DNA of 64,000 nucleotides from Gammaproteobacteria bacterium (GTDB taxonomy: Bacteria; Pseudomonadota; Gammaproteobacteria; Pseudomonadales; Pseudohongiellaceae), in contig JAPPOG010000028.1 in assembly GCA_028818225.1 (NCBI GenBank), positions 1-64,000 of the forward strand, written 5' to 3'. This document shows positions 1-64,000 of this stretch, piece by piece. Numbering within the stretch: the first letter of the stretch is position 1; each line of letters begins with the position of its first letter. A program made the position numbers and the translations under genes. The notes beneath the pieces were generated by a model that was not told where the DNA came from, did not search any database, and saw nothing but the letters and a program-made list of their open reading frames with translations.

Positions 1-234
1 TTCTCTAGCCTCCCAATAATTTTCATATCCAGGTACCTGCCAAATTACCCTAAAAGATTGAAAGCTTGTAACTAAATAGCTATTTAGCATTTTTAAACTT
101 TTATTATCATCTAGCTGGATTTCATTTTCTTTCAGCCATTCTTTAAGATTAAAACTTTCATTCTTTACAAAGCAATCAATGAAATCATAAAGCTGGCTTG
201 ATAGTTTTGTATATATTAGATGTATGTCTTTCAT
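1..234 (-). CDS. hypothetical protein, 3' end beyond window
   Basis: An open frame of 78 codons starts at ATG 234 and runs leftward off the window without a stop. A purine-rich GAGGG sits about 7 bases before the ATG. The product begins MKDIHLIYTKLSSQL and is rich in Asn, Lys, Ile and Tyr; no signal peptide or membrane segment is visible and I recognise no family. It is the most downstream member of a co-directional series of small genes on this strand (1518 to 1). The base composition is clearly more AT-rich than the genes from 2244 onward, which fits acquired DNA. Confidence 0.6.
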   Translation of the reverse strand, partial: MKDIHLIYTKLSSQLYDFIDCFVKNESFNLKEWLKENEIQLDDNKSLKMLNSYLVTSFQSFRVIWQVPGYENYWEARE

Positions 235-257
235 GATATGCCCTCATTGCACCATTC

Positions 258-634
258 TCATTTTACGAAGCTAACAGAACAAATAAGATTGGAGAAACAT
301 TTGTTTGCACTGTTATAACAAAGCTGGGTCGGGCTTGTTATCTGTATACATCGGCGCATCGGAAAGCCATCACAGGACTTCCCAATGTAATCAAAATATA
401 GGTTGTTGTCTTCTTTGCTATTAACGTTGACCACTCGAATCCAATACACGCTAACCGGGATATCAGCATCGCCCAAAGTAGCGTAGTCAAAAAGCCGCCC
501 GGTAAAGGGAATAGCCCTTCCGCTTGGGAAAGATTTCCATATACACCTTCAGGCGCAGTCTCCCGTTTGCCAGTTTTCCCTGCATGGCCGATTTTGAAAA
601 AATTTGTGAGTGGCTCAAACGCAGTCCATGCCAT
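258..634 (-). pseudogene. small ORF, possibly split by a frameshift
   Basis: ATG 634 is preceded by an excellent ribosome site (AAAAGGA, 8 bases upstream), so translation very probably begins here (MAWTAFEPLTNFFKIGHAG...). That frame continues to 338, but its second half (LLWAMLISRLACIGFEW) reads like out-of-frame sequence. The overlapping frame to 258 reads more like protein (VSVYWIRVVNVNSKEDNN, then NLYFDYIGKSCDGF) but has no start of its own apart from an internal TTG. The simplest reading is one gene with a -1/+1 shift near 480-520. The alternative is that only the 98-residue frame 338-634 is real. No family recognised. Confidence 0.4.
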
Positions 635-673
635 TTTGTAGTCCTTTTAAGTTAACTTACACTGCTATCGTTA

Positions 674-1081
674 TCATCTTAAGCAAGAACACAAATCTGA
701 AAGCATAGTCCCAAGCTCTTCTAGTCTTTCTTCTTGTTTTCCTTTAGAGCAAGATGCAAAGTCCCATGACCTATTATCATAAGCAGCGTAATAGCTAGAA
801 ACATTATCAAATAGCGCCTCGTCCTCGTCTGTTAATGCTTCTGTTTCTGCTCTGTCGAGTGTTTTTTCTATCTTATTTCTTAAAACTTCTTCTTGTTTGA
901 CGTAGGGTGGCATTGAATCAAAAAGCGAAACATAGTTGGATATCAAAAACTCGATAATGCTATCGATCTCCTCTTGCGAATCAATATTGTCAGGGAGTTG
1001 GCTGGTTAACTGAGCATAGGTAATTATGCTGTTATTTACTCTTGCCCATGAGAGCAGCGTATGCAGCGCCTTATCTTTCAT
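674..1081 (-). CDS. stand-alone sigma-70 region 1.1-like protein
   Basis: A 135-residue protein. Residues about 6-58 (LHTLLSWARVNN, then TYAQLTSQLPDNI, DSQEEIDSIIEFL) line up with region 1.1 of RpoD, where E. coli has TYAEVNDHLPEDI, DSDQIEDIIQMI. In primary sigma factors this acidic helical domain occupies the DNA channel of RNA polymerase until promoter DNA enters. Nothing like sigma regions 1.2-4 follows; the rest is an acidic helical stretch (EKTLDRAETEALTDEDEALF) and a Cys-containing tail. The ATG overlaps the stop of the preceding 59-codon gene by one base (TAATG), so the two are translationally coupled. Homology is by eye. The role (RNA polymerase binding or modulation) is inference. 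Confidence 0.6.
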   Translation of the reverse strand: MKDKALHTLLSWARVNNSIITYAQLTSQLPDNIDSQEEIDSIIEFLISNYVSLFDSMPPYVKQEEVLRNKIEKTLDRAETEALTDEDEALFDNVSSYYAAYDNRSWDFASCSKGKQEERLEELGTMLSDLCSCLR

Positions 1082-1260
1082 TATGAATCCTCTTTATCGG
1101 GTGATTTAGTCGGTAGCAGTACGCTCATTCTCTGCTCAAGCTCTTCTTTGCTTGCTCTCGCTTTGCGATAGGTCTCCTTTGCTATTTGTCTGGCTTCCTC
1201 GAGCTCGTTAGGCGGTTTTGGGCGTACCTTCTCGCCAGACGCTTCATATTTGATGCACAT
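1081..1260 (-). CDS. 59-residue charged helical protein
   Basis: ATG 1260 has a strong ribosome site (AGAAGGA, about 6 bases upstream) and the frame ends in TAA at 1081-1083, sharing its last base with the start of the sigma-1.1-like gene. The product is a highly charged, mostly helical peptide (LEEARQIAKETYRKARASK) with no membrane segment. No family recognised. The coupling and good initiation site argue that this is a real gene despite its size. It lies 11 bases downstream of the DUF4177-like frame. Confidence 0.55.
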   Translation of the reverse strand: MCIKYEASGEKVRPKPPNELEEARQIAKETYRKARASKEELEQRMSVLLPTKSPDKEDS

Positions 1261-1271
1261 AAGTGTCCTTC

Positions 1272-1518
1272 TTAGTCTAATGGCCTCTTAAAATAAAAGG
1301 TTTCAACAGTGCTAGAGCCTTCGCTATCGGGCACTACGCCTTGATAGGCTGCTACTGAAACAAGCTCCCAGCCATTCCTACCTACGCTAGCCAGATATTC
1401 CTCTTTTTTCTTGGTATCTCTCGTGCTTCTCATATTTTTCTGTATGTAGAGGTATGACGTATTCCACCTCTGTATACTCCCATTGCTGTGCAGCTTTTTT
1501 TATTGTTCCAAGTAGCAT
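1272..1518 (-). pseudogene. DUF4177-like protein, frameshifted
   Basis: ATG 1518 has an AAAGG ribosome site and reads MLLGTIKKAAQQWEYTEVEY..., the WEY start typical of DUF4177 proteins. That frame hits TAG after about 43 codons. The next frame over, beginning around 1430, supplies the other half of the domain: YLASVGRNGWELVSVAAYQ and then ETFYFKRP, ending in TAA at 1272. Together they give the usual WEY...NGWELVSV...FKRP layout. The 247-base span is one base off a multiple of three, as a single indel would leave. The shift lies in or near the A-run at about 1430-1440. It may be a true mutation, a programmed shift or a sequence error. DUF4177 has no settled function. Confidence 0.6.
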
Positions 1519-1940
1519 TTCGTTTTACCTTTCAAATTCATGCTAGTAAATCTGTGCCGCTACTATATCTAATTCAAGAGGCAAATCGCCCCCCTGCCTC
1601 CTACTTTTGGGTGCGGCTCGGATATTTTTGAGTCTCAGGTTCGAGTCCTGGTGTTGACCCGATTGACTATCTGGGGTCGATCTATGTTGGGTATTTAGGT
1701 GGGTTAAATATATTATCGCATCTAACGTCATGTTTTTATTGATATCATGGAACCGCCCGCTGGCACCAGCTCTGATTGGATTGGACAAACGAAACTAATC
1801 GATATGGGATAAATCGAAATATTTCAGGAGCCAGGTAATTGCCCATAATCAACTATATGCAGGAAGAATATTGCCGATATGTCTCTAAGGAAGTTTGTTC
1901 TTAGCAAATTACCGCCGAAAGGCTTCCGGGGTTCAAATAA
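1519..1940. other. intergenic region with tRNA-like T-arm
   Basis: No convincing gene. At 1635-1651 there is a canonical tRNA T-arm: stem TCAGG, loop TTCGAGT, stem CCTGG. It is followed by seven bases that could be an acceptor strand (1652-1658). I find no matching 5' acceptor, D-arm or anticodon arm upstream, and no CCA. It is best read as the 3' remnant of a tRNA gene, the usual target of integrases, at the inner edge of the AT-rich small-gene cluster. The rest holds no recognisable signal. Confidence 0.35.
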
Positions 1941-2111
1941 ATGAGTTTCGACGAAGAAAACAACGAGAATGACAGCGGCAGCAATGATGAAGGCAAACCG
2001 AAAACCTTTTTCGGGCTAGAGCTCGGCGATGGCGTTGTATACACATTAGTTATCATCCTCACGCTTATCTTTATTCGCCAGGTTATGGTTGTTATTCAGG
2101 CTTTGAACTAA
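1941..2111 (+). CDS. 56-residue single-pass membrane protein
   Basis: ATG 1941 to TAA 2109-2111. The N-terminal 20 residues are acidic and Asn/Ser-rich (FDEENNENDSGSNDEG). Residues about 32-52 form one strong hydrophobic segment (VYTLVIILTLIFI), so the predicted form is an N-in or N-out single-span protein. No family recognised. The ribosome site is weak (GGGG about 10 bases upstream), which lowers confidence. It lies in the same direction as the leuB-like gene 132 bases downstream. Confidence 0.5.
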   Translation: MSFDEENNENDSGSNDEGKPKTFFGLELGDGVVYTLVIILTLIFIRQVMVVIQALN

Positions 2112-2243
2112 TACCAGATCTATCCGGCGGGAAACACTCAAAGATTAAATTAGCGCTGCTAATCTCACGCGGGAGTCGCTGTTCTCGCTCTTGCGGCCGT
2201 GGTAAATTAAGCCCCTCTTTTTTGCAGCACGAGTTTAGCACCA

Positions 2244-3341
2244 ATGTCTTCATTTAAAATCGCCATTCTGGAAGGTGATGGTATCGGCCCGGAGATCATG
2301 ACCGAGGCAACTAAAATTTTGAATTTAGTGAGCGAGCGAAACAATGTCCATTTCGACTTATGCCCTGCCCCGTTCGGGGCTTCCGCCTATTTCTCACATG
2401 GCCATTCTTTCCCCGAAGAAACCAAAGCCGTGTGCGACGAAGCAGATGCCATACTCAAAGGCCCGATCGGCTTAAGTCATGAGGAGTCAAAAAAAATACC
2501 AGTAGACATGCAAGCGGAAAGAGGTGCATTGCTCCCTCTGCGCCGGCGATATAATACCTTCGCTAACTTTCGCCCAGTTTATCTGCCCCGGGAGCTTGCC
2601 CATTTCTCTCCCTTGAAATCCGAGATAATAGGCAACGGCATCGACTTTATAATTATCAGGGAGCTTGTCGGCGGTCTGTATTTTGGCAACAAGGAGACGG
2701 GCATTAACGAAGATGGAAAACGGTTCGTAAATGAAAGCCTGGAGTATGATGAAGATCAGATAAGACGCATCGCCCGCGTAGCATTCGATACTGCCCGTAA
2801 AAGAAAGAAAGTTTTACACAATATTCACAAGAGTAATGTACTCAAATCCAGCGTACTGTGGAATGAAGTCATAGGCGAAGTGGGTGAAAGTTATCCAGAT
2901 GTAGAAATAATTCATATCCTTGTGGATGCGGCAGCTACTTATCTCTGCCTTAATCCGGGGCAATTCGACGTTATGGTTATGGAGAATATGTTTGGCGATA
3001 TTCTTTCCGATCAGGGTGGCGGGATTCTGGGCTCACTGGGATTGATGCCTTCTGCCTGCATCGGTCCAAACAAAGCCTATTACGAGCCATCACATGGTTC
3101 CGCACCGGACATAGCCGGACAGCGTATTGCCAATCCATATTCCATGATAGGGTCTGTCGCCATGATGCTGGAGATGAGTTTCGACATGGAAGACGAAGCG
3201 AAAAAGGTATGGCACGCAATGCAGAGCGTATTCGCTCAGGGTTTTTCGACACCAGACCTGTCGAAACCTGGAGCCGATGTCAAAATGATCAGCACTGATG
3301 GTTTTGGCGATATGGTTGCTGAAGAGTTAGTCAAACAATAA
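2244..3341 (+). CDS. leuB: 3-isopropylmalate dehydrogenase-type enzyme (LeuB family)
   Basis: 365 residues, the usual size for the isocitrate/isopropylmalate dehydrogenase family, which oxidatively decarboxylates a 2-alkylmalate using NAD (leucine or isoleucine synthesis). Visible motifs: GDGIGPEI at the N-terminus, the substrate-arginine region LLPLRRRYNTFANFRPV, RELVGGLYFG, the catalytic Lys in HKSNVL, the metal Asp cluster in DAAATYL and MFGDILSD, and EPSHGSAPDIAG for NAD. The usual DKANV is HKSNV here, so the Asp before the catalytic Lys is replaced. It abuts the convergent isopropylmalate/citramalate synthase gene, supporting a branched-chain role. The exact substrate (isopropylmalate or methylmalate) cannot be told. 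Confidence 0.85.
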   Translation: MSSFKIAILEGDGIGPEIMTEATKILNLVSERNNVHFDLCPAPFGASAYFSHGHSFPEETKAVCDEADAILKGPIGLSHEESKKIPVDMQAERGALLPLRRRYNTFANFRPVYLPRELAHFSPLKSEIIGNGIDFIIIRELVGGLYFGNKETGINEDGKRFVNESLEYDEDQIRRIARVAFDTARKRKKVLHNIHKSNVLKSSVLWNEVIGEVGESYPDVEIIHILVDAAATYLCLNPGQFDVMVMENMFGDILSDQGGGILGSLGLMPSACIGPNKAYYEPSHGSAPDIAGQRIANPYSMIGSVAMMLEMSFDMEDEAKKVWHAMQSVFAQGFSTPDLSKPGADVKMISTDGFGDMVAEELVKQ

Positions 3342-4892
3342 CTAGTTTGCGATGCCGGTCCGCGCGTGCAGTAAGATGTTAATCATGCGCAAGGTGGCTT
3401 TGACAGCCGCCAGAACCTGGTTGGAATCAACACCGCGTGTCTTGAATTCCTGATCATTCGTCTGCCAGGTAATAATACATTCGGTAAGCGCATCAGTTTT
3501 TCCACCCCGCGGAATATGCACTTCGTAGTCTGCTAATAATGGCATGTCGAATTTCTTTTCTTGCAGAATTTTTTCGATGGCATCCATAAAGGCATCGAAT
3601 CCGCCATTACCCGCACCGGATCCCTGGTGTTCATCACCATCGATGGCGACCCGTACGGAAGCCGTACTGTCCACATCGAGCCCGGTATTGATATAACAAT
3701 TGCGCAACTCAATGTGTTGATATTCCTTGCTCTCCATGACGTCGGCAATAATGAATGGCAAATCTTCCGCTGTGACCACATGTTTTGAATCACCAAGAGC
3801 GACGACACGCTCCAAAACCTTTGCCTGGTCTTCTGCAGATAGTGAAATCCCAAGCTCCTCCAAATTATTTACAATAGATGCCTTGCCGCTCATTTTACCA
3901 AGAGCGTACTTTCTCTTGCGCGCGAAGCGTTCCGGACTCAATCTGGAAACGTAAAGGTTTCCCTTTAAATCCCCATCGGCATGAATACCTGCGGTCTGGG
4001 TAAATACATCTGCACCGACTACCGGCGTATTCGCTGCAATCCATTTGCCGGAAAAATTTTCAACCATTCGACTCAGCACAGTTATCCGGCTTTCATCAAT
4101 CGAGAGCTGCAATCCGAGTTTGTCTTTTACCATCACAGCGACTTCCGCCAGGGAAGCGTTTCCGGCCCGCTCTCCAAGACAATTCATGGTGCAATGAATA
4201 TTGTTAATGCCAGCATTGATCGCAGCATAAACATTTGCTGTTGCCAATCCGTAATCATTGTGGGGATGAAAATCGAATTCCACATCAGGAAATTGCTGCT
4301 GCATCTCGGTAAGCGCATCATATACTTCATTTGGCGCCAGCAGTCCAAGCGTATCTGGCAGGAGATAATGACTGATATCGAGCTGCTGAGTGCCGGCAAT
4401 TAATCCAAACACATAGTCCTTGCTATTCTGGAAACCACTGGACCAATCTTCCAGGTACATATTCACCCTGAGACCCTGTTCGCGGGCGTATTCAACTGTT
4501 CTAGTAATATCGTCAACGTGGCTCTGCAGATCTTTTCCCAGTTGTTCACGACAATGTTTCTCGCTGCCCTTAGTCAACAAGTTAATTACCTTGCCACCGG
4601 CACTGCTAATCCAATCAACACTGCGCTTGTAATCGACGAAGCCCAGTACCTCGACCCTGTCGTCCAGCCCCTCACCAGCAGCCCATTCGCAAATCTGGGA
4701 CACTGCTTCTTTTTCACCTTCGGACACGCAGGCAGAAGCCACCTCAATGCGGTCTACTTTAAGAGACTGCAACAGGGCACGGGCGATATTCACTTTTTCA
4801 TTTACTGAAAAAGAGACACCTTGAGTTTGTTCTCCGTCACGGAGCGTGGTGTCCATCAGGCGGATATGGCGGCTGCTGTCAGAATTGCTCAT
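3342..4892 (-). CDS. alpha-isopropylmalate / citramalate synthase family
   Basis: 516 residues. An N-terminal HMGL-like TIM barrel carries DTTLRDGEQ, the metal-binding HPHND and the NCLGERAGN loop. The C-terminal third has the LeuA regulatory-domain fold (GAGNGGFDAFMDAI). Family enzymes condense acetyl-CoA with 2-oxoisovalerate (leucine) or pyruvate (isoleucine via citramalate). The sequence around MDTTLRDGEQTQGVSFS and NLLTKGSEKHC is closer to the LeuA2/citramalate group seen in Bacteroidetes than to E. coli LeuA. Its stop codon touches the stop of the leuB-like gene with no base between. ATG 4892 begins MSNSDSSRHIRLMDTT. Confidence 0.8.
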   Translation of the reverse strand: MSNSDSSRHIRLMDTTLRDGEQTQGVSFSVNEKVNIARALLQSLKVDRIEVASACVSEGEKEAVSQICEWAAGEGLDDRVEVLGFVDYKRSVDWISSAGGKVINLLTKGSEKHCREQLGKDLQSHVDDITRTVEYAREQGLRVNMYLEDWSSGFQNSKDYVFGLIAGTQQLDISHYLLPDTLGLLAPNEVYDALTEMQQQFPDVEFDFHPHNDYGLATANVYAAINAGINNIHCTMNCLGERAGNASLAEVAVMVKDKLGLQLSIDESRITVLSRMVENFSGKWIAANTPVVGADVFTQTAGIHADGDLKGNLYVSRLSPERFARKRKYALGKMSGKASIVNNLEELGISLSAEDQAKVLERVVALGDSKHVVTAEDLPFIIADVMESKEYQHIELRNCYINTGLDVDSTASVRVAIDGDEHQGSGAGNGGFDAFMDAIEKILQEKKFDMPLLADYEVHIPRGGKTDALTECIITWQTNDQEFKTRGVDSNQVLAAVKATLRMINILLHARTGIAN

Positions 4893-5023
4893 CCGGTTTT
4901 CTCAAATAGCGTCAATTAAATAGTTCCCGATTTGCCCTTCCTCATTGGCCAACTCGGTGAGGGGCTCGGATTCTAGCAAAAACTATAGCCTGTAAGAAAC
5001 TGAATTTCCTGCATTTCTGCGCG

Positions 5024-5051
5024 TTGACCTCATCAACCATCGTTATATACT
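5024..5051 (+). promoter_or_regulatory. sigma-70-like promoter for RDD gene
   Basis: TTGACC (5024-5029), 16-base spacer, TATACT (5046-5051). Each hexamer is one base from consensus. It would start transcription near 5058, giving a leader of about 155 bases before the TTG start of the RDD gene. Confidence 0.5.
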
Positions 5052-5062
5052 GCGCGCTGCCA

Positions 5063-5142
5063 TGCGGTAATCCTAATTAAACGAGTTCACAGCACTGGAG
5101 TCTCCAGGGTTACAATTTCATTGCTCTTTGCTGATTACCGCA
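5063..5142 (+). other. inverted repeat; possible structured 5' leader
   Basis: TGCGGTAATC (5063-5072) pairs perfectly with GATTACCGCA (5133-5142). Between them CTGGAGTCTCCAG (5095-5107) forms its own hairpin. The element begins just after the predicted transcription start. It does not match any riboswitch I can recognise. A DNA-level operator role for the inner palindrome is also possible. Confidence 0.35.
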
Positions 5143-5213
5143 AGATGCTAATTGGTGACGACCTGCAAGCAGTCAACGAACACACTAAAGCAGTGATAGA
5201 GCTGGACTGACAT

Positions 5214-5702
5214 TTGAGTGAATCAAAAGAAGTAGCAGAAAGTGAGTTTCCCCGCGCCGGGTTACTGAGACGCCTGTCCGCCCTACTCTATGACATGTTT
5301 CTGGTAGCAGCGATCTGGATGTTGCTCGGTTTTTTGCTGCAATTGTTTGTCGGCGTAGACAATAATCAACTTGTGGACGGACAGGTCGTTACCGATCCGG
5401 GAGTCAGCAATCTGTTGTTTATGCTCATGGTGCTCAGTTGTTTTGGGTTTTACAGCTGGTTCTGGATGCGCAGCGGCCAAACTCTAGGCATGTTGGCCTG
5501 GAGAATTCGGGTAGATTCCCTGGACGGTGGAAGGATATCGTTTACTCAATCCCTCATCAGATTCCTGGCAGCATGGCCTGCATTTTTTATGCTGGGATCA
5601 GGCTATTTGTGGATGTATCTCGATGAAAATGGTGATGCCGCACACGATAAGCTGTCACAAACTAAAGTTGTGCGCCTGCCAAAATCCTACCGCCCTTTCT
5701 AG
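5214..5702 (+). CDS. RDD family membrane protein
   Basis: 162 residues starting at TTG 5214 (no in-frame ATG before the first membrane segment; an in-frame TGA lies two codons upstream). The RDD signature is present: Arg in LLRRLSALLYD, Asp of YDMF, and the later GQTLGMLAWRIRV plus HDKLSQTKVV. Three to four membrane segments (about 26-46, 65-85, 112-132). RDD proteins are integral membrane proteins; some act in ion exchange, but most have no assigned substrate. It is convergent with ybaN, six bases apart. Confidence 0.8.
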   Translation: MSESKEVAESEFPRAGLLRRLSALLYDMFLVAAIWMLLGFLLQLFVGVDNNQLVDGQVVTDPGVSNLLFMLMVLSCFGFYSWFWMRSGQTLGMLAWRIRVDSLDGGRISFTQSLIRFLAAWPAFFMLGSGYLWMYLDENGDAAHDKLSQTKVVRLPKSYRPF

Positions 5703-5708
5703 ATTTAC

Positions 5709-6029
5709 TTAGCTGGCATATGCCGGCAGTTGCCACAGATAAATACTAACGCTAACTCCAATTGCAAAGAGCAGCGCACCCGGATATACCTGGGCCACAC
5801 TCCAGCAGGATATTCCCATGCTTATCCAGATAATCACAATGGCGCTAAGCTTTACGCTTTCTGGCACACCCTGACCGGCTTCGAAATTGCGCACAATGGC
5901 ACCAAAGTACCTGTGATCAATTAACCAGCTGTGGAGGGCTTCAGCAGAACGTGCAAAGCAGAATGCTGCGAGAAGCACCAGGGGAACAGTCGGCAGCAAG
6001 GGTGAAAAAGCGCCGATTACACCCAGCAC
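5709..6029 (-). CDS. ybaN: YbaN/DUF454 inner-membrane protein, interrupted N-terminus
   Basis: DUF454 family: GVIGAFSPLLPTVPLVLLAA, FCFARSAEALHSWL and the C-terminal hydrophobic segments match YbaN. The longest uninterrupted frame begins at GTG 6029 and lacks about 20 residues of the family N-terminus. Reading upstream in the same frame gives ATG 6083, then MLTLLKKSLMVT, a TAA at 6045-6047, then GIVSLVLG, which is exactly the expected first membrane helix with one stop in it. So the gene probably once began at 6083, ten bases after the lptG stop, and now has a nonsense codon at position 13. Functional use would need reinitiation at GTG 6029 or readthrough. Confidence 0.7.
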   Translation of the reverse strand: MLGVIGAFSPLLPTVPLVLLAAFCFARSAEALHSWLIDHRYFGAIVRNFEAGQGVPESVKLSAIVIIWISMGISCWSVAQVYPGALLFAIGVSVSIYLWQLPAYAS

Positions 6030-6092
6030 CAGAGAAACAATTCCTTAAGTAACCATTAGTGACTTTTTCAAAAGGGTTAACATCTGGCGACA

Positions 6093-7169
6093 CTAGCGAA
6101 CTTTATGCAGCAAGAAAAAACCCAGGCAGGCACAGAATAGAATTGGAATCAGGACCGCTAACAAGGGATTAAACCCATATAGCAAACTTGCTGGCTCCAT
6201 CATGCGTTGCAGGATGGTAAATACCAGGCCAATGCCCAGGGCCACGAATACCCTCGCGCCCATTGTTGCTTCCCGCAATGGCCCAAAAACGAATGAAATA
6301 GCGAGCACTACCAGGGCCAGTGTGGCCAGCGGCTGAAATAATTTCTTCCAGAATGCCAGGTAATAAGTGTCACTATCCAGTCCTTCGGCCTCGAGGTATT
6401 CAGCAAATCGATACAAACCTGATATCGACTGCTCATCAGGTTCCACCAGTAATACACTCAATAATTCCGGCGACAGTTCAACCTGCCAGTCTTCCTTAAG
6501 ATAGTTTTGGGTGCTGATTGCTCCACCAGCAAAAATGCTTTCATCTACATTATTTAATTGCCAATACCCACCATCTCCCAGCTCTCTATAACTGGCATAT
6601 TCAGCGAAGCTTGCTGATAACAGTCGCCGATCGTCTGCAAGCTGGTAACGACTCACACCAAACAGTTCACGCCCACCGGGAGCTATGGCATTTATATGGA
6701 TAAATTCCTCACCAATTCGTTGCCAGGTGCCTTGCTCTGGATTTATTGAAGCGGTTCCGCTTTGCTGGATAGCTTTATTACTCTGAGCCAATTGTTCCAG
6801 GGGCGGCGACACATACTCTCCTAGCAGCAGGCTCACCAACATCACAAAGAGCGTTGGCTTTAGCACAGCGATAACGATTCTGGAAACTCTGACGCCAGCC
6901 GACTGCATGACTACCAATTCGTTATTCGAAGCCAGGATACCCAGGCCGATCAAAGCGCCCCCGAGCGCGGCGAAAGGCAAGAGCTCATAAATACTGGTAG
7001 GCATGGTAAACAAAACGAAACTCACGGCGTTGGCCATGGTGTAGTTTCCATCCGTGTCCGCGATTTGATCCAGCAGGCTAAAAATTAAATCCAGGGATGT
7101 AATCAGGGCTATGACAACTAGCATTGAGAGCAACACAGTATTGCGTATATGGCGATCTAACTGAATCAT
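6093..7169 (-). CDS. lptG: LPS export ABC permease LptG
   Basis: 358 residues from ATG 7169 (MIQLDRHIRNTVLLS...). Together with LptF it forms the inner-membrane part of the LptB2FG transporter that extracts lipopolysaccharide. Membrane segments at about 12-32, 60-82 and 100-120, a periplasmic beta-jellyroll middle, then three C-terminal segments (LATLALVVLAISFVFGP onward). A longer frame extends to 7259 but the family start and the ATGA overlap with lptF favour 7169. Confidence 0.9.
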   Translation of the reverse strand: MIQLDRHIRNTVLLSMLVVIALITSLDLIFSLLDQIADTDGNYTMANAVSFVLFTMPTSIYELLPFAALGGALIGLGILASNNELVVMQSAGVRVSRIVIAVLKPTLFVMLVSLLLGEYVSPPLEQLAQSNKAIQQSGTASINPEQGTWQRIGEEFIHINAIAPGGRELFGVSRYQLADDRRLLSASFAEYASYRELGDGGYWQLNNVDESIFAGGAISTQNYLKEDWQVELSPELLSVLLVEPDEQSISGLYRFAEYLEAEGLDSDTYYLAFWKKLFQPLATLALVVLAISFVFGPLREATMGARVFVALGIGLVFTILQRMMEPASLLYGFNPLLAVLIPILFCACLGFFLLHKVR

Positions 7170-8299
7170 GTTGTTCGCCCCAATGACAGGTAGCGACCTG
7201 AATGCGGATAGCGGAATAACACAAATCCTATTGCTATAAACAAGGCATGCACCCACCACATGCCGATTACCGCGTTGAGTGCGGCTTCGGCCACTAAATC
7301 TCTTGAGAATTGCAGCAAAAGAAAATACGTTGCATAGATCAGCGCTGCCGGAATGAGTTTGCTATACCTGCCCTGGCGCGGATCTACTTTACTCATCGGT
7401 ACCGCAATTAAAGTAATCACCGGAATTAACAAAATAATGGATAGTCGCCACTGTAGCTCTGCCTGATGCTCCGGAAGATTGGAACCGATGAGTTCCAGCG
7501 TGCCCAATGATTCCTCTTCCAGTATTTCTTCGAACTCGGTAGGCTCAGGCAAAAGAATGGACTGCACGTCAAACTGCGCAATAGAAAATTCTCCCTGTCC
7601 CGGATTGCCATCATATTGATACACGTTTTCAAGACGCATAAATCGAGCACCGGTCTCCTCATCGATAACAGGGCGCGCGCTTTCGGCTAAAAGAATTCTC
7701 GGCGATTCACTGTTTGAATCCGTCAGGCTTAAATCATCCTGGCCAGAACCAGTAGATAGGGCGACAAAGACATTACCAAGCTGTCGTCCAATTTCCGGCA
7801 GGCTATTCGCCTGTTCGGCATAGGTAACTCTGCCCCCATCACTAAAACTCTGAAATTGCCCGGCAACGATTAAATCTATTTCAGTAAGTTGTTCCTGATT
7901 TTGTTTGAGTTGCTCGGTATTGCGCACACCCCATGGTGCGATACTTAAACTAATGGCAGCCATGAAAATGACCACGACTGCGGATGTCAGGAAAGTGAGC
8001 AGAAGTAAGCGACGCTGACTGAATCCAGATCCTAGCAACACCACCATTTCATTTTCAGCATACATACGCCCATAGGCGAGCAGAATTCCAAGAAAGAAGG
8101 CCAGGGGAACAATCACCAGAAAAAAATCAGGCAGGCGATAAAACATCAAAAGCAATAAAACATCTGATGCCAGTTCACCGGCAACCGCCTGCCCAAGATA
8201 CTGAATAAAACGACTGGTGAGACCAACCACCAATAGAATCAGGGTGACGGCTGTCATTACTTGCAGGATTTGCTTGCTGAGGTATCGAAAAATAATCAA
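7166..8299 (-). CDS. lptF: LPS export ABC permease LptF
   Basis: Partner of LptG. The family begins MIIFRYL; here TTG 8299 gives that N-terminus (LIIFRYLSKQILQ), so I choose it over the in-frame GTG at 8320. Neither has a good ribosome site. Membrane segments near residues 12-35, 50-75 and 95-120, a large periplasmic domain, then three C-terminal segments (LIPVITLIAVPMSKVDPRQGR). Overlaps lptG by four bases (ATGA). It lies divergent from pepA, as is common in gammaproteobacteria, but with a thioesterase gene between. Confidence 0.88.
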   Translation of the reverse strand: MIIFRYLSKQILQVMTAVTLILLVVGLTSRFIQYLGQAVAGELASDVLLLLMFYRLPDFFLVIVPLAFFLGILLAYGRMYAENEMVVLLGSGFSQRRLLLLTFLTSAVVVIFMAAISLSIAPWGVRNTEQLKQNQEQLTEIDLIVAGQFQSFSDGGRVTYAEQANSLPEIGRQLGNVFVALSTGSGQDDLSLTDSNSESPRILLAESARPVIDEETGARFMRLENVYQYDGNPGQGEFSIAQFDVQSILLPEPTEFEEILEEESLGTLELIGSNLPEHQAELQWRLSIILLIPVITLIAVPMSKVDPRQGRYSKLIPAALIYATYFLLLQFSRDLVAEAALNAVIGMWWVHALFIAIGFVLFRYPHSGRYLSLGRTT

Positions 8300-8388
8300 G
8301 GAATTGCACGTCCAGAACACTGCTAGAGAGCAGTTTACTCGAATAAGTGCATAAAAGTCAGCCAGTTAGGAGATAGTCTCCCGGCGAT

Positions 8389-8850
8389 TCAGGCCACCTG
8401 CACTTCCTGGACTTCCTGTATTTCCGGATGACCCAGCATTGTTTTGAAAGCGACAGGAATCGGCGTAATTTCATGCTGGTCGAAATCGAAGAAAACCACA
8501 CCGATCTTGGCGTTGCAAACGATGGTTTCGAGCGCACTATTGGTTATCTGCATACCAATGTCGAAGCCATAGCGATTAAAAGTGCTTACCCCAACATCAA
8601 TGATCAAGCGATCGTTAGCAAATGACTCGGATCGATAGTCTACAGCAAGGTCGGTGACCACCATACCCAGGCCGAAGATATTAGATTCTGTAAAACCAAG
8701 GCTGGCGAGAAATTGCAGTCGCGCCTCATGGAGAATATTAACCATAGAAACACTGTCGAGATGTTTAGCATAATTAACGTCACTCAACCCTACAGTATGT
8801 TCTATGCTGAACAAAAATTGATCAGGTACGGCTACCTTTATGCGTGGCAT
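8389..8850 (-). CDS. acyl-CoA thioesterase, hotdog fold
   Basis: 153 residues. The hotdog signature is visible: the D/N-x-Y-x-x-H-like SDVNYAKHLDSVSMVNILHEAR helix entry and strands with YRSESFANDRLIIDVGV. These enzymes hydrolyse acyl-CoA thioesters. ATG 8850 has a strong AAGGAG site. It is followed by lptF on the same strand (about 90 bases). A perfect 17-base palindrome of PdhR/FadR type lies 54 bases before the start and is likely its operator. Confidence 0.75.
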   Translation of the reverse strand: MPRIKVAVPDQFLFSIEHTVGLSDVNYAKHLDSVSMVNILHEARLQFLASLGFTESNIFGLGMVVTDLAVDYRSESFANDRLIIDVGVSTFNRYGFDIGMQITNSALETIVCNAKIGVVFFDFDQHEITPIPVAFKTMLGHPEIQEVQEVQVA

Positions 8851-8903
8851 CGTGACTCCTTAAAAACGAAAACTTTCACCAAAGCTATGACAGCGAAAGA
8901 GAC

Positions 8904-8920
8904 AATTGGTTCAACCAATT
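8904..8920. promoter_or_regulatory. PdhR/FadR-subfamily-like operator palindrome
   Basis: AATTGGTTCAACCAATT is a perfect palindrome. It fits the GntR/FadR-subfamily operator form AATTGGT-N3-ACCAATT described for E. coli PdhR. It sits between the thioesterase (start 8850) and pepA (start 9261). No regulator gene of that family is in the window. Confidence 0.5.
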
Positions 8921-8999
8921 CTGCAATGAAATTTGGCGAATCTTACCAGAACTTTTTTGGAAATTCCGAAGCGTTATTGTTTGAAAATAGCGCACGATA

Positions 9000-9090
9000 G
9001 GGTAAGCAAGCCCTGAATAACGGCAAGACACCCCTGCGCCACTCGCAATGGGCTTATGCGAGACGCCCGGCCATGATAATTGCCGTACCC
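9000..9090. other. nested inverted repeats upstream of pepA
   Basis: GGGTA (9000-9004) can pair with TACCC (9086-9090), ACGGCAA (9020-9026) pairs with TTGCCGT (9080-9086) and CTCGCA (9042-9047) with TGCGAG (9057-9062); the two outer options share base 9086. It could be a folded 5' leader of pepA or a small interspersed palindromic element. The remaining bases of 8851-9260 show no gene. Confidence 0.35.
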
Positions 9091-9260
9091 TTAATTAGAC
9101 AGACAACAAAGCATAAGCGCACTAAAAGTGCTCGTCCGCAGCGCCATTCAAGGCAACTTATCGTTAATAAAGGCTTTCTTTACTAATTGAATAACTTTAG
9201 GATTACCGGTTTAAAAATTTCGAGTCGAATTTTCTCGGTCGCGAGGAGAAAACAAAACCC

Positions 9261-10748
9261 ATGAGGTATTCAGTAAAAACGGGATCACCCGAAAAAATCA
9301 GTGCTGATTGCATAGTCATTGCAATCTGGAATAAGGGTGCGTTATCCGATGAGGCGAAAAAAATTGATGCTGTCACCGGAAAGACAATCAGCAAGATCCT
9401 GCAATCCGGAGATTTCACCGGCAAGTTGGGCGAAGCACAATTAATTCACAATCCTTCGAAAATTTCAGCCAAACGGGTTTTACTGGTAGGCGCGGGAGAG
9501 AAGAAAAATCTGGATGCTAAGGCCGCCGCTAAGCTACTCAGTTCTGCGCTCAAGGTAATCCGGGCATCACAGGCTGGTTCGGTGCATTTTGCCTTGAATA
9601 GCCTCGCCCTAAACAATCGTGACAGCAACTGGTTCGCTGCGCGAATTTCCCAGGAAGCAGAAACCGCCAGTTACCAGTACGACACTACAAAGAGCAAGAA
9701 AGCTAAGGCATACGCGACTAAATCAATTTCCATCGGTGCATTAGCAGGCGGTCGTCGTAAAAATCTGGAAGCGGCATTAAAACGCGGTCAGGCCATCGGT
9801 AAAGCTGTAAATCGAGCCCGGGAGCTGGGAAATCTGCCCGGCAATATCTGTACCCCAAGCTACCTCGCGCAACAAGCCACCGCCCTGGCGGACCGTAATC
9901 GATCCATAAGCACCCAGGTATTAAGTGAAAAACAAATGACTCGCCTGGGCATGGGTTCATTACTCTCTGTGGGCCATGGTTCTGCCGAGGAATCCAAGCT
10001 TATCGTCATGCGCTATAAGGGTGCGAAAGTCGATAGTAAACCCTACGCTATCGTCGGCAAAGGCATCACTTTTGATACCGGTGGCATCAGCCTGAAACCC
10101 GGTGCCGGGATGGACGAAATGAAATTTGATATGTGCGGTGCCGCCAGCGTGGTAGCGACAATGGGTGCAGTAGCCGAACTTAAGCTACCGATTAATGTGG
10201 TAGGCATTGTCGCCGCAGCGGAAAATATGCCCAGTGATCGAGCGACCAAACCCGGCGATATTGTTACCAGCATGTCAGGCAAAACAATTGAAATTCTGAA
10301 TACTGACGCTGAGGGTCGATTGGTCTTATGTGATGCCCTGACCTATGTTGAAAAATTTAAGCCACGAAGCGTCATCGACATAGCCACATTAACCGGCGCA
10401 GCAGTGGCTACCTTCGGATCCCACGTAAATGCCCTGCTTAGCAATAATGATAATCTTGCCAGCGCGCTTATCGATTGCGGTGAAGAAGTATTGGATCGTG
10501 CCTGGCAACTCCCCCTATGGGATGAGTATCAAAGCCTGTTAAACAGCAATTTCGCGGATATCGCAAATATCGGTGGGCCCAGGGCCGGCACCATAACCGC
10601 CGCCTGTTTCCTGTCCCGCTTTACCGAGAAGCAAAAATGGGCACATCTGGATATCGCTGGCTCAGCCTGGCATTCCGGTGCTCAGAAAGGGGCGACCGGC
10701 CGACCGGTTTCTCTCTTGGTGGAATATTTGAGTCGACAGAAAGCATAG
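9261..10748 (+). CDS. pepA: leucyl aminopeptidase (cytosol aminopeptidase)
   Basis: 495 residues, family M17. The metal-binding region includes KGITFDTGGISLKP (about 268-280), KFDMCGA and the signature NTDAEGRL (347-354). The enzyme releases N-terminal amino acids from peptides in the cytoplasm; E. coli PepA also binds DNA in Xer recombination. A GAGGAGA ribosome site precedes ATG 9261. It leads the conserved pepA-holC-valS string. Confidence 0.95.
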   Translation: MRYSVKTGSPEKISADCIVIAIWNKGALSDEAKKIDAVTGKTISKILQSGDFTGKLGEAQLIHNPSKISAKRVLLVGAGEKKNLDAKAAAKLLSSALKVIRASQAGSVHFALNSLALNNRDSNWFAARISQEAETASYQYDTTKSKKAKAYATKSISIGALAGGRRKNLEAALKRGQAIGKAVNRARELGNLPGNICTPSYLAQQATALADRNRSISTQVLSEKQMTRLGMGSLLSVGHGSAEESKLIVMRYKGAKVDSKPYAIVGKGITFDTGGISLKPGAGMDEMKFDMCGAASVVATMGAVAELKLPINVVGIVAAAENMPSDRATKPGDIVTSMSGKTIEILNTDAEGRLVLCDALTYVEKFKPRSVIDIATLTGAAVATFGSHVNALLSNNDNLASALIDCGEEVLDRAWQLPLWDEYQSLLNSNFADIANIGGPRAGTITAACFLSRFTEKQKWAHLDIAGSAWHSGAQKGATGRPVSLLVEYLSRQKA

Positions 10749-10794
10749 TTACTTTCAGGCCTGCCTGACAATGGCCCAGTAAAATGCCTATTCA

Positions 10795-11184
10795 TTGGAT
10801 AAAGGCAATGACGAGGCCCGATTGCTGGTAGCCTGCCGTCTTGCGGAAAAAGCTTACTCGCTCGGCCATCAGATTTTTATCCAGGTTGAAGACGCACAAC
10901 AGCAAGGACAACTCGATCAGTTGCTGTGGGAATTTAAATCCAGCAGCTTCGTGCCCCATGCTACCTCCAGCAGCATGGCAACACCGGTTGAAATAGGACT
11001 CAGTGCCGCAGCCGCACATCAAGATGTATTTATTAACCTCTCCTCCAAGCAATGCGATCGCTACAATCAATTCAATCGTATCAATGAAATTGTTCGTCCT
11101 GACGAAGAAAGCCTTGCCGCGGGAAGACAAAATTATCGCTTCTACCTGACTCAAGGTTTCAAGCCAGAAACCCATAAAATATAA
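10795..11184 (+). CDS. holC: DNA polymerase III chi subunit, interrupted N-terminus
   Basis: HolC of the clamp-loader complex, which links the loader to single-strand-binding protein. Family features: EARLLVACRLAEKAY, LDQLLWEFKSSSFVPH, FINLSS, RFNRINEIV-like and the C-terminal YRFYLTQGF. The open frame begins at TTG 10795 with no ribosome site. In the same frame upstream, ATG 10771 reads MAQ, a TAA (10780-10782), then NAYSLDKGNDEAR, which aligns with the family start M-x-x-V-x-F-Y-x-L-D. The normal first strand is therefore broken by a stop. Position between pepA and valS confirms identity. Either TTG is used and eight residues are lost, or the gene is damaged. Confidence 0.75.
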   Translation: MDKGNDEARLLVACRLAEKAYSLGHQIFIQVEDAQQQGQLDQLLWEFKSSSFVPHATSSSMATPVEIGLSAAAAHQDVFINLSSKQCDRYNQFNRINEIVRPDEESLAAGRQNYRFYLTQGFKPETHKI

Positions 11185-11313
11185 GTAATATTCTGCAGCT
11201 TATACTTAACCCTCGTCAGCCAAGTAAATCCGGCAGAGAGCAGACGCATCATGTATACTTGCGCCTTTTTTGAAGCGTCTTGATTCAACCTGAGTTCGCT
11301 CGATATACAAGCA

Positions 11314-14097
11314 ATGGATAAGACTTACCAACCGCAGGAAATAGAAGATCGCTGGTACAAAACCTGGGAAGCGCGGGGCTATTTTGCTCCCCAGGGTGAT
11401 GGCGAGTCTTACTGCATCGTGATTCCCCCTCCAAATGTTACTGGCCGACTGCACATGGGCCACGGCTTTCAGCATGCCATCATGGATGCCCTGACTCGCT
11501 ACCATCGCATGCTCGGCAAGCAAGCCCTGTGGCAAGTTGGTACCGATCACGCAGGGATCGCGACACAAATGGTTGTAGAACGGCAATTAAACGCAGCCGG
11601 AACCAGTAGACAGGAATTAGGCCGCGAGGCTTTCGTCAACAAAGTCTGGGATTGGCGGGAAGAATCTGGCGGCATTATCACTCAACAACTTCGGCGTATG
11701 GGTTCTTCACTGGATTGGTCCAGGGAAAGATTCACCATGGACGAGCAATTGTCAGCGGTGGTGGAAAAAGTATTTATCGACTTATTTGATGAAGGACTGA
11801 TTTATCGTGGAAACCGCCTGGTTAATTGGGACCCCGACCTGCACACGGCGATTTCTGATCTGGAGGTTATTTCGGAAGAGGAGGATGGATCACTCTGGCA
11901 CTTTCGCTATCCACTAGCCGATGATGCTGCCACTGCTAACGGCGAAAATTACATAACGATTGCAACGACGCGGCCGGAAACCATGCTGGGTGATTCTGCC
12001 GTAGCGGTTCATCCACAAGATTCACGCTACACAGACTTAATAGGCAAGTTTGTCGATCTGCCTTTGTGTAATCGCAGGATTGAAATAATTGCCGATGATT
12101 ATGTCGATCCTGAATTTGGAACTGGATGCGTGAAGATCACCCCGGCCCATGATTTTAACGACTATGAAATCGGCAAACGCCATGACCTGGAAATGATCAA
12201 TGTACTAACTGACAGTGCAGCGATTAATGACAACGCGCCGGAGGCCTACCGCGGCATGGATCGTTTCGATGCCCGCAAGCAAATAGTTGCTGATCTGGAA
12301 CAGTTGGGTCTATTGGAAAAAATCGAAGCGCATAAACTGAAAGTGCCCCGCGGCGATCGTAGCGGTGTCGTTATTGAGCCCTATCTCACTCATCAGTGGT
12401 ACGTGGCAATAAAGACCATTGCAGATCCTGCCATAAAGGCAGTGGAAGATGGCGCTATCGAATTCGTACCAAAGAACTGGGAAAACACCTACTTCGCCTG
12501 GATGCGAAATATTCAGGACTGGTGTATCAGCCGTCAGCTGTGGTGGGGTCATCGCATTCCAGCCTGGTATGACGAGGAAGACAATGTTTATTCAGCAATA
12601 GACGAGGCTGCTGTGCGCAGCAAATACAAGCTGGCGGAAGATGTAGTACTGCGCCAGGATGAGGATGTACTGGACACATGGTTTTCATCAGCCCTGTGGA
12701 CCTTCTCAACCCTGGGATGGCCCAACGATCGCGAATACTTCGACAAGTTTCACCCTACCAATGTACTGGTTACCGGTTTCGACATAATTTTCTTCTGGGT
12801 CGCACGCATGATCATGATGACCCTCAAGTTTACTGACGAAATTCCCTTTAAGAAGGTTTATATCACCGGGCTGGTGAGGGACGAACATGGACAGAAAATG
12901 TCCAAGTCGAAAGGCAATATACTGGATCCGATTGACTTAATAGATGGCATCTCTCTTGAAGAACTTATTAACAAGAGAACTGCTGACATGATGCAACCAC
13001 AGTTGAAGAAAAAAATAGAAAACCATACCCGGGAATCTTTCCCCAATGGTATTTCCGGCTTTGGCACCGACGCCCTGCGTTTTACTTTTTATTCTCTTGC
13101 ATCGACTGGAAGAGACATCAAATTTGATATTGGCCGCATGGAGGGATTCAGAAACTTCTGCAACAAGATCTGGAATGCAGCGCGCTATGTCATGATGAAC
13201 TCCGAAGACAAGATTGTTCCTGTGTCACTCGATTTAAAACAGTGTTCTATCGCCGATCGCTGGATCATGAGCCGATTTGAAAATGCTGCTTCTGCTATCG
13301 AATCGGCAATGGAAAATTACCGTTTCGACCTTGCCTCGCAAACTCTGCATGAATTTATCTGGAATGAGTACTGCGACTGGTATGTGGAACTCTCCAAACC
13401 AGTTTTATGGGACGAAGAGGCAAACCCCGAAGCGGCGCAAGCTACCCGCTTTGTTTTAATCTCGATACTGGAGCAGAGCTTGCGCTTACTACACCCTTTT
13501 ATGCCTTTTATTACCGAAGAGGTTTGGCAAAAGATCGCGCCACTTATAGGTAATAAAGGAGATAGCATCATGATTGAATCCTATCCTCGGTTCGATCAAG
13601 ATAATATTGACAGGGAAGCGGAAGAACATATTGATTGGATTAAAGGCGTCATTGTTGCGATTAGAAATATTCGTGGCGAGATGGATGTGTCGCCAGCAAA
13701 ATCTATTAAGGTCATTTTGCGCAATGGCACCAGTGCAGACAAAGATAAGCTGAACAATTACCGACCTTACCTGCAAAAACTGGCCAAGCTTGGCAGTATT
13801 GATTGGATGACTTCGGAGCAAGAAGCGCCGGCGGCGGCAACAGGTTTATACCAGGAACTGGAAATTCTGGTTCCTTTAGCCGGCCTTATTGATGTTGAGG
13901 CCGAACGAGCGAGACTGGCAAAAGAAATTGCCAAGCTGGAAGGGGGTTTAGAGTCTGTAACTGCCAAGCTGAGCAATACTAAATTCGTGGATAATGCCCC
14001 GCAAGCGGTGGTGGCAAAAGAACGGGACAAACAGGAACAGATGTCCCAGGCCTTACAATCTTTACGAGCCAAGCAAGATCAGTTGAAGGCTCTATAA
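11314..14097 (+). CDS. valS: valyl-tRNA synthetase
   Basis: 927 residues, class I synthetase charging tRNA-Val. [13 protein letters not shown] near 38-50 holds the HIGH box (HMGH 47-50); the KMSKS loop is at 528-532 ([10 protein letters not shown]). The editing CP1 domain lies between ([10 protein letters not shown], then [12 protein letters not shown]). The C-terminal coiled coil ([18 protein letters not shown]) that binds the tRNA elbow is present. Start ATG 11314 ([15 protein letters not shown]) matches the family. Convergent with ispH. Confidence 0.97.
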
Positions 14098-14123
14098 GCA
14101 CTAAAAAGATCTTGCTCGCTGGG

Positions 14124-15113
14124 CTAGGCGCTCCTGCGCAGCTCTTTAGGCATGGAAAAAACGATATTCTCCTCAACCCCTTCCAATTCTTCTGGCAAGA
14201 TGTGACCTATTTCCTGAAGATGTTTTACAACTTGCTGCACCAGCACTTCCGGCGCAGACGCGCCTGCTGTAATTCCAAATCGGGACTTGCCGTCAAACCA
14301 GCCCGGATCAATGTCCTCCACGCTATCGATCAGGTATGAATCACAACCCAGGCGTTCGGCCAACTCCTTCAAACGATTGGAATTGGAACTGTTGGGAGAT
14401 CCCACTACCAGTAAGAGATCACATTCCAAGGCCAACTGCTTGACTGCATCCTGTCGGTTTTGAGTGGCGTAACAAATGTCCTTCTTACGAGGACCTTTGA
14501 TAGAAGGAAAGCGTTGCCGTAATGCATCGATAACTTTTGCTGTATCATCCATAGACAATGTAGTCTGGGTAACATAAGAAAGCTTTTCTGGATTGTCTAC
14601 TTGTAGCGTTTGTACGTCATCGACTGATTCAACCAGATAAATTTTTCCACCATGACTTCCATCATACTGCCCCATCGTGCCTTCCACTTCTGGATGAAAC
14701 TGATGGCCGATTAGTACACACTCCCTGCCCGCCTGACTGAACTTTGTCACTTCTAAATGCACTTTGGTAACCAGAGGGCAAGTTGCATCAAAAATTTTAA
14801 ACCCCTTTTCTCTAGCTTCCTCTTTTACTGCGTGGGATACACCATGTGCACTAAAGATAACAATTGACGACCGCCCTTTTTCATCAACTAACGGAATATC
14901 TGCGAGTTCATCCACGAATATGGCGCCCCGTTCCTGCAAGGTGTTGACGACAAATTTGTTATGTACGACTTCATGTCTCACGTAGATTGGCGCACCAAAA
15001 ATATCCAGGGCACGATTCACTATATCGATGGCCCTGTCGACACCCGCACAGAATCCACGGGGATTTGCGAGGCGTATTGCTGTGGCTGATTCTGACACTA
15101 TCTGGACAGTCAT
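14124..15113 (-). CDS. ispH: 4-hydroxy-3-methylbut-2-enyl diphosphate reductase
   Basis: 329 residues; the last enzyme of the MEP isoprenoid pathway, giving IPP and DMAPP. The three 4Fe-4S cluster cysteines are at 22 ([13 protein letters not shown]), 112 (FDATCPLV) and 214 ([10 protein letters not shown]). The catalytic Glu region PEVEGTMGQ and the SSNSNRL motif are intact. Follows fkpB in the usual ileS-fkpB-ispH order, nine bases apart. The start gives about ten residues more than E. coli IspH; an internal start near residue 13 has no Met. Confidence 0.95.
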
Positions 15114-15122
15114 GGCGCTATT

Positions 15123-15614
15123 TTACACTTTTATCTCTACGGTATCTGTATCGGCGGCTACTACAGCAATAATATACGCCTTGAAGGTAATATCTTTACC
15201 AGCAAGGGGATGATTAAAATCCACCACTACTTCCCTTTCCGTGACTTCCTGTATCACGCCTGGAATATCGAAACCCCCGGGATCTTTAAACGAAACTACG
15301 CTACCTGCTTCGGTGGGAATCAAATCGTCTTCCAATAAGTGGCTGAACTTCTCAACAGGAAATTTTTGCAGATTTTGCGGATTAATTGATCCAAAAGCAC
15401 TGTCACAAGGAATGGTTTTTTCTATTTCTTCACCACTTTTTAAGCCGAAAAGTTCTTTTTCGAATCCTGGCAACATATTTCCATCGCCTATACGAAAACT
15501 GACAGCCTCTTTATCGAAATTAGAATCAATTATGTCACCATTGCTTAAAGCAAGTGAGAAATGCAAGGTCACTAGTGATCCTGAATCGATAACTGGATCT
15601 GAAGTTTCAGTCAC
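15123..15614 (-). CDS. fkpB: FKBP-type peptidyl-prolyl isomerase, SlpA type
   Basis: 163 residues. FKBP half (LVTLHFSLALSNGDIIDSNF, then GNMLPGFEKELFGLKSGEE) with the inserted IF chaperone flap and the C-terminal HPLAGKDITFKAYI strand typical of SlpA/SlyD-like enzymes. Acts as a proline isomerase/chaperone in the cytoplasm. It sits 23 bases after ileS; lspA, which usually separates them, is absent. Confidence 0.9.
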   Translation of the reverse strand: MTETSDPVIDSGSLVTLHFSLALSNGDIIDSNFDKEAVSFRIGDGNMLPGFEKELFGLKSGEEIEKTIPCDSAFGSINPQNLQKFPVEKFSHLLEDDLIPTEAGSVVSFKDPGGFDIPGVIQEVTEREVVVDFNHPLAGKDITFKAYIIAVVAADTDTVEIKV

Positions 15615-15637
15615 ATTAATTCTCTGGTAATCGAATG

Positions 15638-18457
15638 TTAGGCAAAGCTTCTTGATTCACCAACGCCATCGATATTATCTACACAGCGTTGGCACAGAGA
15701 GGGGTGTGATGACTCCAAACCTACGTCGGCACGATGATGCCAGCAGCGATCACATTTTGCATGTTCTGAAGCGCCCACGGCTAGTTTAAGTCCACTAACT
15801 TCAGTCTGTACCGCCGCCACATTGGCACTTTCGATTGCATTAATCGAAGCACGAGATACGATCAGGACAAATCTGAGCTCTTCTTCCAATCGATTGAGTA
15901 ATTCAGCCAGATTGCTATCGCAGAACAAGTCAACTTCAGCACTTAAACCGGATCCGACAACTTTTTCTGCTCGCTTGGCTTCGAGTTCTTTGTTTACAGC
16001 AGTCTTTACTTCCATTACTTTTTGCCAGAACTCATCAGAAAAATCTGTAGACTCCGGAAATTCTGCAACCGCATCGGCAAAATCGGTGAGAAAAACAGAG
16101 TTCGCTCTCGCTCCTGGTATGTTTTGCCATACTTCATCAGCGGTAAAACTTAGTATTGGCGCAATCATTCGACTGAGCATTTCCAGTATATGGTACATGG
16201 CTGTTTGCGTAGAGCGTCGCGCCAGACTATCGGCTTGGGTCGTGTACTGCCGGTCTTTAATTACGTCAAGATAAAAACCACCCAGCTCGATCACACAAAA
16301 ATTATGAATCTTCTGATAGACATTGAGAAAATTATAATCTTGATAGTGACTGATAATTTCACTTTGCAGTAACTGGCATTGACGTACGATCCAGTAGTCC
16401 AGGGCAAGCATATCATCTTGTGCAACAGAGTCAGTTACAGGGTCAAAGCCGTTTAAGTTTGCCAGCATGAAGCGCGCAGTATTGCGAATGCGACGGTAGG
16501 CGTCAGCCACGCGCTTAAAGATCTCGTCAGACACAGTCATTTCGCCACGATAATCTGTAGCGGCAACCCAGAGTCGCAGAATGTCCGCCCCGTATTGCTG
16601 GAATATTTTTTCTGGCGCCACGGTATTACCAAGCGACTTGGACATCTTCTTGCCTTCAGCATCGACGAAGAAGCCGTGTGTTAAGCATTCTTTATAAGGC
16701 GCACTGCCATGCATAGCGATCGCAGTTTTCAGAGAAGACAGAAACCAGCCACGATGCTGATCTGACCCTTCCAGGTAGAGATCAGCTGGATACTGCAGTT
16801 CTTCCCGTTTCTCCATGACAGAAAAATGGGTAACACCAGAGTCAAACCAAACATCCAAGGTGTCGGTTACTTTTTCATATTGGCCGGCCTCGTCTCCGAG
16901 CAATTCTTCTGGTTCTAAATCGAACCAGGCGTCAATTCCGGCTTCCTCAATGCGCTCAGCAACTCGCTCGAATAGATGCGCAGTATCCGGGTGAAGCTGC
17001 TGGGTTTCTTTATGGACAAACATGGTGATAGGCACACCCCAGGTACGCTGACGTGAAACACACCAATCGGGACTTCCTTTTAGCATAAGCTCAATGCGTG
17101 CCTGCCCCCAATCGGGAATCCATTTTACGCCTGCAACCGCTTGCAAGGCCGAACCCAATAAATCCTGCTCTGTCATACTGATGAACCACTGCGGTGTCGC
17201 ACGATAAATTAATGGCGTCTTGGTTCGCCAGCAATGGGCATAACTGTGACTAATCTTATCTTCTGCAATTAAAGCATTATTGCTCTGCAGAACATTGATT
17301 ACCTGCTCATCAACCTTGTAAACATGGGCGCCGGCAAACTCTCCGGCTGCGGCGGTAAAAACACCGTTTTCATCAATCAGATTAAGTGTGCCGAGTCCGT
17401 AATGTTGACCGACATAGAAGTCATCAAGCCCATGATCTGGCGCAGTATGCACGGCACCCGTGCCCGCTTCGGTCGTCACGTGTTCACCCAGTATGAGTGG
17501 AACCTGTTTATCGACAAAAGGATGCTCAAGCAAAATGTTTTCAAGGGCAGAACCTTTGGCTTCAGCAATGATTGCTGACTTCTCAATTCCATAGCGGGCC
17601 AAAACGTCATCCACCATGTCTTTGGCCAGCATTAATATCTCTGCGCCACTGGGTAGTTCGCACTTGACCAGCGCATAATCTAATTCGGCATTGAGACAAA
17701 CCGCCTGGTTCGACGGTAATGTCCATGGAGTGGTCGTCCAGATAATTACGGAAACCGGGTCAGAGGTATTCCCTGCACCAAAGGCTGCCAAAAATTTGTC
17801 TTTTTCTGCAACGGCAAAGCGCACATCGATGGCAAATGACTCTTTATCATGATATTCAACTTCAGCTTCAGCCAATGCAGAAGCTCCAACCACACTCCAG
17901 TAAACAGGTTTATAACCCTTAATCATGTGGCCGTTTTCAACGATCTTTCCGAGAGCGCGAACAATATCTGCTTCGGTATGGAAATTCATTGTGAGATAAG
18001 GATTATCCCAATCTCCAAAGACTCCCAGACGAATGAATCCAGCTTTCTGAATTTCAACTTGCTTGGTTGCATAATCTCGACAGGCTTGCCTGAATTCGCT
18101 AAATGAAATTTTCTGGCCAGCCTTGCCTTTTTTCTTTTCTACATTGTGTTCGATGGGCAATCCATGACAATCCCAACCGGGAATATAAGGTGCATCGAAT
18201 CCACTCAGCTGCCTGGATTTAACGACAATATCTTTCAGTGATTTATTGATTGCATGACCGAGATGCAGCTCACCATTGGCATAGGGAGGGCCATCATGAA
18301 GTATAAATTTTGGACGACCTGCATTCTTCTCACAAATCTTTTTGTAGAGGTTCAGATTCTTCCATTTTTCCAGCATTGCAGGCTCCCGTTGAGCGAGATT
18401 TGCTTTCATCGGAAAATCAGTGTGAGGAAGATTTAAGGTGTCTTTATAGTCCGTCAT
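15638..18457 (-). CDS. ileS: isoleucyl-tRNA synthetase
   Basis: 939 residues. HLGH at 65-68 in [18 protein letters not shown] in [12 protein letters not shown], editing domain with [12 protein letters not shown] and the [12 protein letters not shown] motif, and the C-terminal zinc finger (CDRCWHH ... CQRCV). This is the standard bacterial IleS type 1 layout. It is 18 bases downstream of ribF, as in the E. coli ribF-ileS operon. Confidence 0.97.
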
Positions 18458-18475
18458 GTCTCTTATTTGTAATTA

Positions 18476-19417
18476 CTAGAGTGCTGTCTGATTAAAAACT
18501 TCTCTTACCTGTTGCACATCGACTGCCATTTGTTGCTTTAGTGCTTCCAGTCCATCAAATTTTAGTTCTTCTCGTATCTTCTGCCGGAAAATAATCTCAA
18601 TGGTTTTGCCATAGAGATCTTCATCGAAATCCAGGATATGCGCTTCCAATAAGGCACTCCCATCTTCTGTTATCGTTGGTCGGTAACCGATATTAACTGC
18701 TGCCTGTCGATACCTATCCCCCAGTCTTACTTCACAGGCAAACACACCATGGAGGGGAATTTTGCGTCGCCCCGGATTGAGGTTGCAGGTTGGAAATCCC
18801 AAATCCGTTCCCAGCTGCCGCCCTTTTTCCACTTCTCCTTTCATGGAATAAGGCCGCCCCAATAACTGCTCAACCAAATCAAAATCGTCTCCTGCTAATT
18901 GCTCTCTTATAAAAGTACTACTGATTCTCTGGCCGTTACGCTCATAGGTGGCAGTCTCGATTACCTCGAATCCATACTCAGCGCCCTTATCCTGAAGTAA
19001 GGCGAAGTCTCCGGTGCGTTTATGCCCAAATCGAAAATCATTGCCGACGATAAAACTCGCAATTCCCAAGCCATCCACCAATATGTCATGGATATAAGCT
19101 TCGGCACTTAATTCACTCATTGCCTTATCAAAATTCAACTGAAAGACGAAGTCGATACCAAAACTTTCCAACAACTCCAGTTTCTCGCGCAAAGTGGTTA
19201 GACGTGCTGGACAGGATTCATCGCTTGGCGCAAAAAATTCTTCCGGATGGGGCTCAATTAAAATCACCAGAGACGGCAAATTTAATTGCTCGGCTTTTTG
19301 CTTCAACTGGTCGAGTATTAATTGGTGGCCCAAGTGCACACCATCAAACTTACCAATGGTTGCAACACAACTCTGCTGCAGTTGTGAGAAGCGACTTGTC
19401 TCTTCAAATACGATCAT
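18476..19417 (-). CDS. ribF: bifunctional riboflavin kinase / FAD synthetase
   Basis: 313 residues from ATG 19417 (MIVFEETSRFSQL...). N-terminal FMN adenylyltransferase: GKFDGVHLGHQ and the later ISSTFIRE; C-terminal riboflavin kinase: GRPYSMKGEVEKGRQLG and DLGFPTCNL. Makes FMN and FAD. The frame is open to 19546 but that extension is low-complexity and outside family length. First gene of the ribF-ileS-fkpB-ispH run. Confidence 0.94.
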   Translation of the reverse strand: MIVFEETSRFSQLQQSCVATIGKFDGVHLGHQLILDQLKQKAEQLNLPSLVILIEPHPEEFFAPSDESCPARLTTLREKLELLESFGIDFVFQLNFDKAMSELSAEAYIHDILVDGLGIASFIVGNDFRFGHKRTGDFALLQDKGAEYGFEVIETATYERNGQRISSTFIREQLAGDDFDLVEQLLGRPYSMKGEVEKGRQLGTDLGFPTCNLNPGRRKIPLHGVFACEVRLGDRYRQAAVNIGYRPTITEDGSALLEAHILDFDEDLYGKTIEIIFRQKIREELKFDGLEALKQQMAVDVQQVREVFNQTAL

Positions 19418-19482
19418 TCGGGCTGGCTGCCGGTAAAAGCGCAGGATTATACTCCTTTCGCCTCTGCAGTGCAGCGCTTGGA

Positions 19483-19728
19483 TTAGTCCTGATTGTGAGA
19501 GGCAGGATCGGCCCGACGAAGATTTTTCAGGCCCTTGCGCAGGCAAATCGTAGCCAGGGCCAGCAGGGCTATGATTACTACTCCCTGACCAATGAAAGCG
19601 TTAACCACGGAAATTGTCTCTGGCCTGGTAGCTATTAATATGGAATTTACCAGGGTTGCTATGGCCAGAATAGCAAGAATCAAAGCGGCGATTACCTGCA
19701 AGAAGGCGATGAGTCTATTCATACGCAA
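19483..19728 (-). CDS. small two-span membrane protein
   Basis: 81 residues with hydrophobic segments at about 6-32 and 44-63, then a basic tail (RKGLKNLRRAD). No family recognised. It is 12 bases downstream of olsF and about 65 bases upstream of ribF, on the same strand, and is probably cotranscribed. The continuous open frame and close spacing are the main evidence. Confidence 0.6.
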   Translation of the reverse strand: MRMNRLIAFLQVIAALILAILAIATLVNSILIATRPETISVVNAFIGQGVVIIALLALATICLRKGLKNLRRADPASHNQD

Positions 19729-19740
19729 ATTATATGCAGC

Positions 19741-21486
19741 TTAAGCCGACTCTGCCAATTTGTGCTGATCGAGAAAAATCTTCAAACCTTCGGCGCCGAG
19801 GAAACGATTGAGGGTTTTATGATCGGTCCTGCGCGCATCGACAATGATTAAACCTTCCAGAGAGTCGTTGAAGTTAGAGTGGATATTGAAACACACCATT
19901 CTGCCATTAAGGGACAGGTAGTGGCGTAGTAATACCGGCAGCGCCTTTCCTGGATCGCATCGCCCAATTAATTTACCCAGCATTTTTACATTTGCCAGCT
20001 CTGACAAAATATCCTGGGTCCATACCCGATGCTCTATTTTATGTGGTGTAAGCGGTTGCACCAGGTCAACAAAGTCTTTGGCCTGAAAATTTGTAAGCAG
20101 CGTGTCTGCGATCAGGGAGCGAGCGAGATCACTGTACTCTCTGGAAACACTAACAGATCCAAATAGCGTGTGATATTGAGGCATAGTTGAAAGAATGCGC
20201 CCAATTCCACGCCAAAGCAGATTCAGGGAAATTGGTCGTCGCTGATAGTCTGGATGAATAAATGAGCGTCCCATTTCAATAGCTGAACCTAGCTGCTTGA
20301 GAAATGCTTCGTCATAACGGTACAGGGAGCGTGTATAGAGTCCCTTTACCCCGTGTTTAGCAACGATTTGATCCACCAGACCAACGCGATAGGCCCCGGC
20401 GATACGATGATCATTTTTGTCCCAGAGAAACAAATGTAAATAATGAGGATCGAATTCATCGGAATCTTTGGCAAGCCCCGTGCCTTCACCCGCTTCGCGA
20501 AAAGTGACTTCTCTGGAAATTGCGATTTGTTCCATGATTGAGCCCAGGCGATCGTAAGGTGCACAATAGACATCAATCTCCTCATGCTCTACCAGGCGAA
20601 ATTCTTCCATACTGGCGATGTCATTTTCTAATTGAGAATAGTTTACTTTGTGATCGTATTCTTTTATGCCTTCCTGTTCTTTGACTTGAGTTTTTGCCGG
20701 TTTTTGTGCAAGTGCATCGGTAGCTACCCTTAAATACTCGGTCACTGCTTTTGGGCTTTCCAGAAGCCGCAATTCCGCCGCAGGAACAGGACGACCAATA
20801 ATCAGAGGCAATTTGAATCCCTGTTTGTTTGCCAATTGTCTTGGCAGCAAAACGGTTCGCAAGCGCGGATGAATCATCCCAGCGGCATAAAAGTAGGCGC
20901 TGTTGCGCCCGCCTACATAGACCGGCACGGAGGTACATTCATAGCGTTTAATCAGTTGTCCAACTAATCGACTCCAGGGTCGATCCTGAATCCGGCGCTG
21001 ACTGTTATCATAAGCTGAAACCATGCCGGCGGGAAAAATCAGAAGCGCGCCACCCTCTTTTAGGTGTTTATGTGCCTGTTTAATCCCACCCACATTGCCA
21101 CTGGCAGCATTGGACGAAAGCACGTCCACACCGATGAATAAATCCGCAAGCTCTGGAATCAGTCGCAATAATTCATTGGTCAAGACTTGAAGATCCGGCC
21201 TGACTTTGAGGATTTCCTGTGCCAGGGCCATGCCTTCCAGTCCACCAAGGGGATGATTGGCTACTATCAGCAGCGGACCCTCCCGCGGAATCTCATCCAG
21301 ATTTTCTTCGTTTTCCACAATATTGCTGACACCCAGGGCATCGAGGGTGTAATCGAGGAAATCCTTTGGGATGGTCTTGAGAGGCCGACGATCGTAGATT
21401 TTACCGAGGGGATGTAGCCCCAAAGCCCTTTCTAGCAGGGAAGCCAGAAAGCGTGGTTTGATGGGTAAATGGGTTGGATTAGTCAT
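19741..21486 (-). CDS. olsF: OlsF-like bifunctional ornithine-lipid acyltransferase
   Basis: 581 residues in two parts. Residues about 60-260 are a PlsC/lysophospholipid-type O-acyltransferase (NHPLGGLEGMAL at 77-88, then FPAGMVSAY). Residues about 290-540 are a GNAT of the OlsB/hemolysin type (VTFREAGEGTG, DPHYLHLFLWD, GAYRVG, LGSAIEMGRSFIHPDYQR). This order matches OlsF of Serratia, where the C-terminal part acylates ornithine and the N-terminal part adds the second chain. Ornithine lipids are phosphorus-free membrane lipids, often made under phosphate limitation. Overlaps the ATP-grasp gene by eight bases. Confidence 0.78.
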   Translation of the reverse strand: MTNPTHLPIKPRFLASLLERALGLHPLGKIYDRRPLKTIPKDFLDYTLDALGVSNIVENEENLDEIPREGPLLIVANHPLGGLEGMALAQEILKVRPDLQVLTNELLRLIPELADLFIGVDVLSSNAASGNVGGIKQAHKHLKEGGALLIFPAGMVSAYDNSQRRIQDRPWSRLVGQLIKRYECTSVPVYVGGRNSAYFYAAGMIHPRLRTVLLPRQLANKQGFKLPLIIGRPVPAAELRLLESPKAVTEYLRVATDALAQKPAKTQVKEQEGIKEYDHKVNYSQLENDIASMEEFRLVEHEEIDVYCAPYDRLGSIMEQIAISREVTFREAGEGTGLAKDSDEFDPHYLHLFLWDKNDHRIAGAYRVGLVDQIVAKHGVKGLYTRSLYRYDEAFLKQLGSAIEMGRSFIHPDYQRRPISLNLLWRGIGRILSTMPQYHTLFGSVSVSREYSDLARSLIADTLLTNFQAKDFVDLVQPLTPHKIEHRVWTQDILSELANVKMLGKLIGRCDPGKALPVLLRHYLSLNGRMVCFNIHSNFNDSLEGLIIVDARRTDHKTLNRFLGAEGLKIFLDQHKLAESA

Positions 21487-22651
21487 TGTAGGGATATTGC
21501 TTAACCAAATTCTTTTCTATACGCCAGGCTCTAAATAGCGCTAACAATCCTGGCGTTTTATGACCTCTCGCGCGGTTCGCGTGGCCAAGTTTAAACAGCG
21601 TATGATACTGCTGCAATAAAGTTTTTATAGCAGTCAAAAAACTGGTATTTCGATCCCAGATATTGATTGACTCCGAACTTGCACCGTTGATTTCGATGAT
21701 GTCGAAATTTTCTCCCGCTTTAAGGCTTTCCATATCCTTGCACTTGATATCGAGCCGGCGGTAAAAATAATCGGGTAGATCGTCTATAATTGTATACAGC
21801 GCGTGTGTCAGCTTGTGGTTGCTGTGGTGGTTACCGTCCCGAAATACGGCTCCCCGGCAATGACTGGCAGAAAACACCAGTCGATAGGGCCTCCCTTCCG
21901 GAATGACTTCATACCATTGCTGTTTATGCCTCTCCGCATACAAATATTGGAGCTCTCCGGCTCGTGGATCGGCAGCAATTAGCTGAGCCAGGCTGCTCTT
22001 TCCATCACCAATGACATAAGGAGTATATTTGAGCGTAAGTGAGGTAATTTCACCACCATCAGTATTGGGGTAGCGGACATAAAAAACACCGGCTTCCGCA
22101 TCCCATTCACTGAGTTGCTGAAATTGAATGCTGCCAGCAGCCGGGAAGTTGGAAAGATAACTCTCAAGCTCTGCCTCGTTCTTTAATAATTTAACACCAG
22201 CGCCACGGCAACCAATGTTTGGTTTTCCCACTATGGGGAGTACCAGATTATTACGTTTCAATAATTCCAGAACTGACTGGGATTGGCGCTGTAGTGGAAT
22301 ATCAGTTACCCGGTAGACACACCAGGGAAGAATCCATTTCCGCGCATCACTGCCGGCCGCATCAAATACAGCAGTTTTTGCCACCCCCACCATACCGGAA
22401 AGCGGAACTGCGGGGCTGGCAATTAGCGGCAAGGACAAACTGCGATAACGAATCGCCAGTAGTAGCCAGAGCAGAACCACGGGAATATACATTAGCCACA
22501 TGGGCCAGAATTCGAAGAAGGAAGTCTTGCGTCCGCTTAGATCCAGTGGTGGCATGCCAGGCGGTACATAATAACTCGAGTCTTCCTGAGGCTTATTCAA
22601 AGGTTTATTCAAAATTCTTTGGGTCGGGCGATAATATTGCTTAGACCACAA
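21479..22651 (-). CDS. membrane-anchored ATP-grasp protein
   Basis: 390 residues. Membrane segment about 49-67 (WPMWLMYIPVVLLWLLLA), then an ATP-grasp-like domain: KPNIGCRGAGV (about 144-154), LKYTPYVIGDG, and the metal-binding FDIIEINGASSESIN near 318. D-Ala-D-Ala ligase-like folds join carboxylates to amines; the substrate is unknown. The open frame starts at TTG 22651; the first Met is residue 33 (22555), just before the conserved FFEFWP, so the true start is uncertain. Overlap with olsF suggests a joint role in lipid headgroup or envelope modification (inference). Confidence 0.65.
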   Translation of the reverse strand: MWSKQYYRPTQRILNKPLNKPQEDSSYYVPPGMPPLDLSGRKTSFFEFWPMWLMYIPVVLLWLLLAIRYRSLSLPLIASPAVPLSGMVGVAKTAVFDAAGSDARKWILPWCVYRVTDIPLQRQSQSVLELLKRNNLVLPIVGKPNIGCRGAGVKLLKNEAELESYLSNFPAAGSIQFQQLSEWDAEAGVFYVRYPNTDGGEITSLTLKYTPYVIGDGKSSLAQLIAADPRAGELQYLYAERHKQQWYEVIPEGRPYRLVFSASHCRGAVFRDGNHHSNHKLTHALYTIIDDLPDYFYRRLDIKCKDMESLKAGENFDIIEINGASSESINIWDRNTSFLTAIKTLLQQYHTLFKLGHANRARGHKTPGLLALFRAWRIEKNLVKQYPYND

Positions 22652-22776
22652 TTACTCGCGAATCATTTCAACATTGTACTCGAAAGGACAGTAATGAAAT
22701 ACTTGCCAGTTTGACAAAAGGACAAGGAGCGGCGGCGCTGCTATTATCAATTTGATCACCATCAGGAAATCCATGG

Positions 22777-23184
22777 ATGCTCAGTAAAATCCTTCTAACA
22801 AGCGCCGTTATTATTTGTGCGTTCTTTGTTCTCCGTCAGCGTCATATGCAAGGTGAGAAGCAATCGCTGCCATCAAAGCTCGACTCTGAAATTAAAGAGA
22901 AGGAAACTTCCACTGCCAAAGATGAACTTGCTGCCGACTTGCGGGTTGGTGCCTATCTGTTTCTGATTCTAATGGTTGGCCTGGGAGCAGCTCTCTATTA
23001 TTTCGACTGGCAGGACGATCACACAATTTTGACCATACATTTACACCGCGACAATAACTCAGCCCCCGTGAGTTATGAAGTTTATAAATATCAATTGGAA
23101 GAGAGATCTTTTATTACCACTGATGGACGCTCCATAAACGTAGCCAGTAACGAGCGCATGGAAGTGTTAGGTCTGGAGGATTAG
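22777..23184 (+). CDS. hypothetical two-span membrane protein
   Basis: 135 residues; hydrophobic segments about 3-18 and 57-76 (YLFLILMVGLGAALYYF), with a charged linker and a C-terminal soluble domain (HTILTIHLHRDNN, then GRSINVASNERMEVLGLED). ATG 22777 has AGGA upstream; an overlapping ATG at 22773 is out of frame and stops at once. Divergent from the ATP-grasp gene. Its last four bases overlap the 3' end of fdsD. No family recognised. Confidence 0.65.
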   Translation: MLSKILLTSAVIICAFFVLRQRHMQGEKQSLPSKLDSEIKEKETSTAKDELAADLRVGAYLFLILMVGLGAALYYFDWQDDHTILTIHLHRDNNSAPVSYEVYKYQLEERSFITTDGRSINVASNERMEVLGLED

Positions 23185-23411
23185 CGTTTACCTGAACTAA
23201 TCTGTTGAATTGCAAGCATGGTCGATTCTTTTAAAGCTTCTCCGTCTTCTTCCGCATATTTAACTATTTTCGCTTTCATGGATGGTGCCCAGAAACGAGT
23301 CATGTGATCTGCAATACGGGGTGCAGCTTTCTCGGCACCATCGTTGTGACTCAAATTATCACTAATTTGATTCGCCATTTTGATCAGATGTTGAAGTTCC
23401 GTATCTTGCAT
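23181..23411 (-). CDS. fdsD: formate dehydrogenase delta subunit
   Basis: 76 residues. Matches FdsD: LIKMANQISDNLSH, an IADHMTRFWAPSMK core and the C-terminal helix. FdsD is a small subunit/assembly factor of the NAD-dependent molybdenum formate dehydrogenase. Last gene of the operon, 16 bases after fdhD; its end overlaps the convergent gene on the plus strand. Confidence 0.88.
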   Translation of the reverse strand: MQDTELQHLIKMANQISDNLSHNDGAEKAAPRIADHMTRFWAPSMKAKIVKYAEEDGEALKESTMLAIQQISSGKR

Positions 23412-23427
23412 AATCTTTGGTCGATTC

Positions 23428-24234
23428 TTACTTGCTGCTCCTTACATAGGTGACATGTCGCTTATCCCTGGCGAAGCCAATTAAACTTATCCCCAGCTGT
23501 TCTGCTAATTCAATAGCCATGGTAGTAGCAGCAGAAACTGCCACCAGGACAGAAGCATTTATCATTGCAGTCTTCTGCACCATTTCATAACTCGCCCTGC
23601 TCGATACCAAAACGAATCCTGCATTGAGGGTACCTGCAATTAACATTTCTTTCCTAGCCATAGTGCCAATAAGCTTATCAAGGGCGTTATGTCGACCGAT
23701 ATCTTCGCAGATCTCGATGATTTTTCCTTCACTATTGCACCAGGCCGCGCCATGCACCGCGCCGGTTTTAGCTTGTAGCGGCTGTTTATCCATGAGCTCG
23801 GCCACGGCATTATTTATGGCACTGTGACTCACCTCAACATAGGCACTCACTGGATTGCTTGTCAGGCGAACCTGTTGCAGAGATTCGGACCCACAAATTC
23901 CGCACCCAGTACGACCGGTTATACTGCGGCGCCGGTCTTTTAATTCGCTAAATCGCTGATTTGACAGGGTCAGTGCTACTTCGACCCCTTCAGGATGGGA
24001 ATCAATCTGGATGTCATATATTTCATTGAGATTTTTGATAATGCCTTCACTGAGGCTGAAGCCAATAGCGAAGGCTTCCAGTTCGGTGGGCGTAGCCATC
24101 ATTACGGCATGGGATACATCGTTATATACCAACGCGATGGGTAACTCTTCGGCAATCGAATCTGTTTTCTGATCGATTGCCTGATTCGACCAAACCTCAA
24201 CCTTGTACTTCTTTACGCCTGTTTGATCGTCCAC
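23428..24234 (-). CDS. fdhD: formate dehydrogenase sulfurtransferase FdhD/FdsC
   Basis: 268 residues. The catalytic loop TGRTGCGICGSESL holds the two reactive cysteines that pass sulfur to the Mo cofactor. GAVHGAAWC and DIGRHNALDKLIG are family signatures. Called FdsC in fdsGBACD operons. Seven bases separate it from fdsA, consistent with a dedicated role in maturing that subunit. Confidence 0.93.
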   Translation of the reverse strand: MDDQTGVKKYKVEVWSNQAIDQKTDSIAEELPIALVYNDVSHAVMMATPTELEAFAIGFSLSEGIIKNLNEIYDIQIDSHPEGVEVALTLSNQRFSELKDRRRSITGRTGCGICGSESLQQVRLTSNPVSAYVEVSHSAINNAVAELMDKQPLQAKTGAVHGAAWCNSEGKIIEICEDIGRHNALDKLIGTMARKEMLIAGTLNAGFVLVSSRASYEMVQKTAMINASVLVAVSAATTMAIELAEQLGISLIGFARDKRHVTYVRSSK

Positions 24235-24241
24235 TACGAAA

Positions 24242-27145
24242 TCAAGCTTGAGAATCAGCTTCCTGCAAGAAAGCGACCTGTTGTTTTGAAAATTTTTCGA
24301 AATGAGATTGCCATTCGGACTGACCAGTCATCTTGCGTACTTCCACCGCCGTTACTTTGTACTCAGGACAATTCGTAGCCCAGTCGGAGTTATCAGTCGT
24401 TATGACATTGGCACCGGTTTCAGGATGATGAAAAGTTGTGTAAACCACTCCTGGCTGCACTCGATTGGTAATGTCGGCGCGCAACATTGTGTCTCCGGCA
24501 CGGCTGCTAATCTGTAGCATGTCACCGTGAACTATGCCGCGGTACTCTGCATCATGGGGGTGAATTTCCAACACGTCCTCATGGTGCCATTCCATATTAT
24601 CAGTGCGCCGGGTTTGAGCCCCCACATTATATTGAGACAGAATACGCCCGGTCGTTAGTAACAACGGAAAACGTTTGGTCACCTTTTCGTCAGTTGCCAC
24701 ATATTCAGTAATTGCAAAATATCCCTCGCCCCGCACAAATTCATCCACGTGCATAATTGGTGTGCCATAAGGCGATGTATCATTACAGGGCCATTGGATT
24801 GAACCCTCTTCATCCAGTCGCTGATAGCTTACTCCAGCAAAAGTCGGCGTTAATTGTGCAATTTCATCCATAATTTCTGCTGGATGCTGATAATTCATTT
24901 CAAAGCCAAGGGCATTGGAAAGCGCCATCGTTGCTTCCCAATCTGCCTTGCCGCTAAGAGGAGCCATTACCTTGCGCACCGGTGATATCCGCCGCTCTGC
25001 ATTGGTAAATGTTCCATCTTTTTCGAGGAAAGAAGCGCCAGGCAAAAACACATGCGCATACTTAGCTGTTTCGTTCAGAAATATGTCTTGCACTATCAGG
25101 CAATCGAGATTTCTTAAAGCTGCCTCCACATGTTGAGTATTAGGATCGGATTGCGCCAGATCTTCACCCTGACAATACAGACCCTTAAAACAACCTGCTA
25201 CCGCTGCATCAAACATGTTGGGGATTCGTAACCCAGGCTCGTTCTTTATTTTAACACCCCACAATTTTTCAAACGGTTCGCGCACGCTATCAATAGATAC
25301 ATGACGATAACCCGGTAGCTCATGGGGAAAGGAGCCCATATCACAGGATCCCTGCACATTGTTCTGCCCGCGCAGTGGATTTACTCCAACACCTTCCCGG
25401 CCCAAATTTCCGGTGAGCATGGCAAGATTAGCAATGGCCATGACTGCAGTAGAGCCCTGGCTGTGTTCCGTAACCCCGAGACCATAGTAAATAGCGCCAT
25501 TGCGAGCACCCCCATAGAGACGTGCCGCTGCAACTATTCTGTCTGCTGCTACACCGGTTACTTTCGCCATTGATTCAGGAGAATTATTTGGATCGCTAAT
25601 GAATTCTCTCCATTTGTTAAAGGCCGGGTCCTCGCAGCGGGATTGAATAAATTCGCTGTCCTCTAATCCCTCCCTGACAATGACATGAGCCAGCGCATTC
25701 AGCAAAGCAACATTTGTACCTGGCAAAAGATTCAAATGATGTTCGCTGCTTACATGAGGACTCTTCACCAAATCGATGCGGCGGGGATCGGCGACTATCA
25801 ATTGCGCGCCTTCACGCAATCTCTTTTTCATGCGCGAAGCAAAAACAGGGTGGGCATCCGTTGGATTGGCGCCAATAACAATAATAACGTCTGCTTTTTC
25901 CACTGAATCGAAGGTCTGAGTACCGGCAGACTCACCGAGAGTAGTTTTCAAACCGTATCCTGTTGGCGAATGACATACTCGAGCACAGGTATCTACATTG
26001 TTATTGCCAAACGCTGCGCGCACCAGTTTCTGAACCAGGTAGGTTTCTTCGTTGGTGCAGCGAGAGGAGGTAATCCCACCAACGGAATCGCTGCCGTATT
26101 CCGCCTGGATTTTCTTAATCTTATCCGCCGCAAATTTTACCGCTTCATCCCAGCTCACCTGCTGCCAGGGCGCATCAATACTATTCCGAATCATCGGGCT
26201 GGTAATGCGATCTTTATGGGTAGTGTAGCCAAAAGCGAAGCGGCCTTTTACACAGGAATGACCTCGATTCGCTTTGCCACCTTTATAGGGCACCATGCGT
26301 ACTACCTGATCGCCTCTGACTTCAGCTTTAAAGGCGCAACCAACACCGCAATAAGCACAGGTAGTAACAACATCGTGTTCCGGCAAGCCGTTATCTATAA
26401 CAGAGTTCTCCATGAGTGTGGCAGTTGGACAAGCCTGCACACAGGCGCCACAGGATACACATTCGGAATCCATGAAAGATTCGTTTTGCCCTGCTGACAC
26501 TTTCGATTCGAATCCACGACCATCGATTGTTAAAGCGAAAGTACCCTGCACTTCCTCACAGGCCCTGACGCAGCGGGAGCAAACTATGCATTTCGCTGGA
26601 TCGAATGTGAAGTAGGAATGACTGGCGTCTTTTTCTGCTGCGAGATGATTCTTCCCTTCGTACCCATAGCGCACTTCGCGCAGACCAACTTCACCGGCCA
26701 TGTCCTGCAACTGACAGTCGCCATTGGCGGCACAGGTCAGACAATCCAATGGGTGATCGGAAATGTATAACTCCATGACGTTGCGGCGCAGCTTAGCAAT
26801 GTCTCTGGACTGAGTACGCACCACCATACCTTCCTCCACCTGGGTAGTGCAGGAGGCCGGAAACCCATTGCGCCCTTCAACTTGCACCAGGCATATACGG
26901 CAGGAACCGAATGCCTGCAGAGAATCAGTCGCACATAAGCGTGGCACATTAATGTCGAGATGGGCTGCAGCACGCATAATGGAGGTGCCTGCTGGCACAG
27001 TAACTGATTGCCCATCGACACTTAAGCTGACTAATTGAGCATTTTCTTCAGCTTCGATTGAAATCGCCGGCGTGCCATAGTCCCGGTCAGGATCACTTAG
27101 CTGGCCCGGTTGTGAATTCTTGCCTGGGTCGTAGTACTGCAACAT
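24242..27145 (-). CDS. fdsA: NAD-dependent formate dehydrogenase alpha subunit
   Basis: 967 residues, catalytic subunit oxidising formate to CO2. In order: a 2Fe-2S plant-type domain (RLCATDSLQAFGSCRICLVQ), a His/Cys 4Fe-4S motif, two ferredoxin-like clusters (CIVCSRCVRACEE, CVSCGACVQACP), a further 4Fe-4S cluster (CAYCGVGC) and the bis-MGD domain. The metal ligand is Cys in VDTCARVCHSP, not selenocysteine. The C-terminal molybdopterin-guanine domain (GRILSQYN, then FHHPETGANVITTD) is present. Full length for FdsA/FdhF-type enzymes. The cluster pattern matches the Cupriavidus/Rhodobacter oxygen-tolerant enzymes. Confidence 0.95.
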   Translation of the reverse strand: MLQYYDPGKNSQPGQLSDPDRDYGTPAISIEAEENAQLVSLSVDGQSVTVPAGTSIMRAAAHLDINVPRLCATDSLQAFGSCRICLVQVEGRNGFPASCTTQVEEGMVVRTQSRDIAKLRRNVMELYISDHPLDCLTCAANGDCQLQDMAGEVGLREVRYGYEGKNHLAAEKDASHSYFTFDPAKCIVCSRCVRACEEVQGTFALTIDGRGFESKVSAGQNESFMDSECVSCGACVQACPTATLMENSVIDNGLPEHDVVTTCAYCGVGCAFKAEVRGDQVVRMVPYKGGKANRGHSCVKGRFAFGYTTHKDRITSPMIRNSIDAPWQQVSWDEAVKFAADKIKKIQAEYGSDSVGGITSSRCTNEETYLVQKLVRAAFGNNNVDTCARVCHSPTGYGLKTTLGESAGTQTFDSVEKADVIIVIGANPTDAHPVFASRMKKRLREGAQLIVADPRRIDLVKSPHVSSEHHLNLLPGTNVALLNALAHVIVREGLEDSEFIQSRCEDPAFNKWREFISDPNNSPESMAKVTGVAADRIVAAARLYGGARNGAIYYGLGVTEHSQGSTAVMAIANLAMLTGNLGREGVGVNPLRGQNNVQGSCDMGSFPHELPGYRHVSIDSVREPFEKLWGVKIKNEPGLRIPNMFDAAVAGCFKGLYCQGEDLAQSDPNTQHVEAALRNLDCLIVQDIFLNETAKYAHVFLPGASFLEKDGTFTNAERRISPVRKVMAPLSGKADWEATMALSNALGFEMNYQHPAEIMDEIAQLTPTFAGVSYQRLDEEGSIQWPCNDTSPYGTPIMHVDEFVRGEGYFAITEYVATDEKVTKRFPLLLTTGRILSQYNVGAQTRRTDNMEWHHEDVLEIHPHDAEYRGIVHGDMLQISSRAGDTMLRADITNRVQPGVVYTTFHHPETGANVITTDNSDWATNCPEYKVTAVEVRKMTGQSEWQSHFEKFSKQQVAFLQEADSQA

Positions 27146-27158
27146 TAGCTGGTGTACC

Positions 27159-28706
27159 TCATTTTCCCTGCTCGAAGTCTTCGGCGAAATGTTCCAAGGC
27201 GCTAAGCACGGGGTAAGGTGTTAACCCGCCCATGGCGCAGAGGGAACCAGCTACCATTGTAGCGCAAAGTTCCTTCAGTAATTCCTTGTTTTCGTCAGTA
27301 TTTTCGCCATTCTTTATCCGGTCGATTACTTCCACACCGCGGACAGACCCAATGCGGCATGGTGTACATTTTCCGCAGGATTCGAGAGCACAGAATTCCA
27401 TGGAAAAGCGGGCCTGTTCACGCATATCTACAGATTCATCGAAGGCCACAATGCCGCCATGACCAAGCATGGCGCCAATCGCTGAGAATGCCTCATAGTC
27501 CAGCGGCGTATTCCATTGGCTCTCTGGCAAATAAGCACCCAGCGGACCGCCGACCTGAACTGCTCTTAATGGCTTACCACTGCGTGATCCTTCCCCAAAG
27601 TCATAGAGGAGATCGCGTAAGCTTGCTCCAAACGGAAGTTCCACCAGACCAGTCTGCTTTATGTTGCCAGACAACTGGAAGGGAAGGGTTCCCCGGGAAC
27701 TATTTACGCCATAGCTTTCATAGCAGGCAGCACCTTGATTAATAATCGTCGGAACTGAAGCCAGGGAAATAACATTATTAATGACTGTAGGTTTACCAAA
27801 TAAGCCTTTCACTGCGGGAAGTGGAGGCTTTGGTCTTACTTCACCGCGCTTACCCTCCAGGCTTTCCAGCATGGATGTCTCTTCACCACAAATATAAGCG
27901 CCGGCACCCAGACGAATCTCAATATCGAATGACTTGTCACTGCCCTGAATGTTATTGCCGAGATAATTTCCCTCGCGGGCACGAACCAAAGCTTCTGTTA
28001 ACACATTGTGAGCTAGTGGATACTCATCTCGCAGATAGATGAAACCCTGATCTGCATTTACCGCAAGTCCGGCTATAAGCATACCTTCGATCAGACAAAA
28101 GGGATCACTCTCCATTAGCATGCGATCAGAATAGGTTCCGGAGTCTCCCTCATCAGCATTGCATACAATATATTTTTGCGCTGATTCCGAATCCAACACC
28201 GTTTGCCATTTAATCCCGGCAGGAAAGGCGGCACCACCCCGGCCTCGCAATCCTGATTGTTTAAGCTCGGAAACTATATCCTGGGACGACATTGCCAGAG
28301 CTTTTTCCAGGCCAGCAAATCCCGCATGCTGCTTGTATTCACTGATAGAAAGAGGGTCGATTACGCCAACCCGCGCAAAAGTCACTCTGGTTTGTTTCTG
28401 CAAGAAAGGTATTTCTTCAGTCAATCCAAGGTGTTTGGAAAAATCCGTATTCCCTTCCCAGCAACGGGCGCCAATAAATTCTTCCAGATCATGTGGATAA
28501 ACGGGACCAAAAGCCTGACGTCCTTTGTCAGTTTCAATTTCAATTAATGGCTCCAACCAATAAAGGCCTCGGGAACCATTACGCACTACATCTACCGCAA
28601 TATCGTTTACGCGAAAATGTCGTTGCAGCGCCGCCGCGACTTTGTCCGCTCCCAGAGAACAGGCAGTCGTATCACGAGGCACAAAAACTTTTGACCTGGT
28701 AATCAT
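27159..28706 (-). CDS. fdsB: formate dehydrogenase beta subunit (NuoF-like)
   Basis: 515 residues. An N-terminal thioredoxin-like 2Fe-2S-type region is followed by a NuoF-like NADH/FMN domain (GLRGRGGAAFPAG for NAD, NADEGDSGTYSDR for FMN) and a 4Fe-4S site (ESCGKCTPCRIG). It moves electrons from fdsA to NAD. Its ATG overlaps the fdsG stop by one base (TGATG), implying coupled translation. Confidence 0.94.
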   Translation of the reverse strand: MITRSKVFVPRDTTACSLGADKVAAALQRHFRVNDIAVDVVRNGSRGLYWLEPLIEIETDKGRQAFGPVYPHDLEEFIGARCWEGNTDFSKHLGLTEEIPFLQKQTRVTFARVGVIDPLSISEYKQHAGFAGLEKALAMSSQDIVSELKQSGLRGRGGAAFPAGIKWQTVLDSESAQKYIVCNADEGDSGTYSDRMLMESDPFCLIEGMLIAGLAVNADQGFIYLRDEYPLAHNVLTEALVRAREGNYLGNNIQGSDKSFDIEIRLGAGAYICGEETSMLESLEGKRGEVRPKPPLPAVKGLFGKPTVINNVISLASVPTIINQGAACYESYGVNSSRGTLPFQLSGNIKQTGLVELPFGASLRDLLYDFGEGSRSGKPLRAVQVGGPLGAYLPESQWNTPLDYEAFSAIGAMLGHGGIVAFDESVDMREQARFSMEFCALESCGKCTPCRIGSVRGVEVIDRIKNGENTDENKELLKELCATMVAGSLCAMGGLTPYPVLSALEHFAEDFEQGK

Positions 28707-29191
28707 CAGCTTTTCACCTCGACAGCTTCAGTTTGTAAATCTGCAACAATTGAATCGAATGAATCGCTGTCTACATGGGCATGGATTGCATCCCCCACCC
28801 TTATGGCTGGCGAACATGCACAATTTCCCAGGCAATAAACCGGTTCCAGGGTTATTTGTCCATCGGCAGTAGTCTGATGGAATTCGATTCCGAGGGATTG
28901 CCTGGCATGTTTTTCGAGCTCCCTACTTCCCATTGCCTGACAGGATTCGGCGCGACAGATCTGAATAGTATGCCGGCCTGCCGGCGCCGAACGAAAAAAA
29001 TGGTAAAAACTAATAACGCCATGAACTTCTGCGCGGGATAGATTTAATCCCGCAGCAATTACTGGCACAATTTCTGGAGGAATAAACCCTAACTCATTCT
29101 GAACCGCATGCAGAACCACCAAAAGAGGGCCAGGTGTCTCTTTAAATTTGGACACTATGGCTGCAACAACTTCTTCCCTGCTCCCAGACAA
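28706..29191 (-). CDS. fdsG: formate dehydrogenase gamma subunit (NuoE-like)
   Basis: 161 residues, thioredoxin-like 2Fe-2S protein with four cysteines in the NuoE pattern (CRAESCQAMG and YCLGNCACSP). Starts at TTG 29191; GGAG nine bases upstream supports it. First enzyme gene of fdsG-B-A-fdhD-fdsD. Only 21 bases separate it from the upstream propeller gene, so no separate promoter region is visible. Confidence 0.92.
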   Translation of the reverse strand: MSGSREEVVAAIVSKFKETPGPLLVVLHAVQNELGFIPPEIVPVIAAGLNLSRAEVHGVISFYHFFRSAPAGRHTIQICRAESCQAMGSRELEKHARQSLGIEFHQTTADGQITLEPVYCLGNCACSPAIRVGDAIHAHVDSDSFDSIVADLQTEAVEVKS

Positions 29192-29212
29192 AAGTTTTAT
29201 CTCCGGTTGTGG

Positions 29213-30223
29213 CTAGCGATACTCAAATCTTGCAATTCGATTACTGCCAGCTATACCTCCAACCCATACTTCATCTCCCACTTCAATGGCTACAGTACCA
29301 AGCAGGAACATTGGATTTGAAGGATAGTCTATGATTTCTCTAGCGGTTAAATTATTTACATCAATCCGGGTTACATGGGATGAAACACCTGCACATTGTT
29401 GCTGAGATAGGCATGCGATAATGGAATTGGCTTCGGGACCAACGTGTCCAGCAGCAAGCAAGGAACCATCCGTCGCCCAGCGAACATTATCGACATGATG
29501 TGGCAGGTCAACAGACTCCACCTCGACATTACTCTGACCCCGCGATAATTTAATAATCGATCGTGTGCCCCAGCCTCCGATATAAAACCAGTTTCCATCG
29601 GGAGAAATTTCGATTCCATTTGGACCTGCACTCACACTTCCCGGAACCTGCTCCCAATCACCTCCCGGTTGCCACTCATAAACAGCACCCAAGGGTAAAT
29701 TCATGTGGGTCGCTGCCATGCCCTGTTCCGGGGTTGCAACAACTGAATTGAACACAATGCCTTCAGGGGCCATGACACAGCCTATCCAGGAGATACCCGG
29801 AGTACCTGCTGTTTCTTCAATCTCAAATATTTCTATTGATTCGCGATCACCATGGCGCACAACCAGCAGGGTATGAATCCCATTATCACCGGGGATCAGA
29901 TTTACCCCATGGGGCCTGAAACCCGTACTCAATGGACCGGGGCAGTCTGCATAGAGACTATGAAGATCATGAGCTGCGGTTGGGCTGGGATAAACTGCGA
30001 TAGAGCTCAACTCATCACTATGAGTGAAATACAGATAACCATCGTCTTCCATGCCAGAAGCAATTACCCAAGGTGAGTCTGGAATTTGCGCCAGGTCTTC
30101 AGGGCTTACAGGGCCGCACAAAAACTGCACATTACCATCAGCAGAACAATCTTCTGCTGCCTGGATATGCCAGCCTGATATTAAAAGCAGTGCGCCGAGC
30201 GAATACTGCAGTAGTCTTTTCAT
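29213..30223 (-). CDS. secreted SMP-30/paraoxonase-like beta-propeller
   Basis: 336 residues with a signal peptide (MKRLLQYSLGALLLISGW, cleavage after IQA). Blade motifs recall paraoxonase/SMP-30 proteins: FRPHGVNLIPGDNG, LVVRHGDRESIEIFEIE, GPNGIEISPDGNWFYIGGWG and HHVDNVRWATDG, where the Asn/Asp residues commonly bind calcium. Such proteins are lactonases or esterases in the periplasm. The substrate is unknown. It is just upstream of, and in line with, the formate dehydrogenase operon; a strong terminator separates it from the sigma-factor operon before it. Confidence 0.75.
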   Translation of the reverse strand: MKRLLQYSLGALLLISGWHIQAAEDCSADGNVQFLCGPVSPEDLAQIPDSPWVIASGMEDDGYLYFTHSDELSSIAVYPSPTAAHDLHSLYADCPGPLSTGFRPHGVNLIPGDNGIHTLLVVRHGDRESIEIFEIEETAGTPGISWIGCVMAPEGIVFNSVVATPEQGMAATHMNLPLGAVYEWQPGGDWEQVPGSVSAGPNGIEISPDGNWFYIGGWGTRSIIKLSRGQSNVEVESVDLPHHVDNVRWATDGSLLAAGHVGPEANSIIACLSQQQCAGVSSHVTRIDVNNLTAREIIDYPSNPMFLLGTVAIEVGDEVWVGGIAGSNRIARFEYR

Positions 30224-30319
30224 TTTTATCTCCAGATCATGAATTTAGGAGCCTGCAAAGCTCTGAAGCATAAAAGTAATACTATTTGAAGTCCATGGAC
30301 CGCAGGCATTAGCTGCAAA

Positions 30320-30348
30320 CAAAAAGCCCAGCTAATTAGCTGGGCTTC
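30320..30348 (-). terminator. intrinsic terminator of the sigma/DUF4252 operon
   Basis: AAGCCCAGCT / AGCTGGGCTT (10-base stem, AATT loop, 30324-30347), with a T-run when read on the minus strand. It lies 24 bases after the stop of the 30372 gene. Confidence 0.8.
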
Positions 30349-30371
30349 GTAAAGTGCGTGTTGTATGGCTC

Positions 30372-30899
30372 TCAGGAAGAGCTGTATATGCCCCTGTGGC
30401 CGCGAGCGGGCTTCATGGCAAATTCGAGCATGTGATAAAAATCACCACCTAAGTTAATCAATACGAGTTCATCATTTTCCAGTACAAACACAGATAGCGC
30501 TTCGAGGGAGTTGCTATCTAAATCCATTCCCACATAGACCCATACCTGCTCACTGTCTTCTTTCACTTTTACGATTCGGTCCCAGGTAAGCCCGGCATCT
30601 TTTGCCATTAACGATTCATGAAATATTTCATCCGTAAAATCGATGAAACCGCCCCTGGGATGAATGGAGTAAACCGCAACCTGGACATGATCAATTTCCG
30701 AGAGATCTGCCTCATTAGGGGTGACCATATCGAGAAAATCAAACATGCCTCCGCTCATGGCAATACCAACTTCTTTTTGCAGTCGTATATCCGGCAATTG
30801 CTGCGCTAATGCATCTCTTACCGGCCGTAATGGTCGATCAGTGAATGACATGCATCCTGTTAGTAGTAATAGAGAAGCACAAATAAGTAGGGTCTTCAT
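30372..30899 (-). CDS. DUF4252 lipoprotein
   Basis: 175 residues with a lipobox (LLLLTGC, Cys16), so a lipid-anchored envelope protein. The body matches DUF4252: DHVQVAVYSIHPRGG, WDRIVKVKEDSEQVWVYVG and VLINLGGDFYHMLEFA. Function of the family is unknown; members commonly sit beside ECF sigma/anti-sigma genes, as here. Fifteen bases downstream of a second DUF4252 gene with a secretory rather than lipoprotein signal. Confidence 0.78.
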   Translation of the reverse strand: MKTLLICASLLLLTGCMSFTDRPLRPVRDALAQQLPDIRLQKEVGIAMSGGMFDFLDMVTPNEADLSEIDHVQVAVYSIHPRGGFIDFTDEIFHESLMAKDAGLTWDRIVKVKEDSEQVWVYVGMDLDSNSLEALSVFVLENDELVLINLGGDFYHMLEFAMKPARGHRGIYSSS

Positions 30900-30914
30900 G
30901 GAGTTGCGCTTCTG

Positions 30915-31478
30915 TTAGTTTATAGTTTCAACATCTAGATCAACCAGTTCATCGATATCGAATCGACGACCCAGTGCTGCGATATCGTCAGTGCTAATGT
31001 CTCCGACAATGTTCACCAACACAGTATCGCCAGGCTCAGCAACCATAATGGCTATACCATAGATGACAGAGGCGTCTTCAGACAGGCGAAAGTAGATATC
31101 TACATGCTCTGGATCTTCTCTAACCCTTACCACTCGATCCCAACCCTGATCATCAAGATTTTCCGCAATTTCGTTCATAGAAGATGAAATCTCACCGACA
31201 TCAATCGCACTACTTTCGAACACATTAACTGTAACTCGCAGCAGCTTTGATATGAAGTCGGCGGCCTCTTCATCTTCAGAGCGGATTAAGTTTGTCACCA
31301 TATTCAGAAGCGGTGCCTTAAGACTGACTTCGACAGTGGGCTCGATATTGGCTATGGCGGTAAGGACTGAAAAGTCCACATAACCAGGGTGATCCAGGGA
31401 ATCACTATCCTGCCCATTTGCCAAAGGCATAAAGCCGAGCAGCAATACAGGCAACATTAATCGTCTTACAATTTTCAT
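30915..31478 (-). CDS. secreted DUF4252 protein
   Basis: 187 residues from ATG 31478 (MKIVRRLMLPVLLLGF; cleavage probably after ANG). An in-frame ATG at 31493 gives five more residues, but GAGG precedes 31478. Paralogue of the neighbouring lipoprotein: WDRVVRVREDPEHVDIYF and VLVNIVGDIS align with it. Periplasmic by prediction. Third gene of the sigma operon. Confidence 0.75.
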   Translation of the reverse strand: MKIVRRLMLPVLLLGFMPLANGQDSDSLDHPGYVDFSVLTAIANIEPTVEVSLKAPLLNMVTNLIRSEDEEAADFISKLLRVTVNVFESSAIDVGEISSSMNEIAENLDDQGWDRVVRVREDPEHVDIYFRLSEDASVIYGIAIMVAEPGDTVLVNIVGDISTDDIAALGRRFDIDELVDLDVETIN

Positions 31479-31529
31479 ACACTTACCTCGCACTTTACTT
31501 ACTACTTTAAACAGCTATAAATTTCCAAA

Positions 31530-32174
31530 TTAAATCGGGTCGTCCAGCAACGCATCTCTATTACGTTCCATGGCTCGCTCAAAAGAAGCATTCAATGAAT
31601 CCTGCAAAGGTGTCACCAGGAATCTATCGCCAATCATGACTTCTGTTCGTTGACTAACTTCGTTCAGGTAATCAATTGCCAGGTTTAAGTCCAATAAGGC
31701 TTGCTGAATATCTTCAGGACCATAAGTCACTTGCTGCATATCGACTGTCTGTACTTCCTGGCTTGCCACTTGCGGAGCATCTTGGGTAGGGCCAAAAACT
31801 GCTGGCCAGATTGCAATGGCAAGTACCGCAACAGCTACAACCGGCATCGCATAGCGGACAAACATCGGGGCACTACCTAACCAATCTCCTAATGCGGTCC
31901 AGAGCGATGAAGATCTTGCAGGAGCAGCACTTTCGTGCCCGTTATTAACGAGCCGGTGAATTGGCTCCAAGACATTTTCATCACAGTTGATGACCGGCAA
32001 ATCAAGAATGGCATCATGCACTGTCTGCGCGTATTGCAACTCGCGCCCACAATCCTCACAGGTATGAACATGAGACATGAATACTTCCCGTTGTGCAGAG
32101 CTCAATTCCCCATCGACAAAACTATCGATTTGCAATTGAATGAAATAACACTGTGACTCGCTATTGGTTGACAT
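31530..32174 (-). CDS. zinc-finger anti-sigma factor
   Basis: 214 residues. N-terminal zf-HC2 (ZAS) domain: FVDGELSSAQREVF, then the His-x3-Cys-x2-Cys motif HVHTCEDCGREL. One membrane span about 105-125 (AMPVVAVAVLAIAIWPAVF) and a periplasmic C-terminal helix region (DIQQALLDLNLAIDYLNE). This is the normal plan for a membrane anti-sigma factor holding an ECF sigma. 36 bases after the sigma gene. Confidence 0.86.
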   Translation of the reverse strand: MSTNSESQCYFIQLQIDSFVDGELSSAQREVFMSHVHTCEDCGRELQYAQTVHDAILDLPVINCDENVLEPIHRLVNNGHESAAPARSSSLWTALGDWLGSAPMFVRYAMPVVAVAVLAIAIWPAVFGPTQDAPQVASQEVQTVDMQQVTYGPEDIQQALLDLNLAIDYLNEVSQRTEVMIGDRFLVTPLQDSLNASFERAMERNRDALLDDPI

Positions 32175-32210
32175 TGCTTTTACCTATTGCCAGCTTCCAA
32201 CACTCATTAA

Positions 32211-32786
32211 CTATTCATTTGTCGCTTTTACTGTAGATAACGTAAGCGACTCTTTATCAGTTACAGGCTTGCCTACCGAGACATTGAATAAATTTCGCAA
32301 GGTCTTGTTTTCACGCAGCTTTCGCCTGCTGCGATGGAGATAGACTTTTACCTGACTTTCACTCATGTCCAGGGTTTCGCGAATTTCTGCGTAACTCAGC
32401 CCCTGTACGTCGCGCATAACAATGATGCTGCGAAAAGGATCATCCAGCTCCTTGATGGCTTCCATTAGCTGCTGTTTGAATGCGGCCTGATCCAGTTGCC
32501 GCCCCTCATCAATTTCTTCAGCCTGCTCTTCAACTTCCGCATAATCATCTTGCTGACTATTGGCAGACTTGTTTTTCCTTACCTGATCGATCACCGCGTT
32601 ATGGGCAACCCGCATTAACCAGCCACCTAGCTTGCTGTGGTCAATTTTCTGCCAGTGTTGCCACAGCTTGATAAAAACTTCCTGGGTAACGTCTTCGGCG
32701 TCTTCTTTAGCGCGCAGGCTATAGTGGGCAAAGGAGAAAATCCGTTGCCTGTGTTGATCTACGGCCTGACGGTACTGCGGTATCAT
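32211..32786 (-). CDS. ECF RNA polymerase sigma factor
   Basis: 191 residues from ATG 32786. Region 2: AKEDAEDVTQEVFIKLWQHW and LGGWLMRVAHNAVIDQVRK. Region 4: DDPFRSIIVMRDVQGLSYAEI and ESQVKVYLHRSRRKLRE. The frame extends to TTG 32831, but family N-termini and an ECF-type promoter ending just before 32786 favour the ATG, perhaps on a leaderless message. Heads the operon sigma / anti-sigma / DUF4252 x2; likely self-activated. Confidence 0.88.
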   Translation of the reverse strand: MIPQYRQAVDQHRQRIFSFAHYSLRAKEDAEDVTQEVFIKLWQHWQKIDHSKLGGWLMRVAHNAVIDQVRKNKSANSQQDDYAEVEEQAEEIDEGRQLDQAAFKQQLMEAIKELDDPFRSIIVMRDVQGLSYAEIRETLDMSESQVKVYLHRSRRKLRENKTLRNLFNVSVGKPVTDKESLTLSTVKATNE

Positions 32787-32796
32787 TGATTTTAAA

Positions 32797-32822
32797 GACG
32801 GGAATTGAGGGAAAAGGTTACA
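32797..32822 (-). promoter_or_regulatory. ECF-type promoter of the sigma operon
   Basis: On the minus strand: TGTAAC (32822-32817), 16-base spacer, CGTC (32800-32797). This is the AAC / CGTC pattern typical of ECF promoters. Predicted start falls within a few bases of ATG 32786. Confidence 0.5.
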
Positions 32823-32885
32823 GTATTTCAATTTCCACCCGGAATACAGGGAAAATCAACGGCTTAAAGTGCTATTTTATCTCTT

Positions 32886-32908
32886 TTCCGGGGGGACATA
32901 CCCCGGAA
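32886..32908. promoter_or_regulatory. GC-rich palindrome between divergent genes
   Basis: TTCCGGGG (32886-32893) and CCCCGGAA (32901-32908) are perfect inverted arms with a 7-base centre. It lies between the sigma operon and the hydrolase; TATACT at 32913-32918 could be a -10 for the hydrolase, which would put the palindrome over its -35 region. Operator or hairpin. Confidence 0.4.
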
Positions 32909-32961
32909 TTGCTATACTGAAACCTAACAATAACAAGAATTGCTGCACCTTAATTTCGCGC

Positions 32962-33642
32962 ATGAAGAAGATCAAAGCCCTGGTCCTGATCGCTGGCCTG
33001 ATAGCTACCCTGGGAAATTCACAGGCGGCAGAAAAATCCATACTCCTTAGCAATGGCGAGAGCCTGCAGGTGTACTTTTTTACCCCTGAAGAAGTTGAAT
33101 TCCCGCCCCTTGTAATGCATGTAGCCAGCGGCTCAAACAATAAATTCGCCGTCAGGGCGGGATTCTGGCTCGGTCGTGAACTGCTAGAAAGAGGCTGGGC
33201 TGTGGCGGTTCCGGTATCTCCAGAAGGCCGCATGTATTTCGTTGACAATCCCCACTTCTTTCAGGAGATTATTGCCGCATTACGGGCGGACCATAAGCTT
33301 CACGCTGACAAAGTCATTGTTAGCGGCATTTCTAATGGTGGCAGCGCTGCATTAGCGATAGCCGCTCAGCAGCCAGAAACATATGCCGGCATCATCGCTG
33401 TTCCGGGAAGGATCTGGGATGAGGAAAAATTTCAGGCGATGGAAGGAATCGAGGTCTACTTGCGTATCGGCGAAAGGGATACTTACCGCTGGAATAACCG
33501 TCTGGAGGGCATGACTGCAACTCTGACCGCAGCCGGCGCCGAGGTAGATGCAGCGATCGTCCCCGGCGCCAAACATATTTTTTCAATGGATTGGGAAAGC
33601 TTGCAATCCTGGTTGGACAAGTTGACACAGTCAGCGCACTAG
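32962..33642 (+). CDS. secreted alpha/beta hydrolase
   Basis: 226 residues from ATG 32962 (MKKIKALVLIAGLIATLG, signal peptide ending SQA). The nucleophile elbow is GISNGGSAALAIA, followed by PETYAGIIAVPGRIW and a C-terminal catalytic His in PGAKHIFSMDW, as in PHB-depolymerase/LpqC-like esterases. Upstream frame (32869) is unlikely to be translated. Divergent from the sigma operon; substrate unknown. Confidence 0.78.
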   Translation: MKKIKALVLIAGLIATLGNSQAAEKSILLSNGESLQVYFFTPEEVEFPPLVMHVASGSNNKFAVRAGFWLGRELLERGWAVAVPVSPEGRMYFVDNPHFFQEIIAALRADHKLHADKVIVSGISNGGSAALAIAAQQPETYAGIIAVPGRIWDEEKFQAMEGIEVYLRIGERDTYRWNNRLEGMTATLTAAGAEVDAAIVPGAKHIFSMDWESLQSWLDKLTQSAH

Positions 33643-33723
33643 CGCTAACTGCGCAATTACTCTGGCTTGATGCCGACCTTGCTCATTACCACATGATCAG
33701 ATAAAGCAAGACATTCTTTTCGA

Positions 33724-34083
33724 CTAGTATCGGTCTTCTTCTATCCAGTAATTACTCACCACCCCTTCGGCAAACTCGATTGAAAGGGTCTCCATGCGCT
33801 CTTCTTCAACATCCACCGAGAAAACCAGAAAAACGCCCACTTCAGTATCTTTTTCTGAGCGATTGCGATATTTCCAGATCTCGGTGCCGTCGGCATAGCT
33901 AAGCTTGGTGCTGGGATCTCCAAAAGAAGTGCTGACGAAATCCTGGTTACTCTGGCCGATCTGTAATCGGGCCACATTACCTTCATCCCAGACTGTGTGT
34001 AATGGCCTGGAATCTGAATCAATAGTGATGAGACACCCGGTAAGTGTCAAAGCCATTAGTAAAAGAAGTACATTTTTAATCAT
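33724..34083 (-). CDS. small lipoprotein, SmpA/BamE-like fold
   Basis: 119 residues; lipobox LTLTGC (Cys17). The pattern LQIGQSNQDFVSTSFGDPSTK, then GTEIWKYRN, is that of SmpA/OmlA-fold outer-membrane lipoproteins, though this is not the canonical BamE. Convergent with the hydrolase. Role unknown. Confidence 0.65.
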   Translation of the reverse strand: MIKNVLLLLMALTLTGCLITIDSDSRPLHTVWDEGNVARLQIGQSNQDFVSTSFGDPSTKLSYADGTEIWKYRNRSEKDTEVGVFLVFSVDVEEERMETLSIEFAEGVVSNYWIEEDRY

Positions 34084-34314
34084 TGAGTGTTCCCCGCGGT
34101 TATTGAATATTCCTGCTGTTTAACCAGCAGGCTCCTTGTGATTATGAGCTCAAGACGTTCGCTAACGAAAAAAGTTACAGCAGCGGACAGTGACATAATA
34201 TTGGCTGAGGCTTAATCCAAGCTGAATACAGCTTATGGAGCATAAACTTAAGGAATAAGGCTCGAGAACGACTAATAGGACTAACCACCGAGTCACCAAC
34301 AAGTCACGATTACT

Positions 34315-35274
34315 ATGGTGCTATTCAATCAATTATTTCCGCTCTGGGCGCTGCTACTTTCTATCATCGCCTTTGTTTTTAGTGAGCCATTCAGCGCACT
34401 GGAAATTGCTATAGTTCCCCTGCTGGCTGGCGTGATGTTCATGATGGGACTTACCCTAACCAGAGATGATTTTGTGCGAATAAGTAAGGATCCTCGTGCA
34501 GTTTTCATTGGCGTGTTATTGCAGTTTGTGTTGATGCCATTTTTAGCTATCACGCTGGCCAGTATGTTGCAGTTATCCAATCAACTGACTGCGGGTATGG
34601 TTTTGGTAGGTAGCTGTGCAGGAGGAACCGCGTCAAACGTAATTGCTTACCTGGCGAAAGGAGATGTCGCACTGTCTATTTCAATGACAATGACTTCTAC
34701 GCTAATTGGAGTTTTTGCCACACCATTGTTATGCGCCTTTTATCTTTCCGAAACTGTCGCTGTAGACAGTTTCGGTATGCTAATGAGTATAGTGCAGATG
34801 GTATTCTTGCCAGTGTTCGCTGGCGTTTTAGTGAATCATTGGATGCATCAGCAGGTAGCCAGGGTTGAGAGGTTACTTCCTTCTATATCTATTCTCTTCA
34901 TTTTATTAATAATCGCCATAGTAGTCGCACTAAACTCTTCACGACTGGTAAACATTGGCATGCTGACCCTGCTGGCCGTAATTTTTCACAACAGCTTTGG
35001 TTTGGCAGGTGGTTTCTTCATCAGTCGGCTTTGTGGTTTTAATTTAAAACAAAGCCAGACTATTGCTATTGAAGTTGGTATGCAGAACTCCGGTTTGGGC
35101 GTAGCTTTGGCTTTACAGTATTTCTCCGCGACCGCAGCTCTGCCGGGGGCACTTTTTAGTGTATGGCATAACATCAGCGGTTCTGTTCTCGCTTCAATCT
35201 GGGGAAGAAGACGAGACTCAATCGAATACCTGATTAAGGATGAACAGAATTTAAAATCTGATAGAGTGAAATAA
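34315..35274 (+). CDS. bile acid:sodium symporter family transporter
   Basis: 319 residues, about ten membrane segments. SBF/BASS motifs: GVMFMMGLTL, GSCAGGTASNVIAYLAKGD (crossover helix 4) and EVGMQNSGLGVALALQYF (crossover helix 9). Such transporters move organic anions with sodium; pantoate, oxoacids and bile acids are known substrates. ATG 34315 has no clear ribosome site. Substrate cannot be inferred from neighbours. Confidence 0.85.
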   Translation: MVLFNQLFPLWALLLSIIAFVFSEPFSALEIAIVPLLAGVMFMMGLTLTRDDFVRISKDPRAVFIGVLLQFVLMPFLAITLASMLQLSNQLTAGMVLVGSCAGGTASNVIAYLAKGDVALSISMTMTSTLIGVFATPLLCAFYLSETVAVDSFGMLMSIVQMVFLPVFAGVLVNHWMHQQVARVERLLPSISILFILLIIAIVVALNSSRLVNIGMLTLLAVIFHNSFGLAGGFFISRLCGFNLKQSQTIAIEVGMQNSGLGVALALQYFSATAALPGALFSVWHNISGSVLASIWGRRRDSIEYLIKDEQNLKSDRVK

Positions 35275-35291
35275 AAAAATCCTCCTGCGCT

Positions 35292-35319
35292 TGACCTAAA
35301 TATATATGAGCGTACAATG
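35292..35319 (+). promoter_or_regulatory. sigma-70-like promoter of leader RNA
   Basis: TTGACC (35292-35297), 16 bases, TACAAT (35314-35319). A start near 35326 precedes a 34-codon frame and a strong terminator. Confidence 0.5.
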
Positions 35320-35351
35320 CGCGCATCAAAAACTTGTATTTAGTGAAGACA

Positions 35352-35456
35352 ATGAACACTCTAAATCTATTAACAATCACGTCGTCGAACATGGCCTATG
35401 TCGGTCACCTGTTCTGCGCGCGCGTGGTGGAAATTTGGGAGACCTGCTTGGAGTGA
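35352..35456 (+). CDS. candidate 34-residue leader peptide
   Basis: ATG 35352 to TGA 35454-35456. It starts MNTLNLLTITSSNMAYVG and ends EIWETCLE. No signal peptide; codon use is not skewed to one amino acid, so a classical amino-acid attenuator is not obvious. GAAG five bases upstream is a weak ribosome site. It lies between a promoter and a terminator, all ahead of an MFS exporter, hence the leader interpretation. It could instead be chance coding within a small RNA. Confidence 0.35.
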   Translation: MNTLNLLTITSSNMAYVGHLFCARVVEIWETCLE

Positions 35457-35493
35457 TTTTCTGACTGATAGTCGAAAAACCAAAGTCTTAAAG

Positions 35494-35533
35494 AAAAGAC
35501 CTCTAAGTTCAAAAACCTAGAGGTCTTTTTTTT
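35494..35533 (+). terminator. strong intrinsic terminator before MFS gene
   Basis: AAAAGACCTCTA (35494-35505) pairs with TAGAGGTCTTTT (35518-35529), followed by more T. GTCTT at 35485-35489 can alternatively pair with AAGAC (35496-35500) inside the 5' arm, a small competing hairpin. The MFS start is 54 bases further on. Confidence 0.85.
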
Positions 35534-35586
35534 TGCGGTGAATTTTAATTTTACTCGTAGATTACTGCGGGTACAGGGTAACTATT

Positions 35587-36795
35587 GTGCTTAAAAAACT
35601 GCATAGAAACATAGCGGTAATTTTTGGCCTGGCTTTTTTTCAATGCTTCATGGTTATTGTTCCTGTTGCTGTGCCTTTCTTTATGTCGAAAGGGCTTAGT
35701 CTTGCAGAAATTTTCTATCTGCAAGCTGTGTTCGCGACCACTATTGTGTTACTCGAGGCACCTTCCGGTTACTTTGCTGATATTTTTGGTCGTCGCTTTG
35801 CACTAATAATTGGCAGCATCGTTCATGGTCTGAGCTACTTTTTGCTTAATTTTGCAGATGATTTCCTAAGTTTGATGATCTTCGAAATAACTGCTGGCAT
35901 CTCCATGAGCTTACTGTCAGGTGCCGATCTTGCCTTACTCTATGACACCCAGCTGGCATTGGAAGATGATGATTCGGCCGAACACGCTCGGGGAATTGCC
36001 CACCTGGGTTTTATCAAGAGTGGCGCTGAAGGAATTGGCGCCTTGCTGGGCGGTGCATTGGCACTGTACTCATTTGATCTAATGGTGTTGATCCAATCGA
36101 TTATTGCCTGGGTCTGCCTGGCACTCGCAGTCTTGCTGGTAGAACCGCCTTATCGAAGAGAGGCAGCAGGGAGCGGGTTTGAGCGGGTGCGGATTTCCGC
36201 AATCCTCAGGCACTTGTTAATCAACGATCCTGTGCTGCGCCAGATCGTAATTGCCACACCCCTTTACAACCTGGCTATCTTCCAGGTCGCCTGGCTGGTA
36301 CAGCCTTATTGGGAAGCCCAGGGCTTGTCTCTGGCCTTGTTCGGAGTTCTCTGGTGTCTGCAAAGCCTGGCCGTTGCGCTAGCCAACAAGTTTGGACTGG
36401 AAGTTGAAAGACGCTATGGCGCGGTGTTCGCGCTGGCTCTTATCGGTATTCTTCCAATCCTGGGACAATTTGGCATGGCCTGGTTTCAGGGCTGGGTAGG
36501 TATCGGCATCGGTCTAATATTATTTGTTTGCCGCGGATTGAACCAGGTCATCCTGGTGAACGCACTAAACCGCAGAGTGCCCAGTGAATTTCGCGCTACC
36601 GCGAATTCATTTACCAGCTTCTTATTGAGACTGGCTTTTATTACCACCGGTCCCATCGTGGGCTTTGTGGCTGAAAGAGAAGGCTTAGCGACTGCATTGA
36701 ATCTGCTCGGAATCAGCTCAATAGCTCTAGGCCTGTTTGTCATGATTCCGTTGATGCAGTCGGTACGAGAAATTCAGCAGCGGGTAGCTGCATAA
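35587..36795 (+). CDS. MFS transporter
   Basis: 402 residues, about twelve membrane segments from GTG 35587 (AGGG about 9 bases upstream). The segment-2/3 loop signature is ADIFGRRFALIIG. The C-terminal half contains RRVPSEFRATANSF, as in drug/multifacilitator-type exporters. Substrate unknown. A terminator lies in its own leader, so expression is probably conditional. Confidence 0.82.
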   Translation: MLKKLHRNIAVIFGLAFFQCFMVIVPVAVPFFMSKGLSLAEIFYLQAVFATTIVLLEAPSGYFADIFGRRFALIIGSIVHGLSYFLLNFADDFLSLMIFEITAGISMSLLSGADLALLYDTQLALEDDDSAEHARGIAHLGFIKSGAEGIGALLGGALALYSFDLMVLIQSIIAWVCLALAVLLVEPPYRREAAGSGFERVRISAILRHLLINDPVLRQIVIATPLYNLAIFQVAWLVQPYWEAQGLSLALFGVLWCLQSLAVALANKFGLEVERRYGAVFALALIGILPILGQFGMAWFQGWVGIGIGLILFVCRGLNQVILVNALNRRVPSEFRATANSFTSFLLRLAFITTGPIVGFVAEREGLATALNLLGISSIALGLFVMIPLMQSVREIQQRVAA

Positions 36796-36810
36796 GCAAT
36801 CCCTCCCCAC

Positions 36811-36856
36811 TAGGGGACTATCTCAGATAAAATCCCTCCCCTCTGAGATAGTCCCC
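36811..36856. repeat. 15-base inverted repeat, REP-like
   Basis: GGGGACTATCTCAGA and TCTGAGATAGTCCCC are perfect inverted arms around a 16-base loop. The right arm is also the first unit of the direct-repeat series. It may end the MFS transcript. Confidence 0.6.
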
Positions 36857-37092
36857 CATTTTTTTCAATACCACTGATAACCATCTAGATTTGGGCAATT
36901 GCTCTAAGCTGGCTCCCCATTTTTTAGTATTACTGATTACCGACTCGATATGAGCGAAGGCCAGAATACCGCTCCTTCTGAGACAGTCCCCGATTTTTTT
37001 CAAGCACACTGATAACCGTGTATTTTTGCGCCAAGAATTTAAAATCGCTCCCATCCCCAGCTGAGATAGCTCCTCATTTTTATAAACTGTCC
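36842..37092. repeat. four imperfect direct repeats
   Basis: Units share CTGAGATAGTCCCC-ATTTTTT followed by CACTGATAACC. Cores lie near 36851, 36912, 36986 and 37069 (spacing about 61, 74, 83). The minus strand translates as repeated KKxGDxLR words, an effect of the repeat and not of a gene. Confidence 0.6.
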
Positions 37093-37335
37093 AATACCTG
37101 CACAAACTTGGTTTGATTCTTGCTCCTTATAAATCAGCTTGATGCACCAATTACGCCCATGCAGTTAAATTTCGCAACTTTAATGAGCCGGATTGGTGCC
37201 AAAATTGAGGCGTGGTACAGTTTTCGGGCATTGCAGTACCTGGTTGGCGACCCGAATTCGCGCTCGCTGGTGCTGCCTCTTTAGCCTTTTATTGCACCGA
37301 AACGAAACATCGCCAACAAAAACGCACCAAAATAA

Positions 37336-37689
<354 letters not shown>

Positions 37690-37704
37690 AGGAATGAAAA
37701 GAAA

Positions 37705-39009
37705 ATGCTAAAGATATTACTCAAAAACAAATTCTTGTTGGCCGGTGCTTTGCTGTTCGTACCTACAGTAGCCTCAGCACAAGAACTAAATGGTGCTGAC
37801 ACGGCCTGGATACTGACTTCCACTGCGCTCGTGTTGTTCATGACACTGCCCGGTCTATCTCTTTTCTATGGCGGCCTGGTGCGCACAAAGAACGTATTGT
37901 CCGTTTTGATGCAATGTTTTTCCATTGCGGTAGCAATCTCAATTCTTTGGTTAGTAGTGGGATACAGTATTGCCTTCGGGCCTTCGGAATCGCCTTATTG
38001 GGGCGGGTTAAGCCGCATGTTTTTTAGTGGCATCGACATCAATTCCATGTCAGGAAGTATTCCCGAGACTACCTTTGCAGGATTCCAGATGACGTTCGCC
38101 ATTATTACGCCTGCCCTGATAGTTGGCGCATTCGTAGAACGTATCAAGTTTTCCTCGATGTTGATGTTCAGTATTCTTTGGACCCTCGTGGTTTACTTTC
38201 CTGTAGCCAACTGGGTATGGGGTGGCGGCTGGCTGGGCAGCATGGGATTAATTGATTTCGCCGGCGGCACGGTTGTGCACATCACTGCCGGTGTTGCAGC
38301 ATTAGTCCTTGCCCTCATGATTGGTCAGCGCAAAGACTTCCTGCAATCGGCAACCCTTCCCCATAATTTAACCATGAGCTTTACCGGTGCAGCGATGCTC
38401 TGGGTTGGTTGGTTCGGTTTCAATGCAGGTTCAGCATTGGCTGCTGATGGTGCTGCGGGAATGGCTCTGTTTGTAACCCATATCTCAGCGGCTACCGGCG
38501 CACTGAGCTGGATGGTCATTGAGTGGATCAAGTTCGGCAAACCAAGCGGCCTTGGCGCGATTACTGGCATGGTGGCTGGACTGGCGACAATCACTCCAGC
38601 GTCAGGTTCTGTGGGCCCTGCCGGTGCACTTTTGGTTGGCCTTGCAGGCGGTGTTATCTGTTACTTCGCCACGACATTCCTCAAGCAAAGCATGAAAATC
38701 GACGATTCCCTCGACGTATTCCCGGTCCACGGTGTCGGCGGTGTGGTAGGTACTTTCTTAGCCGGCATCCTGGTTTCAAGCAATCTTGGAATCTTCAGCG
38801 GCAACGGGTTAGCAGAGGGCATGACGATAGGTTCCCAGGTGGGCGTGCAGGTGGTTGGCATTCTTGCTACAGGCATCTATACAGTCATCATGACATTCAT
38901 CCTGGTTAAGATTGTTGGTGCAATCACTTCTGGTGTTCGTATTACTGATGAACAGGAACAGATAGGTTGTGATATTACCGATCACGATGAGAAAGGATAC
39001 TCAATGTAG
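37705..39009 (+). CDS. amtB: ammonium transporter
   Basis: 434 residues: signal peptide (ending VASAQE) then eleven membrane segments. Family motifs: GLSLFYGGLVRTKNVLS, FAGGTVVHITAGVAALVLA (first pore His), FNAGSALAADG, and DVFPVHGVGGVVGTFLAG (second pore His). Imports ammonium across the inner membrane. Regulated with and by GlnK. Confidence 0.95.
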   Translation: MLKILLKNKFLLAGALLFVPTVASAQELNGADTAWILTSTALVLFMTLPGLSLFYGGLVRTKNVLSVLMQCFSIAVAISILWLVVGYSIAFGPSESPYWGGLSRMFFSGIDINSMSGSIPETTFAGFQMTFAIITPALIVGAFVERIKFSSMLMFSILWTLVVYFPVANWVWGGGWLGSMGLIDFAGGTVVHITAGVAALVLALMIGQRKDFLQSATLPHNLTMSFTGAAMLWVGWFGFNAGSALAADGAAGMALFVTHISAATGALSWMVIEWIKFGKPSGLGAITGMVAGLATITPASGSVGPAGALLVGLAGGVICYFATTFLKQSMKIDDSLDVFPVHGVGGVVGTFLAGILVSSNLGIFSGNGLAEGMTIGSQVGVQVVGILATGIYTVIMTFILVKIVGAITSGVRITDEQEQIGCDITDHDEKGYSM

Positions 39010-39030
39010 TTATTTCTCAACTCGATTAAG

Positions 39031-39064
39031 AAGCCCGGTTGCTTTCGAGTAGCCGGGCTTTTTT
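39031..39064 (+). terminator. terminator after amtB
   Basis: AAGCCCGG (39031-39038) and CCGGGCTT (39053-39060), then TTTT. Ends the glnK-amtB transcript. Confidence 0.85.
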
Positions 39065-39152
39065 GTGACTTATTAAATTTCCCTATTTGGCATTGTGGTC
39101 CAGCTTTCTCGCAGACATAGGTTGGGTAATTGCTTCCGTGACACGGCGTGAA

Positions 39153-39228
39153 CACATCCTTGTGGGCCCGACGCCCGCCGGTCCAGCCACCAAGTGGCGT
39201 TCGACTTTACAGCATGCTGGCGCATGCT
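39153..39228. repeat. cluster of three short hairpins
   Basis: CACA-TCCT-TGTG (39153-39164), GCCAC-CAA-GTGGC (39186-39198) and AGCATGC-TGGC-GCATGCT (39211-39228) follow one another in a GC-rich patch. No gene in 39065-39353 is convincing. It looks like an interspersed palindromic element. Confidence 0.4.
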
Positions 39229-39353
39229 AAACACTCGTCTCACCCCTACCGGCGACGGCCACTTCTGCAAACACCCAATCTATGTCATTAACAGAATTCA
39301 TTGGACCAAGCAGAATCGGAAGAGTGTTTACAGATTCTGCGGGATAATGACGG

Positions 39354-39782
39354 CTATTGTGTCTTCTTCAGGGTAGTAATCGCGTAAACCAGTTTGTTGC
39401 CGTCGAAATCTGTAAATGTTGTCGCAACCAGACAGGTTGCCCTGCCATCATTTACAACTTCTCCTTTAAGGAGAAAGCGCGGACCCATTACTGGTGCAAA
39501 ATAGTCGATGCGCATATTCACTGTACTCGACCATTTGAATTGATTCTGCTCATTAAACAGAGTGCGCGCGGTGAACAATGAAATGATATCCACATAAGTA
39601 CCATGGAAACCACCGAACAATTGTTTGCGAGGATTCAATAAATGTTCTGGCAGATGGGCGTCTACTTCTACCAACCCCGGCTCTTCTCGTAGAACTTTCC
39701 ATTTAGGCGATTCCAACAGGTCACCAGCATTATGCCCCGGCGTAAGAAAAATAGGCTTTAATTTCTCAGAAGATTCGGTCAT
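39354..39782 (-). CDS. PaaI-type thioesterase family protein
   Basis: 142 residues, hotdog fold: KQLFGGFHGTYVDIISLF holds the HGG-like helix entry of PaaI/DUF4442 thioesterases, followed by strands VNMRIDYFAPV and KGEVVNDGRATCLVATTF. Likely hydrolyses an acyl- or aryl-CoA. Divergent from the serine hydrolase gene. Confidence 0.75.
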   Translation of the reverse strand: MTESSEKLKPIFLTPGHNAGDLLESPKWKVLREEPGLVEVDAHLPEHLLNPRKQLFGGFHGTYVDIISLFTARTLFNEQNQFKWSSTVNMRIDYFAPVMGPRFLLKGEVVNDGRATCLVATTFTDFDGNKLVYAITTLKKTQ

Positions 39783-39899
39783 TACATCCCTGCAGTGAAG
39801 GTATCAAAAGGGGTGGAGCATGAAGTAATTGGGGCCGCTGGTCAAATTTGTCGAGTGTCTCTATACTCGGATTCATCATCAAATCATGAGGATTAATCC

Positions 39900-41207
39900 A
39901 TGCTTGCTTACCTATTAAAAACAGTCAAATACAGCGGGCAACAGGGCTTAAGATTACTTGTTGGCCTTTCACTTTCTACTTCAGTTTGGGCGAATGGTTT
40001 ACCAACAGCATCACCAGAGAGCGTCGGGGTATCTAGCGAGCGACTGGAACGAATGTCCGAGGCCATGCAGCGCTATATTGATGGCAATCAATTGGCTGGC
40101 ACCGTGTCTCTCATTTCGCGCAAAGGTAAAGTGATTCACATGGAATCCCAGGGCTGGAAGAGTAAAGAGACCAGTGAACAGATGACCGACGACACTATCT
40201 TCTTCATCATGTCCATGACCAAACCCATCGTTTCAACGGCCCTGATGATGTTATACGAGGAAGGTCACTTCCTGCTGACTGATCCGATCTCAGACTGGAT
40301 CCCTGAGGTCGCTGATAAACAAGTAATTGTGGAAAACGAGTTTGGCACCTACCGGGTACCAGCGCATCGCCCGGTGGATTTTCGTCATGTGCTTTCTCAC
40401 ACCGCAGGACTAGATCCCAGCCGGGAAGTCCTCAATGATGACGAACTGGCACTGCTTGAGCGCAGAGATAACCTGGAAGATACAATTGTACGCCGTGGCC
40501 CACTGCCACTGGCCTTTCATCCGGGAGACGAATGGCAATACGGCAGCTCAACAGACTACGTTGCACTATTGGTTGAAAGAATTTCAGGCGAGCCCTTAAA
40601 AGACTATTTGCAGCGCGAGATATTCGATCCTCTGGGTATGGAAGATACCTTCTATGTAGTGCCTGAAGATAAGCGAGATCGAGTTGCTTCGGTTTACAGT
40701 CCATCAGGGCCTGGCCAGACTATCGAGCTATCCCGTAATGGAGACTACTCCGATAAGCCATTTTTTGGTGAAAATTATTACGGCGGCGTTGCCGGATTAT
40801 TCTCTACCGCATCAGATTACTGGCGCTTTAGTCAGATGCTGTTGAATGGAGGTGAACTCGATGGCGTTCGCTTACTAAGCCCTAAAACGGTGAGCCTTAT
40901 GATTACTAATCACAGTGGGGATGGAAACGTTTATGTGCGAGGACCGGGATATACCTTCGGTCTTGGCTTCGGTATCCTCAGCGATGCCGGTAAGGCTCGC
41001 GACCCACTGACTCCCGGTTCCTACACCTGGGGTGGCGCCTGGGGCACTATCTTCTGGACCGATCCGGTCGAAGAAATGACCGGCATCATGATGACGCAGA
41101 TAACTTCTTACAGTCATTTAACTGTCAGGCAGGATTTCGGCGTAACCGCCATGCAGGCAATTATTGAAGCTAACTCGCCACTTATTGGCTACCCGGTATT
41201 GGATTAA
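39900..41207 (+). CDS. secreted serine hydrolase, class C beta-lactamase family
   Basis: 435 residues with signal peptide (ending SVWA). Active-site Ser105-x-x-Lys108 in MSMTKP; Tyr214 in QYGSSTDY matches the Tyr-x-Ser/Asn motif; the C-terminal GGAWGTIFWTDP replaces KTG. This pattern is typical of EstB/PBP4B-like esterases and not of a true cephalosporinase, so antibiotic resistance should not be assumed. Confidence 0.85.
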   Translation: MLAYLLKTVKYSGQQGLRLLVGLSLSTSVWANGLPTASPESVGVSSERLERMSEAMQRYIDGNQLAGTVSLISRKGKVIHMESQGWKSKETSEQMTDDTIFFIMSMTKPIVSTALMMLYEEGHFLLTDPISDWIPEVADKQVIVENEFGTYRVPAHRPVDFRHVLSHTAGLDPSREVLNDDELALLERRDNLEDTIVRRGPLPLAFHPGDEWQYGSSTDYVALLVERISGEPLKDYLQREIFDPLGMEDTFYVVPEDKRDRVASVYSPSGPGQTIELSRNGDYSDKPFFGENYYGGVAGLFSTASDYWRFSQMLLNGGELDGVRLLSPKTVSLMITNHSGDGNVYVRGPGYTFGLGFGILSDAGKARDPLTPGSYTWGGAWGTIFWTDPVEEMTGIMMTQITSYSHLTVRQDFGVTAMQAIIEANSPLIGYPVLD

Positions 41208-41220
41208 ATTTTAATGTAAG

Positions 41221-41256
41221 GCAATAAAAAGGGGCCAGTTGGCCCCTTTTTATTGC
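41221..41256. terminator. bidirectional terminator
   Basis: A perfect 17-base inverted repeat, GCAATAAAAAGGGGCCA with its complement, around GT. Flanking A and T runs let it work for the plus-strand hydrolase (stop 41207) and perhaps for the convergent gene ending at 41420. Confidence 0.88.
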
Positions 41257-41419
41257 TTGTAAGTTTCTCACTTCTCGCAGCATTGATACTCAAGCAACGA
41301 GCAAGAGCCTGGAGTTCGAGGCAAATAGTTTCGAAAGCGAGGATGGTATATGTAATACCCGACGAGTTTGAGAAACTATTTTAAGACGAAATCCTGGCTT
41401 GTAGCCGCTGCGTCACAAT

Positions 41420-42481
41420 CTACCGATCGTCTAGTAACTCAAATATCCGTCTAACTGCTCGAGGATCGACGCCAGGACCGCGAATTTGAGGAAAATTATC
41501 CGCATGATTGGTCATATCAATCTGCTGTGCTGCCTCTTCCCAACCGATAGTTCGGCTATGCATACCTTCTGCTTTTACCCAGAGATCCCGCAGGTATTCC
41601 TGAAAGTTCGTTATCGGGTCTTTGCTGCGCATAACCGGTCCATGTCCCGGTAGCCAGGCATCAAAATTCAGATTCTTGAGGCCTTCCAATGCGGCTGGCC
41701 ATTCGTCTACGTGACCATCACCCATGTATGCCAACCCCGGCAGCATCATGTCACCAGTGAACGCGACCCTTTCCTGGGGAAGGAAGACAACTACGTCACC
41801 ACCAGTGTGTGCTCGACCAAAGTGTAGAAGTTGAATTTCACGACTGCCTCGTTCGACAACCTGAAATAAAGTCATCTTCTCTGCCAATGTAATATTCGGT
41901 GGAGTTGGATTTACTTCGGGAATCGCATTCATGTAATCGGTTTGCACACGAAGCTGCTCCTGCAATTCAGCTCTTCGCTCCGGATTGGATTCACTCGCGA
42001 CACGTTCCTCGAGGTTGGCTACTAAGCCAGGAACGGGGTCAGAAAAACTCCGAAATGTTCTTTCTTCCAATACATTACCAATTTCGCCATTTAACTTTGC
42101 TCGGGTGAACTCATGACCGATGATTTCAACTCCCTGGGGAAACGATTGATTACCGTGAGCATGATCAAAGTGATAGTGGCTGTTTACCAGGTAACGTACT
42201 GGTTTGTCCGTAATAGCAGGAATTGAATCCAGCAGTGCTCGAGCTGCTGCGGGTGTTACATGAGAGTCGACAACGAGGGTGTCGAACTCACCCACCAGGA
42301 CCATGGCATTACTCATGGTATGAACAGAGCCATTTCCGCTGACATGCCAGACACCTTCAGCAACTTCTTCAAAGCGGTGGGTATCTGACTCCACTATTGT
42401 TTGAGCAAATACGCTTATGGGGAAAATGAGTAAAGGCAGGAAGAGTGCCAGGAGCGATTTTTTGCGAACTTGGTTTTTCAT
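41420..42481 (-). CDS. secreted metallo-beta-lactamase-fold hydrolase
   Basis: 353 residues with signal peptide (ending VFA). Zinc motif His102-x-His104-x-Asp106-His107 in NSHYHFDHAHGN, then HTGGDVVVFLP, TGDMMLPG and LPGHGPV, all conserved ligands. Members include quinoprotein-relay and SoxH-like enzymes as well as lactonases and lactamases; the substrate is not evident. No partner gene adjoins. Confidence 0.82.
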   Translation of the reverse strand: MKNQVRKKSLLALFLPLLIFPISVFAQTIVESDTHRFEEVAEGVWHVSGNGSVHTMSNAMVLVGEFDTLVVDSHVTPAAARALLDSIPAITDKPVRYLVNSHYHFDHAHGNQSFPQGVEIIGHEFTRAKLNGEIGNVLEERTFRSFSDPVPGLVANLEERVASESNPERRAELQEQLRVQTDYMNAIPEVNPTPPNITLAEKMTLFQVVERGSREIQLLHFGRAHTGGDVVVFLPQERVAFTGDMMLPGLAYMGDGHVDEWPAALEGLKNLNFDAWLPGHGPVMRSKDPITNFQEYLRDLWVKAEGMHSRTIGWEEAAQQIDMTNHADNFPQIRGPGVDPRAVRRIFELLDDR

Positions 42482-42879
42482 TTTATTGGTCCTTTATGAT
42501 TTAGCGCTCGCTAATCACCGCAATAAATTTTGCCTCAGGGAGTAACCAATGTCTGATTGGCAACGTCTAAGCAGTATAAAGCGAGGGAAAAGGCACATTA
42601 GCGCATCGCCCATACCCTGTAAAGCAATGGTCTAAGTCGCTATTGCGCGCGTCAATAAGTGGTGAAAAAGGCAAATTCAGTCAAACAGATTAATGTTGGT
42701 TATTAACTAACTTACTGTATTTATTGAACTTTTAAAATTGGCATCCTTATTGCTGCATAGCTAGCAAATCTGCCTACAAGTTAGTCAGATTTGGTCCGAT
42801 AAGAGACCTACTTAAAACGAATTTGAAGCAGCACGAATTGGAGAACTGCCAAAAGCAGATCAAAAAAGGGGAACAAGAA
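42482..42879. other. intergenic region with sigma-54 promoter
   Basis: 398 bases between divergent genes. Contains a close match to a -24/-12 promoter (42738-42754) for the VNG-repeat protein. No further gene seen. A binding site for the activator could not be identified. Confidence 0.5.
42738..42754 (+). promoter_or_regulatory. sigma-54 (-24/-12) promoter
   Basis: TTGGCATCCTTATTGCT: GG at 42740-42741 and GC at 42752-42753 with the required ten bases between, against consensus TGGCAC-N5-TTGC. Start expected near 42765, about 115 bases before ATG 42880. Confidence 0.65.
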
Positions 42880-43551
42880 ATGCGAGCAATTAGTCACAAA
42901 CTAAGATTAAGTACAGCCACAATCCTGGCCATGGTATTGGGGAGCTACCTGTTTGCTGCCAATGCAGATGCACAAGGTCGCGATATCAGCCGGATTAACG
43001 GCACCATAAACGTGGAATCCGGAGAGCGAGTCGGCGACGTTTCGACCGTTAACGGTTCAGTAAGCCTGGCAAGAGGATCAAGTGCCAGCGAGGTCACCAC
43101 AGTTAATGGCGGTATCGATATTTCCGATCAGGTATCAATCTTTCATGCAGAAACTGTGAATGGCGGAATTAGAGTGGGCGAGGGTGTTACCGTCAGCGGC
43201 TCACTGGAATCAGTTAATGGTGGTATTCGCATAGATGCGGGTACAGTAATTGAGCAACATATTGAAACTGTTAATGGGCGTATCCGACTGACCAGCACTC
43301 AGGTAGGCAACAACATTGAAACATCAAACGGCGATATTGATATTCGAGATGGTAGTGTTGTGGAAGGCGATATCGTTGTGCACGGCAGAAAGCGCTGGTG
43401 GGATCGCCTTTTTAACTGGGGCGGCAGCCAACGTCCTGAAATAACCATAGATTCTTCATCTGCAGTCAGGGGCGATATTCATATTTATCGGGAAGTTGAT
43501 TTGAATATTGCCGACGGTTCCTTAAATGGCAGTGAAATAGAACACTTTTAG
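42880..43551 (+). CDS. periplasmic VNG-repeat beta-helix protein (DUF4097-like)
   Basis: 223 residues from ATG 42880 (GGGGA upstream); a longer frame from 42823 is rejected because the signal peptide (LSTATILAMVLGSYLFA, cleavage after ADA) follows this Met. The body has about seven turns spaced 18-20 residues, each with V/S-NG (RINGTINV, TVNGSVSL, TVNGGIDI, TVNGGIRV, SVNGGIRI, TVNGRIRL, TSNGDIDI), a right-handed beta-helix pattern as in DUF4097/toastrack-like and polymer-forming proteins. A WWDRLFNWGG insert near 188-197. Function unknown; sigma-54 control suggests a stress response. Confidence 0.72.
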   Translation: MRAISHKLRLSTATILAMVLGSYLFAANADAQGRDISRINGTINVESGERVGDVSTVNGSVSLARGSSASEVTTVNGGIDISDQVSIFHAETVNGGIRVGEGVTVSGSLESVNGGIRIDAGTVIEQHIETVNGRIRLTSTQVGNNIETSNGDIDIRDGSVVEGDIVVHGRKRWWDRLFNWGGSQRPEITIDSSSAVRGDIHIYREVDLNIADGSLNGSEIEHF

Positions 43552-43591
43552 GAGCTCACTGAGTTCACCCGGCATAAGCAAGCCAGAAACT

Positions 43592-43620
43592 AAAAAGCGG
43601 GCCAAAAGCCCGCTTTTTTT
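43592..43620 (+). terminator. terminator after VNG-repeat gene
   Basis: AAAAAGCGGGC (43592-43602), loop CAAAA, GCCCGCTTTTT plus extra T. Sited between convergent genes; T-run favours plus-strand use. Confidence 0.88.
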
Positions 43621-43637
43621 AAACCCGCCAAAGAGTA

Positions 43638-44204
43638 TTATTCCTTGCGTTCGTAGTGGCCCATCAGCATACCAGTACCGAGTACGTGACCGTCGATAGC
43701 TTCCAAAAGCTGGTCTTTGTTCAGTCCTGGCTCTAAATCAAGGTCAGCGTCCAGGGCATAAACACGGAAATGGTAGGCATGCAGCTGGCCATTAGCTGGA
43801 GGGCGAGGGCCAAAATACCCAGGGCGACCCAGGCCATTATTGCCATTTACTAAACCATCAAGTCCAGCAATATTTGGTTCAGCATCTGCAGACATTCCGC
43901 CGGGAAGGCCGGAAGCACTGGCTGGAATATTGTAAACGACCCAGTGCACGAATGGGCTATCCATCATGCCAATATCTACAACAATCGGATCGTCGCAGAT
44001 TAGCGCTAAAGATTGTGTGCCTGCAGGAAGATCTGACCAGCTAAGATCTATTGATGTATTTGCCCCATAAGCAGAGTTTTCCTCCGGTACCATACCGTGA
44101 TGATCAAAGATCGAACTGGTAATCGTAATAGTGTCCTGGGCAGAAACCTGCACAGCAAAAACCAGCGCAATCACCGTAGCAATACCTTTTAGCAATTTAT
44201 TCAT
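43638..44204 (-). CDS. secreted YbhB/YbcL-type PEBP protein
   Basis: 188 residues with signal peptide (ending VSA). Raf-kinase-inhibitor/PEBP fold: DLSWSDLPAGTQSLALICDDP, FVHWVVYNIPASASGLP, GRPGYFGPRPPANG and YHFRVYALDADLDL. Bacterial members bind small ligands; role unsettled. 33 bases after the acyl-CoA ligase on the same strand. Confidence 0.85.
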   Translation of the reverse strand: MNKLLKGIATVIALVFAVQVSAQDTITITSSIFDHHGMVPEENSAYGANTSIDLSWSDLPAGTQSLALICDDPIVVDIGMMDSPFVHWVVYNIPASASGLPGGMSADAEPNIAGLDGLVNGNNGLGRPGYFGPRPPANGQLHAYHFRVYALDADLDLEPGLNKDQLLEAIDGHVLGTGMLMGHYERKE

Positions 44205-44237
44205 TTTTGTCTCCTCTAGCTTATTAAAGTTTCAATC

Positions 44238-45884
44238 TTATTTTTTCAATGCGTATTCGATGTTCTCAGCTTTATCCCGCAGCAGGTACTTTTGAACCTT
44301 ACCGGTGGAAGTTTTGTCGATTGGCCCAAAGGCTACTTTCTTTGGAATCTTGAATCCAGCTAATTCGTCGCGACAATAGCTTACTAATTCTTCAGCAGTC
44401 ATTTCTTCCCCTGCCTTTAAACTCACAAAGGCGCAGGGAACTTCTCCCCATTTTTCGTCTGAACTGGCAACTACGGCAGCTTCCAGTATTTTTGGGTGTT
44501 TGAATAGTACGGATTCCACTTCTAGTGAAGAAATGTTTTCACCACCAGATATGATAATGTCTTTTGAGCGATCCTTTATCTGAACATATCCATCTTCATA
44601 CCAGACTGCCAGGTCACCGGAGTGAAACCAGCCACCTTTAAATGAAGCCCCCGTGGTGCCAGGATTTTTAAGGTACCCCTTCATGGTCAGGTTGCCGCGC
44701 ATGAGTATTTCCCCCATGGTCTTGCCATCTTTTGGCACTGGCTCCAGAGTTTCTGGATCTGCCACCATAACCTCGTCTTGCAATGGCGCTCTTACCCCCT
44801 GTCGCGCCAACATCTCTGCCCTTTCCTCAACCGAGATTGATTGCCATTCTTCTTTCGGCGCACAGACTACGCAAGGTCCATAAGTTTCTGTCAAACCATA
44901 AACATGGGTGACACTGAAGCCCATGTTTTCCATGCCTGCAATTACAGCCGCAGGAGGCGCCGCCCCTGCTGTCATGGCCGAAACTTTATGATCCACTCCC
45001 TGCCTTAATTCTTCCGCCGCATTTATCAGCGTATTTAAAACTACAGGAGCACCACAAAAATGTGAGACATGATGGGTTTTAATCGCATTAAAGATGGCGT
45101 CGTCTCTGACATGGCGTAAACAAACACTGGCACCAGCAACTGCAGCCAGAGTCCAGGGAAAACACCAGCCGTTGCAATGAAACATGGGTAAGGTCCACAA
45201 ATAGACTGGATGACTACCCATGTTCCAGCATAAGACATTGGACACCGCGTTTAAGTAGGCACCACGGTGATGATACACAACTCCTTTGGGATCACCCGTG
45301 GTACCAGAAGTGTAATTGAGCGAAATGGCCTGCCATTCGTCTTCGATCTGAAAGCAGCGGTAATCTTTGTCACCTTCTTGCAGGAAGTCTTCATAGTTGC
45401 GTGATCCTAATAGCTCGCCGCCAGAAAAATAAGGATCATCGATATCGATAACTAGAGGTTTATTTGCAAGCAAATCCAATGCTGTCTTGATCGTTGCGCT
45501 AAACTCACGATCGGTGAAGAGAACTTTTGTTTCAGCATGTTCAAGTATGAAAGCGATGGCTTTGGCATCCAGGCGAATATTCAGCGCATTCAGTACAGCG
45601 CCAGTCATAGGCACAGCAAAATGCGCTTCGAAGGTTTCCGGCGTATTGGCGCCCATGAAAGAAACCGTGTCTCCAGCACCAATTCCATATTGCATCAAAG
45701 CCGATGCCAATAGGCAGCATCGCTTATATGTTTGCTCCCAGGTATAGGTCGTATTGCCATGAATGATTGAAGTTTTCTGAGGATAAACACTGGCACAGCG
45801 CTCGATAAAACTTAGCGGTGTTAGATGAGCAAAGTTTGCAGGATTCCTGTCCAGATTCTGCTCATAGATGTTATTGGTTCCCAT
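44238..45884 (-). CDS. acyl-CoA synthetase (AMP-binding)
   Basis: 548 residues of the adenylate-forming superfamily. P-loop SLNYTSGTTGDPKGVVYHHRG, A5 motif YGLTETYGP, A7 WFHSGDLAVW, A8 KDIIISGGENISSLEVE and the catalytic Lys in STGKVQKYLLR. Closest in pattern to medium-chain/DmdB-like ligases acting on fatty or short organic acids. Lies in line with the PEBP gene. Confidence 0.88.
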   Translation of the reverse strand: MGTNNIYEQNLDRNPANFAHLTPLSFIERCASVYPQKTSIIHGNTTYTWEQTYKRCCLLASALMQYGIGAGDTVSFMGANTPETFEAHFAVPMTGAVLNALNIRLDAKAIAFILEHAETKVLFTDREFSATIKTALDLLANKPLVIDIDDPYFSGGELLGSRNYEDFLQEGDKDYRCFQIEDEWQAISLNYTSGTTGDPKGVVYHHRGAYLNAVSNVLCWNMGSHPVYLWTLPMFHCNGWCFPWTLAAVAGASVCLRHVRDDAIFNAIKTHHVSHFCGAPVVLNTLINAAEELRQGVDHKVSAMTAGAAPPAAVIAGMENMGFSVTHVYGLTETYGPCVVCAPKEEWQSISVEERAEMLARQGVRAPLQDEVMVADPETLEPVPKDGKTMGEILMRGNLTMKGYLKNPGTTGASFKGGWFHSGDLAVWYEDGYVQIKDRSKDIIISGGENISSLEVESVLFKHPKILEAAVVASSDEKWGEVPCAFVSLKAGEEMTAEELVSYCRDELAGFKIPKKVAFGPIDKTSTGKVQKYLLRDKAENIEYALKK

Positions 45885-45932
45885 TCAGCTTAAACCTTTT
45901 TCTTGCTTCTTTAAAATCCGAACAGATCGTAA

Positions 45933-47618
45933 CTACATAAAATCCATATCGCCGGCAGTTAACCACCAGGCCCCATATAAAATTTTTGAACTTGGCCCCG
46001 GATTCCAGAAATTACAGGGTATCTCAATCCCAAGCTGATTCTCAATCGAAGTATCTGTGCTTACAGATTCCAACCAGCCTCTGGTTATCCAGAGTTTCAA
46101 CTCAGAATCTTCCAATAATTGATTGAGATTGGAAATTATGTCCTTCATGCGAGCAACAGGGCAGATTAAATCCATAATCAACAGACGCGCGTCATGCTCT
46201 TTCAATACCGCGAGGGCTAAACAGCTTCCTGATGCACTCTTAACAAACATACAACGATAGAGATTCGCCTGAGCGAATGGGTGTTCGAAGTAGCGGTATT
46301 TAATATATTGCCAATGACGATCACCCACGATGCCTTCTGTCATGTCTTGCTTCATTAATTCCCATAGTAAATCAATCTCTTGCTGATGTTCGGAGCGAGT
46401 AATATCTACTGGCACCAACTTACACTGGCTTTGTTTCACTTGTGCAGTCTTTGGAAAGACCAATTCAATATAGTCATCGGTCTTTTCGTAAAGACCCAGG
46501 CGTAAGGCAATATTCATTGCTTTCTGGTTTGGAAACCCGAATCCAAGCAAATGATTCACCGTATTGCCAATCTCTCTTTCGAGAAAAGTTGCGGCTGTTT
46601 TAAAAAATAAACTGCTTTTGCCATACTGACGTCGAATTTCAGGAAGGACCATGACATCACAAACCTGAATGGCAGTATTTGACTCACCAAAATATTGGAT
46701 CTGCCTTGGCGCACCGCCATAATGAGCAATGATTTCGCCATTTTTTGATTTTCGAGCCACTATGCATTTGCCCTGACCCAACTCATATTTCCATTGCCAG
46801 ACTTCGGGATTGAACTCGACATCGAAACACTTCTCGAAAAGATCTTTTACCTCAATCGGATCGAAACTATCCCGTGCCCCATATTCCGCTTTTGCATATT
46901 CACCTTCCGGATTGGTAATTTTTTCCAGCAGAAACACATTAAAACTGCGCCGCTTGTTATCCAGCTCCTCTGCTATGTGTTGCAATTCTGTTTCCAGCAA
47001 GGCAAGCGCGGTCTTATGAGCTGAATCCACCTGGCGCTTTGCTGCCAAGCGCTTTAATTCTTTGATACTGCAGATTGCATCTGTACGAAAATTCAGCTCT
47101 CTCAGAATCGCAAAGCTCAAGCGCTCTGATAACTGGCGCATACTGGACAAGTTTGGAAGAGTAGATCTTTCCAGTATGGAATCGTCATCAAGATATTCGC
47201 CGAAAATAAGCAAGCGCCCGGATTCACCAAGCACTTCCCTCGCCTTACTTAGAAGTGGGAGTTGATCCAGATAATTATAAGTCCCCTCAATTACTACAAG
47301 ATCGAAGGCTTCATCAGAAGAAAAATTCAGGCAATCATTAGTTGAAGTGACTGAGCACCTCTGCCCTTTTAATGCGTCATTGAGGTAAAGCAGGCTAGGT
47401 CCATTGAGTAAGATGTTTGCACCAGGTTTTAGATCCTCGGCAACGAGCTGAAAGAGCTTTTTCGCAAAGGCCTGTTGCTGCTGCTGATAATCATTTTGCT
47501 GAACATCGTCGGAGAACAGACCATAGTGCAAAAATCGACACTCGCCGAACTCCTGCTCAAGAAGATCGGCGCAGATATTTTGTATTCCGACTAGTGAAGA
47601 TTGGTCTATCGAAGTCAA
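45933..47618 (-). CDS. methyltransferase-like / GNAT fusion protein
   Basis: 561 residues. Residues about 70-180 resemble a Rossmann SAM-methyltransferase (NILLNGPSLLYL, DLVVIEGTYNYLDQLP, GRLLIFGEYLDD), but the glycine-rich SAM loop is poor. Residues about 195-235 form a helical linker. From about 250 a GNAT domain (GARDSFDPIEVKDLFEKCF, CDVMVLPEIRRQYGKSSLFF, GFPNQKAMNIALRLGLY), possibly followed by a second acyltransferase-like half (WELMKQDMTEGIVGD). No function known to me. Divergent from regB. Confidence 0.6.
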   Translation of the reverse strand: MTSIDQSSLVGIQNICADLLEQEFGECRFLHYGLFSDDVQQNDYQQQQQAFAKKLFQLVAEDLKPGANILLNGPSLLYLNDALKGQRCSVTSTNDCLNFSSDEAFDLVVIEGTYNYLDQLPLLSKAREVLGESGRLLIFGEYLDDDSILERSTLPNLSSMRQLSERLSFAILRELNFRTDAICSIKELKRLAAKRQVDSAHKTALALLETELQHIAEELDNKRRSFNVFLLEKITNPEGEYAKAEYGARDSFDPIEVKDLFEKCFDVEFNPEVWQWKYELGQGKCIVARKSKNGEIIAHYGGAPRQIQYFGESNTAIQVCDVMVLPEIRRQYGKSSLFFKTAATFLEREIGNTVNHLLGFGFPNQKAMNIALRLGLYEKTDDYIELVFPKTAQVKQSQCKLVPVDITRSEHQQEIDLLWELMKQDMTEGIVGDRHWQYIKYRYFEHPFAQANLYRCMFVKSASGSCLALAVLKEHDARLLIMDLICPVARMKDIISNLNQLLEDSELKLWITRGWLESVSTDTSIENQLGIEIPCNFWNPGPSSKILYGAWWLTAGDMDFM

Positions 47619-47775
47619 GGTATCGCACTGGGCCAGCTAGCTAATCGAGGCGAAGCAATATAACGCGATGAACTGACTTTGCCTAGTCATACAGGGATAT
47701 TCACACTTGCCAGCTGCGACAATTTGTCCATTGTATAACAGCACTTCCCTCATTTGTTTAAGGTAGAATAGTGCC

Positions 47776-49107
47776 ATGTTTAAACATTCGAAGTTTTCAG
47801 AATTCCTGTCTTACCTGGTACCGGTCGCCATGGAACAGGGCACCAGCGGCAAACAAGGTCTGCAGAGATTATTGTTGTTACGAAGCTTTGTTACGGTAGT
47901 CAGTGTAGTGGGACTACTGATATTTCAATCAGTGTCGGAGCTGGATGTTTCACTGACACTTATTGCCATACTAAGTATCGCTGTTCTGGTTTCAGTCGCC
48001 ATTGGTTATTGGCGCCTGCAGAGTACTCCAGCTATCAGCAACATCGAACTGTTTTGTCACCTCCTGGTGGACGTGGTGCTTCTGGTAATACTCATCCTTA
48101 ATACTGGCGGAGTGAGTAATCCACTTATTTCTTATTTTCTGGTCTTGCTCGCCGTTACAGCGACGCTATTACCACGAACATTCGTAAATTCGTTCGCATT
48201 AATGAGCATCCTGATTTACACGTCGTTCCTGTTGCTCGACCTGCAAAGTGATCACGGCATGGGTGTAGGCCCGGTAGAACAGGAGATGGTATTTCAACTT
48301 CACCTGGTGGGTATGTGGGTAATCTTTCTGGTGAGCTCCATACTTATTACGGTATTCATTACCCACATGGCCGATGCGATAAAGGTCAGGGAATTGAATC
48401 TCGCCAAGGCAAGAGAAAGTGAGATGCGAAATGAACAGCTTGTAGCTATAGGAACACTTGCTGCTGGCACTGCTCATGCCCTTGGCACCCCGCTGTCTAC
48501 CATGGCGGTTTTGCTGACCGAACTGGACAAGCTGGACACAGAGCAATTAAAGAACAGTGAAATCAAAGAAGATATTTCTGTACTGCGCCAACAAGTAACA
48601 CGTTGCAAATATTCATTAGCCCAGTTAACGCGTTACTACAACAAAGATAATCCCGAGCAAGAAGAAAAAGTTCTGTTATCGGAATTTGTAAATGACATTA
48701 AGGATTACATTCTGAACATTCATCCGAGTGCATCAATAGAATTCAAGATCGATTGCACCGATAACCCCAAAGTTACTTCCAACCTGAGCGTGAGACATGC
48801 CGTAATTAACATCATTGAAAATGGAATCAGGGCCGCCAAAAATCATGTTGATGTTTCGTTTAATATCACTGCTGATTCACCGCCCCAGTTTGAGATTTCA
48901 ATAAACGACGACGGATCAGGAATTCCGACAAAAGTAATGGAGAATATGGGTGAACCATTCATATCCGGGCGCAAGGAAAGTATGGGTCTGGGTATATTCC
49001 TGGCCAATGCCGCCGTGCAAAGACTGGGCGGAACTATCGAAATGTTCAATCTGAAGATTGGTGGCGCCCTGACGCTTATAAAATTACCTTTACCCGAGTA
49101 TCAATAA
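47776..49107 (+). CDS. regB: RegB/PrrB/RoxS-type redox sensor kinase
   Basis: 443 residues, six membrane segments (about 35-200). The quinone-site motif NTGGVSNPLISYF, the H-box AAGTAHALGTPLSTMAV with phospho-His234, the redox-box Cys277 in RCKYSLAQL, and the ATP-binding GSGIP and GLGIFLANAA motifs are all present. In family members oxidation of quinones or the Cys silences the kinase; reduced conditions activate the partner regulator. The gene pair with regA is 11 bases apart. Confidence 0.9.
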   Translation: MFKHSKFSEFLSYLVPVAMEQGTSGKQGLQRLLLLRSFVTVVSVVGLLIFQSVSELDVSLTLIAILSIAVLVSVAIGYWRLQSTPAISNIELFCHLLVDVVLLVILILNTGGVSNPLISYFLVLLAVTATLLPRTFVNSFALMSILIYTSFLLLDLQSDHGMGVGPVEQEMVFQLHLVGMWVIFLVSSILITVFITHMADAIKVRELNLAKARESEMRNEQLVAIGTLAAGTAHALGTPLSTMAVLLTELDKLDTEQLKNSEIKEDISVLRQQVTRCKYSLAQLTRYYNKDNPEQEEKVLLSEFVNDIKDYILNIHPSASIEFKIDCTDNPKVTSNLSVRHAVINIIENGIRAAKNHVDVSFNITADSPPQFEISINDDGSGIPTKVMENMGEPFISGRKESMGLGIFLANAAVQRLGGTIEMFNLKIGGALTLIKLPLPEYQ

Positions 49108-49118
49108 GACTAACTTCA

Positions 49119-49664
49119 GTGACAGTTAAAAATATATTACTGGTTGAGGATGACGAAGTTTTCGCGCGAGCAATTAGTCGGGCGTTGGAGCAGCGCAATT
49201 ATAGCGTCGCTCACGCCCAAACAAGTGAGCAGGCTAAACAACTAATACAATCTGATGGGTTTGACTATGCGATCCTGGATTTAAATCTTGGCGGTGAAAC
49301 GTCTTTGAACCTGATTCCTGTTATCAAGCACAAACTAACAGGAATTCATATTCTGATTCTTACCGGTTATGCCAGTATTGCCACCGCCGTGGAAGCAATA
49401 AAATTGGGTGCAGATAATTACCTGGCGAAACCCGCCGATGCCGATGAAATTCTTTCTGCAATGCTGGTAGAAGGCAACTCCGATATTCCAGAACCAAGTG
49501 AATCTTCGAAGCTGGAACCTATGTCAGTACGGCGTCTGGAATGGGAACATATTCAAAGAGTTCTCATGGAAAACAATGGCAATATCTCCGCCACCGCTCG
49601 CCAACTCAAGATGCATCGCCGCACCCTGCAAAGAAAATTACAGAAGCGCCCGGTGGCTAAGTAA
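49119..49664 (+). CDS. regA: RegA/PrrA/RoxR-type response regulator
   Basis: 181 residues from GTG 49119. Receiver with acidic pocket VEDDE and phospho-Asp54 (YAILDLNLGG), Thr in LTGYAS, Lys in YLAKPAD, then the Fis-like helix-turn-helix ISATARQLKMHRRTLQRKL found unchanged across this family. Controls respiration, fixation and other redox genes. Its stop codon touches that of the convergent SDR gene. Confidence 0.93.
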   Translation: MTVKNILLVEDDEVFARAISRALEQRNYSVAHAQTSEQAKQLIQSDGFDYAILDLNLGGETSLNLIPVIKHKLTGIHILILTGYASIATAVEAIKLGADNYLAKPADADEILSAMLVEGNSDIPEPSESSKLEPMSVRRLEWEHIQRVLMENNGNISATARQLKMHRRTLQRKLQKRPVAK

Positions 49665-50456
49665 TTAACGACGCGTTAAGGGTGTCATGCCCAGGTGTCG
49701 ACCACCATCGATAATCAAAGATTCCCCTGTCACTACTGTTGGTCCCTGGATAAAGAAGAGAATAGATTCGGCAACTGTATCTGCAGTTGCAGTAACACCT
49801 AATGGTGCGTTCTTTATGGAAGCCTGGCGCGCCTGCTCATATCTTTCTTCGCCAAGCCCTTCTTTTAACCATTCACCTTCGATGAATCCGGGGCAAACTA
49901 CATTTACTCTTATCCTGGGACCCAATACCCGGGCCAGAGACAAAGTCATGGTAATCATTGCCCCCTTGGATGCCGCATAGGCAATGCAGCTACCGACCCC
50001 GGCAACCCCGGCAATGGAAGCAACATTGACGATGGACCCACCACTTTCCTGCTGTTTCATTTGCTCTGCAACGGCGCGAGTCATCTGATATGCCCCGATC
50101 ACATTCACGCTATAGATATTCTGGAAGTCATCTGAACTCAGACCTTCGAGATTTGCGTGGTCGACAAACTTGGTCGTGCCGGCGTTATTAACCAGAATGT
50201 CGATTTGTCCCCATTTTTCGATGGCGGCTTTGGCCATGGCACGACAATCTTCATCCCTGGCTACATTGGCCTGCATAACCAGGGTTTCTGCTCCGGCCTT
50301 CTCGCATTCTGCGGCAACCGTATCTGCTCCCGCGGAATTTGAGTTGTAATTGATCACGGAATGACAACCAAGGGCGGCCAGCTGCCTGGCTGTCGCGGCC
50401 CCTACACCACTGCTGGACCCTGTCACTATTGCTACCTTACCTTTTAATTCACTCAC
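49665..50456 (-). CDS. SDR family oxidoreductase
   Basis: 263 residues from GTG 50456 (VSELKGKVAIVTGSSSGVGAA); the frame is open to 50573 but the extension is outside the fold. Cofactor loop TGSSSGVGAA, NNAG, catalytic Ser in NVASIAG and Tyr-x3-Lys in YAASKGAM; C-terminal GESLIIDGGRHLG. NAD(P)-dependent reductase, FabG-like. Substrate unknown. Confidence 0.87.
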   Translation of the reverse strand: MSELKGKVAIVTGSSSGVGAATARQLAALGCHSVINYNSNSAGADTVAAECEKAGAETLVMQANVARDEDCRAMAKAAIEKWGQIDILVNNAGTTKFVDHANLEGLSSDDFQNIYSVNVIGAYQMTRAVAEQMKQQESGGSIVNVASIAGVAGVGSCIAYAASKGAMITMTLSLARVLGPRIRVNVVCPGFIEGEWLKEGLGEERYEQARQASIKNAPLGVTATADTVAESILFFIQGPTVVTGESLIIDGGRHLGMTPLTRR

Positions 50457-50813
50457 GGCTAGAAAAACTCCCTGGAGACGTTGCTGAAAGCGGTAAAAAT
50501 TAGCACAAATCTGCCGAAAAACCCTCTCACAGTAAAACGCGTCGAAACGCCCTATAATTCTGGTAGTTGGCACCGTTTATTCGTTGCAATTAATCATTGA
50601 ATCGTTACAATGCGTAACACTTTTGCGGCAATGTTCATTTATAGTTGCACAGGCAGCCAAGAAGCCCGTAGGCTAGGGATTTTTTCTAACAACAGGGACG
50701 AATAATCAACGCGTCAATCAGGCAATTTGCTGAAATGGTGGAATCCGCCAGCGGATTCCTCGCGTATTAACTATGTGTACAGCAAAGTCATTTCTGAATT
50801 GCGGAGGCAATGA
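50457..50813. other. intergenic region upstream of RND operon
   Basis: No gene. Contains a possible promoter TTGCAA (50584-50589), 16 bases, TACAAT (50606-50611) on the plus strand, and a 9-base inverted repeat GGAATCCGC / GCGGATTCC (50740-50759) without a T-run that could be an operator or leader hairpin. Confidence 0.45.
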
Positions 50814-51929
50814 GTGAAAAAGCAGCAGTATGTAGCAGCCGGAATATTAGCAATGGTAATCGCCTGGATGGCGTTCTCACCAAACAGCGCTGAGACTGTT
50901 AACGAGGAAGTTTTACCGGCGTCTACTACCATTGTGGCACTGCCTGAAGGCGTAGCTGATTCGGAAAGTCCGGATGTTGTAACCGTTCGCGCTGAACGCA
51001 TTGGCTCACAGGCCTATATCGAGCGTATTCGCGTACGCGGACGCACCCAGGCCTTCCGGCATGTGGAAGTTAGAGCTGAGGAAGCTGGCCGAATTATTGG
51101 CAATCCTGTAGCCCGAGGCGCCCGCGTCCAGCAAGGTGACCCACTCTGCGAAATCGCAGTAGATAACCGTGATGTTAACCTGGCAGAGGCAATGGCCCGG
51201 CAGGAACAATCTGAATTCGAATATGCCGCTGCCCTTGATTTACAGGAACAGGGCTTGCAATCAGACGTGATAGTGGCACAACTTAAAGCTGCGCTGGAGA
51301 CTTCCAAAGCCGCAGTTGCCCGCGCAGAACTTGCCCTGGAAAAAACCAAGATCGTTGCTCCATTCGAAGGCATTGTTGAGACCCGAATAGTCGAAGTAGG
51401 TGATTTACTCAACATCGGAAGCGTATGCGCTTCGATTATTGATGACAGCCCCATGCTATTAGTTGGTCTGGTGCCAGAACAGGATGTTGGCGCGCTCAGT
51501 GTTGGAGCAAGAGTGTCTGGCCGCTTACTTAGCGGCGAAGAAGTGCAGGGTTCCGTAAGCTACCTGGCAAGGGCCGCCGATACTATTTCGCGCAGCTACC
51601 GTATTGAAGTCGAGGTCGATCCGCGCTATCAGAACCTGCGCGAAGGCATTACTGTAGAATTATTGGTAAATGCAAATGAAGTCATTGCCCACCGCATCCC
51701 CTCTTCTGCTTTAACTCTTGATGATACTGGCACCGTTGGCATTAAGGTGATTGATAGTAATAACGTTGTGCAGTTCCACAATGTGGAAATCGTAGGTGAT
51801 GAAACCAATCAGCTAGATCCCGGCATTTGGGTAACAGGAGTAAATGGTGACATTACTCTTATCACCCTCGGCCAGGAAATTGTCTTTCCGGGACAAATCG
51901 TAGAAGCCAATTTCGATTGGGACAAGTAG
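50814..51929 (+). CDS. RND efflux periplasmic adaptor (MFP)
   Basis: 371 residues from GTG 50814 (GGAGG upstream; the ATG at 50808 is out of frame). N-terminal hydrophobic anchor (VAAGILAMVIAWMAF), lipoyl halves (HVEVRAEEAGRI, TKIVAPFEGIVETRIVEVGDLLN), a short helical hairpin between and the beta-barrel domain. Joins an RND pump to an outer-membrane channel. Pump gene follows after 24 bases; no TolC gene is nearby. Confidence 0.88.
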   Translation: MKKQQYVAAGILAMVIAWMAFSPNSAETVNEEVLPASTTIVALPEGVADSESPDVVTVRAERIGSQAYIERIRVRGRTQAFRHVEVRAEEAGRIIGNPVARGARVQQGDPLCEIAVDNRDVNLAEAMARQEQSEFEYAAALDLQEQGLQSDVIVAQLKAALETSKAAVARAELALEKTKIVAPFEGIVETRIVEVGDLLNIGSVCASIIDDSPMLLVGLVPEQDVGALSVGARVSGRLLSGEEVQGSVSYLARAADTISRSYRIEVEVDPRYQNLREGITVELLVNANEVIAHRIPSSALTLDDTGTVGIKVIDSNNVVQFHNVEIVGDETNQLDPGIWVTGVNGDITLITLGQEIVFPGQIVEANFDWDK

Positions 51930-51953
51930 CAGCACTACTCTTCAGGCTCAGCA

Positions 51954-54900
51954 ATGAAAACTTATATTGATGCAGCAATATCAAGGTCGCGAACTACGGT
52001 AAGTATTTTTGTGGTAACCCTGCTTGCGGGCTTCGCCTCTTACCTGGCAATTCCTGTGGAGATGTATCCCGATGTTCAGGTGCCGATGGTTGTGACCACG
52101 GTAATCCATGAAGGCATCTCTCCCGAGGATGCTGAAAGATTGCTGTCAAAACCTGCGGAACTGGAACTCAAGACCATCGATGGCATCGTTGAAGTCACCT
52201 CCTTCTCCAGTGAGGGGGCTGCCACCATCATGACTGAATTTGATATCAGCTTCGAATCTTCGGCCGCACTGGCTGAAGTGAGAGAAGCGTTAAATCGAGC
52301 CAAGGCCCGGTTTCCACAGTCCACCGAAGAACCCATCATTCAGGAAATGTCCGCCGTTTCCATGCCTATCGTACAAATCGCTATCGGCGGTGAAGGCGTA
52401 CCGGAAAGAGCCTTGCTGCGTATTGCTGAAGATTTGCAGCGGGAAATCGAGTTAGTACCACAGATCCTAGAAGCCCCCATGGTAGGCAATCGCGAAGAAT
52501 TGCTGGAAGTCGAGATTAATCCTTCCAAGCTCGAAACTTATGGCATTCCCAACAGTTCGATTATTCAGACTGTTACCAGCAATAATCGCCTTATTGCGGC
52601 GGGGCAAGTCGATACCGGTCAGGGTAGCTTCCCGGTAAAGGTGCCAGGTCTAATTGAAAACGCCGATGATTTGTTCAACCTACCTCTTGCCTCGACAGAT
52701 CTGGGGGTACTTACTGTTTCTGACTTGGCCGATGTGCGCCGTACATTTAAAGATGCCACCCGCTATTCCTATGCCAACCATTCACCGACAATTTCCCTGA
52801 ACGTGATGAAGCGCAAGGGTGCGAATCTGGTGGAGGCATTCGAACAGATAGATGAAATAGTTGAAGAATTAAAGCCCACCCTGCCGCCGGCAGTCACCAT
52901 GGCTTACATCAATAATACTATTCCGATTGCACTGGAGCAGAATTCCGGTTTATCTGGCAATATGGCGACGGCCATGGTGCTGGTGCTGCTGGTGGTGATT
53001 GCCACCGTCGGTGTTCGTTCCGGTATGCTGGTAACGCTGGCTGTACCTTTCTCCTTCTTTTTCGCTTTCATCATCATTAATGCATTGGAATTCACCTATA
53101 ACTTCATGGTGATCTTCGGCCTACTGCTGGGCCTCGGTATGCTCATTGACGGCGCTATCGTGATGGTGGAATACGCTGATCGTAAGATGGCGGAAGGGCT
53201 GGATAGTCGGGAAGCATATAAAGCTGCTGTTAAGCGAATGTTCTGGCCCATCACGGCTTCAACCGCCACGACCCTGGCAGCCTTCCTGCCACTTATGTTT
53301 TGGCCAGGGGTTTCCGGGCAGTTTATGAGCTATCTGCCAATCACAGTATTCGCAGTTCTTATCGGCTCCCTGTTTTATGCTCTGTTATTTGCGCCGGCTA
53401 TTGGTGCACTTATTGGCAAGTCCAGCGACGCCGATCGTACTTATTTGAAGAACCTGGAAGAAGGTGATCCTGAAAAAGCAACGGGCATTACTGGCGTCTA
53501 CGCAGCAATCCTGGAAAAAGCTGTCAGCATGCCCGGCACAGTCTTCCTGATAAGTATCGCCACCATGATCTCTATAGTCATAGCCTATGGCCGCTGGGGC
53601 TCTGGTATCGAATTCTTCGTTTCTGCTGAACCCTTACAGACCCAGGTGCAAATTTTTGCCCGGGGTAATTTATCGCCAGCCGAGCTGCGTGACATCATGC
53701 TGGATGCGGAAGACCGTATTGAAGCAATAGGCTATTACGAAGGAATAGTTACCCAGTCCGGTGCGGGTGCCCAGTCCGCCGGGCCAATGCAATCCGCCCC
53801 TGACCTGGTGGGAACAATCTTCGTTGAACTCACGGATAGACGATCACGAGAACTGGATGGATTCCAGATTGAGAACCTCTACCGTGAAGCTATTTCGGAA
53901 ATTCCCGGAGTGAGAGCGGAAATTGTATCCATAGAACAGGGTCCGCCAGTAGGTAAAGAAATCCAGGTTGAGCTGGCTGGTGAAGCACTGGATTTACTGT
54001 TCTACGAAGCAGAAAGAATTCGTGGTTACATGGAAACCGAAATGACCGGGTTAATCGACATTGATGACACCGCACCACTACCCGGTATCGAATGGGAAAT
54101 TAATGTAGATCGCGCGCAGGCTGCCATGCTCGGCGCCAACATGAGCGAAATCGGCGCTGCAATTCAACTGCTGACCAATGGAATCTTTATGGGCGATTAC
54201 CGCCCCAATGATAGCGAAGAAGAAGTTGATATTCGTGTCCGCTATCCAATGGAGTATCGCGGCATAGACCAGCTGGACAGCATTCGCATTAGCACACCCA
54301 ATGGTCCTGTTCCCATTAGCAGTTTTGTAACCCGCGAAGCAAAACAAAAAGTGAGCTCCATCCAGCGCGTGGATAGCAACCGGGTTGTCTATATTCGCGC
54401 CAATCCGGCACCTGGTGTAGTCGCCGATAATAAACTGCAGGAACTGGCAGCCTGGCTGGAAGCCAATCCACCGGTTCAGGGTGTCGAGTATATTTTCCGT
54501 GGAGCCAATGAGGAGCAGGAAGAATCTGCCGCATTCTTATTGCAGGCCTTTGCCCTGGCAATGGCGATGATGGCAATTCTACTGGTGACTCAATTCAATA
54601 GTTATTACCAGGCTCTGCTCATTCTTTCGTCGGTACTGTTATCGACTTCAGGTGTGCTGCTGGGATTACTGACCACCGGGCAGACCTTTAGTGTCATGCT
54701 AACCGGTATCGGGATCGTTGCCCTGGCAGGCATCATCGTAAACAACAATATCGTGTTAATCGACACGTTTAATGTGCTGCGTCGCGAACACCCGGAATGG
54801 ACCCTGCAAGAAGTCATCGTGCACACAGGCGTGCAACGATTGCGTCCGGTATTCCTTACTACCTTTACCACTGGCTTTGGATTATTGCCCTTGGCTATGG

Positions 54901-55121
54901 GTATCTCATTTGATCTGATAGGCGCAGAAATAGAGTTAGGCGGGCCTATCGCTTCTCAGTGGAGCGGTCTCGCTTCAACTATCGTGTTTGGGCTTTCCTT
55001 TGCGACGATTCTCACCCTGGTAGTAACACCGGCAATGCTGGCGTTGCCAGACCAATTAGGCCGCATGTTCAGAAGAGCGCCGCAGGCCGTCGTGCAAGCG
55101 GAACCGAGCCTGGGCGTCTAG
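51954..55121 (+). CDS. RND family efflux permease
   Basis: 1055 residues, twelve-span proton-driven pump: first span TVSIFVVTLLAGFASYLAI, two large periplasmic loops, spans 2-6 from about 335 and 8-12 from about 865. The span-4 motif is GMLIDGAIVMVE: a single Asp, as in CzcA-type pumps, where AcrB has two. VQRLRPVFLTTFTTGFGLLP holds span-10 features. Export substrate not predictable. Forms an operon with the upstream adaptor. Confidence 0.9.
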   Translation: MKTYIDAAISRSRTTVSIFVVTLLAGFASYLAIPVEMYPDVQVPMVVTTVIHEGISPEDAERLLSKPAELELKTIDGIVEVTSFSSEGAATIMTEFDISFESSAALAEVREALNRAKARFPQSTEEPIIQEMSAVSMPIVQIAIGGEGVPERALLRIAEDLQREIELVPQILEAPMVGNREELLEVEINPSKLETYGIPNSSIIQTVTSNNRLIAAGQVDTGQGSFPVKVPGLIENADDLFNLPLASTDLGVLTVSDLADVRRTFKDATRYSYANHSPTISLNVMKRKGANLVEAFEQIDEIVEELKPTLPPAVTMAYINNTIPIALEQNSGLSGNMATAMVLVLLVVIATVGVRSGMLVTLAVPFSFFFAFIIINALEFTYNFMVIFGLLLGLGMLIDGAIVMVEYADRKMAEGLDSREAYKAAVKRMFWPITASTATTLAAFLPLMFWPGVSGQFMSYLPITVFAVLIGSLFYALLFAPAIGALIGKSSDADRTYLKNLEEGDPEKATGITGVYAAILEKAVSMPGTVFLISIATMISIVIAYGRWGSGIEFFVSAEPLQTQVQIFARGNLSPAELRDIMLDAEDRIEAIGYYEGIVTQSGAGAQSAGPMQSAPDLVGTIFVELTDRRSRELDGFQIENLYREAISEIPGVRAEIVSIEQGPPVGKEIQVELAGEALDLLFYEAERIRGYMETEMTGLIDIDDTAPLPGIEWEINVDRAQAAMLGANMSEIGAAIQLLTNGIFMGDYRPNDSEEEVDIRVRYPMEYRGIDQLDSIRISTPNGPVPISSFVTREAKQKVSSIQRVDSNRVVYIRANPAPGVVADNKLQELAAWLEANPPVQGVEYIFRGANEEQEESAAFLLQAFALAMAMMAILLVTQFNSYYQALLILSSVLLSTSGVLLGLLTTGQTFSVMLTGIGIVALAGIIVNNNIVLIDTFNVLRREHPEWTLQEVIVHTGVQRLRPVFLTTFTTGFGLLPLAMGISFDLIGAEIELGGPIASQWSGLASTIVFGLSFATILTLVVTPAMLALPDQLGRMFRRAPQAVVQAEPSLGV

Positions 55122-55240
55122 TTTAACGGCCTGCACAACACAAAGATCAATAATTGAATCAATCTTGTTCACTTCTCAATTGTAAGTGCCGATTCAATCA
55201 TGTAAGAATGGTTGGTAATCGCGGCAAACGATACACATAG

Positions 55241-56344
55241 ATGGGACTGTTAGTCGCCTTTTTCGTAGGCAGCATTTTCTTTTCTTTTCTCTGTTCGATA
55301 CTCGAGGCAGTTTTGCTTAGTATCACGCCTGCTTATGTGGGAATCAAAGAACAGGAAGAATCTCACCTGGCCGAAGACCTGGCTCGCTTTAAAGATGATA
55401 TCGATCGACCGCTGGCGGCGATCCTGACGCTGAATACCTTTGCCCACACAGTAGGGGCTTTTCTAGTAGGTGCCCAGGCCACTGTGGTATTTGGCGCGAC
55501 CCCATTAGAAATTTTTGGAGTAACAATCATCACCTGGGAAGCACTGGTAGCCATAGTATTAACCCTCTGCGTACTGATTTTTTCAGAGATCGTGCCAAAA
55601 ACTATCGGCGCCAATAACTGGGAAGCATTGACACCGGCTGCGGTACGTTCACTTAAGATAATGATTTTTGTGCTGGCGCCTTTTGTATGGATGCTCGAGT
55701 TCTTTACGCGCAAATTCAAAAAGGATAAGGACAAGCCCATTCTCAGTCGCACCGACTTTGCCGTAATGACCGACCTGGGTAAAGAAAGTGGAGCGCTGGA
55801 AGAAAATGAACAAAAAATTATTCAGAATCTATTACGTTTCAGTCGCGTTTTGGTGAAAGACATTATGACGCCTCGAATCGTAGTCATTTCTGCCAATGAA
55901 GACACAACGGTAAGAGAGTTTCATGAGCAACACGATACACTTCCTTTTTCTCGTATACCTATTTATGGGGATAACGGCGATAACATTACCGGTTACGTGC
56001 TAAAAGATGAGTTGCTGCTGAACCTCGTAGAAGATCAGGACAATATTCCACTGAACAAAATACGACGGGACATCATAGTGGTACACGCCTCAGTACCGAT
56101 TCCTGATTTACTGGATATGTTTATCTCGAAACAGGAACACATGGCGTTGGTAGTCGATGAATTTGGTGGCATGGAAGGTATCGTCACCATGGAAGACATC
56201 ATAGAAACATTGTTAGGTTTGGAAATCGTTGATGAATCAGATAATGCGGAAGATATGCAGGCCCTGGCCAGAAAGAACTGGGAGCGTCGAGCCAAGCGCA
56301 TGGGGATAACGCCACCCCAAGAAGAACAACAAAGCGAAAAATAA
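55241..56344 (+). CDS. DUF21/CNNM-CBS membrane protein (HlyC/CorC family)
   Basis: 367 residues. DUF21 membrane domain (about 1-165; FSEIVPKTIGANNWEAL is the family core), then a CBS pair (VKDIMTPRIVVIS, LPFSRIPIYGDNG, MALVVDEFGGMEGIVTMEDIIETLLG). The C-terminal CorC_HlyC domain is lacking. Related proteins handle Mg or Na transport or tolerance. Upstream, ATTGAATC/GATTCAAT arms (55153-55198) flank the probable promoter. Confidence 0.85.
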   Translation: MGLLVAFFVGSIFFSFLCSILEAVLLSITPAYVGIKEQEESHLAEDLARFKDDIDRPLAAILTLNTFAHTVGAFLVGAQATVVFGATPLEIFGVTIITWEALVAIVLTLCVLIFSEIVPKTIGANNWEALTPAAVRSLKIMIFVLAPFVWMLEFFTRKFKKDKDKPILSRTDFAVMTDLGKESGALEENEQKIIQNLLRFSRVLVKDIMTPRIVVISANEDTTVREFHEQHDTLPFSRIPIYGDNGDNITGYVLKDELLLNLVEDQDNIPLNKIRRDIIVVHASVPIPDLLDMFISKQEHMALVVDEFGGMEGIVTMEDIIETLLGLEIVDESDNAEDMQALARKNWERRAKRMGITPPQEEQQSEK

Positions 56345-56708
56345 ATCTACCCGGTGCTCGCGCGACATCTTGAAATCAGTGCAATTTCGCGGCAACTAAG
56401 ACTGCTTTTTCGGTAGTTAAACATGGCTAAACGTCACAATTTATGGGCTTTGTGACAAATTGTAACCACGTCGTTAAAGCCAAAATGTCTATGTTAAGAT
56501 TTTGGCAGTTTACCGCTAGCGGCATTAAGGAAATGATTCGCAAGCTGTAAATAGCTAAAGACAGGAGCTTGGGGGTTTTTCTTTGTTCCCCCCTTTTCTA
56601 AAGCATTGAGTGACTTTCAAGTTTCCTCTTTAGCGCCCTCTTCTAAAGATTTCCCGGAAAGTTTTTATCTCAGCAGTCTCGTGCTGCGCTCAAGTTTTAT
56701 CTTGAATT
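56345..56708. other. gene-free region with terminator-like hairpin
   Basis: No protein gene seen. GGGGG (56571-56575) and CCCCC (56588-56592) around a T-rich loop, then TTTT, resemble an intrinsic terminator on the plus strand some 230 bases beyond the CNNM gene. The distance could mean a small RNA ends here, but no clear promoter was found. Confidence 0.35.
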
Positions 56709-57467
56709 TTAATCTATACGGGCAATGAACGGTCTGCGTCGCTGCCGATCCCTTTTCATTCCTGAACCATCGTTATCCAGGAATTGATAGAGCTGCTTTT
56801 CACAAATAGCGATGTTTTCCAGCAAAAAATTAAACCGCGGATGATTAGAAGCAAGGGTGCGCTCAGCGATTTGCAAGCGCAGCTTATAGATTCGATTGGC
56901 CTTACGTAATTGGTCTACACGATTGCCTACCGGGTTGATGCTTAATGCATAGGACAACCAGCCTGAGACTTTTTGCAATCCGGTTTCTAGCCTGGGGTCA
57001 TCGATCGAATAAAGTTTTCGGTAGAGAAACTCCATGTGGCTGTAATGGTCATCTACCGCATCGTAGTCTTCCAAAGCCATTTCGCTTTCGATCATTGCTT
57101 CCAGCAGAGCAATCTGAGTTTCATCGTAAAATCCGTTTTGAATTCGACTCACTTGCCTGGCCTGCTTGAAGTAAGCCACCGCATGTTCGTGCCGTCCCTG
57201 TTCCTGCATTAATAATCCTATGTCGATTAGTGGATCGAGAGATTCAGTACTAAACACATTAAAATCCCTGCTATCAATTACGAACTCGTCATTAAAGGGA
57301 TTGTCCGGGGCAAGCAAAGCAAAGCTATCCTCCTGCCCATAACAGTTAAACGAAATCGCTAACAAGATTGCGAAAAGTGGCAGTCGAAGGCGCGCGCCTT
57401 GCGGTCGACCTTGAGAAAAGATCTTTGGCAGAGATGAATTGCTGTGCAGATGATCGGGTAATGCCAT
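56709..57467 (-). CDS. secreted helical-repeat protein, unknown role
   Basis: 252 residues from ATG 57467; an in-frame ATG at 57557 would add 30 residues. Signal-like segment LRLPLFAILLAISFNCYG with a long basic N-region. The body is helical with TPR-like units (LIDIGLLMQEQGRHEHAVAYF, IALLEAMIESEMALEDYDAV) and a basic C-terminus (RDRQRRRPF). No domain assigned. Follows the MoxR cluster on the same strand but 260 bases away. Confidence 0.6.
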   Translation of the reverse strand: MALPDHLHSNSSLPKIFSQGRPQGARLRLPLFAILLAISFNCYGQEDSFALLAPDNPFNDEFVIDSRDFNVFSTESLDPLIDIGLLMQEQGRHEHAVAYFKQARQVSRIQNGFYDETQIALLEAMIESEMALEDYDAVDDHYSHMEFLYRKLYSIDDPRLETGLQKVSGWLSYALSINPVGNRVDQLRKANRIYKLRLQIAERTLASNHPRFNFLLENIAICEKQLYQFLDNDGSGMKRDRQRRRPFIARID

Positions 57468-57728
57468 TTCTTCTGCTCTTATTGGTTTTAACTTCAGAAC
57501 AGGCAAATACTTACTTCGTATTACTGCTAGAGTCATAACTGTAACACTTTTTATCATCCTGTCACAGTCTGTTACATATTTATTTTTCGCTTATATTTCA
57601 GTTAGTTATGAAGGTTTTTCTCAGTGTGCAATTTTTGATCACCAGTGGCGCCGAAAGAATTGGTAAATGCTATGGTTTTCCACTAGCAATGAGCACAGCA
57701 ATGAAGAGTGATTTTCGATGAAGGCGAG

Positions 57729-59750
57729 CTAGCGATAAGTGCGATTTGCGATCAATGACTCAGCGACAATTAACACCATCACCAGCGTCAAAAGCCACCA
57801 CCAGATGCGCTGCGGACGTTCCAATTCTTCGATCAATTGTGCCGTTTGCACCTCTCTGGAGCGAATCGGATTTGTATCTGGATTGATGATTGCATCATAG
57901 AGGTTTTCTACTGGAGTGCGTGCGAAATTGGATTCTTCCGGCAGTATATTTACAGCAAAGCGTGCTGCTTCTCCATCGATGTCGGCTGCAATAAAACCCG
58001 GAGTCGCCGCCTGAATAACGAATCCATCGTTGGTGAATTCAATGGCATTTCCATTAGCATCCTGCGCTGCGATAACACTTGCTTCTCCACCGGGGTCCAG
58101 CGAGAAATTATCTCCCACCTGAAAAGATCGTTGGGTAGACGCCGGCTGCACCAGGTGCCTCAGGGTTTCATGGACGAAGGGCAGAAATAATCCCTGTAGC
58201 GGTAAATTGTTCCATTCCAGATCCATGGTGGATGCAAACAGGATGACCTTTCCTTCCCCCACTTCTCTTTCAACCAGTGCGGGCTCAGTGTTGTCGAATT
58301 GCATTAAAACGTCGGCATCGGCATTTGGCAGCAAGCGCCAGTGACCCTCAAAGCGCGCCGACCAATCGCTGTCAAGGGGCCTCAGAATCGGATGGCGTCG
58401 ATCAAAATCAGCAATCACCAGATAGTCATCCCCATTCGTATCCTGGTTTTCCAGTACTGCAGGCGCTATAGCTTCGAATTGTTGATTAAATAGTGCTGGT
58501 TCAACCCTGTCACCGGGAGCCACTAACAAGGCCCCTCCGCTCTCTACATAGTCGGTAATAGCCGCTGCCTGATTGGAGCTCAAGCCGCCTACGTTTAATA
58601 GCACGGCAACATCACTCTGCCGCAGCGCTGCCGCGCTAACTTCTCCTGGTTCGATGGTCTCCAATTCAAACGGAGACTCTTCGCCACTGCTTACCGCCAG
58701 TCCAAACCAGTGACCTTCGTCATCGAACCAGTTGTCGGAAGATTCCCCGTTAACCACCAGAACTCGAATTTTCGGCAAAACTTCTACTGTAAAAAAATAG
58801 GAATTATCAACATCAAAGTTATCGCCTTCTACTCGCACTTCACCGATATGAGTGCCCTCACTTTCAAAAACCGTAGAGAAGGTAATTACTTCTTCCGAAC
58901 GATCATCGAGATTTACCGGCTGGCGATCAACCATCTGACCATCAATACTCAGGCTTACCTCGCCTGCATCCAGATAGAGTGTGCCAGTAGTTCGCACCCG
59001 GGCCAGGATTTGCTGTTCTGCGGCATCTTCGAGTAATTGTTCCGGAGAGCGAACATCTGTGAGTACCAGGTTACTACTCTCTTCCGCGCCAACATCGACA
59101 CCGGTGAAAGCGACACCCGGCGCTAACTTCCAGCCTTCCTCAGCGGACTGCATTGCCACATCCTGAAAGTCGGAGATCAAATACACCGCCCGATTTTCAA
59201 AGCGGGATTCCTCCAGCATCTGATCAGCTAAACGCAGGTTTGGCATATAACGGGTGGCACCAAAGCCTGCCTGGGGAATTTCATCGATGGCGGAACGAAT
59301 GCTGTCCAGGTCAGTAGTCAATTCCCTGACCAATTGGGCAGAATCGGAAAAGCCGACCAAAGCGACTTCGTCACCGGCAGTCATACCATCAAGAATATCC
59401 AGTGCTTGCTGCTTGGCAGCATCGAAGGTCTCTTCGTACTGCATACTCATGGAAAGATCTAACAGGATAACGGCAGACTGGGGATCGGCATCCAACAGTC
59501 GGGCAACGGATTGATTGATTAAGGGACGCGCAAAGGCCATAACCAGCAGAGCAATGACCGCCGAGCGTAATAACAGCAATAGTATTTGTTGTAGATGTTG
59601 AAACAGCACCAGTTTTTTTGAAGTCTTTTTCAGAAACCGAATGGTGCTGAACATTATCTTGGGTGGCTTCTCACGCCGAATAAGGTGGATCGCGATAGGT
59701 ATTAACGCAGCCAGCAATCCAACCAAAAATAAAGGGGTGAGAAAAACCAT
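57729..59750 (-). CDS. BatA-like VWA-domain membrane protein
   Basis: 673 residues. N-terminal BatA two-span region (LFLVGLLAALIPIAIHLIRR, FSTIRFLKKTSKK), a VWA domain with the MIDAS LLDLSMSMQ near 96-104 and DLDSIRSAI, a long periplasmic beta region, a glutamine-amidotransferase-like segment (VLLNVGGLSSNQAAAITDYVESGG), and a C-terminal span. Works with MoxR/DUF58 partners. ATG overlaps the DUF58 stop by one base. Confidence 0.83.
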   Translation of the reverse strand: MVFLTPLFLVGLLAALIPIAIHLIRREKPPKIMFSTIRFLKKTSKKLVLFQHLQQILLLLLRSAVIALLVMAFARPLINQSVARLLDADPQSAVILLDLSMSMQYEETFDAAKQQALDILDGMTAGDEVALVGFSDSAQLVRELTTDLDSIRSAIDEIPQAGFGATRYMPNLRLADQMLEESRFENRAVYLISDFQDVAMQSAEEGWKLAPGVAFTGVDVGAEESSNLVLTDVRSPEQLLEDAAEQQILARVRTTGTLYLDAGEVSLSIDGQMVDRQPVNLDDRSEEVITFSTVFESEGTHIGEVRVEGDNFDVDNSYFFTVEVLPKIRVLVVNGESSDNWFDDEGHWFGLAVSSGEESPFELETIEPGEVSAAALRQSDVAVLLNVGGLSSNQAAAITDYVESGGALLVAPGDRVEPALFNQQFEAIAPAVLENQDTNGDDYLVIADFDRRHPILRPLDSDWSARFEGHWRLLPNADADVLMQFDNTEPALVEREVGEGKVILFASTMDLEWNNLPLQGLFLPFVHETLRHLVQPASTQRSFQVGDNFSLDPGGEASVIAAQDANGNAIEFTNDGFVIQAATPGFIAADIDGEAARFAVNILPEESNFARTPVENLYDAIINPDTNPIRSREVQTAQLIEELERPQRIWWWLLTLVMVLIVAESLIANRTYR

Positions 59751-60643
59751 TAGAAACTTTTTGCTCGTTTGGTCATGTAGGACGACAGCGCCTCATCGAG
59801 TGGCTCTGCCGTATTCAGCAGACAATAGTCCACCCCGCTACTCTGACACTGTTTACGACAATATGACAGGAATTCATTGAGATTTTCCAGATAGGCTTTA
59901 CGAATTGCCGCCGGGGAAGTGATGTAAGACTCATTGTCTTCCATGTCGATAAATTCAGACGCTTCGTTAAAAGGAAAATTCAATTCCGCATCATCCATTA
60001 TCTGAAAGGTAATGACGTCGTTTCCCATACCTCGCAAGTTTTGCAGGGTATTGATGATACGTTCTTCATCATCCAGCATATCCGTAATAAGTATGACGAA
60101 GCTCTTTTTATTCAATGAAGCGGCCAGGTCTGTTAATGGTTTGACCACATCGGTCTTATGACCTGACTCTACTTGTGCCAGGGTACGTAAGATCCGCATT
60201 AGATGCGGTTGTCGACACTTTGCCGGAATATAGTCACGGACCTCATCATCGAAGGTAATCAAACCAACTGCATCACGCTGACGCATAATGAAATAGGACA
60301 ATGCTGAAGCCAGGGTGATTCCATAATTGAGTTTACTGACTCCTCCTGAGGAATAAGCCATGGATGCACTGGTATCCAGGAGAATCACGCAGCGCACATT
60401 GGTTTCGTCCTCGTATTGCTTGATGTAGAGCTTGTCGCTACGGGCATAAAGCTTCCAGTCGACATGACGCATATCATCGCCACGTTGATAATGACGGTAG
60501 TCATTAAATTCCACACTAAATCCGCGATTGGGGCTCTTGTGCAGACCGGAAAGAAATCCTTCCACGGCGACACGAGCTCGTAATTCGAGATTACTGAGCC
60601 CGGCCAATACGCTCGGATCTAGGAAGTTTAGAGATTCAGACAT
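59750..60643 (-). CDS. DUF58 protein
   Basis: 297 residues. DUF58 signature EFNDYRHYQRGDDMRHVDWK, followed by a VWA-like fold (VILLDTSASMAY as MIDAS). Genes of this family accompany MoxR ATPases almost everywhere; their role is thought to be assembly or metal insertion for client proteins. Coupled to the following VWA gene through TAATG. Confidence 0.88.
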   Translation of the reverse strand: MSESLNFLDPSVLAGLSNLELRARVAVEGFLSGLHKSPNRGFSVEFNDYRHYQRGDDMRHVDWKLYARSDKLYIKQYEDETNVRCVILLDTSASMAYSSGGVSKLNYGITLASALSYFIMRQRDAVGLITFDDEVRDYIPAKCRQPHLMRILRTLAQVESGHKTDVVKPLTDLAASLNKKSFVILITDMLDDEERIINTLQNLRGMGNDVITFQIMDDAELNFPFNEASEFIDMEDNESYITSPAAIRKAYLENLNEFLSYCRKQCQSSGVDYCLLNTAEPLDEALSSYMTKRAKSF

Positions 60644-60673
60644 GGAATAATGCTATTAGTAAGTTCCGATTAC

Positions 60674-61711
60674 TTAAATGTCTGAAGATGGCTCAGGCAC
60701 AGCTTCCAACAAGCGCTCGATAACATCGTTGGTGGAAACCCTTTCCGCTTCCGCATGGAAGTTGAGCAGGATTCTATGTCGCAGCACGGATGGTGCGAGT
60801 GCCCTCACATCACCGTAGGAAACGTTGTAACGACCCAGCAGTAGCGCCCGCACTTTGCCGGCGAGAATCAGATTCTGGGAGGCACGAATACCGGCTCCCC
60901 AGCTCACCCAGTCCTTGATAAAGTCTGGCGCCGACTCCGTTTGTGGGCGGGATGCATGTACCAGGCGCACAGCATATTGAATGACTGCTTCTGCCGCAGG
61001 CACCTGTCGTGCAATACGTTGAAAATCGAGAATATCTTCACCGCCTAATGGATGTGCCAATCCAGCAACATGCGTCTGCGTGGTCTGGCTTACCACAGTA
61101 ATTTCATCCGCTTCGGAGAGATAGTCCAGTTCGATCTTGAACATAAAACGGTCTAGTTGTGCTTCCGGTAAGGGATAGGTTCCCTCTAATTCGATCGGGT
61201 TCTGCGTTGCCAGCACGAAAAATGGCTTGGCCATGGGATGGGTAACTCCGGCGGCAGTTACCTGACGCTCTTCCATTGCTTCCAGAAGGGCTGATTGGGT
61301 CTTTGGCGGTGTACGGTTGATTTCATCAGCAAGCAAAATATTAGTAAAGATAGGCCCTTTAACGAACTTCAATGCCCTCCCGCCGTCTTTTTCTTCAACT
61401 ACTTCGGCACCAACCACGTCAGCAGGCATCAAGTCTGGTGTAAATTGAATACGACTGAAATCCACCTGTAAAATATCGGCAACAGTTTTAATAAGCAACG
61501 TCTTCGCAAGACCCGGCACACCGGTTACCAATACGTGACCGCCACCAAACAAGGCAATTAACAGCTCATCGATAATTTCTTCTTGGCCAATGATGATCTT
61601 CTTGATTTCGGCGACAATTTTATCCCTGCCATCCTGCATCCTTTTAACCAGTGCCAGATCATCCTGATCCTCTATTTCCAATACTTCATCTGTTTCTGCT
61701 GCGTCTGCCAT
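60674..61711 (-). CDS. MoxR-family AAA+ ATPase
   Basis: 345 residues from ATG 61711 (GGACGGGA upstream); an in-frame ATG at 61744 lies inside the previous gene and lacks a ribosome site. Walker A GVPGLAKT, Walker B LLADEINRTPPKTQSALLEAMEE, sensor ATQNPIELEGTYPLPEAQLDRF. A chaperone-type ATPase that likely acts on the DUF58/VWA partners encoded next. Confidence 0.92.
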   Translation of the reverse strand: MADAAETDEVLEIEDQDDLALVKRMQDGRDKIVAEIKKIIIGQEEIIDELLIALFGGGHVLVTGVPGLAKTLLIKTVADILQVDFSRIQFTPDLMPADVVGAEVVEEKDGGRALKFVKGPIFTNILLADEINRTPPKTQSALLEAMEERQVTAAGVTHPMAKPFFVLATQNPIELEGTYPLPEAQLDRFMFKIELDYLSEADEITVVSQTTQTHVAGLAHPLGGEDILDFQRIARQVPAAEAVIQYAVRLVHASRPQTESAPDFIKDWVSWGAGIRASQNLILAGKVRALLLGRYNVSYGDVRALAPSVLRHRILLNFHAEAERVSTNDVIERLLEAVPEPSSDI

Positions 61712-61727
61712 TTCTAATTCCCGTCCA

Positions 61728-62552
61728 TCAGTGACTAAATGCATAAATTAAAAAATTGATTCCTATCTTATAGGCTTCATTGGTGAATTTGGTTGGGTAA
61801 GGCTCGTAAAATGTGTGCTCCCAACCATCGCCTAAATCCGTGTTGTAATTCGCTATCATCATTATCCGCCCATCATCATCCAGCACCGCATACACTTCAG
61901 GCGGATAACTGGGATCATCGAGATTCATGAATCCTCCAAAATCCCACGTCACCATACGTCCTGGTACCTGGGCAAATTCATTGATGTCGAAAAAGATGTG
62001 AAAAATTTCATGACTTGGGTCGAGTTGAATAATTTCCCGATCAGGAAAGATTTTGCCCATTTCCATGAACATATCATCGAGGTGAGGCTGTCCCCAGAAG
62101 TCATCCACCATAACGAAACCACCGCGGAACATAAATTCGCGCAAAGCTTCAATTTCCTCTGGTGAAAAATTTGGACCACTGAAAGAAGAGCCAATCGGAA
62201 CACGCTTCCAGTTCATATAGAGAAAGATATGTTCATACAATCGCGGATCAGTTAGCTGAATGTAATCGTGATTCCGCGGATTGGTATCTATATTGGTATA
62301 GCGCATTACTCCGCGTAAAAAGTTTTCATCGGAGTCCGGATAATCAGTATCCCACCAACCGCCACGCCGAAAACCATACTGGCCACCCCGATGATTGGTG
62401 TATTGACCCCGCATCCAGGTAAACTCAGTTACTTCGTTTCCGTAGATGGCTAAATCTTCATTGTCGCCAAACTGCAACACCTGCGCACTTGAGAGTTGCA
62501 TCCAAAGGCCAAACCCCAATAACACAAGTAATTTAGAAACAGGTCTTCTCAC
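61728..62552 (-). CDS. secreted DUF4159 protein
   Basis: 274 residues from GTG 62552; signal peptide (LLVLLGFGLWMQLSSA). DUF4159 core: YIQLTDPRLYEHIFLYMNW, FMFRGGFVMVDDFWG, PDREIIQLDPSHEIFHIFF. The family is a glutamine-amidotransferase-like fold found fused or next to MoxR-VWA clusters. Five bases after the TPR/peptidase gene. Confidence 0.83.
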   Translation of the reverse strand: MRRPVSKLLVLLGFGLWMQLSSAQVLQFGDNEDLAIYGNEVTEFTWMRGQYTNHRGGQYGFRRGGWWDTDYPDSDENFLRGVMRYTNIDTNPRNHDYIQLTDPRLYEHIFLYMNWKRVPIGSSFSGPNFSPEEIEALREFMFRGGFVMVDDFWGQPHLDDMFMEMGKIFPDREIIQLDPSHEIFHIFFDINEFAQVPGRMVTWDFGGFMNLDDPSYPPEVYAVLDDDGRIMMIANYNTDLGDGWEHTFYEPYPTKFTNEAYKIGINFLIYAFSH

Positions 62553-62557
62553 TAAAT

Positions 62558-64000
62558 TTAATTTCCGTCTATGGATTGCAGCAATACTTCCTGGGCACGA
62601 CGAAAACTGGGCGCCTGTTCAAGCGCGTAGAGAACAGATTGCTTCGCTTCGTCGATTTGTCCATTGCGTAAATAGGCTTCGGCAAGATTAGTTTGCGCTT
62701 CTACCGGGTCGTTGATTTCCAGCTTGAGCAGCACTTCATATTCCGTGACAGCAAGTTCGGGATCATCAATCGCGGTAGCATATCTGGCTTTTAATTCATG
62801 CACCCCGCTTCTATAAGGATCTACTTGAATAGCGCGATCAATATAGTAAGCAGCTCGCTCATAGTTTTCTTCTGTCAGTGCGGCATCTGCCAGAATCATT
62901 GCCGAATCATAATCATGCTGCAGGTTTTCCAGCAGAATTTCTAACCAGCGAAGCTGCTCCGCGCGATCCTCTTCCCGATCATAGATTTGTGACATCACCA
63001 GAGCAGGACTTGGATAACCAGTATAGGAAGGGAGCATGTCGTGGGCCGTAGTTAAATGGAACTTCGCTTGTTCAAAGTCTTCTTCCTTAAACAAGACGAT
63101 ACCCAGTTGCAGGTGAGCCTGAAAATCGCGCGCATTTTCTTCGATGCGGGATCGCATATGCTGTTTTAAGGAAGCATTGTTATAAAGCTCAGCAAGTATT
63201 GCACTGGAGTTTTCGCGGACACCGTGGCCATGACCTTCACCTTCATCTGGTACGTCCTCGGTATGAACAAAGACGTTTATTTCTTCGACCCGATTATCTA
63301 TCCAGCCTCGAAATCCATCATTAAATTGGTCCAGGGTTAAACTGAATACTTCGTCGAAGCGCACCGATTCATCTTTTACGGAGGCATACTGAGCGATAAG
63401 TTCCACCAATTTGTCGAAGCCATATTCCTCGGTGATGTAATCCACTACCAGGTAGGATTGAAAATAGGCAAATCCGAGATCAGCATTATTCCGCGCGCCT
63501 GAAAAACCGGAATTCAGGTCTTTAACGTGAAGCAATTTGTCTTCCGCGGCCGCTCTTACCAGGTCCAGGCCCTGGCTTCGCCCCCAATAGGGACGTCCTT
63601 CGCGCTCTTCCCAGACAGAAATGCCTTCTGATAACCAACGTGGCATACGATTATTGGTCATCTGCAATGTCACTACATGCATGAATTCATGCCAGACTAT
63701 TTCTTGCCAATTGGCAGACAAGGTATCAGGCGAAATCAGCGTTACTACCTTGCCGAAACAAATTCCGACTAAAGGACCGATATCTGGCAAACCAACGGAG
63801 CGCACTGCGAAGTCTTCGGTGTTTTCGAACACCTCAATAAGAATTGGTCCTTCCGGCTCGAATCCGTATTTCGCCGTTAAGGTATCCCAGCTTTCTTCCA
63901 GCAGTGGTTCCAGATAGGGCCAAAGAATGTCTGCATCATTCTCGCTCATGTGAACCTTGAAGTGTTCACTCTCCAGTGTGGCATAAGTTTCGAGCGTATC
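62558..64000 (-). CDS. TPR and zinc-metallopeptidase protein, 5' end beyond window
   Basis: The frame is open to the right edge (17 codons beyond the first in-window ATG at 63949, reading ...TLESEHFKVHMSEND), so the start is outside. Near in-window residue 100 it has VWHEFMHVVTLQ with RWLSEGISVWEE about 20 residues later, the HExxH...E pattern of gluzincin (peptidase MA-like) enzymes. The C-terminal half is TPR repeats (AHLQLGIVLFKEEDFEQAKFH, YDSAMILADAALTEENYERA, AQTNLAEAYLRNGQ). First known member of the MoxR operon. Confidence 0.8.
   Translation of the reverse strand, partial: DTLETYATLESEHFKVHMSENDADILWPYLEPLLEESWDTLTAKYGFEPEGPILIEVFENTEDFAVRSVGLPDIGPLVGICFGKVVTLISPDTLSANWQEIVWHEFMHVVTLQMTNNRMPRWLSEGISVWEEREGRPYWGRSQGLDLVRAAAEDKLLHVKDLNSGFSGARNNADLGFAYFQSYLVVDYITEEYGFDKLVELIAQYASVKDESVRFDEVFSLTLDQFNDGFRGWIDNRVEEINVFVHTEDVPDEGEGHGHGVRENSSAILAELYNNASLKQHMRSRIEENARDFQAHLQLGIVLFKEEDFEQAKFHLTTAHDMLPSYTGYPSPALVMSQIYDREEDRAEQLRWLEILLENLQHDYDSAMILADAALTEENYERAAYYIDRAIQVDPYRSGVHELKARYATAIDDPELAVTEYEVLLKLEINDPVEAQTNLAEAYLRNGQIDEAKQSVLYALEQAPSFRRAQEVLLQSIDGN

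Follow-up and report, generated by a model that had tools for sequence, protein, structure and literature searches.

To our knowledge, work on region 1.1 of the group 1 sigma-70 factors has treated it as a domain tethered within sigma. According to PMC3778932, in E-sigma70 this region occupies the downstream DNA channel and must be displaced for DNA entry, and DNA mimicry has been proposed for it. The same text reports that isolated region 1.1, provided in trans, restores full inhibition by Gp2 of a holoenzyme lacking region 1.1 and lets Gp2 fully block E-sigma38 (PMC3778932). The protein described here would resemble T7 Gp2, which works through region 1.1 (PMC3778932), in being a small protein that acts on the downstream DNA-binding channel, as we propose. 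However, Gp2 binds the beta-prime jaw, whereas our protein is itself a region 1.1 homologue, with no phage relative when used as a query. The reading that we prefer, and hold tentatively as quite possible, is that island cargo provides, in trans, an acidic winged helix like region 1.1 to an RNA polymerase without one of its own.

In the window (the whole stretch of 64,000 nucleotides that was analysed), the minus strand at 674..1081 carries an uninterrupted ORF of 135 codons with an ATG start, exact in coordinates and frame. Its product matches PF03979 (Sigma70_r1_1) with 29.1 bits (E 9.4e-07; curated cut-off 22.5), residues 2-79 covering profile positions 3-74 of 81, and scores 29.7 bits in a whole-genome search for the same family. 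This match had been claimed in a preliminary description of the locus and is borne out, as is the absence of regions 1.2 to 4: the ORF ends at 135 aa, regions 1.2, 2, 3 and 4 are not in it, and other sigma families are missing among its Pfam matches. NCBIfam RpoD models hit the same stretch with 19.8 and 15.7 bits, far under their full-length cut-offs, as is expected because regions 1.2-4 are absent. In local alignments with RpoD N-termini, the protein scored 98 (L004, an RpoD from another family of the same order), 72 (L014) and 70 (host RpoD), against a maximum of 53 in 500 shuffles per RpoD N-terminus. Single-sequence searching with phmmer against the PDB misses the region 1.1 similarity (best E 0.29), and the best match in PHROGs was a sigma factor family (E 0.13). 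That 674..1081 encodes a free-standing homologue of region 1.1 is thus confirmed at the level of sequence.

In alignment A3, residues 1-59 pair with the RpoD rows with zero internal gaps, and the invariant columns include L10, T21, Y22, A23, L29, P30, I42, I43 and P58. The pairing of TYAQLTSQLP with TYAEVNDHLP, pointed out in the preliminary description, is correct; the motif given there as DS-x2-I-x2-II is actually spaced DS-x3-I-x2-II, and I39, I42 and I43 stand in the RpoD register (A3), with DS one residue off. The acidic character also holds, with 26 D+E vs 13 K+R (22 vs 5 in residues 1-100 of the host RpoD), and the protein has the acidic domain and linker of Sigma70_r1_1. Its layout comprises a region 1.1-like winged helix (residues ~2-58), an acidic linker (~59-100) and an unmatched helical C-terminus (~100-135); residues 61-135 had no relative among 182 fetched loci (best E 0.49). 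An unaided AlphaFold model (pLDDT 45) was set aside. A model built with RpoD relatives (pLDDT 73) superposes on E. coli region 1.1 over 52 residues at 1.6 A, a fit towards which the input alignment biases the model. It places helices at 2-15, 22-28, 36-48, 59-78, 85-102 and 116-132 and strands at 19-21 and 52-54. The refutation named in the preliminary description, lack of a profile hit together with another fold, did not come about. The protein resembles group 1 region 1.1 (PF03979; E. coli RpoD residues 1-100) in its above-cut-off profile score, its acidic linker and a predicted helix-strand-helix-helix-strand core. In contrast to group 1 RpoD, it lacks regions 1.2-4, is borne on an island, has new C-terminal helices and shares 19-26% identity with RpoDs (A2 and A3).

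The protein departs from RpoD at several positions that hardly vary there (EQGYLTYAEVNDHLP here vs NNSIITYAQLTSQLP, A3). Together with the identity of only 19-26% and the new, modelled-helical C-terminal part, these changes favour a different reading, in which a winged helix of region 1.1 descent has been repurposed and now binds DNA or a partner protein (held, for example, by the C-terminal helices), leaving RNA polymerase untouched. This we consider unlikely, although a serious contender: acidity and linker similarity are retained, and a DNA binder would need neither. For a domain supplied in trans to RNA polymerase, the preferred reading, the extra helices at the C-terminus would stand in for the tethering to sigma.

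The host genome has two PF03979 matches and no others, RpoD and the 135-aa protein. The order sample contains matches in 8 of 293 genomes (this one and seven from one other genus) and the class sample in 11 of 369 (this one and ten); free-standing status was rejected for the 17 matches outside the host, all of which align with host RpoD over hundreds of residues. In the genus, which totals 84 genomes, a second match was found in one of the 25 searched, the host itself, which is among the 25; most of the remaining 59 lay outside the search for the 135-aa protein. A short frame of 124 aa (L027, G316:C10) was rejected as a second example, being an rpoD read in two frames just past region 1.1, and the short PF03979 frame of G297 is cut by a contig end. 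For 299 phylum genomes the best matches were listed, so that weak short ones could escape; among those listed, twelve genomes besides the host had two PF03979 matches. Ten were examined, and in the two left out (G956, G845) all listed frames are of at least 672 aa. The second matches of the ten comprised three clean short ORFs (G860, G758, G826), three interrupted by a stop within the match (G853, G971, G919), one cut by a contig end (G854), a 283-aa ORF (G874) and long frames (G992, G950).

The three clean short ORFs (99, 99 and 56 aa), in which other sigma regions are absent, are free-standing region 1.1 genes of alphaproteobacteria. Like the 135-aa protein, their products consist of region 1.1 alone; those of 99 aa belong to Methylobacterium and a relative, that of 56 aa to a further genus. 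However, their matches fall within profile positions 3-58 only, whereas the 135-aa protein spans 3-74; the 99-aa proteins have about 40 extra N-terminal residues and the 56-aa one none, whereas the 135-aa protein is extended C-terminally. The similar 99-aa proteins of two alphaproteobacterial genomes lie at L102 1378-1677 and L103 1381-1680, and one of them matches part of a Methylobacterium bullatum record with 98% identity. A tblastn search of six alphaproteobacterial loci with the 135-aa protein returned nothing even at E 10. We know of no function for the alphaproteobacterial proteins. Literature searches, which in several cases took in the best 8-20 of hundreds or thousands of matches and mostly passed over subscription journals, turned up no account of region 1.1 occurring naturally as a free protein; the NCBI product name for such proteins led to no paper. 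Free-standing region 1.1 proteins thus exist as a kind at the sequence level, and the 135-aa protein is a variant of this kind, which is, as far as we know, uncharacterised.

The preliminary description compared the protein with phage-encoded polymerase inhibitors, and this link was not sustained. With the protein as query, 50,697 phage records gave a single, chance-level match (E 8) and plasmid records gave zero. Peptide-pattern searches matched 3 stretches of IMG/VR viral contigs (0 confirmed) and 105 of genome contigs (0 confirmed as a close relative), while patterns from A2 matched 44 stretches of IMG/VR viral contigs, with 0 confirmed. The Methylobacterium 99-aa protein, used as a query, had no phage match. 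The N-terminus of host RpoD, used as query, drew matches from 9 records of phages, 81 of plasmids and 27 loci of IMG/VR; those of the listed rows that carry an annotation name RpoD, RNA polymerase or a sigma factor, and the one phage record examined has a sigma frame of 475 aa.

The gene sits where an island in a tRNA gene ends. The 3'-terminal 16 bases of tRNA-Leu(CAA) recur at 1753..1768 on the plus strand as an att remnant that forms the right border of the island, with 15 of 16 bases identical to the tRNA-Leu(caa) of L113, L122 and L128. A search of the genome itself lists C72:1753-1775 at 87% (E 0.57), and a tRNA scan of the window found none. In relatives, tRNA-Leu(CAA) lies near a leuB-like gene in 6 of the 22 loci scanned, which extend about 1.5 kb past the match. 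Another contig of the host, C44, has an intact tRNA-Leu, after which come two ORFs with no family match. A PADLOC search gave one match, to a CARF protein (E 0.0065, 32 residues), that was taken as chance. The empty site is seen in G304 (L113), where positions 5 to 1034, the tRNA ending at 1033, align with C44 and those from 1130 onwards with the window; the gap that follows the tRNA measures 97 bases in G304 and 95 in the window. Since both flanks align with this empty site, positions 1 to about 1752 of the window correspond to the right end of an island. The flank comparison was uninformative for 10 of the 29 loci from relatives, whose leuB-like gene lies on the minus strand, so that the wrong side was compared. 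Judging by its borders, the region 1.1 gene is cargo of an island in tRNA-Leu(CAA). The mode of insertion would follow from the att remnant; no integrase gene was seen at either border, the interior of the island lying off these contigs, and no phage structural genes were recognised in the island end.

Within the island end, 22 bases at 1632-1653 on the plus strand resemble the T-arm of a tRNA-Met downstream of rpoD on contig C54 (21/22) and are perhaps an older att remnant. On C54 itself, two tyrosine recombinase-like genes, which score under the integron-integrase cut-off, adjoin tRNA-Met (L187 397-1461 and 1865-2446), possibly marking another island border.

The AT-rich small-gene cluster of the preliminary description was found for positions 1-1081 (38-39% GC, against 47.1% in the whole window), but not for the ORF immediately upstream of the region 1.1 gene (47.8%). 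Directly downstream of the region 1.1 gene, a gene at 258..634 (minus) appears to be broken across two frames, as ORFs 338-634 and 258-476, neither of which has a Pfam match; an ORF at 1..234 (minus, 78+ aa), without Pfam families above cut-off, runs off the contig end. Upstream, a gene at 1272..1518 (minus) is apparently divided between ORFs 1387-1518 and 1272-1433 in two frames, and its second piece resembles the Sp36/DUF4177 families below cut-off (NF053529, 29.1 bits, cut-off 50).

With both adjoining cargo genes apparently split, decay is a live option: the ORF could be decaying or neutral cargo, a captured 5' fragment of rpoD or a relic without a useful product. The lack of a further copy is in keeping with this, given that the host alone of the 25 genus genomes has a second PF03979 match and that no genome in the order and class samples holds a free-standing match to the protein. 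Nevertheless, we regard decay as quite improbable. The protein scores higher with another family's RpoD than with the host rpoD product (98 vs 70) and so is not a recent host copy. Its gene also retains 135 open codons, a ribosome site, an intact leader ORF and coding-like codon usage. The start codon shares one base with the stop of the upstream ORF (TAATG), and GAGG stands seven bases 5' of the ATG. By codon usage, the annotated frame is the preferred one (score -0.006 vs -0.093 for shuffles, sd 0.044), with a margin of 0.129 over the other two frames; controls, which were 91 pieces of the training ORFs themselves, averaged 0.228.

For a functional product supplied in trans, the preferred reading, we propose the following scheme. 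Translation of the region 1.1 gene is probably coupled to that of the upstream leader ORF through the TAATG overlap, and the product, a sigma region 1.1 domain minus the sigma factor, most likely acts in trans. Because region 1.1 acts in trans in vitro, a free acidic homologue could load into a polymerase lacking region 1.1. The acidic winged helix would dock in the downstream-DNA channel of RNA polymerase, for which there is one biochemical precedent in PMC3778932, and would prefer an enzyme without resident region 1.1, either core or a holoenzyme with an alternative sigma. Once docked, the domain may hinder promoter opening or DNA loading, and the island might thereby restrain transcription of the host or of an invading phage. 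As in the preliminary description, it is hypothesized that the 135-aa protein competes with or mimics sigma.

The action of free region 1.1 on such holoenzymes in vitro, as PMC3778932 describes it, would also suit one half of a split sigma, which lends region 1.1 to a partner sigma lacking it and serves as a positive factor. This is very improbable in our estimation: neither the ORFs of window 1-1752 nor those in the 1.4 kb of island on C44 include a recognisable sigma gene, the rest of the island lying off these contigs. If the brake reading is true, a mobile element has made a transcription brake from a sigma fragment. More generally, a natural free region 1.1 would allow plug action in trans to be tested in cells, as well as the holoenzymes on which it is exerted.

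The upstream ORF (59 aa; 1081..1260, minus) was first described as the partner of the region 1.1 gene. The one-base overlap with the start codon stands, but not the idea of a dedicated partner: the ORF is a copy of a leader module that also precedes unrelated genes. An alignment of 11 copies (A1) and nhmmer give the module order as P, leader ORF start, R1, R2 and the start codon of the cargo gene. In the window, all on the minus strand, these are the upstream P block (1502..1606; nhmmer E 1e-18, blastn 72.6% over 62 bp to C52), the R1 repeat in the middle of the leader ORF (1143..1213; E 1.1e-13, 87% to C52:847-914) and the R2 repeat in its 3' part up to the cargo start codon (1079..1152; E 4.5e-18, 90% to C52:81-149). 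The nhmmer search covered 10 loci and the window, whose rows belonged to the seed and match by construction. The gene at 1272..1518 lies between P and R1. The P block is perhaps a promoter; a scan for the sigma-70 consensus found 4 sites vs 5.0 expected, with zero in the P block.

On its contigs C52 and C36, the host genome has further copies of parts of the leader-ORF DNA, which are 82-90% identical. R2 copies stand before at least five unrelated genes, which include the region 1.1 gene, a transporter gene of the small multidrug resistance family (L068), genes for a 388-aa protein (L073) and a small protein (L067), and one for a 68-aa protein with the same one-base stop-start overlap (L072). 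Across leader copies, third codon positions vary most (124 of 270 and 204 of 467 differences, in pairwise counts that are non-independent), and pN/pS is 0.33 and 0.45 for two parts of the leader. The leader therefore appears to be translated and constrained as a protein.

With one copy as query, the leader peptide was found in 6 of the 84 genus genomes, including the host, in two to four places each. It was found in 1 of 293 genomes of the order sample, the host itself (the sample lists two other genus members), and, as a degenerate pattern, in none of the IMG/VR viral contigs. Uncultured Pseudohongiella stands in the contig titles of three module-bearing stretches, from two assemblies, and Gammaproteobacteria UBA7449 in that of one. 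No report of Pseudohongiella leader modules was found among the best-ranked literature matches. The module resembles integron cassettes with leader ORFs in that a recurring element lies next to exchangeable cargo genes; unlike them, its repeat sits upstream and encodes a peptide, and no integron integrase scores over the cut-off. An integron reading was rejected, with 0 of 6 module-bearing genomes, four of which are <90% complete, having an integron integrase above the TIGR02249 cut-off; weak matches below it occur in 3 of the 6 and in 14 of 14 control genomes.

The leader module may be the more unusual part of the find, and its recurrence suggests a possible route to expression, in this marine genus, for foreign cargo genes that lack their own promoter or ribosome site. 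The combined proposal, that a mobile island carries region 1.1 as a trans-acting channel plug of RNA polymerase and transcription brake, expressed by a genus-specific, non-integron, plug-in leader placed before unrelated cargo, is rather unlikely.

Short ORFs like terminase small subunits lie amid two module-bearing arrays (L071 3477-3728 and L067 8841-9098; PHROG 309, E 1.8e-06 and 2.3e-04), hinting at phage-related islands. On C36 of the host genome (L046 645-2402), a P4-type integrase gene lies directly 3' of tRNA-Pro(ggg) and is followed by a module copy and, at the contig end, a membrane protein gene. In L072 (7435-8448), a predicted protein of 337 aa begins with the leader N-terminus, in frame.
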